NCBI GenBank assembly: GCA_026419785.1
Contig: JAODTK010005913.1
Location: 124,001-188,000 of the forward strand
DNA from: Sclerodactyla briareus
Lineage: Eukaryota; Echinodermata; Holothuroidea; Dendrochirotida; Sclerodactylidae
Direction of reading: 5' to 3'
DNA length: 64,000 nucleotides
The position numbers and the translations under genes are program-made. The notes beneath the pieces are model-generated. The model did no database searches. It had not been told where the DNA came from and was given only the letters and a program-made list of their open reading frames with translations. Shown one piece after another: positions 1-64,000 of the stretch; the first letter of the stretch is position 1, and every line of letters begins with the position of its first letter.

Positions 1-3000
1 TGGAGGGAAGTGTCTAGGACAAAGAATCGCTAGCCCCCCCACATGCTGGTAACTTTCCTAGGCCCCTCCATAATGCTAGTAACTTCTGTCTGTAATTGAG
101 GAGCCTAGAGGCAGTAAAGCCCTCATAGAATGGGGGTCTTCGGGAGAGACTGCTGAAGCAGGAGTGGAAAGGTCATCATCGTTGCAAAGAATTTTCAATC
201 ACCCCACCACGCCCCATGTAGGCCATATCAGGTTTAATCAAGTGTCATGGAAGATGGCCCATTACCACACGCCACTGTTCTTACTTCCAAAACTGTGCAC
301 GTTCTACTCGAAAGTTGAGCCATGGATCAAACCCCCCTCGTGCATTCAACCACACAGGTGACCCATGTCTCACCCACTGGTTGGTTCAGTGGCATTACCA
401 AGTGGGGGGGGGGGGGGAGGGTGTCTCCCAGGTCCACAAAACAGTGTGAGCTATTGAATAGTCCTCTTTTTTTTTCATTGTAAAATTGCCGAGCAGAGGA
501 TAAAAACCTATTCTAGGCCAGCAAGGATGCAGACCTGGAATTCGCACCTATTGTCAATTGCGAATCCCTCACCAGGTACACGGAATAAAGCAATGCCTCT
601 TTGGCGGTATCCTTAATGTGGGGGTGGGGGTATATTCACACACAGACAGCAACTTGTGAATTGTCCTAGAGGGAAAGAGTACAAAGAAAAAGAGTGTAAA
701 ATAGGGTGTAATTGGGCATATCATAGGGGTGAGGGCATTTTGAGCAATGTTCCCCCTAGGACATCCTGGGATCTGGGGGGTGGGGGGGGACAGATGACAG
801 TGCCTAATGTGAAGACCACGGTTCACTAATAGCTGTTCATGGACAGTAAGCCTCTGGATCTGTTCACAATCTTTGCATTTTTGCGAGTCATGACAGGTAT
901 GCCACCATTCAATTGCACCTTTTTCTACCACCCAGCAATGACGGGTAGTTCTGGTGAAGAGTGAGACAAACGGGGAAGGGGGGGGGGGGGGGGGGGGGGG
1001 GAAGGGGGGGGGGGAGGGAGGATAGGTCCTCATACATAACGTACACTCTCTGGTCATAGATTAAATCACCCATATAACTCACCATTGACCACCCCGAAAT
1101 GAAGCCTTGAGGGCTTTAAATTCTGGTTCGAAAAAACTCGGGATCTGTTTACAATCTTTGCCATTTTTTATAATAGTGACCCTCATAAGCCTTATAAATA
1201 AGCGCAGGTGAACGTTTAGGCTACAGTACTTATAACAACAACAACAAAAGCAGTTACATCTATTAGTCTACTTAGCCTAGACAAGGCCTAGCCTAGATCA
1301 ATACACACGGAAACTTGCTAATTTTATTTTCCTTCATGACTTCATGAACTTTCTCTCCCAGGACCCATGGGGAGTACTTCAGTGATTGTTCATGATCGAA
1401 TTTGTAGTGGTTTCCGCCCCTCTCTAATGATTTGAGCTCATCCGCGAAGAAAAAACGGACTGTGCCGAAAGCGAAGACCAGCGTATCAGGACAGGTGCTA
1501 GTTCTTGCACGGGCACCAGATTCGCGATAATTCTGAGCCGTTGCTATACGTTGCCAGCCTGTGTTGACGTGTATAGTAGTCGGCTCTATAGCAGACTCAG
1601 ACTTGACATGCGACAGAGCGCTGATCAAACTTTGTCAAGATATTTAGAATTTATGATACTAAGTATTCAATGATCGTACAGTTTAGGGGATTATATTGTC
1701 GTAAGGTACAAATGGTACTCTCTAGAAATGTCGAAATGTTACAGTGCCAATTGCTGGGTGATTTCATTACTGTTTATAAAAGCATTGAAAAATCTTGCAC
1801 GTAACACTGACGCCCCGACTGATTCGATGAAGTTGCTGCCCAGAGTAGGCACTTTTGATACCATGTGGGATTCAGCCTTCACACGGGCCAGTACAGTACA
1901 AAGTCTTGCCATGAGCAGCCCAAAATACTACGTGGTTTTCATTTCGTTATAGATATTTAAGAATAATTTATGTTTCAAACATGTATATTTTCTGAGGGTG
2001 AACATTCCCAGCTTAATGACTTTACGTTGTTTAATATACATTTATTGCGACTAGTTCGAATACACGTGAATTGCATCGGCGAAGAAATGTTTTTGGTTGT
2101 CAACCTCCGCCCGTGGATGGCGGAATTTGAATAAATATTATAGCGTGGTTCCGAGAAGAGCGTGTTCCGAGAAGGGCGCGGTCACTCCTGAAGACCAATA
2201 ATTACACTTTATCAAGATATAACTTTTGCCGTATTATACGCTACAACGCCGTACCATGGCCGCTGCGGCCAGCCCACCTCCCCTAGTTTCATCACCAAAT
2301 GTGTATTTGGCTCCGCGCTGTGTAAGAGTGTGAATTGTGATTGATTATGAAATGGCCTCATTAAGCGAACAGTGGAGATTTCCTGATTATTAGTTTCACA
2401 TTCAAATAAACTAGCCTGTCGAGCCACTTCCTGGAAAAAATGCAACTGACACGACATCAATGCCACTTATGGATTTGAATGATTTTTGTGTTTTTCACAT
2501 TCTGGTCGTCACAGTGCATTAGGCGAGTTCAGCAATCAGTTGTATCAGGGCTAGCAGACCTACCTAGACCGGCAATCTGGATGAATGAATCACGATTCGC
2601 ATTGCATTGTGTCGGCTACGCTATTCTCCTAATAGCAAATAGACTTAGCCTTGGGTGGATGGAGTTTAGCCTATAAACTATCAACATGAACGTCATCACA
2701 AATCTTTCACTACGCATCTATTAGACTGTGTCGTGACCAGTTGTTTTCCGATGTCCTGCAGTGAACTATGTGTATAAACCATCGTACTCGGTACATGATC
2801 GATGTCAACAATACATGGGCTATTTCTGCCCTCCGATGCGGGTTAATCGATACGTTGCCAGTAAAATTCCACTGCATTATGGCTGTGTATAGGACATGCA
2901 CAAGCCAGCTCGCGCTCAGCCTAGGCGTACATCACCTTAAAGAAATTTTCAATGAATTTTGACTTGTTAATTATGTCAAATCAAAAGGCAATCAATGGAA

Positions 3001-3270
3001 GATTTAACATTAGAAGTATCATGACTAAAATAATTTTTAAAAGAGAAAATGGTTTCCGTCGTTCAACAAACCTTGGGGAGTTTTGGTTAATCTTAAAGGC
3101 TGGTCATGATCAATATTTGCACAAAATGGGTATCCCGGTTTTCGTAGCTGGCTGCCATAAGTCGTTATTTAGTGTACTTTGACGACTGAATGGGAGATAT
3201 TCCAAATCACTTGATTATTTTGATGATTAATCTGATAGTATTGGGAAAAAGATCTCTGGTAGTTTTCTTC
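1..3270. other. Unassigned intergenic sequence with G-runs
   Basis: I recognise no gene here. The segment holds poly-G tracts near 403-419 and 980-1015. The second produces a proline-rich minus-strand reading frame that is a composition artefact. Short open frames at 1,293-1,628 (minus, 111 codons) and 2,212-2,466 (minus) show no family motif I can name. The stretch 2,940-3,180 is AT-rich with a short open frame of low complexity. Host non-coding sequence or very old repeats are both possible. Confidence 0.5.
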
Positions 3271-3285
3271 TAATTAACTCTTCAG

Positions 3286-3434
3286 GGCAACCTAACACCT
3301 TCGAAAATACCAGAAAGTTGATTTTTTCAAGAATGGTGGCTACACATCAGGATTAGCATGCGCAGCTGCAGGCCTTGATAGGCAGCACCATATTTACGCG
3401 AAGAAAATTGATGGCTTCAAAATTGGAAATACAG
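3286..3434 (+). CDS. Weak candidate internal exon
   Basis: A pyrimidine-rich stretch ending in CAG lies directly upstream (about 3,262-3,285) and looks like a 3' splice site. The segment ends ACAG followed by GTACAAG, which looks like a donor. Between them one frame stays open for about 46 codons, containing the residues KNGGYTSGLACAAAGLDR, and it has ordinary amino-acid composition, unlike the nearby shadow frames. The open stretch starts just after an in-frame TAA near 3,295, so the frame does not span the whole presumed exon. I do not recognise the protein. No flanking exon was found, so this may be chance or a decayed exon. Confidence 0.22.
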
Positions 3435-3779
3435 GTACAAGAATGATTTCATTTAATCAATACTGTATTTGGGCCTCGAAGTTCACTCATTAGCTTAAAA
3501 ACATATCTGGTAATTAATTTTTTGGTAGGCGTCAGGACTTGCCAGCCTCAATCCCCGAAAAGAAGAACTGCTCGATTGCACAATATTAATAACGTTCGTA
3601 TTTGGCAGAGAAATCATAACCTTTGTTGTATTCAAAGTAAATATAGCCTTTCAGTGTGTTGATAGTGTGTCCCCTATATGACCTCTGTCTTACAGGGGTC
3701 AACTAAACTTCACGTTTCAATGTGACATGTCTCAGCCTCATGATCATGGGCCTGGTTACCCCTGGTATAATTCGGATAT

Positions 3780-4390
3780 GATTGCATAATGTGTACCTAT
3801 GTGAGCAACTGGATGATTGAAATGGGGTGGGTTAGGGTTAGTGAAGTTGGGGGTTACTGTAGCCTACGTTAGTTTAGCATAGAAAACGATAAGGATTGGG
3901 ATTGGGATGGAATAACCCTAACCTCCCCACCCATTGCCTAATCCTGATTCCATACATCCGTAGGAGATACACATGGGTATACATATTGCAATCATGTTGA
4001 AAAAAAGTTGCCTCACCTGGAGCATCTGCTTTGTGGAATCGGCTCTCTGCAGCAATTTGGTATGATTGCATACTATAGGCACGTGCGAAACCCATTTCAT
4101 AGGGACAATTTGTGTTAGCAGTCATTGGAGCTAACCAGAAAAATCATGATGCTTCATCCAATGTGGGGTCTACGCCACCAAATCTTGGCATTTTTACGTT
4201 CCTGCGAATGCAGATATTGAGAATTGCAGAATTTGCTTCTGATTGAAGTCATATTATTCAACTAAATCAAGCAATTAATTAGGTACTTGGAAGGCTCAGA
4301 AAAATGCTCTTTGAGTTAGAAAAATCCAGATTTCAATTAAAATACTGCAATTTCTGCAAAAGCTGCCTGGGCTCGCGGAGGATATTCCGT
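3780..4390. other. Unassigned; short inverted repeat near 3.82-3.93 kb
   Basis: GGGGTGGGTTAGGGTTA near 3,823-3,840 is mirrored by AACCCTAACCTCCCCACCC near 3,913-3,931. This gives a potential hairpin with a loop of about 70 bases. The TTAGGGTTA word resembles metazoan telomere repeat but occurs only as this pair, so it is not an interstitial telomere array. Nothing else is recognisable. Confidence 0.4.
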
Positions 4391-4399
4391 CTATCTAGG

Positions 4400-5700
4400 G
4401 GTTAATTTGATTGACTGTCATAATTGTTCTGAAAGTTTCCATATACAATGGTAACGAAATGGGGACGGTTAGTTTGTGGTTTCTTGTGGTTGGGTTCTTC
4501 TTGAATATTGGGGAGATGTTTGCTCTGCGCCAGTCGTCGGGTGTCACTAGTGTCATGGACTGTTTGATGAAAAATGATGCTGATAACGGGGTGGTGAGGG
4601 CTTGACAACTTCAGGGCAGGGTTGGGAATGCCATCTGGACCAGTAGCTTTTGTAGGATCGATGCTGCTAAGTAGTTTCGGCACCCTCCGTAGAAGATGGT
4701 GATCTCGGCATATCTGCACATCTAGGCAGTGTTGATGGTTCCATCTGCTTGGTTGAAGACATGGGCGCTGAGAGCACAGGTTCTTTGTCAAAATCTTATT
4801 GAAGGTAGCATCATTCCTCTCAAGTACAGGGACACCAGCCTTATCCTTTCTCCTTGACCTAAATTAAATCTCCAAAATCTTTTGAGCTATTCAGTTGTAA
4901 TGATTTCAGCAATGGGTCTCGTTTGCTCTCATTATAGACTTTGTTGACTGTGTTCTAGGTGTAATGTGTATGGTCCAGTGGTCATCACGCTGAGGACAGT
5001 TGGCTCTGAGACAAATTTTCTCCCTTTTCCAAATTGCTTTTTCGTGCGTACAGCCTGTGTTAACCAAGGAGGAGCCCTGCTGCCAGAGTAGTGATACGCG
5101 GCACGTGTCCTGTGACCAAAAATCGTTCACAAGAATCGACCAGAGAACTTCCAAGTTCTCCTCCAATGATCTCTCATGGGTGTGGGTTGGAAAAAAAAGC
5201 AATGTTGGATTTCAGTGGAGAGATTTGGACTCGTCATTGTCAAACAACTCTTCCATTTATGGATCTTTCGGGTGTTATTCAGGATTATGGACTTTGTGTT
5301 AAGGAACCCAAGAACTGCAGAATTGTGCTAATTCCCGCATGGGGTTATCACCAAGGGCAATATGGATGGAGGACTTATAATAAAAAGGTCTGGAAGTTTT
5401 CGTTGACCGGTTGAGTGTCTCCTAGTTGTAAAGTGGACTTTCTGTGTGAGGAGGTGGTATTTGCAATCTCAGTCAGATCTCTTGGAGGGGCTCTGGGCAA
5501 CTGCAAGTGTTTTTTACACCATTTCAGCCCGGGAATATTGAAACTCACCACCAAGTATGAGCAGGGTGCATGCTGTGTTGTGTTGCGCAGAGTTATTAGA
5601 CTTGCCTCAAGATTCCTTAGAGTGTCAATGTTTTAGCAGCCTGGTGGGCGATTTTTGAAAGCACGACGAGAAGATCTCGATTCCGCAAGAGAGTTGACAC
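4400..5700 (-). pseudogene. Non-LTR retrotransposon fragment: endonuclease end to RT start
   Basis: The element reads on the minus strand and is broken by several frameshifts. Near 5,551-5,517 the frame gives VVSFNIPGLKW, matching the phosphodiesterase-like GDFN(I/L)PG motif of apurinic-type (APE) endonucleases in non-LTR elements; the usual G-D is degraded to V-S. A basic linker lies around 5,060-4,990. At 4,650-4,624 comes KATGPDGIP, the classic first block of CR1/L2/Jockey-type RTs, followed by decayed text that would hold the W-R and NYRP blocks. The catalytic YADD region is absent, so the copy is truncated at its 3' side near 4,400. Function in life: target-primed reverse transcription. 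This copy is dead. Clade assignment finer than CR1/L2/Jockey-like is not possible by eye. Confidence 0.8.
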
Positions 5701-5719
5701 CACACTAGTTCAGTATCAT

Positions 5720-6400
5720 CCATAGAAAGGTTGGTCCATTAAAACATGGGATATTGTCTATTACATCAATGAACACACCCCCTTCTTGACTTATGATCCT
5801 TACGGAAGACATGATAAGCCGAGTTAAAATAAAAACATGTTTAGCGTCCTTGCTTTTTCGAAAATGAGGAGGAGGCGGGCTGTTTTTTTTTTTTTTTTGG
5901 CGACCCGACCATTGCTTATCAAGATGTTATAACCAGATGGGTGTACCACATGTCCCTTTCTCAGAAGAGGAGGCGCCCTCATCCTTTTTATTTTATGGTT
6001 CTACAGGGACTACTAACCTAAAACATACTTTAATTGTTCCTTTGTCCAAGAGCAAAATGATTGCAGGAGTTAGACTCCAAAAATTCTTCAAAAAAAAGTT
6101 ATGGCCTGAATGAAGAGAAAAAAAAGAATTTTTCAGAATCTCTAAAAAAGGAGGTGGGAGGGGACGCTAAACATGAAATTATTTTTATTTTGCCTAATTG
6201 TCGGGATAGACCTCTGAGCTGTGAATAGCAGGTCCAAGCTTTGATTCTGTACCGAATCTTTTCCTGATTTAGTAGTGCTTATAGTAGCTATTGATGCCGT
6301 CACAGAGCAGGCAAAGCCATACTGCCTCTACTGTAGTTTTATTTTTAATGCTTTACCAGAGGCTAAAGGCTACACAAAAATGTAGTGCTCACTGTCATTT
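5720..6400. other. Unassigned sequence with poly-T run
   Basis: No coding signal was recognised. A T-run lies at 5,882-5,898 and A-runs near 6,092 and 6,118. This is the gap between the minus-strand RT fossil and the TIR element at 6.4 kb. Confidence 0.4.
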
Positions 6401-6404
6401 TTAA

Positions 6405-6673
6405 TTTAAAGCTGCGTTTCCATGCACGCGGGCCGCGGCGGGAGGGGCAGGACGGGGGCGCGGGCGTTTTGGAAGACTCGTTTCCATGCACGCGGGGCGG
6501 GCGTTTTCTCGAGTCACGCACCTCTTCTCACTATTAGTGTGTATATGCGCATATAAGAAACAATGTAGCATACTATTATTTAATATTGTTATTATTATTA
6601 TTGTTATTATTGTTGTTGTGTTGTCGTTGTCGTTGTTGTCGTTGTCGTTGTTGTCGTTGTCGTTGTTGTCGTT

Positions 6674-6710
<37 letters not shown>

Positions 6711-7265
6711 TCGTTGTTGTCGTTGTTGTCGTTGTTGTCAAACACCGGACGCCTCCTAGTGTTTAAACCTATAACACACCTGGTGTTTGTTTCTGAAAAC
6801 CATTGTTCTGAATGTCAACGATTACAGCCCACCATTAAAACTCACATTGACATGTTTGTGGCGATTTTAATTAGACTACTTGACATATTACGGTTTAAAC
6901 GATGTTAAATTGTGTTCAAAATAGGTGTCTGGCCGTGAATATAAGACACAATCTTTTAAATCTCATCCCTAGTGTTGAAACAGTTTTTTTTAATGTTGGT
7001 TGGACATATTCGAACCAAAATTGGGTCCTCTCTTCCATTATCCCGGCTTCAACCCGTAGATTGCATGGGAATCCCCGGGAATTGATTGCGACAACCACGC
7101 GACACGTGGCCGGCGGAAAAAAATCGCTACATGACCGATTCGAGAAACGCCCGCCGCCCGCGCCGCCCGACTGCATGTAAAACGGCTCCATTGAAATACG
7201 ATTGAGCGATTTATAGACAGCCCCCCGCCCCGCGCCGCCCGTGTGCATGGAAACGCGGCTTTAAA
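6405..7265. mobile_element. MITE-like TIR element with microsatellite core
   Basis: The left end (6,405-6,516) and right end (7,135-7,265) are inverted repeats of about 110-130 bp. Left TTTAAAGCTGCGTTTCCATG is answered on the right by CATGGAAACGCGGCTTTAAA. An inner pair, CGGGCGTTTTCTCGAGTC and GATTCGAGAAACGCCCG, is also inverted. Each arm contains the CCATGCACGCGG-type word twice, so the TIR is itself internally duplicated. The 860-bp body has no transposase frame; its reading frames are products of a trinucleotide microsatellite. The ends sit in TTTAAA/TTAA-rich sequence, so the target-site duplication is ambiguous. Superfamily is not assigned; TTAA-targeting or TA-targeting groups are both possible. 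Confidence 0.8.
6586..6738. repeat. (TTATTATTG)n / (GTCGTTGTT)n microsatellite
   Basis: Short TTATTG repeats pass into a long array of GTCGTT and GTT units, ending just before AAACACCGG. On the minus strand it would encode Asn-Asp runs, and on the plus strand Ser-Leu runs. Both are artefacts of the repeat. The array lies inside the TIR element at 6.4-7.27 kb. Confidence 0.95.
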
Positions 7266-7269
7266 ATAG

Positions 7270-8355
7270 GTTTTAATTCAAAACCTGACTAGTTTTTTTT
7301 TTATTGTGGCATGGAAAAGTGGGACAATCCTGAATAATCAGAACAGATGGTAACCCTAATATGCCCAAAATATTGAATTGTTGCACGATTGGAATGAATT
7401 ACCCCCAGACCGAGGGATTTGTAGACAAACCCTAAGCTGCATAGGCATCTCAACGGAAGGAAATGGACCCTGTACCATAATTTTTTTATATCATGACCAC
7501 CGTGCACCTCCAGGTTTTAAAAATCCTTGCATGTGTAGATGACCAAGCCTTAACACTAACTTACTCAACACTTAACCCAACCATGTAGACAGACGCCCAT
7601 TAGGATATTCCTAACGGAGATTTTTGCTAACCTTCAAAAAATAGTGCCTAAAAAATTTTCGGAACCATTTTGTTCTGTTACTAACCAATATCTGCTTGTT
7701 TGTTTTGAATGCAAGTGAAAGGGCATATTCGAAAGTACAAAGTGAATTTGGTGGGAATCCAGTTATATATTAACCAATTTGACCCTTCACAGGAGAATTG
7801 GACCAAAAATGGGGGTTCGGACAGAATAACGTTGAGTGAAAAGTCATCTGCCAACTTCGAGCTCCTCTAGCTGAAAAAGTCATCGGTCAACGTATGGTAG
7901 TTTGTAAGTGCCATTTGAGTACACTTCTCTGCTTCAAATGAATGGCGGCTTGGGCCTCCAAGTAGGGCACCACAGGGGATCCAAGGACCCGCTAAACGGA
8001 GGCAATTTAGTGTATAAGTTAATGAGCGTCTTCTAATGGAGGTCCGCTACCAACAGCAGCTTAGCCTGAAGATAACGTTACACTGTATGCCTACAGAAGG
8101 CTACACTAGAGTGAAGGTAACTTTGAACATGGATGTGGGAATTTGCGCTACATGGCAGGTATTTGAATAAGTGATGATCTAAGAAATAGCATTGAGGCAA
8201 TGAAAAGATAGGACAGCAATCCTAAAGCAGAGTATAGTATGCGTATTTTCAACTTACGAAAACATGACTCCGCGTTGCACCGTGAAGGCAGCCATTTTTT
8301 GTTCGCGTGTTGCATACAGCAGTGCTTCCACATTTTCCGCAACGAAGGGAATCGG
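7270..8355. other. Unassigned sequence
   Basis: No conserved protein motif, array or inverted repeat was recognised between the TIR element and the composite foldback structure. Confidence 0.4.
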
Positions 8356-8359
8356 GTAG

Positions 8360-9450
8360 GTTCCGTATCTGTCTCCTTCACACGTACAAATATGGGCGGC
8401 CATCGGGGCAATAAAGACATCTCCTCCGCAAAATACGATATACCACCCAAAAAAAAATACACAAACCCCGTCACACAAATAGGAACCAGTCGCAAAGAGA
8501 CGAATTTCCGCCGAAAGGACACCCTCAAGCCAGAAGTCAAGTCCGCTCTTAAAAAGATCTCCCTGGCCAAAAGGCTCCTACGCAGAGAACCAAATCCATC
8601 AAAAGGACATTTCATGGACAGACGACGCCCTTTTGCTGAAGGACCGTTCCGCGCAACGACGATTTCGCCAAAAGACGACATGCACAAAAAGGCCGAATTC
8701 GCAAAAAAAGACGAATTCGCGAAAAACGATACCCTTGTGAGGACATGTCTCCCGGCCAAGAGACGCGCCCATCCGAACGGGGGACCATTGTTGTTGTCAA
8801 AAGACAGAATCAGCCTAAAGGACGCCCTCCCGTCAAAAGACATCTCGAGGGGAAAAGGACGTTTCTTGTCAGAGGAGGTAAGATTTCGAAGAAAACAGAG
8901 GATCGTTACTTGTCGGGAAATAGGCAATCGCCAGGCTATTTATGGAATACCAAATTGTTGTGCACATTGTACGGGCGGTACGTTGCGCAAGTTAGGGTTG
9001 GCAGTTTTTCATTTAACAGACGAGAAGTATTGGATTGGTGTTCGCCATAGATTTCTTATGAAAGTATCGTTATGTGCTCAGCATACACGAAACCAGTCAA
9101 TTATTGTCAGTGATTGTACTGAAATACTTTAGGCACATAATCGCACTAAATTTGGTGAGTTCATGTCAACCACCTATGACAGCAATGTCCTGGCAACACG
9201 AGCTAATGCTCGCTCGATTATAATAACCTGACTGGTCGCCATGCGCTGGATGCCTCATGCCCTCATAGTTCATTCTCATACTCATCTTCTTTTCGCATTT
9301 GAATCGAACAATAACTTTGCTGAGCCGTTTTTAATTTAGCACGTAGGTCTAGTTCTACCCCCTAGACTATGGAACCCCAAAAAGTAAGACCGCCCAAAAG
9401 TATGGACAAGGCCAACAAAAGGTCATCAATGATGCGGGTTCATCCGTCTC
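8360..9450 (+). repeat. Outer block A, left copy
   Basis: This matches the reverse complement of 15,633-16,330, with many small indels. Shared landmarks are the ATCGGGGCAA word near 8,402, the CAAAAGACG-rich centre (8,480-8,870), GTACGTTGCGCAA near 8,980, and TATGGAACC near 9,370. The left copy has about 350 bp (roughly 9,000-9,350) that the right copy lacks. The centre is a loose repetition of RAAAAGACGA-like words, which creates a 297-codon plus-strand frame (8,239-9,132) rich in Lys, Asp, Arg and Phe. Because the inverted copy does not keep that frame and the composition follows the DNA repeat, I do not call it a gene. Confidence 0.75.
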
Positions 9451-9451
9451 A

Positions 9452-9681
9452 AAAGTAGTAGTAAACCTAGTCGTGTGTAGTAGTAAATCTAGTCGTTGTA
9501 GTAGTAAATCTAGTCGTTGTAGTAGTAAATCTAGTCGTTGTAGTAGTAAATCTAGTCGTTGTTGTAGTAAATCTAGTCGTTGTAGTAGTAAATCTAGTCG
9601 TTGTTGTAGTAAATCTAGTCGTTGTAGTAGTAAATCTAGTCGTTGTTGTAGTAAATCTAGTCGTTGTTGTAGTAAGTGTAT
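9452..9681 (+). repeat. 21-bp tandem array (about 11 units)
   Basis: The unit is TAGTCGTTGTAGTAGTAAATC, followed by near-perfect copies with G/T alternation at one position. Read in frame it gives a seven-residue Cys-Ser-Lys-Arg repeat, an artefact of the 21-bp period. The same array recurs inverted at about 12,300-12,515 and 15,400-15,632, and in short plus form at 12,555-12,625, so it forms the outer part of the inverted repeats. Confidence 0.95.
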
Positions 9682-9682
9682 T

Positions 9683-9801
9683 CGCCTGACATGGGATTTC
9701 GCCTGACATGGGATATCGCCTGACATGGGATTTCGCCTGACATGGGATATCGCCTGACATGGGATTTCGCCTGACATGGGATATCGCCTGACATGGGATA
9801 T
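9683..9801 (+). repeat. 17-bp tandem array (7 exact-length units)
   Basis: Seven units of CGCCTGACATGGGATWT, 17 bp each, fill 119 bp exactly. TTT and TAT endings alternate except for the last two units, which both end in TAT; this points to a 34-bp higher-order unit. An inverted, decayed array lies at 12,236-12,300, a two-unit plus array at 12,627-12,655, and traces at 15,356-15,395. There are no unique spacers, so it is not a CRISPR. Confidence 0.95.
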
Positions 9802-9968
9802 CGCCTACCACGGACATGCGTGATTTCGGTTCGCCTCCCACGGAATATCGTAATTCGATACTCTTATATTGATTAACATTTAGTCAGGGCGGGGTTTCTA
9901 CAAAAACCAACCAATAGAATGCGGACAAAAATTGTAAAGAATGCCCAGCCAGGGGGACGATCTGTGTT
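9802..9968 (+). repeat. Inner block C, left copy (deleted form)
   Basis: CGGAATATCGTAATTCGATACTC leads into TTATATTGATTAACATTTAGTCAGGGCGGGG. The fuller version is 12,660-13,075, and the inverted partner is about 15,170-15,355. Relative to 12,660-13,075, this copy lacks most of the interior. Confidence 0.75.
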
Positions 9969-9969
9969 A

Positions 9970-11925
9970 AATATGGGGGGGGGGGGACATTGAGGTAATT
10001 ACCATCTAAGCGGAGCGCCACCATCGTTGACGCGTATCGTAGCGTTTCAGCGTATTCTACGTTTCACTAAAAAACCCCTAGATTTAAGGAAACGGCATTC
10101 CCCGGGCCGAATGGCATGTGAGCAACATCCCTGAAATCGACGATAAACTTCCAAAATATATAATTTAAAAACGTCTTTGAAGTAACTGAACGTTGTTAAT
10201 TCTTTACCATTCGGCGAACCACATTTGACGCGTATCGTACAAAGCTATTTTTCTCCTTACAGGCCACAGAGAGCAGAAATTAACGGCACTTCCTAATTCT
10301 AGACCTTATGGCAGTAAACAACATTTTTTAATTGACGATGGATTTCCGAAATTCACACTCCAAGAAACTTTGTTGGAGGATTCGATCGTTTTTTACGCTT
10401 CACAATTTGCGCCGCCATTGGTCGACGCGTAGCGTACAAGAAATTATTTTGTATGGCCCTTTGCACGACCCCCAGATCGCCAGGGAAGCGGCACATTCCA
10501 TTCCCCTATGGCAGTGCGCAACATGCCTAAAATTGACAATTTATTTCCGAAGTTTATATATCAAGAAATGTTATTCAACAACTGACCGATATTGATTCCT
10601 TGCAATTCTGGCAACCACAAGTTGACGCGTAGCGTGCAAAAAAAAAAAAAAAAAAAAAAAAACCTTACAGACCCGCCAGAATGCAAAATAGCAATACATT
10701 TCCGGAAATTTATACTCAAGGAACATTCTTGAAGTAACTTCGTACCACTATCGGTTGATGCGTGCGTACAATAATTTTTCGTCTCGCAGACCGCCCAGAT
10801 GCAGGAAACGACACCTGCCGGGGCCGTACAGGCAGTAAGCAGCATCCATAAAATTGACAATGAAATTCCGAAATTTATATTTCAGGTAACATTTCGAAGG
10901 AAATGAACGATGTTTACGCCTTACAATTCACGCCACCATCAGTTGCGGCGTCTTTGAGTGTTCGAAAAAAAAATCGTCATACAGATCGCAGTGAGCGACA
11001 CTTCCCGTGCCTTATGGCATAAGCAACCACTGAAATTGACAATTAATTGCCGAAAACTTCCGCTGCTCTTATATTGCCCTTCCAATTGGGCTAAAAGTTG
11101 CCCGCATCTCGAACATTTGCTGTCGTGGGAAAAGTGTGCATTTGTCGGGCCGGTCTTTTGATCAAAATAAATCGAGCCAGTCAGCAGGAAATTCGGTATT
11201 TTTTCAGATTTGTTTGCGTTCAGAATTTTGGTCAAAAATTTTCATGTTTCAGAATAGTTCTTTCGCGCCTATATAGTCCATACGTGCAAACCCCGTAAAC
11301 CTCCATACTGAAGTGCCACGAGCTCCTGCCTCCTGTTTTTTCGTTGTATGCATCTTTATCCAGGATTTTCGGAACCAGAATTCAAGAAGCAGCACGTAAG
11401 AATAACAATAAACAATAAGGATTAGAAGTAGACTAAACTCAAGGCATCGGTTATGTATACTGTGTTAGGGAAATGGCAGTTGGATTCCAGCATGTTGGGG
11501 GAGGGGGGGGGGGGGGCAACACGACTCGTGTCCCAAACCAATTCTCCTTTTGACCTTCCCATATATGTTCACCGCATTTAAAGATGACACGAATGGAGAA
11601 GAAGCATACCTGCCAAAATCAGAAAGGTTATTGTGCATGAGCCTTCTGTATTATTATACAATAACAGAAAGACAGAATACAGTGCGCTCAGCGCGAATTT
11701 TTCGGCATTTTGGCCTTCACCACTAAAATTTAGGTAATCTGATTAGAAAGTATGTGTTAGGAGGCGGCCCGTCGTGTTATGGACTTACTTTAGCCTTTGA
11801 TTGTAGATTGTTTAACAATTCCGCATTTTTTTTTTTTGGGGGGGGGGGGGACATTATTTTGATATTAAGTCCCCCCCCCCACCAAAAATATGGGGGAATG
11901 CCACGCCACACCCCCCCCCCTCCGT
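9970..11925 (+). mobile_element. Family B repeat, copy 1
   Basis: It starts with a G-run (about 9,976) followed by ACATTGAGG and then CATCTAAGCGGAGCGCCACC. Next come about six tandem units of roughly 190-200 bp, anchored on GTTGACGCGTAGCGTAC (near 10,026, 10,225, 10,421, 10,621, 10,754 and 10,941). Each unit carries TTACAGACC, GGCACTTCC, GGGCCGTATGGCAGTAAGCAACAT and AAATTGACAATGAATTTCCG words. A unique 3' part follows (11,050-11,840). It closes with a hairpin in which a G-run and GACATTATTTTGATATTAAGTC face a C-run (11,834-11,880). No protein frame survives. An A-run of about 22 at 10,639 interrupts one unit. Confidence 0.8.
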
Positions 11926-12235
11926 GATCGCCGCCCATGGTGCCCATGCAGCGTAGGACTTCCTAGACGTAAGTGAATTCGACTTTAAAGGGGAGGCGCC
12001 GTGCAAATAACATACGGAAAAGAGACACTGAATCACTAATTTTCATCCCTCTCGTAACTTCCAATCAGCTACACCGGCCGGAGGGTAAAACCAGCTACCC
12101 GTGGTAAATTACCGTATACCCAGTACGGGTAGGTATTGCGTGATAACGATTGCGCCTGGACTGCCCGTTATTTTTTCTACCTAACTGTCGGTAACAGAAT
12201 GGGATCCTTTCCAACCTTACTTAACCCATGTCCCA
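11926..12235. repeat. Right flank of half 1 (C-like, deleted)
   Basis: This aligns to 14,780-15,060 through CCCATGCAGCGTAG, GGGGAGGCGCCGTGC, CCGTATACCCAGTACGG and AACAGAATGGG. The inverted block C expected next, as seen at 15,170-15,355, is missing. The sequence passes directly to the inverted 17-bp array. Confidence 0.7.
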
Positions 12236-12515
12236 TGTCGGCCGATATCCCTGTCAGTCAAAATCCCATGTCAGGCGATATCCCTGCCAGGCGAAATTCA
12301 TTTCTAGACAACTGACTAGATTTTGACTAGCAACAACGACTGAAATTACTACAACAACGACTAAATTTAATACAACAACGACTAAATTACTACCCCAGGG
12401 CGACTAGATTTACTAGCTACACTGACTAGATTCACTACAACAACGACTAGATTTCCTACAACAACGACTAAATTAACTACAACAACGACTAAATTAACTA
12501 CAACAACGACTCGAT
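12236..12515 (-). repeat. 17-bp then 21-bp arrays, inverted
   Basis: CCCATGTCAGGCGATATC-type units (12,236-12,300) are followed by about ten ACAACAACGACTAAATTTACT-type units. They are the reverse complement of 9,452-9,801, in mirror order, with more divergence. They close the first half of the composite. Confidence 0.85.
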
Positions 12516-12660
12516 TTGCTACTCTTTGATGAGGAACGCATAATTGATGTGTAGTACAATCTAGTCGTTGTAGTAGGTAAATCTATTCGTTTTGTAAAAT
12601 CTATTCGTTGTTGTAGTAACTGAATTTCGCCTGACATGGATATCCGCCTGACATGGACAT
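12516..12660 (+). repeat. Junction and restarted short arrays
   Basis: A junction of about 40 bp (GAGGAACGCATAATTGATGTG) resembles the A/array boundary seen near 9,425 and, inverted, near 15,640. About three 21-bp units and two 17-bp units in plus orientation then reopen the second half. Confidence 0.7.
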
Positions 12661-13075
12661 GCGTGATTTCAGTTCGCCTTCCAACGGAATATCGTACTTG
12701 ATACCTCTTATATTGATTGACATTTATCAGGGCGGGGGCTTTTGCTTGATTCAACCACTAGAGGACTCTGAAACAGGGAAGCGGGCCATTGCCGCAGTTA
12801 GCTGCTTACCTTGTGTGGGGTTGTCAAAAAAGGGGCATGGGACATAAAGTAACCAACATTTCAGTCAGTTACTCCGGGGCGGGGTTTCTCTCCACAACCA
12901 ACCATAGAATGCGGCGTCGCAAAATGAACTTTTTAGCTTTGGCGAGAGACGGAAATCCCGTTTGACCGCCGGCCAGCGAGTTGAACCGTGCGCAAATGAA
13001 AATTAAGCACTATTGATGGATGATACCGACAAAGAAATTGAAAAGTATGCCAGCCAGGGGGACGATTTGTGTGAA
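12660..13075 (+). repeat. Inner block C, fuller copy
   Basis: This matches the reverse complement of about 15,170-15,355 through ATATCGTACTTGATACCTCT, GAGGACTCTGAAAC, GGTTGTCAAAAAAGG and GACATAAAGTAA. It is the inner domain of the inverted repeat. GCCAGCCAGGGGGACGAT at its right edge also precedes copy 1 of family B, so that word may belong to the host element. Confidence 0.75.
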
Positions 13076-13078
13076 TAT

Positions 13079-14780
13079 GGGGGGGGGGGGGGCATGAGGT
13101 ATTTACCATTAAGTGGAGCGTCACCTAAGGTTGGCGCGTAGCGTTTCAGCGTATTTCTACGTTTCACTAAACCACTAGATTACAGAACACGCATTCCCGG
13201 GCCAGCAATGGAGTGAGCAACAATCCCTGAAGCGACGATATTAAACTTCCAAAAATATATATTTAAAAAACGTTCTTGAAAGAACGTTGTTAAGTCCTTA
13301 CCCGTAGGGCAACAATCAGTTGACGCGTAATTCGTACAAGCTATTTTCCCTTACAGGCCCCAGAGAGCAGAAATTAACGGACACTTCCTAATTCTAGACC
13401 TTATGGCAGTAAACAACGATTTTAATTGACGATGGTTTTCCGAAATTCACACTCCAAGAAATTTTGTTGGAGGATTCGGTCGTTTTTTACGCCCTACAAT
13501 CGCGCCGCCATGGTCGACGGAAGCGTACAAGAAATTATTGTATGGCTTGCAGACCACCCGATCGCAAGAGCGGCACATCTAGGCCCTTTGGCAGGAGCAA
13601 CATCTATAAAATTGACAATAATTTCAAGATAGTGATATCTCAAGAAAGTTTCAAACACAACCTGACCGATATCGAATTCCTTTGCATTCGGGCAACCACT
13701 AAGTTGACGTGAGCGTGCAAAACAAAAAAGCCTCAAGACCCGCCATAATGCAGGGAGCGTCACTCCCGTGCCGTATGGCAGAAGCAACGGCCTAAAATTA
13801 GCAATACATTTCCTGAAATGTATATATCAAGAACATTCTTGAAGCAATTCGGACCACTATCAGTTGATGCGTAGCGTACAGAATTTTGTTGTCTCGCAGA
13901 CCGCCCAGAATGCAGAAAATCGTCATACAGATCGCAGTGAGCGAAACTTCTCGGGCCGTATGGCATTAAGCAACATCACTGAAATTGAAAAAATTGCCGG
14001 AAAACTTCCGTGTTTTTAATGCCCTTCCAATTGGGTGAAAGTTGCCCGCATCTTGAAAAATTTGCTGTCGTGGAATAAGTGTGCATTTTTCAGCCCGGTC
14101 TTTTGATCGAACACAAGCAGACAGTCAGCAGTAAAATTGTAATTTTTTTCAGATTTGTTTCCGTTCAGAATTTTGGTCGAACATTTCATGTTTCAGAATT
14201 GTTCTTAGCCCTTATAGTGCCTACGGTCAATCACCCGTAAAAACCTCCAGACTGATGTGCACGATATCCTGGCCTCCTTGTTTTGCGTTGTATATATTTT
14301 ATCACGAGCAGAAGTAAGTCCGTGCGGCCGGCTTGGATTCCAGCATTTGTTGGGGAGGAAGAGGAGGGGGGGGGGGGGGGGGATGGGGGGGCAAAACGAC
14401 TCGTGTCCCAAACCCACATTCTCCTTGTGACCTTCCCTTATATGTTCACGCATTGAAGAGACACGGAACGGAGAAGAACAGCCCTATAGTGCCAAAATCA
14501 GCAACGGTTATATGTGCATGGGCCTTCTTATAGCATGCAAGTAACGGAAGACAGAATGACCGCGCGCTCAGCGCGAAATTTTCGGCATTTTGTGCCTTCA
14601 CAATAAATTTAGTCAACTGATTAGAAGTATGTGTTAGGGCGTTGTGTTATGGGCCGTACTTACCTTGATTGTAGGATTCTTCACCAGTCCGCAAATTTGG
14701 GGGGGGGGACTTATTGATATTTTTCAGTCCCCCACCAAACATATTGGGGGGAATCCACACCCCGTCCCCCTCCCGGATTC
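13079..14780 (+). mobile_element. Family B repeat, copy 2
   Basis: It has the same order as copy 1: G-run, the AAGTGGAGCG head, about five tandem units (anchors near 13,132, 13,319, 13,512, 13,703 and 13,864), the unique 3' part (14,000-14,690), then the G-run/C-run hairpin (14,698-14,735). It differs from copy 1 by many 1-3 base indels rather than mainly by substitutions. It sits at the same position in the host element as copy 1, so the two were probably duplicated together with the host element rather than inserted twice. Confidence 0.8.
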
Positions 14781-15632
14781 GCCGCGCGCCCATGTGCCCA
14801 TGCAGCGTAGACTTCCTAGACGAAAGTGAATCGACCGGAAAGGGGAGGCGCCGTGCACATAACATACGGAAAAGAGAGACGGAGTCAATAATTCAGCATC
14901 TCGTACTTCCGACTCGAATCAGCTACAGGCCGAGAGTAAAAGTCAGTACACATGTTACCATAGCCGTATACCCAGTACGGTACTATTGCGCGCTAGCGTA
15001 GCGATTGCCGCCGGGACTGCCCGTTATTTGTTCCTACCTAAATGTCGGGAACAGAATGGGTATTTTTCACACCTCTACAATAACTTACAGCCGTGCAAAA
15101 CGATTGTAAATGCGTATAGGACATGAAGATAGCACATGTTAAAACTAATTAATTAGGCATAAAGCTTATATATGGTAGAAATGTTCGGCTTTACTTTATG
15201 TTCCAGACCTTTTTTGACAACCACACAAGCGTGAGCAAGAAACCTGCAGCGATGAGTTCAGAGTCCTCTATTGGTTGAATACAAGCAAATAAGCCCCGCC
15301 GCTCTGACTAAATGTCAATCCATATAAGAGGTATTAAAATACGATATTCGTGGAGGCGATAAGCCCATGTGAGGCGAAATCCAGTCAGGAGAAATTCATT
15401 TACTACAACACGGACTAGATTTACTACAACAACGACTAGATTACTACTACAACGACAGAAATGTATACAACAATGACTAAAATTACTACAACAACGACTA
15501 GATTACTACTACAACGACTAAATTTACTTCAACAACGACTCGATTACTACTACAACGACGAGATACTACAACAAAGACACGATTACTACTACAACGATGA
15601 TTTACCACACAACGACTAGATTACTACTCTTG
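14780..15632 (-). repeat. Right flank, inverted C and inverted arrays of half 2
   Basis: The segment 15,170-15,355 is the inverted copy of block C. Positions 15,356-15,395 hold traces of the 17-bp unit, and 15,400-15,632 hold about eleven 21-bp units as CTACAACAACGACTAGATTA. Together they close the second half. Confidence 0.8.
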
Positions 15633-16330
15633 ACAATGGATACGCAAATTGAGGACCTTTGGTTCCATATTCTCAGCATGATGCTAGTCATTACCTAGGT
15701 CACTGACTCGCGACCCTATTGCGCAACGTACCGGCGTACTCAATGCCACAAAAATTTGGTAATATAAGTTCCCGCGTGCCTATTTCGAATGTTACGCCCT
15801 CTGCATCTCCTAATATAATCCTCTGACGCGACGCGTCTTTTGACGGGAGTTGTAAGTTTCCGGGGGGGGGGGGGGGGGGCTTTCGCCTGACTATGAACCT
15901 TTGACACAATTGTCCCCCTGTTCGGTTGGGCGTCTTTTGCCGGGAGATGTCCTCACGGGAGGGTATCGTTTTCGCGAAATTCGTCTTTTTGCGATATTCC
16001 GTCTTTTTGTGGCAAGTCGTCTTTTGGCGAAAATCGTCCTGTTTCCGGACGTCCTTTAGCAGACGGCGTTGTTTTCTGTCCAGGAAATGTCCCTTTGATG
16101 GGATTTGTTCTCTGCGTAGGAGGCGGTTGGCCAGGTGATCTTTTAGCGGGACTTGACTTCTGGCTGAACGGTGTCCTTCGCGGAAATTCGTCCTCTTTGC
16201 GGCTGTTCTTGTTTTGTGCCGGGTTTGTGTGATTTTTATATCTATTTGGTATAATATGGTATATTCTTTTTTGCGTGCCTTGTTTTGCCCCGATGCGGCC
16301 CAGATACGAACACTCATCACTGGTTCTCGC
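15633..16330 (-). repeat. Outer block A, right inverted copy
   Basis: This is the reverse complement of the block at 8,360-9,450, lacking about 350 bp. A G-run lies at 15,861-15,879. The minus-strand 218-codon frame here (15,700-16,356) has the same Lys/Arg/Asp-rich repetitive character as its partner but is out of register with it, which argues against a shared protein. Confidence 0.75.
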
Positions 16331-16429
16331 GTACGTGGGCAACCAACATCCAACACGAATCATATGTCAAAATGGGCTTCAGCCGAAAGCCACTTAGATC
16401 AATGGCGCCTAGTTTTTTTTTTTATTTAA

Positions 16430-17095
16430 ACGAATTGATACCAGGGGCGTTTTTTTTTTGGTCGATGTCTAACAATTTCCATTCGGGTATTGATCTCGGG
16501 TATATGGAATACCTGTTAGCAGTCCCCAGTCTGTCCTTGTCTGGAAGTTTGGGCGCACCAGGGACTGCCGAAAAGTACTTACTAATTCTGATATCGCTTG
16601 GAATATTTCATGGGTTCTTTATAGATTGTTATCAATCTAAGAACACTCGGCGGCTTCTGGAGGAGTCGCCATCCAAATCCTCGGGATTTTGGAAATGCTT
16701 GGATCTTGCAGTATTTCCAACAGCAAATCTGGGCGCTCTGTACGTGTTGTATGCTTTCCTGAGCTTGTGATATAAGTTTTGTGCTGTGGGTCCCAAATAG
16801 CAATATCAATATTCCAGACGCGGTCTAATCAATGCTTTATAGGCGATGGACTTAGTTCGGGACTGGCGTTGTAAATGTTCCTCTTTAAAAGACCAGCCAT
16901 TATTGGCTTTAGCGGTCATCTGGGTTATTTGCCGAGACCATTTCATGTCGATGCTCAGTTCAACACCTAAGTCGGATGATATGCTACTTCGTGTACTACA
17001 GGATTGCCCATCTTGTAAATATGATACAACGGCGCTTGCCGAATTCTTGCTGAATTCATTCCAATTTTCGTCGAGAATATAGTACGGAACATGAA
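16430..17095 (-). pseudogene. Non-LTR RT C-terminal fragment
   Basis: On the minus strand, with frameshifts, the text follows the region after the RT catalytic box in CR1/L2-type elements: SDLGVELSIDMKW (about 16,980-16,945), TAKAN, then IAYKALIRPRLEY (16,850-16,812), and finally PRSIPEW (16,501-16,480). These match the thumb/3' blocks written LGV...S..LKW, AYK.LVRP.LEY and PRTI.EWN. The copy is 5' truncated at about 17,095, just upstream of these blocks, as expected from incomplete target-primed reverse transcription. It abuts the outer block A of the foldback structure. Confidence 0.8.
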
Positions 17096-17099
17096 CTCA

Positions 17100-17595
17100 A
17101 TTAAATCTAATTCAGCCGATGGTTAATTTTCTTCACATTTTCATTCATTATTCACTCATTCTTTTAAAACATGTTGGATGGTAGTCGCTATTTTGGAACA
17201 CTTCATTGATGACATTAGGAACAAACTCTAGCGATTTTCCCATCGCATTGACAATTCCTTCCCAAGTGCCAATTGCTCAATAACTTTTTTGACACAAAAC
17301 TGATTTTTTTTTGGCAGTTCAGATATGAGGTTTTTGCAGCAAATATTGGCAGGGGCAGCATGTACCTAGGGGCCAAAAATTTGATACTTTTTTTTTACTA
17401 ATACTTTAATTTTTTTCTCAACAATTGTCAATTATCTGTTATTCCAAATAGAATGGGTACACATGTATATTATTGATGATCGTGCATGAGTCGATCACCT
17501 ACGCGATTAACGGATGTTTTCCTCTCTTTCGAGTCCTATACGGAACATACCATTGAGAAATAACTACCTTAGAAGCTTACGCCTTTGTTACTCTA
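17100..17595. other. Unassigned, AT-rich spacer
   Basis: Several T-runs lie at 17,307, 17,388 and 17,409. No recognisable coding or repeat structure separates the two divergently oriented RT fossils. Confidence 0.4.
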
Positions 17596-17599
17596 TTGG

Positions 17600-19045
17600 A
17601 TGCTACCCTTCTGTGTGCAACATGCTCATGTCTGCCCCGTTTTTCTCTCCCTAAAAAGGGTGACAAATCCAACCCCTCCAATTACGGCCGATTGCCATCA
17701 CCTCGGTCTCTCCAAAGTTATGAAACTATAATAAACAGCAGTTTTGACTTCTTGAGTTCCACTCTCTCATCAGTGACCACCATTATGGTTCCGGCATGGC
17801 GATCTCTGGGACTACCATCTTTTGTCACCAATCAGTGGTCCCAAGCCATTGAGTTTTTTTCGGTGAAAGTAGGGCTATTGCCCTTGAATCTCTAATGCCT
17901 TTGACCGTTTTTGGCATGCCGGACCCTTGGCCCAAATTAACTTCATTTGGTTTCAGCCCCTTCTAACTTCCTGGACTGCCAGTTTTCTCACTGGCCGCTC
18001 TATCTCTGTTAGGGTTGGATGGTGCTCTCTCCGAGACCTCCTTTCAATGCTGGTGTTCCTCACGGTTTTGTTTTCTCTCCTCCACTCTTTCTCATTTTAT
18101 CATATCTTCTTGGCTCTACCTCCTATGTATTCACTCATTTGCTGATGATTCTACCTTCACCACTCTCTGTATGCTTTCCCTCGCCCCCGAAGCGGAACAA
18201 TTTTGTCTACAACCGTTCGCTAGTTGCCAATCACTGACAATGATCTTCATTCATTTTGAACTGGGGCACTGCTAATCTGTTTACCTTCAACCAATCTAAC
18301 TCAGAACTTGCTGGATTTTCTGGTCGGCGTGTTTCTGATGCACCAGCTATTTTCATGGCTGACCAGATCCTCCCTCAGTCTACCTCTCTTAATATTCTTG
18401 GTATGGAATCAGTAACAACCTCTTCCTGGACTCTCATATCAAGTCTATCGCTACTAATTCTTCTAGAAAGTGGGCTCCTTATTTCGCACAAGGAAAATTA
18501 CCCCACAACAGCTACTTATGCTTACAAAAGCCCAAATTCGACTCTAATGGAATATGTTGACATATTTGGGGTGGGGCTTCGCCCATCCTCTCCTCAGTGT
18601 CCTTGATCGTATCCAGGAAAAGGTCATCGTTAGCAAGATGATCATCTTACCTCTCAATTCATATCTATCTCATCGGCGATCTGTATCATCTCTCTGCCTA
18701 CTTTACCGTTACTTTTATGGTCAAGTCTTCTGAGTTGGGCATGCTGTCCCTTCCTCGAGGTTACTCGCCATACGGCTCGTCTTCTTCAAGCCACCCGTTT
18801 CGGTTGCATTCCACGTCATCGCCCCGAAACCCTAGCTCGCTCCTTGTTTCCTCGGCACTTCGCGTGCGAAGAGCGTTCCTCGGGCAGTGTATTCCTCCCC
18901 TGATTTTGACCTCCAAGCGGTTTTCAAGAGAGAAAGCAACAAGCTGGATCTCGCTCTTTCTTTTAGTTCTTGTGCTGGGGGTTGCCTTTTGTTTAGGCCT
19001 TATGGGTTCGCCCTCTCAGGTCACTTGTTTAAAAAAAAAAAAAAT
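17600..19045 (+). pseudogene. Non-LTR RT fossil, palm to 3' end with poly-A
   Basis: Plus strand, in several frames. Blocks in order: KKGDKSNPSNY (about 17,655), ETIINS, VTNQWSQAIE, AFDRFWHAG (near 17,900), SWTASFLTGRSISVRV, GVPHG (18,052-18,066, from GVPQG), HSFADDSTF with an intact FADD catalytic box (18,138-18,149), a SLNILG block, YVDIFGVG/MEY near 18,550, and NKLDL near the end. This is the complete palm and C-terminus of a Jockey/CR1-like RT, lacking its 5' half. An A-run of 14 at 19,030-19,043 marks the 3' end. Multiple frameshifts make it a dead copy. Clade is uncertain. Confidence 0.87.
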
Positions 19046-19049
19046 GATG

Positions 19050-19725
19050 AAAGCTTAGCTGTGGCCACATTCTCTCAAGAGTTTTTTCGCAGAGAAGGTC
19101 ATGAAACTCCGTAATGGTCTGAATCCTGTTTCTACACCGTAACCTATGGCGTATGGAGTCTGTATGTTACAGGCTTTACTAATTTTTCTGAGGTTTCTGA
19201 AGATGAGGTGCTCGGCCTCATCAAGCTCTCCACTAATAAGCTGCTCAGATTCAGATCTTTCTTCACCTGTTCTTCCTAACTATTACTAGGATCATCAAGC
19301 AACTCCTGGTTCTTCCGGTGTTTTTCCATATTAAACTGAACTGAAGAATGCATGGTGTAACTCCGCTGCTGAAAAAAACAGACTGGATGCTGAGAGCTTC
19401 GCCAACTACCGCAGGATTTCAAATCTTCCTTTTCTTGGGAAGGTTTTTGAAAGCGGGGGCGGCGATCAGCTGCAGACGCTAGCTTGTTGAAAAACAGCTT
19501 CATGCCATATGCCGTCGGCTTACCGTCCTTTTCATAGCCCCGAAACTGCACTGCTTCGTGTACAGAAAGACATTTATCTGCGCTTATATGGCGAAAACGA
19601 AGCATCTGGTTCTGCTCGATTTAGGGCTGCCATTTCGGACCATTGACCATTCTCAGCTGATCAAGCGCCTTGCTGAGAGATTACGTGGTTAACTCGGTAA
19701 GGCGTTGAGTGTTTGCTCAAGGGCG
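19050..19725 (+). pseudogene. L2/CR1-like RT fossil, 5' piece
   Basis: Begins right after the poly-A of the preceding element. Frames give FSEVSEDEVLGLIKLS (near 19,185), VTPLLKKT (about 19,350), NLPFLGKVFE (about 19,425), a decayed SAYR region, then LLDLGLPFRTIDHSQLIKRL (about 19,615-19,675), equivalent to the LLDLSAAFDTIDH block. The family order is kept, but frames change at least five times. The copy stops at about 19,725, where a family-B-like fragment begins. The rest of the RT resumes at 20,850. Confidence 0.83.
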
Positions 19726-19739
19726 GCGATTGTGTTGGC

Positions 19740-20400
19740 GGTTGGGGGGGGGGGACGGACAAAACGAATACTTTCTAAGCGAGGCCAACCACAGGGTTGT
19801 GTGGCGAGCTAACCGGAAAATTTTTCGTTCGACGACCCCCTAGAATGCAGGGGAAACGGCACTCCCAAGCCTTATGGAGACAGAGTAAGCAGCCTCCCTA
19901 AAAGTGATAACATTTTTTTCCAGGAAAGGTTCTCCAAAAACACTTCTTCGCTTAGGGATCAATTTCAAGTTTTTCGCTGGGTGCTGTGACATTGACCTAC
20001 GATGCAAGTGAGGGTACGGTTATGAAAGGGCAATGAAATATGGGCAACTAATGGCAACAAACCATACGTCGCGCGAAGCGCGAGATTTTGCCAAGACCAG
20101 TTTTACCAACGATCGACATTGCACCGACTCCTCTCTGACTTAGTCACTTTAATAAGATAGTTTTTACTCAAAGATTACGCCCCCATTTTTATCTTCTTTT
20201 GCGGACCATAGGCCGCATGAGATGACATTCTGATTGGGGCCATAACTTGTGCCAAATCATTACAATAAGAATGCAACCGCATCGCGCGCGATGCGCGCGC
20301 GAAAATTCTAAACTTTTGAACATTCCGCACTGCAATCGGTTGGATATAAACTTATCTGCACCTGATTTTTTATTCATGTTTTGCCCGAATTGTGGCGTTT
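19740..20400 (+). mobile_element. Family B-like fragment inserted in RT fossil
   Basis: A G-run at 19,745 is followed by CTTTCTAAGCGAGGCCAACC. Next come AATTTTTCGTTCGACGACCCCCTAGAATGCAGG, GGCACTCCCAAGCCTTATGG and GTAAGCAGCCTCCCTAAAA, which match one internal unit of family B. A right part contains CGCGCGAAGCGCGAGATTTTGCC (near 20,070). It is much shorter than copies 1-3: one unit plus tail. The right boundary is not clear, and 20,240-20,300 holds CGCGCGATGCGCGCG palindromic words. Confidence 0.6.
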
Positions 20401-20849
20401 CCCTGGCCGAATCTTCCATGACTAATTTATGAGGTTTTTCCACCGGGCTCGCACCCAACTTTCAACAAGTGGTCGCCCCCCATAAATTGATTGTCGAATA
20501 CTCTATTTCAATAGCGATTGTGTGTTTAGTTTGTTTGTTTTCTTTTTAACTACCAGTCCCCTTGCAGGACATCGACAACGTCCCAATAGGAGTGGACAAC
20601 CCCAAGCTGGTAAAGCCAGTCTTATGCAACGTTAGGATTGAAGTAAGAACCCTTCTTTTCATTGATATTTATATAAGAACATCCCAAGTAATTTCAGGCA
20701 TTTTTTTTGTTAGGAACATCATCTGTCTGCACAAGGCACATCAGTGTCTAAACCCTACCGATACAATAAATACCCTCAGCGCGTAGCTGTCTCAAAAAAT
20801 TTCGAGAATAAACAGCAGAATTCACTCCACTGATCATTTAAGTCAGTTA

Positions 20850-22100
20850 TCCTTGTGTTTAAACACGTTGCTGCTGGATCTGTCGGATACAGTTTACGAC
20901 ATAGCAGTCGGGCTTCAAATATTGGTGGGGGAGGACAAAAGCATTGCGTCCCCTACCCTTCTGATTCGGGTCATCAGGGACTGTCATTGGCCTATGCTTT
21001 CATACCTTCCGATGCTCCACTACAAGACATTTTTTGCAGCCCATGGTATCCAGTCCTGTCGCCTATGCTGACGCACTCCAGCTCTATCTGACATTCGACC
21101 CTTCTGCTCCGTGCAGTCGCTGTGAATCGGATGGAGGCATGTATCACCGATCACCACCGCATAAGATCCCTGGTGCCGCTGCCAATTAGCTTGTGCTGAA
21201 TGCCAGAAGACAGAGTTTTGTTTCTTCTCTTCACACTTCACAGTATTTCTCCTTGGCGTCCTACCATCAATGTCGACAACTCTGTCATCGAACCTGTAGC
21301 TAAATTTAGGAATAATCATGGACTCTTCTTGAAATATGTCTAGCCATGTGCAAACCATTTGTAAAGCTGCTCTGCACGCAAGTAGAATGATCAGGGAACT
21401 TCGTCAGTACCTCGATCGAAGAACCACCACCATGCTGATCCATGCCTTTGCACATCTAGGCTGGATGCTTGTATTCCTTTTTGTTTGCCTCCTAAAACCT
21501 CATTAACAAACTTCAGCGAGTGCAAAACCTTGCTGCTCGACTTGGTCCTCTGGTTCCCTCGTTGTGTGCTATCACTTCTCACTGCTCGCAGCTTCACTGG
21601 CTCCCTAAATTGCAGAGAATTGCTTTTAAAATCCTTCTACTCCTTCCAAGCTGTCAACTTATGGCTCCCAATTTCATCTCAGAGCTTGTTCAGCTGCATG
21701 TTCCTTCTATAGCGTTAAGTCAGCATCTAATCATCAGCTCAAATTCATGGCCTCATCGTCCACCAAGTTCTATGGGGATCGTTCGTTTGCTTCTGCTGCT
21801 CGTCCCTTAGGGAATGCTCTCCCAAACTCTTTCGTCTGGCCCGACTGTGGCTACTTTCAAGTCTTGTCTTAAAACGTTCCTTTTCACCCAGCTTCTCTGT
21901 CTGCTAATCTTTTGTTGTTTTCTGTCTGGGTTGTTTGTTTCTCCCTTTTTTTGTTTTTTTGTTCCTTTCAGGTCTTTCTGGTTCAAGACCTTCTTCTGTT
22001 TCCCATTCGCTTCCTGTCTGGTTTATTATTAGGTCTGTATAGCGCCTAGAGCTGTTGCATTAGGCCGCTCTATCAAGTCCCCATTTTTATTATTTATTAC
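20850..22100 (+). pseudogene. L2/CR1-like RT fossil, 3' piece
   Basis: Continues the RT interrupted at 19,725. Blocks: a decayed GVPQGSVLGP equivalent near 20,960-21,000, YADALQLYLTFDPSA at 21,064-21,108 (the catalytic YADD degraded to YADA), PTINVDNSVIEPVAKFRN near 21,265-21,310, VQNLAARL, LHWLP...RIAFKILLL (21,590-21,640), NFISELVQLHVPS, RSFASAARPLGNALPNS (about 21,780) and FKSCLKTFLF. The 3' end carries TAGCGCCTAGAGCTG and an ATTATTTATTA tail (to about 22,100), like the simple-repeat tails of L2-type elements. Loss of the second catalytic Asp and the frameshifts make it inactive. Confidence 0.87.
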
Positions 22101-22109
22101 GATCGTAAC

Positions 22110-23250
22110 CTACTGCCTCAGATTTCCGAATTCTCGGAGTAGTGTAAACGCTGATATGATGTCCCGTATAACGTGTGGCAGCGCCTTTACGTTCAGTTGC
22201 ATGCGCTGCATATGATTACATTCGCTCACTCGGCTCAACGTACTTCCCACTTCCTTTGTTTCCAACCCCGACAAATTGAATGTACAGCACTCATGTCAAT
22301 AGGATGTGAAGGGATGAACGTGGAACTCGGCTTATCATTACGGGGATTGCGCACTGCAAAAGAACTGCAGTTCGTAATACATACTTACTAATAAACTACA
22401 CGAACACCCCCCCCCCCCCCTCTTCCTCCCGAGACCAACGATGCCCCAACAAATCAATGACAACTGCAGCAATCCTCCTCCAATATATATGAGTTTCCAT
22501 ATATGTATTCCTTTACATTGGATCAGGCAATGACTAATTCACAGTAACTTGTTTCAGGTGTTCGCGAAATTGGCAATATGTGTAGGGGCTCTGGGGAATG
22601 GGGTGGGATGAGACACACGGGGTCACAGGTCATAGCCCATAAAATTTACCGCACTGTACCAATTTTGAGAATCACCCTCCACCTGATTCAACTCTTTCAA
22701 GTAGTTCATCATACCAGCTTTTTCGTAAGAGGATTCAGGCCAGGTTTCCATAAAGTTCCAGATATTACACTTTCACGACCATCGACGAATGATTTTTCTT
22801 AATTCTCGTTGTATAATTCTCCATTCATACACAAATGAATATAACGATTTAGGTTATTGGTGTTTAGTAGGCTGAGGATGCATTGCAGCAAACTAATGGC
22901 AATTGCATGTGGGGGTACAGTAAGACATGTCAAAGTTACGGCTGCGCGTCTTTTTAATTTTGCCATATTCGCATTACCATTTTTCGTGGTTATACTTTAA
23001 GAGAAGAAAATGATACGGTCGGCAAAACAACGATGGGTTACACTGGAAAGGTCGGGCAACGTTTGCACGAACTGTGTTGGAACAATCTTTCGAAATTCCC
23101 CTGTCTAAAATTGCACGTCCATTAGCACAAAATGTTACTACGTACTAATTATTTCATAATTAATATAGTAAAACATGGACTCGGATAAATTGATTCCATT
23201 TTCAACGAGTGGTCACAGTTTAAAACAAGGCCGCACTGATATCGCTATCA
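22110..23250. other. Unassigned sequence with C-run
   Basis: A C-run lies at 22,407-22,420. No conserved frames, arrays or inverted repeats were recognised. Confidence 0.4.
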
Positions 23251-23257
23251 TTGTGGA

Positions 23258-23356
23258 GGACTCGAGGCCGGCTTCGGCCTCGCCTCGAGCTGGCGGCCCC
23301 GGCCTCGTAGTTTCCGGCCCCGGATGTTGGACCGAGGCCGTTCGAGGCCGGACATT
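23258..23356. repeat. GC-rich palindromic cluster
   Basis: ACTCGAGGCCGGCTTCGGCC leads into TCGCCTCGAG and then further GGCCCCGGCCTCG, GAGGCCG and TTCGAGGCCG words. The first pair can fold into a stem with a GCTT loop. The GC content contrasts sharply with the AT-rich flanks. It may be a small hairpin-forming repeat or an insertion; no family was recognised. Confidence 0.6.
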
Positions 23357-24340
23357 TTCATTTTCTTGCTATAAAAAAAAAATTATGTCACCAATGATTT
23401 CTGGATTTGTTTGAATTAGCGCGATAACTTGAAATATCGTAGCATACTCGGTATCACACCCAAAAATACTGTGCCTATAACAATGTACTCTAAAAAACAG
23501 TTTTTGGGGATTAAACACTTTAGAAACACGATTTTGACCAGCTTCGTGAAACGGCGATTATTATCTATACGCGGTTTGGTCAATTGAACATAGTTTGGCA
23601 CAATATTCAGCATTTGAACGCGTTTACAAGAAAAAACTGGTTCAAAGTATGTTCTAAAGTGTTAATTTCTAACAGTGTTTTAGAGTGGCTTGTGGCGCTG
23701 TCGCACTTGGCCCGCCGAGTGCGGCCATTCAAGCCCTCACGGTGCAGTGCTGGAGTACCGGCTGCCTAGCGAGCTAACTGGCCATACACAACTTACAGTG
23801 CCGGATCGAATTGCACTGCACAGTGCACACATACGCTATTACTATTTTTGTGTACAAAATAATGAATCCGGCACGGCGCGGCCACGTTGAACACTCCGCA
23901 CTATGGACACACTGCCTGGAGATAGGCTAAGGTTTTGTAGTACAGGTATGCAGTGATGATGAAGATGACCGTCCCCCTTATGTCGTAGTAGGAGTTGCGA
24001 GGTGGCAATCACCTCTAGTCTCCCGTGCATGAACTGTGCATAAGCCTGGACTATTAAAATACAAAGAATCATGTGGTCTCTGTGCTGCAGATCGTGGAAT
24101 GTATTTTTATTTTTAATATAGATTATATTTTGCAGGACTTTGGCACAGTCCTTGGCCCAAAAGTTACTGCGTTACAGTCTTAATGGCAATTTTGTAGGTG
24201 AAAAAAATATTTAAACACTAACGGTATTTGATAATTTGTCAAATTAGCCTGAACACTGTAGTCTGTACATAAAAAATCACACCAAATTATTGTTGATTTC
24301 TTGACTTTAATAGTCAAAGAAATCTATGCAGTCATCACAG

Positions 24341-24391
24341 GTGTGTGTGTGCATGTGTGTGTATTGTGCGTGTGTGTGCGTGTGTTGCACC
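24341..24391. repeat. (GT)n microsatellite
   Basis: Imperfect GT/GC dinucleotide run, ending just before the left end of the TIR element at 24.4 kb. Confidence 0.9.
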
Positions 24392-24401
24392 TGGCTTGGT
24401 A

Positions 24402-25711
24402 AGCGCTGTTCACACTTGTGCGATACGATACGATACGATAAATTTATCGGATGGAGTGTTCACACTTGTGCGATATAAAATGTCGTACGATAATTTTAAG
24501 CGACGTCTATGCGCCTAACATACGGAGAAAGTAGTGGAATTTTATTTGAGAGAAGCACAAGTTTCCTCCTATTGTCGCTTCAGCGGCGGATCGGAATAGC
24601 CTGGTCGGCAGAGTTTTTGGGAACCAAGAGTTGTAATTTCAAAGCAATTCGAAGCTTTTGTCTTTCTATCAATATTTTGTTAGAAGGCCGGGAATCGCAA
24701 TTGGCGATCACGAATCGGACAGCTGACTCACCATCCCCGCCTACACTTTCGTTGGACACCCAGTTTTAATTATCCAAGAATACGGCGAAGTGATGTAGCC
24801 AAGAAAGCACTCAGTCAATTGAGTCAATTCAGCCAATTGAGCTGAAATTTGAGCTTGGTTACTCTGCTCAGAACATGCCTGTGGAAATACTGCTACGCGC
24901 CACCTGTGTACCTTACTATCCGGTACTTTCCTTACTGCTCTCACAAGACATAATTAACTTGGGGCGTTATCGACCTTAAACCCCCCCCCCGAAAGCTTAG
25001 TTCCGTTGCCTCCTCCGTTTCTAATTATTCCGCCTCTTTCTTCACATGAGGCTAAGGGTTACGTTCACGTCCAATACTTCAGGCTGTGGATCGAGCCCTC
25101 TGGAAATAACCCTACTCTGCTCCTCTCAACATCCCACACACTCTCCACCGGCCACTCACTACCAACCGCATACTCCTTGCTCTGCATGTCACATGATCGT
25201 CGTGGGCGCCGGCGCACATGACCCTTCCCATATCCCCTGGTCACATCATACTATCGTATATGGGGAGGGCTTCACGGATTCGAACTGAAATAATGGTTCG
25301 TAGGTCCCGTGCATTGCGGCAAATAGGTCCGATAAGCTATTCAAGAGACCAATGTCTTCCCCGGATACGTCCTACCCAACATTCATCATATCCCTGATTT
25401 TACGATCACTAAAACCCATTTTTCACGGCTAACTTCCTCCAATCTCCCGTTTGGCGTTCCATACTCTTTGCAGAATTGCGCAAGTTATCACTGCATTGCG
25501 CAATTTATCGCATCCGATAAATTTTATCGTACTATAAAGTTGAAATATTTCCAACTCGACGTCCGATAAATTTAGCGTATCGTATCGTATCGTATCGTAT
25601 CGTATCGCACAGGTGTGAACACTCCTATTGAAAATAACACTTTTTAACCTGACGTCCGATAAATTTAGCGTATCGTATCGTATCGTATCGCACAAGTGTG
25701 AACAGCCCTTA
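24402..25711. mobile_element. TIR element with iterated GATAC ends
   Basis: The left end is GTAAGCGCTGTTCACACTTG followed by TGCGATACGATACGATACGATAAATTTATCGGA. The right end is its inverse, with GTATCGTATCGTATCGCAC and GTGTGAACAGCCCTTAAC (25,668-25,711). In each arm the CACACTTGTGCGATA block occurs twice (left near 24,410 and 24,460; right near 25,600 and 25,690), so both TIRs are duplicated in mirror order. The body is about 1.0 kb and codes for nothing I recognise. It behaves like a non-autonomous DNA transposon. Target-site duplication is unclear. Confidence 0.85.
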
Positions 25712-25719
25712 ACACGATA

Positions 25720-25880
25720 ACTCGACCCCACCTTGGTGGATGTGGATTCCCCATAATGAGTACATGAATCCCCATTGTTTCGGGATCAGGTCAAAGGTCA
25801 TTCCAGGTTATCCCAGGTCAACAACTTCAAGGCAGTCAAGGAATCACTAGTTTGGTTTTGTCGTTAGGTTTGAACTATGT
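25720..25880. repeat. Dispersed repeat: ACCTTGGTGGATG... AAAGGTCAT
   Basis: Contains CCCATAATGAGTACATGAATCC, CCATTGTTTCGGG, CAAAGGTCATTCCAGG and GGCAGTCAAGGAATCACTA. Related text occurs at about 58,735-58,880 (ATGATGAGTACATGATCC, CATTGTTTTGGGGGTCAG, CAAAGGTCATCTGAGG) and at 60,375-60,450 (GGCAGTCAAGGAATCACTAA). This is a dispersed non-coding family with TGACCT-rich words common in marine invertebrate genomes. Confidence 0.6.
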
Positions 25881-26339
25881 ATGTTTGGATTGATTGAGTG
25901 GAGGTATTGCTTACTGCCTAGCCAGGATGGATTTTCAAAAAATGTGTCGTACCAAAATTGATTGAATGGCAGGTCTTTTTGCTAATCAAATACACAAACT
26001 TTTGGAAGCCAGATGGAGCGGTCGGAATCAAGTAGGCACCTGCTTTCATATGCCCTGGCTGGAACGTGACTATCTGCATGTCCAGCTAGTAATGCGCCAG
26101 TGGTAGGAGTGTCTATCCATGGAGGGCTAATTCTGCCGCAAACACCGGGCCAAAATTTCTCCCACAGATGTTGGAAACGTGTTGTAAAATGCAAGGCACA
26201 TGTTTTATACAGAGGAATGGCTCTCTTCTTGTAACAATGTATTCTATATTAATACAGCAAGATACTCGATGATGGTTTACAGGATGGTGTTGAGTTTGTC
26301 ACGAACTTAACGTTGTATCTCGAATGCCGCTTCAAGTTT

Positions 26340-27500
26340 CCATCTTTTTTGCACGCGCGTCTAGCCGGGCGGCTTGTCTATAGCAACGGAAGCCGGACTA
26401 TACGTAATTTGGATGTTTGGCAGGAGCTGAAGATAGTATATTAATACATCGGACCCTAACGAGAATTAGGCGAGTGAATTTTCGCCGGGAGAGTTCGTTC
26501 AGACGTTCTGAATTGCGATATTGCAATAGTTTCTAGACAGTGCTGAATCATTATTAATGGAAAAGAATTTCAAGAGGATTATTAGCGCATCAAATATAAA
26601 TGGCCTCCATCCCGGAAGAAAATCAATCGAGAGACACCGAACGCCTGCGCATATGTATCCTGTCGGTTCGGATCGTAACTAATTTTTTCTCAACAATTTT
26701 GAGAAACATGAGAACAATCGTGGCGAGATTCGAGGAGTGAGTTTCGACGTGGAGAGAGAGAGGACCAGTAACTGAAGGAGTGGCCGTTTTTCTGATGGGG
26801 TATCAATATCTGTATCGGGCGTTGGATATTCGATATTGCCCTCCCGTCCTTGCTGCTGCTGCACATTAGCCAATTTCCCTCTTTTTGCACGCGCGTCTCG
26901 TCGGCGCTTGTCTAGCAACGGAGCGTAAACAATATATGGCAGAGAGACGCCGTTGTTTCTGGATTCCTCCAGTTGGCAACGCGTATATACTATACGTAAT
27001 TTGGACTGTTCGTGGTCAGAGATGAAGATAGTATAGTAATACCTACGGACCGATCTGGACTCTGTGATTTATCGGCGTTTAGAGGAAACAGAACCAACGA
27101 CACAGGCGGGTGACTTCTCGACGGGAGATTTCGTCAGAATCGTTCTGAATTGCGATATTTCAATAGTTTCTGGACAGTGCGAATCATTATTCCTTAAAAG
27201 AATTTTCAGGAGGATTTTTTTTTTTTATTAGCGCTCGATATAAAATGGGGTCCATCCCGGACTAGGAAGATAATCGAGAGACTTCAGCGAAACGCCAGCC
27301 AGATTGGTATCTGCCGGGTCCTAAAAAACATTCTCAACAATTTTGAGAACGTGGGGGGAAACTCGTGGCGTGCTTCGTGCTTCGAGGAGTAGAAGTTTTT
27401 TTTTTTTTCCGGGGGGGGGGGACTTGGTGAGATTTCAGTAACCAAAGGAGGGGCTCGCTTCGCTGATTGAGTTATCAATTAACTGTGTCGGGCGGGGATT
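26340..27500 (+). repeat. Two-copy tandem duplication (about 540 and 620 bp)
   Basis: Copy 1 (26,345-26,875) and copy 2 (26,880-27,500) share, in order, TTTTTGCACGCGCGTCT, TTGTCTA..GCAACGGA, TATACGTAATTTGGA, GAAGATAGTATA, CTGAATTGCGATATT, CAATAGTTTCT, GGACAGTG, AATCATTATT and TCTCAACAATTTTGAGAA. Copy 2 has an extra segment of about 60 bp and a G-run (27,411-27,421). TCAACAATTTTGA is itself a perfect palindrome. No coding frame is conserved between the copies. Confidence 0.75.
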
Positions 27501-27509
27501 TTCGACAAG

Positions 27510-27945
27510 TTCGGAATCAACCAGCGGCCAACTGGTGATCTGGGTAAAACCAAAACACCTCCAGTGCGGGGATATCGAAAGCACGGTGTTGTGGGACACG
27601 GGATATCAACACAGCTATTAGGAGCTGGCTGACGATACCAGGGATGGTCCGCACAGTCAAGAAGGGACATCGAAGCCGGCACGCGAAGCGTAAGTTAATT
27701 TTAATGTTTAAGGATTTGAGACACGGCCGTATATATGTTGCAATCTAGATTGATTTCCAAATCTTGGTCAAAATTCAGAAATTTGCAGATATCAAATGTG
27801 TTACTATATAGTTATCCGCTTTTTTAAACTTTCAGAAACCTCTCAGTAGTTCTTTTGAGTGCCTTGTGTTATTTTCCCCTAGGTTTTCTACTATTACGTT
27901 GTGTGTCTTGAGGCCAAGCAAAAACCCGGGGTCACAACTAAAGGG
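27510..27945. other. Unassigned sequence
   Basis: No conserved structure was recognised between the duplication and the 3' side of the CR1-like RT. Part of this may be the eroded 3' end of that element. Confidence 0.35.
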
Positions 27946-27949
27946 GAGG

Positions 27950-29136
27950 ATAGTTCGCCTCCCTTCGGTATGCTTCCGGTGAAGTTGTGACAGTTTGGTC
28001 AACATATTTTCCCAAAAGTTTCTCACACTCTGTGTTTTTCAAGATGCATCCATTTACTTTGATTGCTAATCAATCGTTCAGATTTGATAATCTTTGCTGT
28101 GATCCCACTAACATGGTTTTATTTTTGTCAGTATGCATGACCATTTCATTAGCCTTACGCCATGTACTAATAACATCCATATCGTCTGTCATCTTGGATT
28201 TTTTTTTCAACAACGTAAAAGGTACAATCATCAGCATACATATCGCTCATGCTATATTTCAAAGTCTGACCCATGTCCGTTTAGATAAATCAAGAATAAC
28301 TATGGTCCCAGAATTGATCCATGTGGTACTCCACACTCAACTTTATTTATTTACGACCGGTTTGCATTAATTGAAAGTGCACTGGTGGTCCACTCCCCCC
28401 TTTTACACTGATATGATCGGAATCAATTATTGGAGTTACCTGAGACACCACAAAGTGCTAATTTTCTTGAGCAATATTTCATGATTAACAACGTCAAAGG
28501 CCTTTCTCAAATCGAGATATACGGTTCCTATATATAAAACCCTTGTCAATTGTGAAGCGGTTTCACGTGAGTGCCTTTTCCTGAAATCAGACTGAGCGGC
28601 TATGAGTATAGGTTTTATTTATTTAAATATGCAGTCATGGTATTGCATACATGTTTCTCTTATATCTTGGACGAAACAAGAAGTATGAGATGGGTCGATA
28701 AGTAAAACCTTTATGAGCAGGACCATCCTAAAACTTGTGTACGTCTATTCAGCCTTTGAGCAGATCTTTAAATTGCTTCCAACTCGAAGGAAATAATTTT
28801 CTATTACAAACACTGATTAATGGAAAGGACACTCTCAGCTAGTAATATCTGCACGGTTCTACAACCGGGCACTAAATTAAGGAAAGTCCCGTTGTTTTCT
28901 GTATATCTAGAACTTTAGGGGATTTTAATACAAAACTATATGAGATTATTAAAGGTATGTTTATAAACTGTGGTTTGTGTCGTCTGTAACCCCATCTTTG
29001 ACATTATTTCGAGAAACACAATGAAGCTGGGGGACCACATATGTAAAAAAAAAAAATCATTAGCACACCGTCGTAGTCACTTCTACTTCGATTCCCTCGA
29101 CGATGAAAAGATGGGAGACGGACGGCCTTGTAGTCA
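27950..29136 (-). pseudogene. CR1/L2-like element, RT part (3' piece of a split copy)
   Basis: Minus strand. From the 5' side: a decayed RT start (about 29,130-28,720), then LLIAAQSDFRKRHSRETA (about 28,620-28,565), YIGTVYLDLRKAFDVVNHEI (about 28,535-28,475; the catalytic Asp block), VECGVPHGSILGP (about 28,335-28,300), SDMYADDCTFY with an intact YADD (28,239-28,228), then SDMDVIS and MVIGSQQ-type blocks near 28,150-28,080, ending near 27,950. All core palm blocks are present but lie in different frames. The 5' boundary coincides with the BEL/Pao 5' LTR. The missing upstream part resumes at 35,020 on the same strand, so this is one element split by insertion. Confidence 0.85.
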
Positions 29137-29634
29137 TGTAGTGTAAATTAAATTGGTTCAGCTTTAAGTGGTATGAGCCTTGACCATTCCCCAACTATTA
29201 GTGGAATCGTCCTCATGGGCAATTAATGGAATGCTTGAGGTGCGAGTCCTTGTCAATCCACGGACATCGCAGGACCATGATCGGCCAGTGACCTTATACT
29301 TCAACTTGTAAGAATCCCACGTGTTAGGAGGAGATTGCGTCCTTACCGTGTCATCAGGATTACTAGGTAGATCAAAAAGAGGTAAGTTGAATGCACGTAT
29401 ATATCCAATTATTCAATGGGTAATCTAGGTACCTATTTAGAGAATCACTGTGATTGCCATTTCTAGGACTTCGGGGTCCATATTAATTCGCTGTTTGACG
29501 CATGTTGCGACCTTGTCATAATTGGGTATGTAATACTTTTGGCTCAAATCGTTATGTATTGGCACAAAATTGGAGGCGCTCAAGGGAACCAGAGCCCTGG
29601 TTGTGGTTATTTGTACTTTGTTGGGCGCAATTCA
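29137..29634 (+). repeat. BEL/Pao 5' LTR
   Basis: This is a direct repeat of 34,555-35,013. Both begin TGTAGTGTAAATT and share CTTGACCATTCCCCA, CGGACATCGCAG, AGGAGATTGCGTC, AGGTAGATCAAAAA-type text, CATGTTGCGACCTTGT, GGCACAAAATTG, CGCTCAAGG and CAGAGCCCT. Both end near AATTCAGTAAA. I set the end at TTCA by the usual TG...CA rule; the true end may be a few bases later. The two LTRs differ by numerous small indels, so the insertion is old or the consensus is noisy. Confidence 0.8.
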
Positions 29635-30660
29635 GTAAAGTAAAGTATAGTCGCCGCGGGAATAGTTGCGAAAACGTTTAGGTACCGTTGACCGCAAAAG
29701 CTAGGAAACGGGGGGGGGGGGGGTTTGATTCACCACGCGTGAAAAATATGGGGGCGGAGGTATCTCCCCGAGTCTGAAATCCATTTTCGATTTTCAAAGT
29801 AGTATCGTCATTCATGCTATTCCCGCTTTCCTCATTTTCAGTCTCAGATTGCTTGAATTTCTTTTCTAATATCAATTTTCAAATAAATATCCGGATAAGG
29901 TGCAAAAAATTTTCGCGCGTACTAACAATATTCTTCCCAATTAACACGCAGATTTACAACGATCGCGTGAATGGCTGTTCGGTATTGTAAGAGAATCGAT
30001 CGTGTATACAGTGATGATTAGAGTCAGGGTAGGTATATTAGATGCTCATACAACAATGCGGAAATAGCTGTAAAAGTATGGTGATGACCTGACCCTGGAT
30101 ATGTTGCAATGTATGCTTAAGATGAAAATTCAGAGTTTTTTTTTTTTTTTTTTAATTTGGCTAGTGCAATTTTCGTAATTCTGCATGGGATAAAAATATA
30201 CCAAATAGTATGTCTGGATACAAATACATAGGCGTCCTGAAGGCGTCTGAGGGTCCCTGAAGCGCGCCTGAGGCGTGGACATACGAGGCGGAAGCACCCG
30301 TTCCCTCTTAGCCTTCTAATTCGGACAAGGAACTGAAATTACCAGTCCAAAAATGAGACAGCCGAAAATGGAGTATTAAAAAAACCTGCGAGAGAATATC
30401 AAGCAGATCGAAAATAAAAAAAAATAAAAAAAAGTAGCAGTAAGAGTAGGGTTACGGGCGACCTTCCACTCTTTCCTCCCCCCCCCCCCCCCTCGTGATG
30501 TCATAGATTCCTCAAAAAGTAAATTGAAATATCTAGACAAATGAAGACAACATGGGAGAACCTCCAAATTTTTGGGTGGGGAGTTTTGATTCCTCTTTTC
30601 ACATGTGCTAGGGGTAGTTGAAGCAAAATCTGTTAACATGCCTTCAAGTTTCGGCCTAAT
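29635..30660. other. BEL/Pao leader region or insert, no frame recognised
   Basis: The position predicts primer-binding site and gag, but I see no gag motif. It holds a G-run (29,709-29,724), a T-run (30,135-30,153), an A-rich segment (30,413-30,434) and a C-run (30,479-30,493). A short minus-strand frame (29,678-29,875) is of unknown value. The gag region may have been replaced by other repeats. Confidence 0.4.
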
Positions 30661-30664
30661 CCAG

Positions 30665-31605
30665 TCGGGTGCATGGATTTACTAACAAGCTATGACCAGC
30701 TATGCCTGTAGTGAGGTACCAGTAGGTTTACTGATAGGATATAACTGTCCTAGGAACTCATCCTAGAAAAGGAAAATGCTATCGCTCCTGTTGGGGACGG
30801 ACCCTATGCGCAACTAACTATCTTGGCTGGGTATGTGGGCTAGTGAAACCCCCAAGAATTGAATAAGTATGTACATGGACCCTATTGGGTTGGTCACTTA
30901 TAGTGACCTCTGAATTGGCCTAGTGTACATCAAGGTTGGTGTTCATAACGAAATGGTACATGTCAGCGTCAGGGCCAAATGGTCAGGAAATCACTCGCGC
31001 AAAGTAACCACTCGAAACCAGTTCTATCTACCAAGTTTTATCCATGCTAGATGACTACGGTATTTTATATGTGTTGGTTGGTTCGTTTTCATGGGTCAGC
31101 CTCGACTTTGGTTGAAGAGAGTCATGGTAGTCCTCCACGGGAAAGGTCATGTATAGAGCTATCGTGAAGCATTTTCCTGAGAATGCCTACCATCAAGGTC
31201 GTAGCATTAGTAACTGGGGAAGTGAGAGCAACACTGGGTTCTGTATTCAATGGGGGGGAATGCAGCTCCTAAGGCGGAAGAAGGCTAATTAATGGTTGCA
31301 TTGAGTTGTAGGAAGCTAAGAGGTAATTTTGGTCGACGACAAATGTCGGACTTAATTGCCTGCTGATCGTATTGAGCACTAGCCCCCATTCTCGTACTGT
31401 GCAGATGATTATTTTAAACCTCGAGTTGATGACAGGAAGGATGTTAGGCGTTATTGTGTAAATTTTACATGTATGACTTCGCGTGCTCTCCATCTAGAGG
31501 TTCCAAATGCTGACTACAGATTCATTTACAACGCATTGAGACGTTTTGTAGCTATTCGTGGTTCAATCAGGCAATTGCGATGTGATCAAGGGGACAATAT
31601 CGTTG
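30665..31605 (+). pseudogene. BEL/Pao pol: protease and integrase N-terminal part
   Basis: GLLIGYNCP at 30,725-30,751 is the signature downstream of the BEL/Pao aspartic protease. GDGPYAQLTILAGYVG (30,790-30,840) follows in the next frame. The RT and RNase H regions expected next are missing. Integrase follows: KHFPENAYHQGR (about 31,170-31,202) is the zinc-binding H..H block, the RQMSDL block lies near 31,345, then DRIE..PPFSYCADDYF (31,365-31,412; first catalytic region), then FTCMTSRALHLEV (31,464-31,502) and RRFVAIRGSIRQLRCDQGDN (31,540-31,599; second catalytic Asp as CDQG). The frame is lost at about 31,605, where family-B copy 3 starts. This group is confined to metazoans as far as is established. 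The copy is non-functional. Confidence 0.9.
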
Positions 31606-31606
31606 C

Positions 31607-33190
31607 AGGACGGCGATCTGTGTTAATTATGTGGAGGGGGGGGGGGACATTTGATGGTCATGACCATCTAAGCGGAGCGCCATATAGGTTGGCGCGTATC
31701 GTACGAGAAAATTTTACGTTCCACAGAACCCCTAGATTGCAGGAACGGCACTTCCCGGGCCGTGTGGCAGTAGACATCATCCCAAAAATTGACAATGGAT
31801 TTCCGCAATTCATATTTCGAAAGTTATATTCCTAAAAATGTTCTTGAAAGAACTGACCGATGTTTATTCCTCACAATTCGGGCCACCATCAGTTGACGCG
31901 TAGCGTGCAGGATTTTTTGCCTTACAGAACTCCCCCCCCCCCCCCCCGTTAATGCAGGGAACATCACTTCCTGCGCCGTATGCCGTGTGTAAGCAACGGG
32001 GCCCAAAATTAGCAATATATTTCCGAAATTCAACTCTCAAGGAACATTCTTGAAGGGAGTGATCGATGTTATCCTTACAATTCCGGTCACTATCGGGACA
32101 TTTTTGTCTCGCAGACCCCACAGAATGCAGGAAGCGACACTACCCGGGCCTTACAGAAGTAAGCCTGTATGCAACATCATGAAATTGACAATGATATTCC
32201 GAAATTATATCTCAAGAAAACGTTTGGAAGGAAATGACCGATGTTTTAGCCCTTCAATTCACGGCCCCATCAGTTGACGTGTCTTCGAGCGTACAAGAGA
32301 AAAAAAATCTGTCATACAGACCCCCAGATTTCAGGGAGCGGCACTTCCGGGCCTTAATGCTGCGGCCAGTAAGCAACATCACTGAAATTGACAATACATT
32401 TCCGAGAACTTCCGCTGCTCATATATTGCCCTTCCAATTGGGTTAGAAATTGCCCGCATCATGAAATTTGCTGTCGTGCAAAAAGTGAGCATTTTTCGGT
32501 CCGGTCCATCGATCAAAACAAATTGAACCAGTCACTCCGGAAATGTTGTCATTTTTTCAGATTTGTTTGGTCTGAAATGTTCATGTCTCAGAATTGTTTA
32601 CCCGCGCCTATATAGTGCCATACGTAAATCACGGAAACCTCCATACTGATACACACGATCTCCTGGCCTATTGGTTCTCGTTACATTCATCTTTTATCAA
32701 GAAGCAGCACGTAAGACCCGGGCGGCAACAAGCCGGTCTATATAAACAACAAGGATTAGAAGTAGACTAAACTCAAACCATCGGTTATGTGCAGCGTTAG
32801 GGAATGGCAATTGGATTCCAGCTAGGTGTGGGGGGGGGGGGAGTCCTTGTTGCCTTCCTATATATGTACTGCACTTGTAGATGACACGAATGGAGAAGAG
32901 GCATATCTGCCAAAATCTGAAAAGTTATTGGGCATGGGCCTTCTGTGTTATACACGAAACGGAAAGACAAACTGCAGCGCGTAGCGCGAAATTTCATGGC
33001 ATTTTGGCTTTCACATCATAAAATTTGAGCAATCTGATTAGAAATATGTGTCAGGCCTTCTCGTTATCGCCTTACTATACCTTTGATCGTAGGATTTTTT
33101 CACCAGTCCGCTAATTATTGGGGGGAAGTTTGATATTATGTCCCACCCAACCAAAATATTGGGGGGACAGTCCCCCCGCCCCCCTCCCCT
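31607..33190 (+). mobile_element. Family B repeat, copy 3 (in BEL/Pao integrase)
   Basis: GCGATCTGTGTTAATTATG, then a G-run (31,635-31,645), ACATTTGATGG and CATCTAAGCGGAGCGCC start the copy. About four tandem units follow, with anchors near 31,688, 31,894 and 32,272 and a degraded one near 32,090. The 3' unique region (32,410-33,105) contains TTGCCCTTCCAATTGGG and GCGCGTAGCGCGAAATTTCATGGCATTTTGG. It closes with G-run and C-run segments (33,120-33,190). It is flanked on both sides by BEL/Pao integrase text, which fixes its limits independently of the other copies. Roughly 60-70 integrase codons are missing at the site, so the insertion was not clean or was followed by deletion. Confidence 0.85.
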
Positions 33191-33192
33191 TC

Positions 33193-33470
33193 ATGTGCGA
33201 GGTTATGCCAATATAACAGACGCCACTGGCAACCAAGACGCTTTATTATCTCTTGTCAATGGAGCCCTTGACCCCGAACCATTTACTTACATCTAAGGTT
33301 CTTCCTCCTCCTCCAGTAGTTCTGATTCTGCTGATGCCTACGCACCTGAGCGATGGCGTGTAGCTCAACATATGGTGAATGTATTCTGGGATAGGTGGAG
33401 GAAAGAATACCACCAGACCTTGCAATGTCGTCGAAAGTGGTGAACCCCTTCAGGAACCTAACAGTTAACT
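33193..33470 (+). pseudogene. BEL/Pao integrase C-terminal part
   Basis: Resumes with MCEVMPI (33,194-33,214), the block containing the last catalytic Glu of the integrase core (usually CEVEAI.N.RP). Then come PLTPNHLL (33,265-33,288), a Pro-rich PPPP segment, and DAYAPERWRVAQHMVNVFWD (near 33,340-33,400), which matches the RRRW..VQY....FW.RW..EYL..LQ.R.KW tail. It ends LQCRRKW at about 33,441. The final pol piece lies beyond the next repeat. Confidence 0.88.
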
Positions 33471-33471
33471 C

Positions 33472-34195
33472 GACATGTGTAGGCGGTTAAACCGCCCACG
33501 TGTATATCCCCGCTTTTGAGCAATCATTGGGAGAAGTATCTGACACCCCATAATCTTGGTCAGAAACCAAGATAAACTTCAACTTCAAGTTTTGTTGTAA
33601 TCTATGGAAGTTTATAGGCAGATGAATTATTCAAATTTGACCCACGATGGCTTTGAAGTGACTTCTAATTTTATATGGAACAAATGTAGCCCCCATCCAC
33701 CAAGTTGCGTTCAAATCTGGCAAAGTTTGCATAGATCGCATAGATTTCGCAAATTTGACCCTCCGATGACCTTGAAATGACCTCCACATTTTTCGGGATC
33801 AACTATAATCCCTACCCACCAAGTTTCGTTCAAATCTGACAATGTTTGGAAAATCGCTTAAATTCCGCAAATTTGAACTTCGATGACCTTGAAATGACCT
33901 CCACATTTTTCGGGATCAACTATAATCCCTACCCACCAAGTTTCGTTCAAATCCGACTAACTGAAATTTTTGCATATTATGCAAATTAGCGGCCCCAAGC
34001 ATAGCAGTGATGCCACTTGAAATCAGCCGGGATTTTCACTAGGGCGGACATGTGTACCAAGTTTCAGATCAATCGGATAAAGTGTTGAAGGGTTATTGCG
34101 CTGACGCCTAAAATTTCCGGCGGCGGCGGCGGGGCCGGCGGCCGGACGGCGGGGCACACACCCAAAACCATAATATCCCGGACACTTCCAGTGTC
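33472..34195 (+). repeat. Dispersed CAAGTTTCGTTCAAATC repeat, copy 1
   Basis: Contains three iterations of an approximately 125-bp module with GACCTTGAAATGACCTCCAC, TTTTCGGGATCAACTATA and CCACCAAGTTTCGTTCAAAT. It ends in a run of GGC repeats (34,120-34,150). Related to 51,365-51,800. It sits between two integrase pieces of the BEL/Pao element, so it inserted after that element. Confidence 0.7.
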
Positions 34196-34204
34196 GCGGG
34201 GATA

Positions 34205-34430
34205 TAATGATGTAGTTTTGTTGAAGGATGAAAATGTGTCAAGGAACGATTGGTAATTGGCTAGAGTTCTTGAGACGTATAGAGATGATGATGGTTTCGT
34301 GCGCAAGGTGCGAGTTATCATGAGTTCTCTCATAGAAAGTAAGGGGAAGCGAATTGGTGCTGCAAAGACGCTGCAGCGCCCTGTTTATAAAGTAGTACCC
34401 CTGGTGGAGTCCTAGTATTATATGAGGATT
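34205..34430 (+). pseudogene. BEL/Pao pol, extreme C-terminus
   Basis: DVVLLKDENVSRNDW (34,209-34,253) followed by ARVLE, then DGFVRKVRV near 34,290, GKRIGAAKTL and RPVYKVVPLVES to about 34,415. This is the conserved BEL/Pao end, written V.LKDEN.PRN.W.L.RV......DG.VR.V and RP..KL..L. A purine-rich stretch, GAGTTCGAGGGGGCA, lies directly before the 3' LTR (34,540-34,554) and is the likely polypurine tract. Confidence 0.9.
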
Positions 34431-34554
34431 AGGGTGTACCGTGTACTATTTTTTTATTGCACATCGTTGGGTTGCTATGGTGTTTGGTATTTGCACTTTC
34501 AGATGTTTTTGGCGTTTGTCTTTTCTGAATGTTGACAATGAGTTCGAGGGGGCA

Positions 34555-35013
34555 TGTAGTGTAAATTCAATTGTTCAGCTCCAAGTGGTATAGTCTTGAC
34601 CATTCCCCACTTATTAGTGAAATCGTCCTCACTGGGTATTTAATGGAGCTGGCTTGAGGCGCGAGTTCTTTTCAATCCCGGACATCGCAGTGACCATATC
34701 AAATGATCTTTATACTTCCCACGTGCTAGAAGGAGATTGCGTCTTTTCCAGTTTCAACAAGTATTCTAGGTGGATCAAAAAGGTACGTTTGATGTACGTA
34801 TATATTCAATTGGTAATTTAGGTACATATTAAGGGAATACGCTTGTGACATGCCACTTCTAGGACTTTGGAGTCCATATTTGGATTTAATTCGCTGTTTT
34901 GCGCATGTTGCGACCTTGTTATAATTGGGGATGATACCTTGCTCAATCGTGATTTATTGTACTTGGCACAAAATTGAAGCGCTCAAGGACCCCAGAGCCC
35001 TAGGTAAAATTCA
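34555..35013 (+). repeat. BEL/Pao 3' LTR
   Basis: Partner of 29,137-29,634 in direct orientation, beginning TGTAGTGTAAATT immediately after a purine-rich tract. The downstream flank (35,020 onward) is the minus-strand CR1-like endonuclease/RT linker, which shows the insertion point. No convincing 4-6 base target-site duplication is visible: upstream flank ends TAGTCA, downstream begins GTAAACGAG. Confidence 0.82.
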
Positions 35014-35019
35014 GTAAAC

Positions 35020-35960
35020 GAGTATCTTCTATATCGTCTTCATAGTTTTCACGGGCTGTCGTGGTCGAGAGTAAATTTGCGGAAGTGGAATCAAATTGTC
35101 AACTGACCTGTCGCTTCCCTTGTATCATTGTTCAGCCCATCAAGTCGACTACAAGTCGTGTCCGTATTATCTGACTGCACATTTCTTTAAAGCTGCCACA
35201 TCACCTTTTGGTTGTTAATATTGCCGGCAATAGCATTACAAAAGTAGTTTTGCTTGGATGTCCGTATAAGACTGGTACCCTATTTCGATATTAAGCAAAC
35301 ATACTAGGCTCACACAAACATCATTAAACATGTACCCATTGATCTACTTGTTTTTTTATATCTTAATGATTTATATATATTAGTATATTTTAATTTGCGG
35401 TGCAGAGAGATGATTTACACGTCGTTCCATTGGCCGAGATATAAATGGTCAATCGACGTAGAGGAATTCTCGGTTTTTCACGAATTGGTAACCCCAGTAT
35501 TTGTAACAGTCCTAAATATTCCATTTCTTGTAACCATTTTTAATTTCTCCATCCATCAAGTTTATGTTAAAATCACCCACCATTACAATATCTGAATTGG
35601 AGCGCCTGATGTTGCTCATCATTTCATGAAACTTTGCAAACCATTCCGCATTCGAGTCTGGTGGACGGTACATTACGCACATAAGGGGATTCTTCATATG
35701 TTTCGTAAGGGCCAATCCAGGAGGGGGGGGGGGGTTTACAATCAATTTCGTAATCACTTCCTCTAACGCATGGGGTGTCGTGTTTGACATAGACAGCTAC
35801 CCCACCCCTGTTTGCCTTTCCTATCCTTGCGTTGTATACTGCACCTGGTATGCTAAGCTCAGTGTCATTAGAAGATTCATCCAAGAATGTTACATTTAGG
35901 CCAAAAATCTGCATCAATTCCCCGCTTGCAATGCCCTGCAGCTGGGTCCATTTGTTATAA
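35020..35960 (-). pseudogene. CR1/L2-like element, endonuclease and linker
   Basis: Minus strand. The 5' side (about 35,955-35,910) has LNSNRLYNKW. Then LDESSNDTELSIPG (about 35,880-35,840), NRGGVAVYVKHDTP (about 35,805-35,765), CVMYRPPDSNAEWF (35,680-35,640) and DIVMVGDFNIN (35,600-35,568) are successive blocks of an APE-type endonuclease domain. TSIDHLY follows at about 35,450. The linker NYFCNAIAGNINNQKVMW lies near 35,250-35,200. The domain nicks target DNA for reverse transcription. The copy stops at the BEL/Pao 3' LTR and continues as the RT at 29,136-27,950. Confidence 0.88.
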
Positions 35961-35979
35961 AGGCGATTACTATTAAGAA

Positions 35980-37490
35980 CACCTACACGTAGACTATTTT
36001 CATTACATCTTCGCCTAGCCCCGGGCCATCATCATCTCTCTTAGTGTCTCTCTTGTCGGTCGGGAATTAGGGGGGTTTACCTTCAGCACAAGGGGTACTA
36101 TTTTTGTGAACACATACTTAGAAGTATCATTTGAAAAGCCAGAATCGTTATTGAAATCATTTAAAAATCGTAAACCATTAAATTTGTTGAAATTGTTACC
36201 TTACTGTCATCATACTGATCAAATGAGGCAGTGCATTCATCCTCTAACAAGGCGAATCTGTTACACGTCGGTATACATTTGTCGGCACTGTTCACTTCAA
36301 GTCCGGCGTATTATCAGCGATATCTGCAGAGTCGTTCCTTGTGACCATTGCGATGACAATATCGGCAGGTGAGTGGTTCTCTGTGTTGGCATGTCGCTTC
36401 GTTGTGATTGGACTCTCCACACCTGTATCACCCACGCCTGTACCCGTTCCCTGGATGTTCCCTGAAGTGATACGTCATTTGGTGGTTCGGACCTGGTCTG
36501 CTACTGTCACTTCTGTTGTGGTTGCGGTGTCGTAACTCGTAGGTATCGTTGCTTGGTCGGTGGTAGTCATTGCGGGCGTACCTTCAAGGCATGGTGTGAT
36601 GGTATGGCCTGGACTGCTTACGTAGACTGACACGTCCAATGGACGTGTATTTCATTTTCAGTTCCTCACTCCTCAGCTAATGAGATGCACATCATTACTA
36701 TAGAGCGACTGGTCCACCTCTCCGTCACCATATGAGAACGACGGTGCTGTCCATGAATCTGCAATCGGTTTTTGTCGCGAGGTCCTTTAGTTCCCTGTTC
36801 AGTTTTTTGATGGTTTCAAAAGGTACATCGACCCCGGGCATGGTCCTGAGATGGTGACTACCGTATGCTCCGTATATGTATCGAGGTGAATAGTTGCTCG
36901 TATTGGCCGACGATCTCATGCACAGCAGTGTTATTTGCTACGTCGTTTGTGCCGATGTGTAAGACGACGTGCATTAAATCCTCCTGATCTGCCAACTGTT
37001 CTTTCATGTCTTCCAGTGTAGCTCCCCTTATGCACAAAACGCTGACATTGTTCTCAACATCACTCGGTAAAAAATCACGTAGAATAGAGTCTCCAGCAAT
37101 GAGCACTCCTGGAGCCGTGAATGATTCTGTCGGAGCCTCAATGGTTGGAGGAGTCTAGTCGATTTCGGGGCAGCCCTGTCGGGTTGTGTTTTGCTGGCAT
37201 AATGCGTGGTTTACGTCTGACATGATAGTTCACTGACCTGGTTTTGTACTTTGATGATGAATTGTAGTGCGTCGTCATTTTGACTTTGCCCCTTCCGTTG
37301 GAAATTCTCCAGTCAGGCACATAAAAATGGTAATTATTCCACAGAGTCACAAGATACCGGTCCAGCAGCCTCTCCGTGCAGGAAGACACAATTGCCACGA
37401 CACTGACCAGACAATCCTTTGAGTCGGTTTGAATGGTCACACTTGAAAATCGTTGAGCTGTGAGATCCGTTGCCTTGGTCACTGAATGGC
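35980..37490 (-). pseudogene. CR1/L2-like element, ORF1 with SGNH/esterase-like domain
   Basis: Minus strand, 5' end near 37,490. A basic, coiled N-terminal segment covers 37,482-37,138. AGDSILRD (GDS at 37,094-37,086) is the first SGNH-hydrolase block. VVLHIGTNDV (GTND at about 36,953-36,942) is the block III equivalent. SPRYIYGAYG and LNRELKDLA follow, and SNDVHL (about 36,698-36,682) supplies the D-x-H of block V. SGNH/esterase ORF1 proteins are established in some CR1 and L2-type elements, where they bind or process the element RNA-protein complex; the exact role is uncertain. The remainder to 35,980 is a low-complexity Thr-rich tail with frameshifts. All catalytic-looking residues are readable, so decay is moderate. 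Confidence 0.85.
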
Positions 37491-37899
37491 AAGTTCGAGA
37501 AATGCAAGCTGAATAGCAGGCTAGGCTGAACTGGGTGTGTTAGGGTATTATGACTATGTATAGGCGCTGCGGAATTCTTTCGATTTATCTCCTCAAACGA
37601 AACGTTTCTTGAAATAATGCTATACTAAAGTGTTCTTTAATCGTGTATAGTGTCGAAACATTTACATAACTTACTGTCGTAACTGAGTCACTGCTATATG
37701 ATTTCTCCACCTCCACAGTTTCAAATTTGCCTGCCTTCGCCGGCCTTCAGTAGAATTCGCCTGCCTTCGGTCATTATACTCTCATCAGCTCTCATACGCT
37801 CTTTGATGTGCTGCCTTTGGCCAACCTTTGACCAACGTCATCTTTGTTACGAACGGAGAGATGTGGTCAGCATCATTCTATGAAAGGAAGGAAATCCTC

Positions 37900-38691
37900 A
37901 TTGCAATCACGAGGAGGCGACCGCAGTCGGGTCGGATTCCAAAATGTCATCGTCAAGGCTAATATCAGATGTTTCGTCATCGCGATAGGTGTTTGCAAAA
38001 CCTCCCTCGGGATTCGGTTCCAACATCCCTGGATGTATTTGTCGAGGTCGAGCCTGTGTGGATGCCCGTTCCACGAACTCTACCCATCAAATGAAGAACA
38101 GCGTGAGCAGTGGTTGCTCTTCTTCAGCGTTCACCGATTGCAATGTTTTTCAGCATTCCATGGAAGGGGCAAGGAAGACGCATGGCAAACTAGGGTGTGT
38201 TTGGCGAAGCTCTGTTTTTCCAACAAGCTCAGTAAGTATCCGCATTCTGTACAAGACATGATATGGAAATCAGGGAGCAGTTCGTTGTCATGAGTACGAC
38301 GGTTCGAGTACAGTCGACATCGTTGATAGTGCGAGGTTGGAAATGTTTGCTCAGGGGCAGAGACAATATGAAGCATCCCTCCCTAGATACGCTCTACTCC
38401 TGCATGGATTGGGGTGGATTGGGGACAGTAACCAGTGGCCGATTTCGTGATACGATCTGCCACAGACCGCGAGAGATGTTGAAGGGGGCACACACGATTA
38501 GCTTGAAGATCATCCGGCCGAAGCGGTTATCCTTCAAAAATCAGTCCATAATATTATTGGGGGTACATCGGAGGCTTTGTGGAAAGTGAATGCGGATATA
38601 CTTTCGACTTTATTTGATTTTCAAGGTACACTTCTGATGGGCCTGGAGCTGAGAAAGAAATCCCAATTTCGTGTGTAAGTCAATGGAGAAC

Positions 38692-38731
<40 letters not shown>

Positions 38732-38850
38732 CCCCCCCCCCCCCCTTTTAGTGCGGGTGCGACCTGAAAAACAAGCTGGACAAGTGTGGGTGCCAATGCA
38801 ACCGAATGTACGGGACTGCACAAGCGATGTGCGTTACAGGCTAGTAGGTA
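37900..38850 (+). pseudogene. Remnant of a multicopy protein family with Cys-rich tail
   Basis: Plus strand. FVIAIGVCKT (about 37,970), then a block with FHELYPSNEEQ (about 38,070), WLLFFSVHRL..FSAFHGRGKEDAWQT (about 38,115-38,190), VDIVDSARLEMFAQGQRQYE (about 38,312-38,372), DWGWIGDSNQWP (about 38,405-38,440) and CGCDLKNKLDKCGCQC (38,752-38,799). From memory, this order (HAFTGCDTVSAF.GKGKKTAW, then ..AR..LF....., then DWGW...W.P.W..LP, then a Cys-rich CxC tail) matches a repetitive, uncharacterised protein family common in invertebrate and fish genomes. I know no function for it. A C-run (38,695-38,745) separates the last two blocks. It lies directly upstream of the CR1-like 5' end. Confidence 0.65.
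38695..38745. repeat. Long C homopolymer
   Basis: About 50 nearly uninterrupted C residues with one T. On the minus strand it yields a poly-Gly frame that is an artefact. Its length is probably inaccurate in the assembly. Confidence 0.9.
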
Positions 38851-38989
38851 CGGTCCAGTTCCAACTTTAGACTGTTGGTTATGAAAAACTAATATCAAGA
38901 ACGATGGTGTGCTTGAGTGATGATGATCGAGTGCGGAGAGGCCCGAAGAGGCGCTACGGTATTAGGACAATGGGTTATTGGGGGATTGC

Positions 38990-39120
38990 GTTGATGATTC
39001 AGTGCACGTTACGGGGCTGTATCGGTTAGACGGCAACGTATGACGGGCAAGTTAAACTACTGCGCAAGCGACAACCTTACTAATGCCGTACTCTGTCGAT
39101 CATAAGGGGACTTACAACTA
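38990..39120. repeat. Dispersed repeat fragment related to 46.7 kb
   Basis: GACGGCAACGTATGACGGGC, then AAGTTAAACTAC, GCGACAACCT, AATGCCGTACTC and GTCGATCA match 46,750-46,845 in the same order and strand. Confidence 0.7.
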
Positions 39121-39416
39121 CGGGACTGGAAACTGCCTATCCAACTGTGTAGGCGGGGGTGTAACGCTCTACGTCACATCGCGTGGACGGCTAGCAGCGC
39201 CCTCGATGGATTAGACCATAGTCTGCGTAAACGAGACAGTTTGTCACAATCCATTCGGACGCAGAAAAATCTCAAACTACACTAAGCAGGAAAAGTAGCG
39301 CCCTCATTTTAGCAATTGCATGTTGATAAGAACGCCAAACTGATTACTCATTTCTAAGTACCGCAGTATGGGAGTTTGATATGTGGTCTATGAGGAACAG
39401 CGCCCTCATACATAGA

Positions 39417-40520
39417 TTTTGATTCCTTGGCGAAGCCATAAGGAATCTATGAGCACGCGTGGGCGTGTGTATGTGTGTGTGCGTGTGTGTGTGTGTAGTG
39501 TGTGGGATGTGTGTGTGTGTGTTTGACCACTTGTTTCCACGCGATATCTAACCAAACGCAAGCATGTATTATGTTCTATCAGGTAGGTAGGTGTCCCCCA
39601 TGGAGGGATGACCCCCTATTGTTTGGTACCAATCGAGGGTCGTTCAAGGGCATGAGAGGTCAAATTTGAAAAAGTGTGTCCGCCATCGTATCTAATGATC
39701 GCAAGCAGGTTTGAAATTCATATTTGGTAGGTGGGTGTAACCCATGGCGGGGATGACCCCTTTGGTTTTGGTGTGAGGTCAAGGTCATTTAGGTCTCATA
39801 TGCAATCGTATATATGTGGCAACGAAACAGTTTAGAGTGATGACGAATGGAAAGTTTTTTCGTATGGTGAAATACCATCTGGTGACGACTTGACCTTTTT
39901 GACCTTTGACCTTCTGTCCTCATTTGACCTCTGACTAGTGCATTGCTCTTTTTTGATTGGCGGGAAGCGGTCTTGATTTAAGACAAACAAAACGTCAATG
40001 ACACTACCATACTACGATACTCTTACACAAGCTATCTCAATGGAATGTGGAGGTCAAGACAGTGAATTCGTCATATGTTTCTCGGCAACGAAAACATTTT
40101 GGAGGACTGTTATAATGGAAGTTTCGTTCGTCTGGGTGAAAACATCTGGTGACAAACTTTGACCTCATTGACCTATGACCTTTTGATCTCATTTGAACTT
40201 TTGACCTGGTGAGTTTGCCTGCTTTTTAGTGTTGGGCGATGGTCTGTAAGACAAACGAAAAAGTCAATGACTCTAACATACTACGATACTGTTATCACAG
40301 GCATCTCAAGGAATGTGGAAGGTCAGACAGCTAAAACACTGGAATGGGGTAAATTTGGCATTGAATTCGGCTCCTCAGCATGATATCAATGAATGCAAGG
40401 ATCTATCAAGTTCAAATTAAGTGTGTGGATGTAAACATGATGAAGAATAAACCTATTGTTTTGGTATCAGTAAAGGTCATCAAGGCACCATAAGGAAATC
40501 CCTTATATCTCTGCAAACGA
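39417..40520. repeat. Dispersed repeat with GT array and tandem 270-bp module
   Basis: Starts GATTCCTTGGCGAAGCCATA and soon passes into a (GT)n microsatellite (39,463-39,521). GGTAGGTAGGTGTCCCCCAT and TGACCTCT-type words follow. Two tandem modules (about 39,795-40,065 and 40,070-40,340) share CATTTGACCT/GAACTT, AAGACAAAC, GTCAATGAC, CATACTACGATACT, ATCTCAA and GGAATGTGGA. The TGACCTTTGACCTT word family is typical of abundant non-coding repeats in marine invertebrates. No coding. Confidence 0.7.
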
Positions 40521-40689
40521 TTCATTGTACAGAGTGAAAAACAAGCATAAGCCAAACCAAAAACAAATATTCCCCAGTGAAGACAGTACAAATTCTCGAA
40601 TTGTCCTTTTTTATTGGTATTCCTTGATATGTTTGGAGTATTGGACTAGCACCAAATATTCCACTAGACAAGACAGTAAAAATCTGAAT

Positions 40690-41310
40690 TGTCATTTATT
40701 CTTAGCCCAGTGACCAGCCTATATGTACCTCCTGACCAGTAGTGGGGGTGATACGGGTGGGGGTGGCAAATTTTGCGGCTTGCACGCAACCCCCCCCCCA
40801 GGTTTCATAGGCAGCTTATGAAAATTTAAAAATGTAGCCCGCTTTGAAGCCAGCATCACTGCATTTATTGACAAATTCCTAATTGCAAAGCTGAAACGCC
40901 TCTTCTTGCGTATACTCCTTATTAGTGTTACATTTTCGACCACCAAGTGTTGTGTTGCCCTCTTCGTAAAATCTGGTTGCTGTCATTCCCCCCTCCCCTC
41001 TCACTCCCCAATACAAGTATTTTCCCCAGTGAAGGAACAGTTACAAATTATGTATGTATGTAGGTAGTTGATGTATGTACCTGCCTGATCGTAGGTCAAG
41101 ACGTGCTATGGGGTGGGCGTGGAATTGAAGCAGATACGCCTCTTTTTTTCCTGCACCACCCCCCCCCCTCCACCAGGTTCATAGGAAGCCTATCGAAAAT
41201 TGAAAAATGAGCCCATTGAGCCTGCATCACTGCATTCATGTACAAATTCCTATTGCAGGCAGATACGTTTCTCTTGGTATACTTCTAATACGTATATGGA
41301 TAGCGATGGG
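40690..41310. repeat. Two-copy tandem repeat with C-run cores
   Basis: Copy 1 (40,720-40,945) and copy 2 (about 41,065-41,300) share ATGTACCTSCTGA, a C-run followed by CAGGTTTCATAGGCAGCTTATGAAAATT (GTTCATAGGAAGCCTATCGAAAATT in copy 2), GCATCACTGCATT, ACAAATTCCTA and TTGCGTATACT/TTGGTATACT. The separation is about 340 bp. Non-coding. Confidence 0.7.
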
Positions 41311-41399
41311 AGGTAGAACAAAAACTGGCAATTCTTCCATAGCAGGATATTATATTTACTCGAGGGGAGAATGCCAAGTTTGTTGCCTTACATTATTGA

Positions 41400-41645
41400 A
41401 AAACGGTGAATGATCTTCCAAATTTCCATAAAGTTATTACAGCAGAAATTGCACACCAGGAAATGGCTGCTGAATTCTTTTTCTTATTTAGAAACACCTA
41501 TGTAGCCCAGCCATATCCTCTTCAACCACGTCTGCATTGGGGTGTATACTATAATAAGCGTCAGGTTGACTGGCAACATCCCAATCCTCAAAAGGAGTTT
41601 AATCTTCAATGCTGGTGTGTGCGCTGCCAAAGAAGTGAGAAGTAA
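41400..41645 (+). CDS. Short open frame of unknown identity
   Basis: About 80 codons remain open to a TAA at 41,643. The composition is ordinary, with several Trp, Cys, Tyr and Pro residues (for example PRLHWGVYYNK and LQCWCVRCQRSEK) instead of homopolymer translation. There is no ATG start: the frame begins after an in-frame TGA at 41,397. A neighbouring frame (to 41,413) ends at the same place, so the true reading frame may have shifted here. The CWCVRC cluster could bind metal. I do not recognise the family; a decayed transposon or exon are equally possible. Confidence 0.3.
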   Translation, partial: KTVNDLPNFHKVITAEIAHQEMAAEFFFLFRNTYVAQPYPLQPRLHWGVYYNKRQVDWQHPNPQKEFNLQCWCVRCQRSEK

Positions 41646-41649
41646 ACAA

Positions 41650-43420
41650 ACACATAAGAAACTTTAGACATGTCAGGACATTCCGTGGGAAATGGTACCG
41701 GCAACTGGCAATGTCAGAGGAGTGAGAGGGGGTAATCCAAGTATTCTCTGTGTGCACTAGTCGGACTGATTATCTGATGTTACACTTCCATTACTGGGAA
41801 GGCGGAAAAGCACACTTCCAGGTTGTGAAGACTTGACAGGCAGGGACTGACCCTTGGGTATTATACCTGTGATCTAGACCAAGCCCTAATTGAGGCCGGA
41901 TCAACCGTGGTGTGTGTAGAAGCAAGTGAGTTGGGAGGAAGAAGAAAGCAAGGGTCAAGGCAACTTCTGAAAGTAAGGAAGGGCAAAACATTTGGGACTT
42001 TTTGCTATTGAAGCAAAAAAGTGAGGGGCATTACCTGTACCCCAGGCGAAATGGGCCGGGTTTAAGTCTATAAAGTACTCTCTTCTTCCCCAGTGCCTCT
42101 CGATCTGGTGTTGACTGTCACTTGATGTGACTATTGGGAAAGCCAGGATAATAACATGTTAAACAATAGCCAGAAGTCCTAATGGATCAACATTACTGAG
42201 CCCACAGTAATTCAGAAATGTCTCAAAAATGGGCTGATATACTAGAAATTACAAAGATCGTCTGTTCTTATCATTGATTATCGTGCAGCTCAGATACTTT
42301 GGTAGGGAGTTGATGCATGGGGTGGGTCATATAGAGAGACATTCCCACCCACCAATGAGGAGAGAATATGTGATTTAAAAGCCTTGTGAAAAGTTGACCC
42401 TAAAATAGCAATAAGACATTGATGGACTGGTTAAAATGGATGATAAAGTATTGAACAGTTATGCACTTGTCAATGCATGACCACACCCCCCCCAAACATA
42501 TACCCCTAAAAAAGAAAGTTTTTAAATGTTGTTAATGAGGTTGGTCGTCGATTCAAAGAACGCCACTCATTCAATTCTACTGCGTTGACCACACCAGCAC
42601 TTATGATAATGGAATGTTGCTAAGTGATCCTCATCATTTAGCATTGCCTGCAGTCTCCTGACTTAGTGTTACGGTCGCTGGGACTTCCACACTGATGGAA
42701 AACATTGGACCCGTGCGTATATCGTGACTTTACCTTCACTCTCTTTTTAAAATATACTTACTTACCAGGTTTATTTTCAGTATTTCATTTCAAGTGCCCC
42801 TCAGATGACTTTTGACTTGGTCAAAAGCAAACAAGTATCTCATCTCAGTGCTGAGTAAAAATTGCAGGTGATCGTTTTGTTTTAAGTTGTGGTTTGAGTT
42901 TGTAACACACATCTTGCAGGGTTGGAATAGCGTGAGTATGGGGAACTTTCAGGAAAAAAAAAAAAAGGCAAGGATTCACTACGCAGAGGGCGTTCTTGTT
43001 TCTCCACAGAGTTAGAAGTATGGACCTAATACATGCTGCAGAGTTAATGGCATCTGCCAATGATGTGTAGGCATATGGAAAGCTGGTAACATTTAAAAAC
43101 TACGAGAAGAGGAGCACCTTCAGTTTCACTCCCCTGCATGGGAAACGGTAACGTGCCACAATCGCAGATGCTTGAGAAAATAGGAAATGTCCACAGGGAA
43201 GTGGCTCTTGAACTCACAATGAACATTGTGTCTCACTTCCAATGAGGGAAGGCTAGGCCTTGAACAACATTGCTGAGCAGAAAAGTTGGGTAGATCCTTC
43301 ATGGTTGCGGACATAAATTAGGCTAGGCAGGGCCTGGCACATAACACAAACTTAAAAAAAAACAGCCAGAAGTAGTGGAACAAAACTGATGATCACAAAA
43401 CCAATATAGGTCGCCTGTCG
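41650..43420. other. Unassigned sequence
   Basis: No gene or repeat family was recognised. An A-run lies at 42,954-42,966, and short C-runs near 42,486. Confidence 0.4.
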
Positions 43421-43454
43421 ATCCGTTTAAGACATTTCCCCAACATTGAAACGG

Positions 43455-43605
43455 GTGAAGGGGGGAGGGTTGCTCTGTGAAGGGGGGGGGTGTTGCTCTG
43501 TTGCAGGAGCTCCGGCCAATTGATCGTACCAGCCTCAGCAAATAATCGTGAAGTTTGTCCGACCACTTGGGGGATTGTAAGCCTCATGGGGGGGGGGGGG
43601 GCTCA
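43455..43605. repeat. G-run cluster with duplicated GGGTTGCTCTGT word
   Basis: GAAGGGGGGAGGGTTGCTCTG and GAAGGGGGGGGTGTTGCTCTG follow one another (43,457-43,502). Another G-run follows at 43,588-43,600. This is a small local duplication. Confidence 0.6.
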
Positions 43606-43919
43606 TGGGTAACGGTATGAGGGTATCGCATCACACAAAAAGAATTACGACAGCTATCGCTTAATTTGATCAACGAGATAATGTCTCTGGTTTAATATCA
43701 AAGTCAATCCCAGTGGATTTTGTTTAATACCTTTGACTGGATTATACTGATTCTGTGACAGGTGAACTATGCATCATTAATTTCAAGTTCTGATACACTC
43801 TTTTCACTCCCGGCATAGGCACTCGATCATATGCGTCTACAGAAGATACAATGTATAGTGTTCATATAACAATAACAGGGGCCCATGCCAGCAAAGAATA
43901 TTGTTGGCGAGGCATGCTG

Positions 43920-44370
43920 TTGAATGTTGTTATGGAGTGGTATGTTAAATGTCACTGCCTGCATCAATGCCAGGCACTCCCATAAATCCCAAAATTTATC
44001 AACTATGCCATCGACATTACCGAAATCAATTGTGTTAATTCATGTTAATTTTCTCGGTTGTAGCTCAGACTGCATAAATGCACATTATGCAGTAAATTAC
44101 ATACTGAAATCTGCTGGAGCAAAGGGATAAAAAAAAAAAAAAAATTAAGTGACTAGCGGTGGAGCGGGGCTGTTAGTGTCCGTCTGCCTCATGTTACAGG
44201 AGAAGGGCATACCCTCACATGAGGATGCAGAGGTTGACACAATCGTTAAGACATGGCTACTGAATAACTACTCCACAGACATACACTACCAAACTATACC
44301 CCGGACCCCCTCCCAGTCACCCTACCCTATCCCATACATACTCACCATGGGTTGTCGTGGCACTGCCTGA
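43920..44370 (+). pseudogene. Two adjacent open frames around an A-run, unknown
   Basis: A 68-codon frame (43,924-44,130) ends with TAA at an A-run of about 16 (44,130-44,145). A 73-codon frame (44,149-44,370) follows in another phase. The second contains HEDAEVDTIVKTWLLNNYS and SPYPIPYILTMGCRG and has natural composition. If the A-run is an insertion or consensus error, the two could be one former gene. If it is a poly-A tail, the first could be the 3' end of a retroposed sequence. No family is recognised. Confidence 0.3.
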
Positions 44371-44399
44371 CAGCGTCATTCAGCGACATGATAAGAACA

Positions 44400-46290
44400 T
44401 AAATCTGACGAGCGGTGGATTGATTTAGGTGACTGGATCCATACGGTACATCAACTGGCTACTGGCATGAAAACAACAAAAGGCAAATCTCCATAATATT
44501 CATGTTGCAATCACAGGGTCACCGACCTGCTGGCGCTACTAGACTGAGCATATGATTTCTTAAAGGAAAGAGAATAACATCGTACACAGACTCAAGCACC
44601 ATCATGCGAGTATTCATTTTGGGAAAACACGTCACACCAAACATAACGTGTAAGAAGTGCTGTTTGTAAATTAAGAACTAAATTCACTTTGAGGTTGATT
44701 TCTCAGTGCCTCGGGGAACGAATCTGGTTATTCTGAACCAATGCATGGCAGAGTATGGGGACACTGAAATGTGCAACTTGTGTGTGCATGGTGGATAGGT
44801 AGGTAGGCCTTCATAGATTTTAGGTTGATGTCTAGTCTAGGCTAGGCTAAAAATCTTAGGCCATAGGGCCAGTAACCAGGGTTTCCTCTAAGCATTTTCT
44901 CCCCGAGTCAAATACAGTAAATCTGAGCTTCGATCTCATTGTCTGACTGCACAGCTTGTGAAGAAAGTCCCGAGAAGTATTTAGGCACAACCCCATAGGC
45001 AATGGGCATCACCTGCAGTGTTATTAGTTTCAGTCAGTTCACAACTCCTTGCAAATTCTGCCAATGTTAGAGCAGGTTAATTTTGGATTCATAAACCCGC
45101 TTTTTATGTATTTTCCCAGTATGTCATTGGGTCAAATTGGCAGGCAAGTGAATTAAAATGCGTAACATGGCTTAGAGGAAACACGCCACGTAACCTTTGC
45201 CAGTCCACAGAGGAAAATGTACAAAATGTAATGAAATGCCTATACAGTTTAATGGAATGTAAAGAATAATTGCCAAAATCACCAAAATAGATGTTCAATT
45301 TATCATAACTACCTTTATCATATAGACTGTTAGAGTGAGGCCTAGGAGCCGGAAAGGCGGCATTCCCTTTAATGAGCGGACACCACTTCAATAAATGTAG
45401 CATCCCTGCTATGAGCCATACGTACACTTGGTCGATAACACATTCATTTAATAAACGAGTTGAATGTCGCTACCGATTCGAAGAGGCTCCCAATTTTCTG
45501 GTGAAATCACATGTTTGACTAGGCCAGATACCCCGGGTCAAATAACAGGAGATCCAAAAACAGAAAATGTCCTCGGTTCGCCTGCGGCCTAGGCTAGGCC
45601 TAATTAACGTCACTCACGATCACACGGAGTTCATATTTCAACTATAGCCTAGTTATCAAGAGGAAAGAAACACATGCTTCCTAAAGAGTGTATTAGCTAG
45701 ACAACTCTCTTACGAATTTAGGTCAGGCCAAGACTGAAAAATTGACGCAGACTGGGGCTAAAAAAAAGTTGACGAGAACTCTGACGTTTTGTTAGTTAAC
45801 CAAGCTACGGGCCTAGGGTTAAGTGTTATCGTTATCGTGACAATATCAAAAGGTACCGTTAGGCGATCTCCCGGTAACGCACCTATTAGGTCATGTTAAT
45901 ATAATTATAACTCCAAATCGTCACTAGCGAGTCGTAGCCTTTATAACAAACAATCTATTCATATCGTAATTCGCTATGAAAATTCCACACAGTTTCCTGA
46001 ATGTCGAAGCAATTTGCCCCGTTGTAGGGCCCCCCCCCCCCCCCCCCCCTTTTAGGTTCACCGATAGTGCTATCGAAATATTGTTGTGTTGCTCAAGTGC
46101 ATCTAGTTGTACGTGCGTGGCATCGTGCAGTTGTCAGAATATGCACAGCTCTGCAGGCCATCATCCGATTGCGCAATAGCTATGAGAGTTACACTTTTTT
46201 CGGCCAGTTTCATTTTTGTCCATAAAAGTTATTTGATAAAATGCTACGACGGGAGTCACACTTACACGTTGTCCCGATTCCCTACGACGT
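44400..46290. other. Unassigned, GGCCTA-rich sequence
   Basis: TAGGCTAGGCTA, CTAGGCTAGGCCTA and similar words are frequent (44,830-44,865 and 45,585-45,605). A C-run lies at 46,030-46,050. No conserved protein frame. Confidence 0.4.
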
Positions 46291-46299
46291 GAACTTGAA

Positions 46300-46720
46300 C
46301 CCACGCGCGCGGGCAATGCATTCAAAAGGCTGAACAATGGAATCGGGAATGTACGGTTCAAGGCTCGAACGCGGAAATCGTAAAACGCGCGCATTACATC
46401 AGCACGGCCCCATGACACGTAGTAGGAACTAAAGCGCCCGAAAGCGGACGGGACGTGTCTACAACGTGAAAAACATACGTCATACGTGTGTTGCCGTCGC
46501 CGTCGTGAAATCTTAAAGCTTCATAGTAGCGACGGCAACGGCACGGCAACGTAGACGAATGTTTTTCACGAGTGTAGACCACGTCGCCCGTCTTTTAGTG
46601 AGAGCGCTTCAGATTCCTACTACGTTAATGTGCCAGTGGTGATGTAATGCGCGCGTTTTACGATTTGCGCGTGAGTTAATGACCGTAAAATTCCCGATTC
46701 CAATTTGCCGTGATAGCGAC
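46300..46720. repeat. Large palindrome (inverted repeat, short loop)
   Basis: The left arm (about 46,338-46,513) contains AATGGAATCGGGAATGTACG, AAATCGTAAAACGCGCGCAT, TACATCAGCACGG, CGTAGTAGGAAC, AAAGCGCCCG, CTACAACGTGAAAAACATA and GTTGCCGTCGCCGTCG. The right arm (46,524-46,705) repeats these inverted: CGACGGCAACGGC, GAATGTTTTTCACG, CGTCGCCCGTC, TTCCTACTACG, TGATGTAATGCGCGCGTTTT and TTCCCGATTCCAATT. The loop is only about 10 bp. It behaves like a foldback or two head-to-head MITE arms. Neither arm codes. Confidence 0.85.
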
Positions 46721-46739
46721 GTCGATAGGTAGCTTTTTT

Positions 46740-47085
46740 TCACGACGGCGACGGCAAACGTATGACGGCAATGTTAAACTACTTGAGAATGCGACAACCT
46801 CACCAAATGCCGTACTACGTCGATCACGAGGGAGTCACTCATTTTCACGTTGTCTACGACGGAACTTGAACCCAGCGAGTGGCATATTCAACAGGCTAAC
46901 AAGGAAGTCGGGAATTTACCGGTCACTACTCGAACGAGCAATTGTAACCCACGCGCATCTAAATCACGCAACCGGCACCTTGAAACGTCGTAAAAACCTA
47001 AAGCGCCTTTACTGCGGGATGGCGACGTGGGATACAAAGTGAAAAACATACGTCATACGTTGCCGTTGCCGTCGCGTTGTGAAAT
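46740..47085. repeat. Direct partial copy of the palindrome arm
   Basis: Repeats the left-arm order in the same strand: CTACGACGGAACTTGAACCC, GGAAGTCGGGAATTTACCGG, CGTAAAAACCTAAAGCGCC, GTGAAAAACATACGTCATAC, GTTGCCGTTGCCGTCGCG. It is preceded by ATGACGGCAATGTTAAACTAC text also found at 39.0 kb. Confidence 0.75.
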
Positions 47086-47512
47086 CTAAAGCGAGATTCC
47101 ATTAGTGCGGATGCGGGTGCGGTATCATTTGTGAAAAATCGCAAGTTTTGCGAATACGGAAACACTTTGTCCCGAAGTAAAAAAGAGGGTAGGGTGATCC
47201 GGAATGACGAAAATATGTGATAACTCACAAAAATGACATCATTAAAATTGGCGTCGAGGAAGTTCTTCCATATAATCTGGTGGTGAGCGTGCGGCATTAA
47301 GCCGCGTTGGTACGAGTCACTTTGCTTACTCTGCTGCTCGTTCCATTTCGTTCGAATGAATTTTTGCCGCTATTTGCAACTGATTTCTGTCTCTGCGACC
47401 CCGAATACGCTTTTTCGAGCACTCTCCACATTTTTTTTACCCGTGAAAACCGAGCTGATGGTTTTACCGTACCACGCATCCCGCCCGCGTTATGGAATTT
47501 CGCCTTCAAGCT
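47085..47512. mobile_element. Short TIR element (MITE, about 0.43 kb)
   Basis: The left end AAAGCGAGATTCCATTAGTG plus CGGATGCGGGTGCGGTA is answered by GTACCACGCATCCCGCCCGC plus GTTATGGAATTTCGCCTT on the right. The inverted ends run about 40 bp with several mismatches. The right half also carries TTTTTTTTACCCGTGAAAACC, inverted to a weak left counterpart. No transposase. The G(C)GATTCCAT ends recall the TTTCCATGCACGCGG arms of the 6.4-kb element but are not the same sequence. Confidence 0.7.
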
Positions 47513-47519
47513 CCCATTT

Positions 47520-50500
47520 ACGGGATGACGACAGCTGTTTCAGACGTTAGACTCAACCGTCCCCCGTGCCTGGCCCCAAGTCAGATGTGAAAAGAGGAGG
47601 GTTGTGTTTTGGCTTCAACTCTGTGAGGAAAAACTCGCCCGTCTCGCCTTTCGAAGGCTCTATGGGAAGATTACCGAAATATACATAGTTTGGCAATGGA
47701 ATAAATCCAGGAGAGTCCGATACTCTAAGGCTTGCGTACCAGCAAAGTGGATGGATTGACCATTGGAGCACATAGGCGCGTGCTGTGGAAGAATAGGAAA
47801 GAGGACGACCGAAGGGAAGGCGAAATCTGTTGATTCGAAAGTTGATGAACAACAGACATTGAATCGCCCAATAGTGTAAGCCTTTTGGGCAAAATCCGCA
47901 AGCTCATGGTGAGGGGTAGGGGAGGGGTTAATCCGGGCAATGTCTAGAGACGATTCAAGTGTAATAAAAATAGGCACGATACCAAAGCAGCTGGTTTTCA
48001 AAATTTGAATCGGAACTCTTTTATTTCCTGTGTGTCCCGCCCCACTACTAGGAACTGATAACGGGCTCCATTAGAGGACCAGAGGATGTGGAAAGGCCAA
48101 GGGCACAACCACCCGTAAAATGAGAATTATGGGGTTTCAATGGGGGAATTCCAAAGCGAGCGGTGGTGAACCGTTTATTGTGTGGCCGAAAACGTTATTA
48201 TATGGTAGCTCTCCTCAAATTGGGAAGGGAGTCACGACTAGACTGACCCCGGTGCTTGGTTGGGAGGCGTCACTACTATATTGACCCCAGTGCTTGGTTG
48301 CCGCGCTTGGGAGATTTGGGATTCAAGGATGCTCGCATTACTTTCCAATTCACACACCTACAGTTTTTTTTGGAGTACGGATCGCCATTTCAGCCATGCC
48401 CCCACCACTAATTGTTATTGAAAAACGCATATGGAAAACCTTGTGTATTTACACTCCGTGGGAAAGGCAATTAAATGTGTGAAAGGTTGCACATGATAAT
48501 AATACTTCCAAGTAAGACAAATCTCAACATTTCGGATTTTATGGTAATGGCATAGGTATATCACGCGATCAAGTCAAAGATGGCGATGGGTCAAACTATG
48601 GGAGGGGGGCGGCGTGTTCCCTTTCCTTCCCGATGAGTCATTGTGTACACACATCACGTCAACAGGGAATCCGCCAAATTTGGGGAGGGGGAGGAGGGTG
48701 TTCGCTATTCCACAAGGTCTCCCGGGATGCCTCCCTATGTTAAGACAAACCACAAATTCAATAATTTATCAACTTCTAACACAAGGAAATTCCAGAATCT
48801 AAACGAAGGCAATGAGGCAATGACTTGCCCGTGATTCAAACACTGATCTCCGTGGTGGTAAGTCAACAGTTAGATTACAGAGATGTACGCGAAGGTGATA
48901 CGAGACTTGGTGCAACACCCATCTGAGGGCAGGGCGCCAGCCTTGATCGGAGCATATGTCAGAATGCAGATCCACCCCCTCATCCCCCAGTCGGGAAAAT
49001 CATTGGTTAGGAGGTCGTCCCGAGCCGTTCCCACTCGTCGAGGAGAATTATTCCAGGTGGAAGGTGGATGCCTAGATCTATATTTACGAATGTATCAGGA
49101 AAACGTTCACCGTACCCTCCCCCTCCCGCTTTTCAAACTCAGCCACAGGTCATGTAACTAAAGATTAGAACGACTTTGGGGAAAAATTAGCCAACAATGA
49201 AGAAATACCAGTGAAGGTGATTGTGGTAGGGGGGGGGGGGGGTAATTGGATGACGTGGGGATCTGGTGGGCCCCTGACTTTTAGGTGAATAAAAAATGAA
49301 CACTACTACTGTACCTGGCTATTCTGGGGAATAACCTCCTTGAAAGTACTAGGCCTAGAGCAGTCCACCATCGATGAACGGACAAAACTATGTCCCGAAT
49401 GAGCTTGCAACCACATAATAGACATTGATCACTTCATATATAGGCGTGAACTCCCATTACCGCGGAAGATTGGTTGTCACTTATTGACGTGTTAACTGCT
49501 GCCGGATTACAAAGCGATGAGTATTGCTTTTTCTTTGATTACTGCTGTGGACGACCACACAAACAAGTTTCCTGATTTGTGATCATGCTGCTCAAAGGGG
49601 AAGGCCAATACGTAGGATAAGACGTCAACCCACCAATAATTAGATAATAAATATTAAAAAAAAACCTACACAACAAAGGGACAATCTGCCTATGTGTACT
49701 AAAACACCCTTTCATCGGTAACAAAGCTCTTCCTGAAAAAAAAAAAAAAATATGGTCCATAAAAACTACAAATGAAATTGGGCTGGTTAATTTATTGATT
49801 GGGTTAAAGACGCTCAGAAAGAAATGGCGTTGGGGACGATTCCGAGCAGCTGTTTATGTATATTCATGAATGGTTCGAGACTACAAATTCACCCGAGATC
49901 TCCACACAAACGATTGCTTGTGTGGAAAGCTAACTTCACATTATATGAATCTGTGTCTGAATGTTGGTGATCATTATTCATAGCTCTCGGAAAAGTCACG
50001 TAAAAATGTATGTAACCGATTCGGACGGAACAGGATCCAGGAGTACCAGGCCTTTACCTCGGAATTGTTATGACATGACTAGTTCTAAGTGAGATATCCT
50101 AATATTGGAACAGCTCCATTAGATCGTTCATGGGGAGGGTCAGCTAATAAATAGTTGCCACCAGGGACAGTCCTAGCTAGACAAGTTTCAGGAACAGAAA
50201 TGGAGACGAATTAGAAGGTGATGGGAACAATATAAGGTGTTCTCTTTCGACAATCTAACAAGGCTGTTCACATTTGATACGTTCCGTTCCCTGTCAAACC
50301 ATACATTCGACACTTGTACGTAATTCATAAATACCTTATTGGTTCCCTGCATTGCTGATGGTAAAAAGTTCAGTCGAGACCATGTTCGAATAGCCAATAT
50401 TCGAACCCTCTCTATTTTGCATAGCGAAAATTGGGAGAATTTATGATTATCTAGAATCTGATTGTTTAGCTGGTGGGCAGCCTATAGTTACCAGTGCAAG

Positions 50501-51360
50501 ACAGGACACAAAAGTGAACTTGAAAAACATATTAGGCTTTGTTTTGGATAGTCCTATGGTGATACATTGTGTATTCACAGTTCATCCCATTCCTATGATA
50601 CATCACAGTCTACATAGCGCGGCGGCACCCACTAAAAATACGGTAAACAAAATGATAGCGCTATAACTCGCTGTGTATGGCTACCCAGGCCACCGCCATA
50701 TCCATATACAGTACACGGCTCGGGGTTTTAAGGCCCTCCACCGGATGCGTCATCATTGAGTCTTAATGCAACAAACGACCTCGGCACCCTCGTATTTATC
50801 CCCTAAATCAAGGGAGCAGTCGCACGGACGCGTTCCGTTCCGTCACGGTTCATACGTCAGTAAAGTTGACGTAGGCGTACGCAACCGTCCGCAATGGCCT
50901 AAACGTCCAGGTACGTTCAGAAGCAAATTGACATACGGATCGATCCGTCATGTTCGGAGTCCCGCCAGGTTTAAATGCTATTTTCTGAAGAAGAAAAAAG
51001 GGAGCACAAGACAAAGCCCATAGGCTATACTGGGGAAAAAGGGAGTACACTGTTCAATCACATTGGCTCTTTACTGAAGTAGTCTGATTGTTTGTTCGAA
51101 ATCAGTGTCACTTGACCCGTAGTAACGAGTTGAAGTGTTACATGAATCCGGCCCGATACCGAGGGGTGGGGGTATTGTAGGCTGGTGGAAGGAGGGGTGG
51201 GAGCATATTCAGAATATTCATTAAATATCAGAATATTCTCACATAGCAGACATAGGCGTAGATCGCGGGAGGATGCGGGATACACCCCCGGATATTTGAT
51301 ATTGAGGGTGGCTATGTCACAGTCACCCCGATGATCCACGATGCGTCTCCCAATATGACT
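47520..51360. other. Unassigned sequence with small duplications
   Basis: A roughly 50-bp duplicated segment lies at 48,242-48,300 (GACCCCGGTGCTTGGTTG and GACCCCAGTGCTTGGTTG). There is a G-run at 49,230-49,242, an A-run at 49,737-49,750, and a CGTCCG-rich segment with inverted words at 50,815-50,960. Short open frames such as 47,660-48,001 (minus) and 50,188-50,397 (minus) show no motif I recognise. No gene called. Confidence 0.4.
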
Positions 51361-51364
51361 AGAC

Positions 51365-51800
51365 ATGTGTAGACGGGTGAACTGCTCGGTGTATCTGCTC
51401 GCTTTTGAGCAATCATTGGTGAAAAGTATTGAACCCCATAGGACCTCCATTGTGGTCAGAAACTCAAGATAGCCTTCATCCATAAGTTTTACGTAATCTA
51501 TGGAGTTACAAAAAGAGTCACAGAAAATATGCAAATTTTGACCCATGATGATTTTGAAATGACCTTTAACTTTGTCAGGAACAAATGTACCAAGTTTCGT
51601 TGAAATCTGGCCAAATTCGGAAAATCACCTAACATTATGCGAATTTGGACTCGATGCCTTGAAATGACCTAAACATTTTTCGGGATCACCTATAGTCTCT
51701 ACCCCCAAGTTTCGTTCAATCCGTATAACTTGAATATTTGCGTAATTAATATGCACATAGCGGCCCAAGCTTTTGCAAATTTGACTCGAACTATCCGAGG
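51365..51800 (+). repeat. Dispersed CAAGTTTCGTTCAAATC repeat, copy 2
   Basis: Matches 33,480-34,030: CGCTTTTGAGCAATCATTGG, GGTCAGAAAC, AATCTATGGA, TTTTGACCCATGATG, AAATGACCT, ACATTTTTCGGGATCACCTA and CCCCAAGTTTCGTTCAAT. It is shorter, missing one internal module. Non-coding. Confidence 0.7.
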
Positions 51801-51809
51801 ATTTTGTAC

Positions 51810-52575
51810 TAGGCGATACATTTGTCGCGGGGGATTTATAATTGAATGTGAATGAGGGTAGCAACGAAGGTCGGCCTACAAACACGGTCAAACACGAAGG
51901 CCTAACACATATTTCGAATAGATGCTTGAATTTTAGGTGAGGACGGCCAATGCAGAGGCAAAAAACCGCGATGCGCGCGCTGTTTACTTATTTCGGCAAA
52001 TTGCTTTTCTACATACGTGTCTTACAAGTGGGGTGAATGGAGAGGCCCAAGAGAACTTTGTTTGGAACACGATTCATGTTGCCCCACCAATGCTGGAATC
52101 CAACTGACATGCACTACCAATGGCTGGAGTTTAGTCTATATCTAATCCTCACTGTTCATAACAGAACGTTTCGCCAGACTGACATGCTGTTTCTTGAGAA
52201 AGCTATAGCACGAGAAATAGAACAACAGGGAAGGGATCGTACACCTCAGTATGGAGGTACACGTGATTGACGTTTGGCACACATATAGTCGCGGAAGGGG
52301 GCAAAGTATTTCTGAGTCATGTGAAATTGGGGGGGGGAGCGGGTATGTTATGTGGAAACAATAATTCTTGAACGCATTCGCCGCCAAACATATGGCTAGC
52401 CCACGCGGCTTAGATGGCACTCACCACATATGTCCCTCCCATAATTTAACACAAATCTCCGCCCCTGATATGGACGATGTGTCACAGTTTTAGAAAATCA
52501 GTGCGTGTGGTGTAGGCCTACTATGCTTAGAATACGACAAGTGTGGACTGTAGGTCCTAAGTAATTATCGAAAGG
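51810..52575. other. Unassigned sequence
   Basis: One 77-codon plus-strand frame (52,037-52,270) has no recognisable motif. A GCGCGC word at 51,972 and a G-run at 52,330 are present. Confidence 0.35.
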
Positions 52576-53019
52576 CTGATGGACAAATGTAACTTGCGTA
52601 AGAAGGGTTTTGCATGGAAATTGGCAGATGGAATGAATGAAAGAGACTGGATCATTCGACTACTCATGGATAGTATCGACAATTCTTAGATTGATATTTT
52701 TCTATTAAATCCGAAATTGCAGACATGGAGAGACATATTTCAAGGATGGTAAATGAGCTCAAAACACTCGGCAGGTCTTTTCCGGCTATCTGAAGGGTAA
52801 AAAAACCTAAAATTCCTTGTACGGTCCGCGCAAACACCCATGGTCGCGCTCCCGCGTAGATAGTATTCGTACCAATCATCCCCCAAAGCCAGAAAGTAAT
52901 CTACGCCACTGGGCAGGGGTATCTGGGTTTCAAGGGATGATGGCCACACTTCAACAAGAACGTATCCAGTGTAGACAGGCCTTTACTCTTTGAAGTGGTG
53001 GGGGGAAGACGTGCATGAC

Positions 53020-53170
53020 TTGGGTTGACTGAGTCACATTTTCCATGACTCGGAGCGACACGGAGTCATTGCACTAACGGAATCGACGTGGACTCGAGTC
53101 ACTAACCTGATGACTCGACTTGGACTCGAGGCTCACTGCCTGTATGAATCGACTTGACTCGAATTCTATG
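53020..53170. repeat. GACTCGAGTC minisatellite, copy in unit 1
   Basis: Imperfect units of about 30 bp carrying GACTCGACTTGGACTCGAG and CACTAACCTGATGACTCG. TCGAGTC and GACTCGA make each unit internally palindromic. The equivalent array in unit 2 is 55,795-55,965. Confidence 0.8.
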
Positions 53171-53298
53171 TTGACCCGAGCACAATGCCATGCCTGCGCA
53201 GAAATCGTCACCCGCAGTGAAAAAAAAACTTGCTTGGAGCCCACTGCGACACCAGTACGTTTTTAATTTCTTCGCGAAAGAGCTCGATCTCCGAACTA

Positions 53299-55214
53299 CC
53301 CCCGTCACACGGAGAGTACGTCAATGAGTTGCGGCTGCGTCAAGGAAAATGACAGGACGTAGCGGGAACTCCACGAGCGTAGGCGCTGACGCAGTGAGAG
53401 CGTGACGTGGTCTTCAAGGTCTCCGGAGACCGCGTTCCCGCTACGAAATTTTGACATGTTCAAATTTACGTAGCGATGACGCGTACAGGGAGGACGCAGT
53501 GTTGGATGCGGTGTTGCCAGTAGTATGACGTACTAACAACTCCATGAAGTGCACAGGCGCCGCGGGCACTCTGCAGACCGTAGCGCAGACCGCAGTGGGT
53601 ACTCCGTGAGTAGCGGACAACTCGATGCAATTGCCACGGAAATCCGCCTATCTTGTTTACGCCTACGTATGATCACTGACATTCAGACCTGGATGTGTTG
53701 CAGATGTAATAATTCAATTCTCCGTCAATGACTGTATTCTGAATAGCCAGATCTGGATGAGCAATTAAACCTGCTGGTATTGAAGAGGAGAAAGAGTGGA
53801 GGCTACAAGGAGCTGCGGAGTGCGTCCTTGCTATACGGAAAAGAAAGGCTTCTGTATGGACATTATGACGTCTGTGTGGTAGTACTTAGAATAGGGATCA
53901 ACAGTCATTTCAATTCTCAGAATGCCTCCTGAAATGGTGACGATTTACCCGAGTGGTCTAGAATTCCAAACAAGACATCCACTTACAGGAAGGCTTGGAG
54001 CGGGATTGAAACTCGCGGTAACCATACGCACTTTAGCCTCTGGTGACGAAGTACCACTCTACAGTATGACTTTCAGAGTTGCACGAAGTCTAGCGCCCTC
54101 TTGTACCCGAAGCGTGCAAAGCATATAGATGTCGTGGAAGATGGGTATGTGTCATGGACCCAGATGAGGTAGTCCAGCTGTCAATGAATTTCTGTTGTAA
54201 GATTCAGTGGCGTAACTTAGAGGAGCACTTGGGGGACGGAACCCTCTCCATGACCTAAATGAAACCAATCATGTAAGCCACAAAAACCACCATTTTGTGG
54301 TTCAGTGAAAGCTTTGCAGCTGCTATGAAATAAGATACTCCCAGAATGTGTCAAATTGACTTCCCCTGGCTCCCGACCTCAACCCCCCCCCCCCAAGAAA
54401 AATCTCTGACCACCCTACTGTAGGACTTTATGAACTGAATTAAAACTAATGAGAGGCCTATTAAAGTGACATGTGAACTGAAAACTTTGAACGAGTTGCC
54501 TCCGCTTTGTCATTCCAGAGCAGGGTCCTTTTTTCAGGGGGGGAGTGTTTCTTTGTAGATGGCGAGTTGTGACGGTCAGATATGACTGGGTTAGCCCTAT
54601 CCACGCCATTTCTTCCTATTGTTGGGGCTCACGTCTGGTCTTGAATACGTAGCGGAATGACTAGAAACCCCCAGATACTCTACTGGCCTCAGAGCCCACC
54701 ATTGCTGACGGCCTCCCCAATCCCCATAGTCCTCACGGTCACGGCCCGCCTCCATCACGATCTTCCCGTGAGTAGTGGGACCAGGTGGAGGAGAAAATGT
54801 TGGGTCAACGGTCTCATCTTGCCATCAGTTCCTGCAAAGGCTTGGGCCGGGGCACTGCCTGGGCACGTTCTTCTTTTTCTAGAAGTCTACGAGGTCGTAG
54901 TGCTGACGCATAGGAGCGTGAGGACCGCGATTTACCCAGACGTAGCGAGAACGTAGCGAGGAGTAGTAGGGTGGTCTCCAATTGACGAAAGAAGCACTCT
55001 GACCAGCGCATAGCGCGAGCTCCTTGGACGTAGCACAAACTCTATGGAGCAAGAGGAACGTAGCACGGACGCCGCCCCGCCGGGCGAAATGCTCTTGGTA
55101 AATGCGAGCTATTTCTCTACAAATTTCGCGAAGACCATGGCGTTCGCGCGAACGTCCTATCATTTTATCCAGAACGCCAAGGACGAAGCGAGGTCTCCGC
55201 CCGTGTGACGGGGG
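53299..55214. mobile_element. TIR element, copy 1 (1.92 kb, 14-bp perfect ends)
   Basis: CCCCCGTCACACGG (53,299-53,312) and CCGTGTGACGGGGG (55,201-55,214) are perfect inverted ends. Subterminal regions at both ends are filled with ACGTAGCGCTGACGCA-type words in opposite orientations (53,320-53,600 and 54,890-55,080), like iterated transposase-binding sites. The middle has no transposase frame; a 68-codon frame and others are shared only because the duplicate is identical. It behaves as a non-autonomous DNA transposon. Target-site duplication is not evident. The superfamily is unknown. Confidence 0.8.
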
Positions 55215-55794
55215 CTTAATACATGCGCACAGCGCACTGCCTGAGCCGCTGACGGGGTAGTAAACATTTCGTTTCTACGGATTCCACCTAGCACTGTACT
55301 ATGCTAGCGCTAGTAATCGCATATTATCACGTACGGTACGTTAAGTAGTATTACATCGCAGGGCGATGGACAATGTAACTTGCGTTAAGAAAGGGTTGCA
55401 TGGAATTGTCGAGATTGAATGAATTAAAAGACTGTATCATCTCGACTACGCATCGATATGTATCGCCATTCTTAGATGATATTTTCTCATTTACCTCAGA
55501 AATTTCAGACAGAGAACATAATTTCAGGCTGGTTTAAATTGAGCTCAAACACTCGGCAATGTCTTTTCGGCTATCTGAATGATCAGAAAAACCTAAAATT
55601 CCCTTGTACGGTCGGCAAACAATGGTCGCGCTCCGCTTATATAGTCGTCGACCAATCATCCCCCAAAGCCAGAAAGTAATCTACGCCACTGGGCAGGGGT
55701 ATCTGGGTCAGATGAGGCACACTTCACCAGAACGTATCCAGTGTAGACAGCCTTTACTCCTTGTGAAGGTTGGGGGAAGACTGACCTGACCCGT

Positions 55795-55965
55795 GTCTGA
55801 CTCGAGTCACATTTTTCCATTACTCGGATTCGACACGAGTCATTGCACTAACTGACTCGACGTGGGACTCGAGTCACTAACCTGTATGACTCGACTTGGA
55901 CTCGAGTCACTGGCCTGATGACTCGACTGACTCGAATTCCTATTGTTTGACTCAAGTCACATTCC
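55795..55965. repeat. GACTCGAGTC minisatellite, copy in unit 2
   Basis: About five units of GACTCGAGTCACTNNCCTG with TATGACTCGACTTG. It is better preserved than the copy at 53,020-53,170, where homologous units have lost several bases each. Confidence 0.85.
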
Positions 55966-56066
55966 AGGCCTTGCCGCAGAAATCGTCCCGAAGTGAAAAA
56001 ACTTGCTTGCGCCCCTGCTACACCAGTTTAATTTCTTCGACTGAAAGCGCTCCGATCTCCGAACTA

Positions 56067-58009
56067 CCCCCGTCATACCGGAGCTACGTCAATGGAGTTG
56101 CTGCTGCGTCAGAAAATGCCGGACGCAACGGGAACTCCACGAGCATAGCGCTGACGCAGTGAGAGCGTGACGTGGTCTCCAAGGTCTCCGAGGACCGCGT
56201 CCCCGCTACGTTACATTTTTGACATGTTCAAATTTACGTAGCGCTGACGCCCGTCCAAGAGGCAGCATTGTTGATGCGGTGTTGTCCGTGTACTGACGTA
56301 CTCACAACTCCATTGACGTAAGGCACAGGCGCACGGGCACTCGGCAGACGTAGCGCAGACGCAGTGGTGTCTCCGTTTGACGTTGCGACAACTCCGATGC
56401 AATGCCACGGAAATCCGCCTATCTTGTTTACGCCATACGTGATCACGGACATTCAGACCTGGATGTGTTCAGATGTAATATGCACTTCTCCGTCAAATGA
56501 CTGTTAGTCTGAAAGCCAGATTTGGATGAGCATTAAACCTGCTGGATGCATGAGGAGAAAAGAGTAGGAGCTACAGGAGCTGCTGGGTGCGTCCACAACT
56601 GGGGTGGGGGGGGTGTTGTCTATACGCGAAAGAAAGGCTTCTGTATTGACAATTATGACCGTCTGCTGGTAGTACTTAGAATCGAGGTCAACAGTCATTT
56701 TTTCAATTCCCTCAGAATGCCTCCTGAATTTTTGACGATTTACTCGAGTGGTCTAGAATTCCAAACAAGACATCCACTTACAGGAAGGCTTGGAGCGGGA
56801 TTGAAACTCGCGGTAACCATACGCACTTTAGCCTCTGGTGACGAAGTACCACTCTACAGTATGACTTTCAGAGTTGCACGAAGTCTAGCGCCCTCTTGTA
56901 CCCGAAGCGTGCAAAGCATATAGATGTCGTGGAAGATGGGTATGTGTCATGGACCCAGATGAGGTAGTCCAGCTGTCAATGAATTTCTGTTGTAAGATTC
57001 AGTGGCGTAACTTAGAGGAGCACTTGGGGGACGGAACCCTCTCCATGACCTAAATGAAACCAATCATGTAAGCCACAAAAACCACCATTTTGTGGTTCAG
57101 TGAAAGCTTTGCAGCTGCTATGAAATAAGATACTCCCAGAATGTGTCAAATTGACTTCCCCTGGCTCCCGACCTCAACCCCCCCCCCCCAAGAAAAATCT
57201 CTGACCACCCTACTGTAGGACTTTATGAACTGAATTAAAACTAATGAGAGGCCTATTAAAGTGACATGTGAACTGAAAACTTTGAACGAGTTGCCTCCGC
57301 TTTGTCATTCCAGAGCAGGGTCCTTTTTTCAGGGGGGGAGTGTTTCTTTGTAGATGGCGAGTTGTGACGGTCAGATATGACTGGGTTAGCCCTATCCACG
57401 CCATTTCTTCCTATTGTTGGGGCTCACGTCTGGTCTTGAATACGTAGCGGAATGACTAGAAACCCCCAGATACTCTACTGGCCTCAGAGCCCACCATTGC
57501 TGACGGCCTCCCCAATCCCCATAGTCCTCACGGTCACGGCCCGCCTCCATCACGATCTTCCCGTGAGTAGTGGGACCAGGTGGAGGAGAAAATGTTGGGT
57601 CAACGGTCTCATCTTGCCATCAGTTCCTGCAAAGGCTTGGGCCGGGGCACTGCCTGGGCACGTTCTTCTTTTTCTAGAAGTCTACGAGGTCGTAGTGCTG
57701 ACGCATAGGAGCGTGAGGACCGCGATTTACCCAGACGTAGCGAGAACGTAGCGAGGAGTAGTAGGGTGGTCTCCAATTGACGAAAGAAGCACTCTGACCA
57801 GCGCATAGCGCGAGCTCCTTGGACGTAGCACAAACTCTATGGAGCAAGAGGAACGTAGCACGGACGCCGCCCCGCCGGGCGAAATGCTCTTGGTAAATGC
57901 GAGCTATTTCTCTACAAATTTCGCGAAGACCATGGCGTTCGCGCGAACGTCCTATCATTTTATCCAGAACGCCAAGGACGAAGCGAGGTCTCCGCCCGTG
58001 TGACGGGGG
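56067..58009. mobile_element. TIR element, copy 2
   Basis: The left end is CCCCCGTCATACCGG (56,067-56,081), degraded relative to copy 1. The right end is CCGTGTGACGGGGG (57,996-58,009), identical to copy 1. It is the paralogue of 53,299-55,214 created by the tandem duplication, not by a second transposition, because the flanks are duplicated too. Confidence 0.8.
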
Positions 58010-58499
58010 CTTAATACATGCGCACAGCGCACTGCCTGAGCCGCTGACGGGGTAGTAAACATTTCGTTTCTACGGATTCCACCTAGCACTGTACTATGCT
58101 AGCGCTAGTAATCGCATATTATCACGTACGGTACGTTAAGTAGTATTACATCGCAGGGCGGCCATTTTGCCGGTGTTTCCGGTCAAATTCTTTAAAGGAG
58201 AATTGCAAGTTTGAACTCGGAAGTAAATCATATCGTTAAATGAGAAGACCTAGGCATGACATCTTCCCCAATTTATTTAAAAATTATGCATACTTTCGAG
58301 TATGTCACTTGACACATGAAACGACAGGACGCTGCCATTTTGATAAGGATTGTGATTATCACCTAACCACTTGACCTCCAGAGGCTTTTGTTATTCATTA
58401 AATGTGATAAATAATTCTAAGTATGTGCATAGATCATAGTCTTCAATTTCCGTTGCATTATTCCCTCTCAGGTGAGTCAAATAAAAAGGTACATTGGTA

Positions 58500-59110
58500 T
58501 CATAGTCAGGTGAATTAAGGTGGAGAGAAAAAACAAAGAAAGACATTTAACTGCCAGCGGGGAGGGTTGTGTGACATCATAATTAGGAATTGTCCAAGTC
58601 TCCTGCCATTCACCTGGATGAAAATGGAGGCAAAATGGCAGCGCCCGTCTCTTTGTTTTAAACGCATACAACTTGGGAAGGGAACAGTATTTTTGAATGG
58701 AATTTTTGTGTGACGCCTGGCTGTGAAGAACATAAAATCGACCCCACCTGGATGATGAAGATGAAGCATCATACTGGTAGGGGGGTTCCCATGATGAGTA
58801 CATGATCCATTGTTTTGGGGGTCAGCCAAAGGTCATCTGAGGTCAGTATAGGTCAAAGTCTAGGAATCTTGTGAAGAGGATAAGTATAGAATGCTGGTCA
58901 GTAAAGCTGAATTTGGTATGTAGCTTGCCTATGGGGAGTACAAGACAGATCGGAAGAGAGACGAAAAGGGGGGGGGGACATTTTGGGGAAAAAAATAGGA
59001 AAGTTGTTTTAAAAATCGATATTTTGGGCAATTTTACCCCAATTTGGAGCATAACTTGCTCCCACCTGGATGATGAGATTCACGAAAGTTGATCAGGTTG
59101 AAAAATTGGT
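58500..59110. repeat. Dispersed repeat with CACCTGGATGATGA words
   Basis: CACCTGGATGATGAAGATGA (58,746) and CCCACCTGGATGATGAGATT (about 59,061) are separated by about 315 bp, suggesting an internal module. It shares ATGAGTACATGATCC and CAAAGGTCAT words with 25,720-25,880. A G-run lies at 58,969-58,978. Non-coding. Confidence 0.55.
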
Positions 59111-59214
59111 ACAGCTTTTTATGTACAATAACCCTATTAATGTTGGTATGGGATTTGGGGGAGGGATTATGAAACTGTTAAATGGTCTCGATTCTCATGA
59201 CACTGTACCAATTT

Positions 59215-60190
59215 AGACTTGGTAACGTAATAGTTGAGGTGAGGCAGGGTTGCACTCTGGCTCCTACACTTTTCAACACTTGTATGGACTGGATTATGGA
59301 GAGGTGTACGTGACACAAACGGCGGGGTTTCATTCGGTGATGTCCAGGTGTGTGACCTGGACTTCGCTGATGATATGCATTACTCGCTGAGTTTGTGATT
59401 CTCTTGTGGTTGCTCTCAAGCACTTGAGACCGGGTGAAGTCCTATCCGCTTGGGGGCCTACAGTGTCCTTGAGCCAAGACTAAGATTCCCACTTTATTGG
59501 GCGATCTTGGATGTCTCCTGTCGAGTCGGTCCGATCTTGGGTTTGAGGGTCGAGGTCACTGAGTCTTTTCTTTACCTTGCAGTGTCATCAAATGTCCCTG
59601 GGTCTTGCGAGCCTGAAGTTATTACCCGCCATTGGCTGGCTTTGGGAGTATGAGGTCACTGGATAGGGGCGTCTGGCGATCACGCTATCGTGGCAGAAGA
59701 ACCAAGCTACTTGTTTTTTCTTTGGCCGTGTGTCTTCCATTCTTGCTTTTTCCAGCGAGGCTTGGACGCTCACTGCCTGGCTGAGGCGTAGGCTGGATTT
59801 TTCTTGACTACCACCCTCGCTTCGTCGCAGCCTTTTGGTCACCGCTGGCAGACCGTGTGTCTAATGCCAGGGTGCTCGAGGAGGCGGGGATGGTGAGGGT
59901 CAGCTTCTGCTTTCGTGATCGACAACTGAGCATCTTCGAGCATATGGCGCGCCGTCCGGCAGACGACCTGTCCACCCGAATTCTGTCTGTACGGGATCCG
60001 GTGGGTTGGGCCCGTCTGCCAGAACGCCCTCGGACCTTGGTTTAGCCGCACTTTTTCGTGGGTACCTCATGGAGTTAGGTGGGATGGGTCAGGCCCAGGC
60101 TGGTCGCTTGCCCTGAGGAGGCCCGGTGACTGGAAGCGGCAGTGAACGCGGCAAATGCCTTCCAGGGCTGTGGCTACCATGATAGTGATG
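59215..60190 (+). pseudogene. Non-LTR RT fossil with intact FADD box
   Basis: VEVRQGCTLAPTLFNTCMDW (59,236-59,295) is the GVRQGC.LAP.LFN..MDW block. GDVQVCDLDFADDMHYSLSL (59,338-59,397) keeps the FADD catalytic box (59,362-59,373). Then come TYLG-like text near 59,570, SGSCEPEV (59,603-59,625), GVWRSRY.RRTKL (59,670-59,705), RVLEEAGM, RDRQLSIFEHMARRPADD (about 59,915-59,970), ILSVRDPVGWARLPERPR (59,980-60,035) and W..AVNAA (about 60,130-60,155). This is the palm and C-terminus of a non-LTR RT class whose proteins are often mislabelled as host genes in databases. Frameshifts occur throughout. The 5' half is absent. Confidence 0.88.
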
Positions 60191-60199
60191 AACCGAATA

Positions 60200-60960
60200 A
60201 CTCATGCTTGGTATGTGGGTTCATCTTAAAGAGTACATGGTCCCTTTTGTATTGGGTCAGGTTAGCGGTCATCTGGCTCCAGGAGAGGTCAAAGTCTGAT
60301 GCTATGCTATTCCTTTCTGGAAAGTATCTATAAGTAATCCCACAAAGATATCAGTCCCTATAAATCCACCATTTTGAGTTGGTCAAGGTTTATCTAGGTA
60401 ACAAACTTTAAGTGCAAGGTCAGAAAGGCAGTCAAGGAATCACTAAGCCTCTTGGCTTTCTGGTTAAGTTACCTCTGCCAAATGGCTGGGTGAGCCTTAT
60501 CGTGTCGTGCATGTCTACCTATATATTATTTAGTCTGTTTATAATTGATTCAAATTGCTACTCCTCCTACAGTGTGTAGTCGCTCCTGCTGACACGCGAC
60601 ACAATGATCACTGAGTGGAGGGGAATCTGGGTCGTTCATAAAGTTGCCCGAGGTCACCGGTTCTCTAGGGTCCAATCCAGCCGTTTGGCAAAACTGCAAA
60701 ATGCTCCGCCTACAGTTTTTCAATCGTATGTTCATGAAATTGGTCAGTACTATCGGTGCCAATTGTACAGACTGGGTGTTCAGGAATTGAGATCGTTTTT
60801 GCCACAAGGTCAAACAAAACGCTTCTTCTCCCAGAGATTGAATTAAATGCCCCATGATAGTTTGGGTCTATATTATTTTTTATTTATGAAAGTTACAGAG
60901 TATTTACATACAGACACAATTGCATGCACTAATTTACATCATTACAACTGGGGCGTATGC
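60200..60960. other. Unassigned; repeat traces
   Basis: The segment 60,375-60,450 shares GGCAGTCAAGGAATCACTA with 25.8 kb. An open plus-strand frame (60,604-60,846) and its minus shadow are not recognised. Confidence 0.4.
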
Positions 60961-60975
60961 AGGATTTGTCAACCC

Positions 60976-61140
60976 GGGGGGGGGGGGGGGGGGCCGGTCA
61001 CTATCTGAGCGGAGCGCCACCACGGTGTGTCGCGGAGCGGAGCGAAAATTTTGAGGTTTCAAATCTCCCAGATCGCCGGAAATGGGCCTGAGGGGACCGT
61101 TTATACTCACACGATCGGTTAACAAATTGCCTTCTCTGTG
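60976..61140 (+). mobile_element. Family B-like head, copy 5
   Basis: A G-run (60,977-60,993) is followed by CACTATCTGAGCGGAGCGCC, ACCACGGTG and GCGGAGCGGAGCGAAAATTTTGAGG, then CTCCCAGATCGCCGGAAATGG. It shares the head motif with copies 1-3 but not the internal 195-bp units, so it is a relative or a different subfamily. Confidence 0.5.
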
Positions 61141-61149
61141 TGGTGAATT

Positions 61150-61920
61150 ACACGAAACAAAAATGAAACCTTGCACTCTTACTGGAATATATTGAATCTA
61201 AATGTGAGGGTTAATTGTCCTTCTTTCTCCACATACATATTCACACATATATAAACCGACGCCATACGAGGTGACAGCATTGATTCCTCTGCCCGTCAGC
61301 CCATAAAAAGATGCCCGACACTAAACAAACTCTCATTTATGTCACTGTTATGATTACAGCTAGTGCCGTATAATGAACATTTATCAGCTGTGATCACGGT
61401 TTTATATTTTTTTAATATATGTTATCTTATTTAATCCTCAGAACAGATAAAAATGAATGTGACAATCGTTTCATGTTTTGAACCTGACTGATGTGTAAGT
61501 GTATTTACAAGTGCATCCTTCTCCTCCATAAACGTACACATTCATAACAGGCTGAAATCACCGATTGTACATTCAACAGGGCCTTATCTCTTCAGTCTGA
61601 CAGGATTGAGGCAAACCGCGTCGGGCTGTGGCGGCTGCAGCTGAGCTGGAACTGCGCTAACAATGCATGAAGGGAACAAGAATCATCGCCTGGAACATCA
61701 TGCATGATTCCTTGCCAGTAGCAGTGCCAACCTTTACCAACACCCCCCCCCCACCCCCCGTCATTCCTTTTCAATGCTGTGATATGGGAGGGTCCATACT
61801 TGGCGTTCCTTGTGCAGAAAGGTTTTGGAATATGGTGTTAAGCCCATTCTCTAGGACGTTTATACCTCAGCTCACAGGTATCAGGGTGCACGCCTCAGAG
61901 GCGTCACTTCGTTCCGAAAA
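61150..61920. other. Unassigned sequence with C-run
   Basis: AT-rich, with a C-run near 61,742-61,760. No recognised frames or repeats. Confidence 0.4.
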
Positions 61921-61924
61921 GTGT

Positions 61925-62640
61925 GGGTAGGGGGGGGATGTGAACTGCAATTTACTATCTGAGCGGAGCGCCATCATTGGTTGCGCGTAGCGCACCCGAA
62001 ATGGAACTTGCCGGGCCTAATTGCAAAATCTGAATGTGCATTTCAGTGAGAATACATCAGCCGAATATAGGCAGATAAATACAGCAACACACAGCATCAA
62101 CGGTCTCTTTATATTTTTTTATGAAAGAATATGTCGCCAAGTACCAAGAATCTACTGCAAGTTTAACAATTTACGTAAACAGGAGGAACAAGGATTGAAC
62201 CCAACCCCCTTCATTTTAGCCATTATTATCTGATCAGCAAAGTGAGAGTATGTGAATGAATGTACACACCGGGTGAATGGGGGATAAAAATTTTGCCGAG
62301 GCCTCATAACGGAGCCCAAACATTTGCCCGAGAATTTGTTTAATTGTCAAGCCCCCAATGGCCGGAAATGGCCTTTTCCCGGCGTGCTAGACTGCGCGTA
62401 CCAAGCTTCACACATTGGAATTCATAATCACAAATTGTTGTAATCGTGGAAATTGGACATTTTGTCTACCTCGGTCCTATTGTTGTCCCGACTTTACTTT
62501 CTAGCCAGAATGTTCCAACAATTGCTGCGCTATACGATATCCCTCAGAGCGCGAAGCGCGCAATTCTTCTCAAGATTTCCAGAGCACATCTCAGAAAAAT
62601 GAGAACCTCTGCAGAAATTGAGGACATTTTGCCAGATTTA
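61925..62640 (+). mobile_element. Family B-like element, copy 6
   Basis: A G-run (61,930-61,937) and then TTACTATCTGAGCGGAGCGC, CATCATTGGTTGCGCGTAGCG form the head. A tail with GAGCGCGAAGCGCGCAATTC (62,547-62,566) resembles the GCGCGAAGCGCGAGATTTT of the fragment at 20,070. The middle lacks the 195-bp tandem units and contains GGCCGGAAATGGCC. Boundaries are estimated. Confidence 0.5.
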
Positions 62641-62649
62641 AAACTCGAC

Positions 62650-63235
62650 TGCCAATCTGGCCAATCATGATAAATAAACGTTATGCCATAGAGAGCAGGA
62701 ACTTCCGAGTAGTACTTCCCTGGAGAAAAGACTTGTTGAAAATCCAAGCAGTTTGATGCCTACTGCAGTTCAAATTGCCGCGAGATTTAGTGAGATGAAA
62801 CGGACAAGAAGCTAAAGGTTTAGTAACCCCAAAGAGGTTGATTGCAGTTTTCAAATTCAATGAGAATGTTTGTTGTATATTTTCACCTCACAGAACGTCA
62901 TAGGCTCGGGGCCAATGAGGCAGAACATTTTTCCATAAAGCTTACAGAGATGTCCGGGAGAGGGGAGAGCAACGGGACGAATTCCACCACTAGTACCACG
63001 CGCGAAGCACGAACTCTGTACAATTTTTTAGGGCATTGGGGCAAATTTGGTACAATTACTGTCTTTCTTATCACAACGAATTGCCAGGTCTATATCGAAC
63101 TTGGACGCCGGATACAGATATTATTTCCGAAAAATCCCGATCATCTCATCTAACTTGATTATGCACTGCCTCGATGCCTGTGATATTGGTGTTGTCCTAA
63201 CTTGATTTTTAATGCCACCTGACACTGTACTGTCC
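62650..63235. other. Unassigned; contains GCGCGAAGC word
   Basis: ACGCGCGAAGCACGAACTCTG at about 62,999 is another short GCGAAGC-type word, possibly an eroded tail of a B-like copy. An open plus-strand frame (62,842-63,153) lacks recognisable motifs. Confidence 0.35.
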
Positions 63236-63239
63236 TACT

Positions 63240-63240
<1 letters not shown>

Positions 63241-63275
<35 letters not shown>

Positions 63276-63420
63276 GGGGGGGGGGGGGGGGTGGGGGGGG
63301 GTGGGTGTAGGACGTGGCCATCGAAGCGGAGCAAGTCACCATCGTCGGCTGATGCGGATCGTATTAAGGATTTCATAGGGCATGGGGTTCAATAGTAGAA
63401 CCGCGCCTGGTAAATGGGTT
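63241..63420 (+). mobile_element. Family B-like head, copy 7, with 60-base G tract
   Basis: Nearly pure G from 63,242 to 63,300 is followed by GGTGTAGGACGTGGCCATCG, AAGCGGAGCAAGTCACCATC and GTCGGCTGATGCGGATCGTA. This is a diverged version of the AAGCGGAGCGCCACCATCGT...GACGCGTATCGTA head. Confidence 0.45.
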
Positions 63421-63867
63421 TCGAGTTGTATTAAACAACGGGTGAAACGGTTTGTATATTTCAAGCATGTTTCTGCAGGCTCGCGGCTGTCATGACAGCA
63501 AGATATGGTCCAACATCTTTCAACAAGGGATTTTCCACATAAATTGGTGTCGAAATGAGTTCAACAACTCATGCCTTATATGTATGGGTATGTGGCGGAT
63601 CCACCGAAATCATCATTACCCCCCGAGACCTTTTTTCCCCTGATGCCTGTAGTGGGTGTGGGGCATGTGGGGTGCTTCCGTCCGCGATCCGTTATTTGAT
63701 CATCCGAGATACCGGAAGCTGGTGATGTAACACTGATTGGACCAGCGAGGGGGGGGGGGGGGTAGTGCTTAAATCGTGAGATCATTCTTCGACACACGTA
63801 TATTTTGCGTATATGACTCACGATAGCCTGCGTCACGTTTCAGTTTTGGATTTTCTCGTATTTTTTA

Positions 63868-63965
63868 CCACCCCTCCCCTCTCGAATTCCTCTTCCTCTC
63901 CCCTCTCTCTTCCCCTCTCTCTCTTTGCTTTCCTCTCTCTCCCTCTTTTTTTTTTTTCTTTTTGT
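63868..63965. repeat. Polypyrimidine (CT)n tract
   Basis: About 100 bases almost free of purines, with CCTCTCTCTC and T-run segments. It could form triplex-type structures; otherwise it is a simple repeat. Confidence 0.9.
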
Positions 63966-64000
63966 TTGGGGGTGGCCACACCCCCCCAATAATTTCGTCG

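What the first reader, a model, noticed from the sequence alone, without database searches (positions are those of the whole stretch)
8360..16330. Foldback-type composite with inverted repeats made of 21-bp and 17-bp satellites
Inverted repeats with an outer domain of short tandem units (21 bp, then 17 bp) and an inner unique domain are the hallmark of foldback elements such as sea urchin TU. Here two such units lie in tandem and the whole is capped by a further pair of inverted outer blocks (A). Each unit carries a family-B cargo. I know of no described element with exactly this two-array architecture.
Basis: partly seen in the sequence, partly recalled or inferred. Interest (0 to 1): 0.75.

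Follow-up and report, generated by a model that had tools for sequence, protein, structure and literature searches.

The report
Nested satellite-ended foldback transposons
This 8-kb stretch is two different families of old, gene-less jumping elements, one sitting inside the other, whose ends have grown into short tandem repeats; it is a new variant of a known architecture rather than a new kind of object.

Summary
In detail: inverted 21-bp and 17-bp arrays flank two tandem units that each carry B, with a further inverted pair A outside. The interpretation needs three corrections. (1) It is nested, not one composite. A is the TIR pair of a separate family, found in inverted pairs on eight other contigs where no 21/17-bp array matched. 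Six of six fetched empty-site loci show A (8391-16304) as one insertion with a 6-bp duplication (TACAAA/TACGAA). (2) The 21/17-bp units are a dispersed element ("S"; arrays match on 20 contigs) with its own tip, TATGGAACGCCAAAAGGGTCACTCAA; the tip stands beside 25 of 31 array blocks and in 1 of 400 random stretches. (3) B is a high-copy repeat inserted into S before S dispersed; S copies without B exist.

A and S have TA..TA termini and about 6-bp duplications, the published signature of IS3EU/GingerRoot transposons, not of Mutator-type foldbacks or sea-urchin TU (8 bp, recalled). One S frame looks like a helix-turn-helix below threshold; no transposase core was found in S, so the superfamily is inferred. 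The window's S is a dimer with eroded inner ends. Likely role of the arrays: extra transposase-binding sites in non-autonomous elements. The assembly probably carries indel errors.

The parts
8385..8390 (.). left target-site copy of the A insertion (TACAAA)
   Evidence: empty-site alignments, six loci; tip position
8391..16304 (.). A element: foldback transposon with TATGGGCGGCC... tips, interrupted by S
8391..8998 (+). A left arm with degenerate 18-bp periodicity (autocorrelation z 4.3 at lag 18)
8999..9364 (+). A centre, shared with A copies on C2231 (to 9352) and C2904 (to 9364)
9368..15669 (.). S dimer (two 21/17-bp foldback units) nested in A; first tip-like TATGGAACCCC at 9368, second (7 edits of 26) at 9401, right tip ending 15669 (5 edits)
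9455..9675 (+). 21-bp array, unit 1 left end
9682..9806 (+). 17-bp array, unit 1 left end
9807..9947 (+). S inner domain of unit 1 (shared with other S copies)
9948..11940 (+). B, unit 1 copy: high-copy repeat inserted in S; nine matched rows of B outside S end at 11939-11940
12231..12297 (-). 17-bp array, unit 1 right end
12308..12522 (-). 21-bp array, unit 1 right end
12523..12549 (-). unit 1/unit 2 junction: remnant of sub-tip sequence, outer tip missing on both sides
12550..12616 (+). short 21-bp array, unit 2 left end (no tip)
12624..12656 (+). 17-bp units, unit 2 left end
13050..14790 (+). B, unit 2 copy (limits approximate)
14810..14900 (+). S sequence after B that, in the B-less copy C2130, continues a frame resembling a helix-turn-helix exon
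15400..15628 (-). 21-bp array, unit 2 right end
15706..16304 (-). A right arm with degenerate 18-bp periodicity (z 4.1)
16305..16310 (.). right target-site copy of the A insertion (TACGAA)

Best explanation
Two similarly built non-autonomous DNA transposons of different sequence are nested here. Element A, whose inverted arms are a degenerate 18-bp array, inserted into a dispersed repeat and made a 6-bp target duplication. Element S then inserted into A; S has a 26-bp tip followed by a 21-bp array, a 17-bp array and an inner domain. Two S copies were joined head to tail, most likely by S-into-S insertion followed by loss of the palindromic inner tips. Each S unit carries B, a high-copy repeat that an S ancestor acquired in a frame that looks like old coding sequence. 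TA..TA termini and about 6-bp target duplications point to the IS3EU/GingerRoot group, with the enzyme supplied in trans. The arrays probably act as multiple binding sites for the transposase's N-terminal domain and grow or shrink by slippage or unequal exchange. Shown: A and S are separate families, arrays stand at S ends, TA..TA termini, A's target duplication with empty sites, shared S/B junctions, one S ending inside another S on C975. Supported but not proved: S's own target duplication and the S-into-A junction. Inferred: superfamily, binding-site role, array turnover, route to the dimer.
For: A recurs in plus/minus pairs within 4 kb on C2231, C2396, C1249, C31, C2904, C3111, C1048 and C1151, none of which is among the S-array hits. 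With the A flanks joined, 10 of 16 non-self matches span the joint by at least 20 bases on each side, and 6 of 6 fetched loci read through TACAAACAC without A. S tip: 15 matches at <=3 mismatches, 0 for the reversed pattern. Tip beside 25 of 31 array blocks, control 1 of 400. Flanks outside TATGG..CCATA of 12 S copies agree more than permuted flanks at k=5 (4/2000) and k=6 (21/2000); with gaps k=6 gives 0/1000; without the 3 copies in satellite X, k=6 gives 28/2000. Approximate empty S sites in X monomers. S ending inside S on C975, one side seen. Shared left S/B junction in seven copies. Published IS3EU signature: TA..TA termini, TSDs usually 6 bp (PMC10045372, passages). Galileo precedent for transposase sites in TIR tandem repeats (PMC3688188, passages).
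Against: No transposase core was found: 10 frames from S loci gave nothing above Pfam cut-off (A copies outside the window were not scanned), the S frame gives only sub-threshold HTH matches (HTH_AsnC E 6e-4) and no protein homologue. The genome's rva_4 matches are on other contigs, and the one locus read has no S or A tip. The window's own S, C99, C2777 and C839 show no readable target duplication. In the gapped test k=4, 7 and 8 are also low (25, 13 and 25 of 1000), so the length is not sharply fixed, and several k were tried. A copy L049 shows no duplication. The A empty sites share only about 25-34 bases left of the joint. No A copy gives an empty site for S: A homology stops at 9364 but no other copy resumes with 15670 onward. 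The stand-alone B of the window falls among the S-borne copies in the tree, on a long branch beside C673 (support 0.96), which does not fit a clean single origin of S-borne B.
Confidence: 0.68

Rival explanations
1. S and A are Mutator-superfamily (MULE/Phantom) foldbacks like Tetris and Tm1, the commonest source of foldback architecture.
For: Foldback elements mostly fall in Mutator (PMC4079207, section 17); composite TIRs with one tandem motif of variable copy number are described in Tm1 (PMC3169594, passages); MuDR relatives are said to make 4-10 bp duplications (PMC10045372, passages).
Against: Tetris and Tm1 make 8-10 bp duplications; here the ungapped flank signal is at 5-6 bp and not at 7-10, though the gapped test is also low at 7 and 8, and the A empty sites give 6 bp.
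Confidence: 0.15
2. S and A are Tc1/mariner-type elements with a TA target duplication, the TA of TATGG..CCATA being target, not element.
For: TA stands before TGG in most of the 15 tips and in many; several X-satellite empty sites contain one TA.
Against: Beyond the TA the S flanks agree over 5-6 bp in excess of permutations, and the six A empty sites read ACAAACAC at the joint, without TA there.
Confidence: 0.08
3. The whole 8360-16330 block is a single composite element that transposes as a unit, A being its true outer ends.
For: A tips do bound the block, and the block as a whole is missing from six empty-site loci.
Against: A pairs occur on eight contigs with no S-array match, and S arrays match on 19 contigs with no A match (lower-bound lists); S has its own tips and flank duplications.
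Confidence: 0.04
4. The S dimer arose by local head-to-tail duplication (unequal exchange between arrays) rather than by one S joining another.
For: The inner junction runs array into array without tips, as unequal exchange would leave it; tandem S-plus-spacer arrangements exist on C834, C1735 and C2179.
Against: Unit 1 is closer to the C673 copy (83.4%) and C2777 (80.3%) than to unit 2 (77.9%); an S ending inside another S is seen on C975.
Confidence: 0.3

Closest known systems
IS3EU / GingerRoot DNA transposons
   Same: TA..TA termini and about 6-bp target duplications in both A and S; an N-terminal helix-turn-helix-like frame in S (sub-threshold).
   Different: No catalytic domain found in S; the one locus read from this genome's rva_4 matches does not bear these tips. 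Terminal arrays are not mentioned in the passages read.
Tetris (Drosophila virilis foldback)
   Same: Outer flanking domain, tandem-repeat domain, inner domain, variable middle, no coding copies found; array number varies.
   Different: One repeat type of about 220 bp against two short arrays (21 and 17 bp) here; 8-10 bp duplications against about 6 bp.
Tm1 (root-knot nematode Mutator/foldback)
   Same: Composite TIR with a short tandem motif (13-15 bp) in variable number, differing between the two ends.
   Different: 9-bp duplications, Phantom-type transposase, one array type.
Galileo (P superfamily)
   Same: Foldback-like TIR with internal tandem repeats, in which additional transposase-binding sites were shown.
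   Different: P-type transposase; different tips.
Sea-urchin TU elements
   Same: Outer TIR domain of short tandem repeats, inner unique domain (recalled; no paper held under the terms).
   Different: 8-bp duplication and a single 15-bp repeat type (both recalled).
miDNA4 (Xenopus Tc1/mariner MITE with satellite)
   Same: A mobile element with a satellite array of variable length inside it (review PMC12628747, passages).
   Different: A satellite monomer or array within a MITE, not two arrays in its inverted ends; Tc1/mariner type.

Membership tests
Foldback elements (structural class) | long inverted ends with an outer domain of short tandem repeats and an inner domain | tested here: met
Foldback elements (structural class) | dispersed copies bounded by target duplications | tested here: met
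   A: empty sites, 6 of 6 fetched loci. S: excess of 5-6 bp flank agreement over 12 copies, but at least 4 copies without a readable duplication
IS3EU/GingerRoot | TA..TA termini | tested here: met
   criterion from PMC10045372 passages
IS3EU/GingerRoot | 6-bp target duplication | tested here: met
   A: TACAAA/TACGAA with empty sites. S: signal at 5-6 bp, statistical only
IS3EU/GingerRoot | IS3/IS481-like DDE transposase encoded by an autonomous relative with the same ends | tested here: inconclusive
   no coding copy found; the 43-aa frame matches 5 places, each in a contig with S; no homologue; rva_4 present in the genome but not linked
Mutator-type foldbacks (Tetris, Tm1) | 8-10 bp target duplication | tested here: not met
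   gapped test low at 8 too but best at 6
Sea-urchin TU | 8-bp target duplication (recalled) | tested here: not met
Tc1/mariner | TA target duplication | tested here: not met
   A: empty sites carry no TA at the joint. S: flank agreement extends beyond TA
Ordinary satellite | arrays independent of mobile-element ends | tested here: not met
   25 of 31 array blocks carry the tip within 110 bp; 1 of 400 random stretches

The most novel reading that the evidence does not exclude
This genome hosts at least two IS3EU/GingerRoot-type families (A and S) that independently turned their inverted ends into short-period satellites, one of them with two different arrays in fixed order (tip, 21 bp, 17 bp) and sometimes with asymmetric ends (21+17 on one side, 17 alone on the other). 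It would be, as far as my searches show, the first foldback class in that superfamily and would suggest that its transposase uses array-borne binding sites.
Probability: 0.45. Interest if true: 0.55.

Novelty: new variant of a known kind. Interest (0 to 1): 0.42.

Why it matters
Foldback architecture has been tied mostly to Mutator elements, with exceptions such as the P-type Galileo. A foldback with IS3EU-type termini would show that satellite-built ends evolve again in another transposase lineage, and it would give a natural series (0 to 16 units of 21 bp, 0 to 17 of 17 bp per end over 27 ends) for testing whether array length sets transposition rate. It also bears on how transposon ends become satellites, since S already sits in longer tandem arrangements on three contigs.

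Tried and rejected
TA target duplication: first favoured from the tips, dropped after the A empty sites and the flank permutation.

Local duplication as the source of the dimer: not favoured, because unit 1 is closer to C673 and C2777 than to unit 2.

Recognisable transposase: Pfam on 10 frames from S loci and 10 from the window gave nothing above cut-off. The S frame gave only sub-threshold HTH hits and no protein homologue. A copies other than the window's were not scanned against Pfam.

Identifying the host by COX1: no match in the assembly. Actin pieces lie in adjacent frames (C1260 170309-170820, C2792 267460-267940), so frames in this assembly probably suffer indels and absence of an open frame is weak evidence.

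17-bp array as an expansion of an inner-domain motif: best distance 4 edits, and 73 of 500 shuffles reach <=5, so not significant.

Rfam on the window at gathering threshold: nothing. TU literature: no paper with the three terms.
Full report
Observation. The window lies in an unnamed 319-Mb assembly of 3171 contigs. The A arms (8453-8998/15713-16237, 75% inverted) and the two B cores (78-82% direct, in pieces) are also real.

Two families, not one. A searched genome-wide gives 45 matches on 24 contigs (31 candidates scored, a lower bound), with plus and minus copies within 4 kb on C2231, C2396, C1249, C31, C2904, C3111, C1048 and C1151. The 21/17-bp boundary gives 46 matches on 20 contigs (also a lower bound). 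The window's contig is the only one in both lists. I fetched seven A loci: L048, L049, L051, L053 and L054 are clear inverted pairs, L050 shows only a short inner inverted arm, and L052 one arm. Both A arms in the window show 18-bp periodicity (z 4.3 and 4.1, the best of lags 8-59), so A is itself a foldback with a degenerate array.

A is an insertion. With the window flanks joined, 10 of 16 non-self matches span the joint by at least 20 bases on each side; they share only about 25-34 bases to the left and 87-143 to the right. Six were fetched, and all six read through the site: empty CACG-TACAAA-CACCATCACTGG, or one or two bases different; window CACG-TACAAA-[A]-TACGAA-CACTCATCACTGG. That gives a 6-bp duplication with one mismatch and an element of 8391-16304. 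Of three other A copies with both tips held, L048 (CTCAG/CTCAG) and L053 (ATTAAG/ATTAGG) agree roughly, and L049 does not.

S is an element. Array loci share the tip TATGGAACGCCAAAAGGGTCACTCAA. The pattern search with the last 24 bases finds 15 sites at up to 3 mismatches and none for the reversed control. In 20 fetched regions on 17 contigs plus the window, 34 array blocks were found; 3 are repeats of the same place in overlapping regions and were dropped. Of the 31 left, 25 have the tip at <=7 edits within 110 bp outward. The misses are L012, L024 (9 edits), a second piece on L028, a TTG run at 6629 that is not an array of this family, and the two inner ends of the window's dimer. Random stretches: 1 of 400. 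Of the 20 array contigs C1908 was not looked at. Unit numbers over 27 ends, counted leniently (<=6 edits of 21, <=5 of 17), run from 0 to 16 and 0 to 17; five ends (C99, C2777, C2809, C975, C293) have 17-bp units only.

Target duplication of S. Taking TATGG..CCATA as the ends, 12 copies show flank agreement beyond permutation at k=5 (33 of 60 mismatches against 43.6; 4/2000) and k=6 (43 of 72 against 53.4; 21/2000); k=3, 4, 7, 8 and 10 show none and k=9 gives 127/2000. Allowing gaps, k=6 is best (0/1000), with k=5 1, k=7 13, k=4 and k=8 25 each and k=9 71 of 1000. Dropping the three copies that sit in one satellite (X on C834 and C1735) leaves k=6 at 28/2000 and k=5 at 107/2000, the other k from 3 to 8 showing nothing. 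No correction for trying several k was made. Clear cases are C673b (TTTATC both sides) and C834b (GGTAG both sides). C99, C2777, C839 and the window's own S show none. X monomers in the same arrays give approximate empty sites at about 69-74% identity.

B. B is a dispersed repeat with 1738 first-look candidates, 40 scored; nine matched rows outside S end at window 11939-11940. S copies without B exist (C2130, C834), and in C2130 the S sequence runs through as an open frame MDDTDERIVNYF...STVKRRRCALNIRK; B interrupts it in the window. The left S/B junction is shared by unit 2 (the query) and six further copies (unit 1, C99, C2777, C2809, C30, C3166; 8-15 edits of 56, shuffles not below 21). On the right, unit 1, C99, C2777, C2809, C30 and C975 match (11-21 edits of 75, shuffles not below 30). 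C673 lacks the left junction and on the right keeps target bases that the others have lost. The stand-alone B at 31606 has neither junction. So S moved after it gained B. Against a clean single origin, a tree of the units puts the stand-alone B beside C673 on a long branch (support 0.96).

Nesting of S in A, and the dimer. A homology on the left runs to 9364 (C2904) and stops where the first tip-like TATGGAACCCC stands at 9368. No fetched A copy resumes with the right flank, so this junction lacks its own empty site. Unit 1 and unit 2 are 77.9% identical, less than unit 1 to C673 (83.4%) or C2777 (80.3%). On C975 one S ends directly in the inner domain of another (L025 1501 | 1505-2054; only that side is in the contig). 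The inner junction at 12523-12550 has no tips. I infer joining of two S copies and loss of the palindromic tips.

What it works like. TA..TA ends with usually 6-bp duplications are the published signature of IS3EU; GingerRoot is similar (PMC10045372, passages). Described foldbacks with tandem TIRs, Tetris and Tm1, make 8-10 bp duplications (PMC4079207, sections 10 and 17; PMC3169594, abstract and passages). The S frame gives only sub-threshold HTH matches. The genome does carry five rva_4 integrase-core matches (that this domain marks IS3EU enzymes is recalled), but the one locus read has no S or A tip. Galileo is the precedent for tandem TIR repeats holding extra transposase sites (PMC3688188, passages). 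My reading: non-autonomous IS3EU-like foldbacks moved in trans, arrays serving as multiple binding sites and drifting in length.

Limits. Frames in this assembly probably carry indels: actin pieces fall into adjacent frames. The host was not identified. One search for IS3EU together with foldback found a single paper, where the two words occur apart, in a table and a reference, so I found no described IS3EU foldback in that open library; subscription papers and Repbase were not searched.

Noticed in passing
L013/L014 (C834) and L018/L019 (C1735): S units recur in these contigs with a roughly 2-kb spacer made of a repeated monomer (X); other X monomers are uninterrupted at about the S insertion point.
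   Followed up: partly
L017 (C2179) 1-436, 4636-6465 and following flanks: S plus its right flank recurs about 6 kb apart at 76%, another tandem arrangement.
   Followed up: no
L042 about 1499-1673 (C839): A roughly 175-bp miniature element with an S-like tip and a diverged 21-22-bp array, probably a sister family.
   Followed up: partly
window 9948-11940, 13050-14790, 31606-33192: B is a very abundant 2-kb repeat with internal degenerate repeats; a duplication of about 7-8 bp (TGCCCAT) may flank it in S.
   Followed up: partly
L010 left flank and L022 4324-4599: S copies on C2777 and C30 share 300 bp of left flank at about 78%, ending at the tip; either a shared target repeat or a larger duplication.
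   Followed up: no
window 7772-8056: Repeat also found at 88% in the left flank of the S copy on C673.
   Followed up: no
window 33632-33957: 117-bp tandem repeat, 2.8 copies.
   Followed up: no
G000 C2228:244031-244449 (L061): Broken integrase-core (rva_4) transposase, without S or A tips in the 2.6 kb read.
   Followed up: partly
G000 C1260:170309-170820 and C2792:267460-267940: Actin pieces split into adjacent reading frames, which suggests indel errors in the assembly.
   Followed up: no
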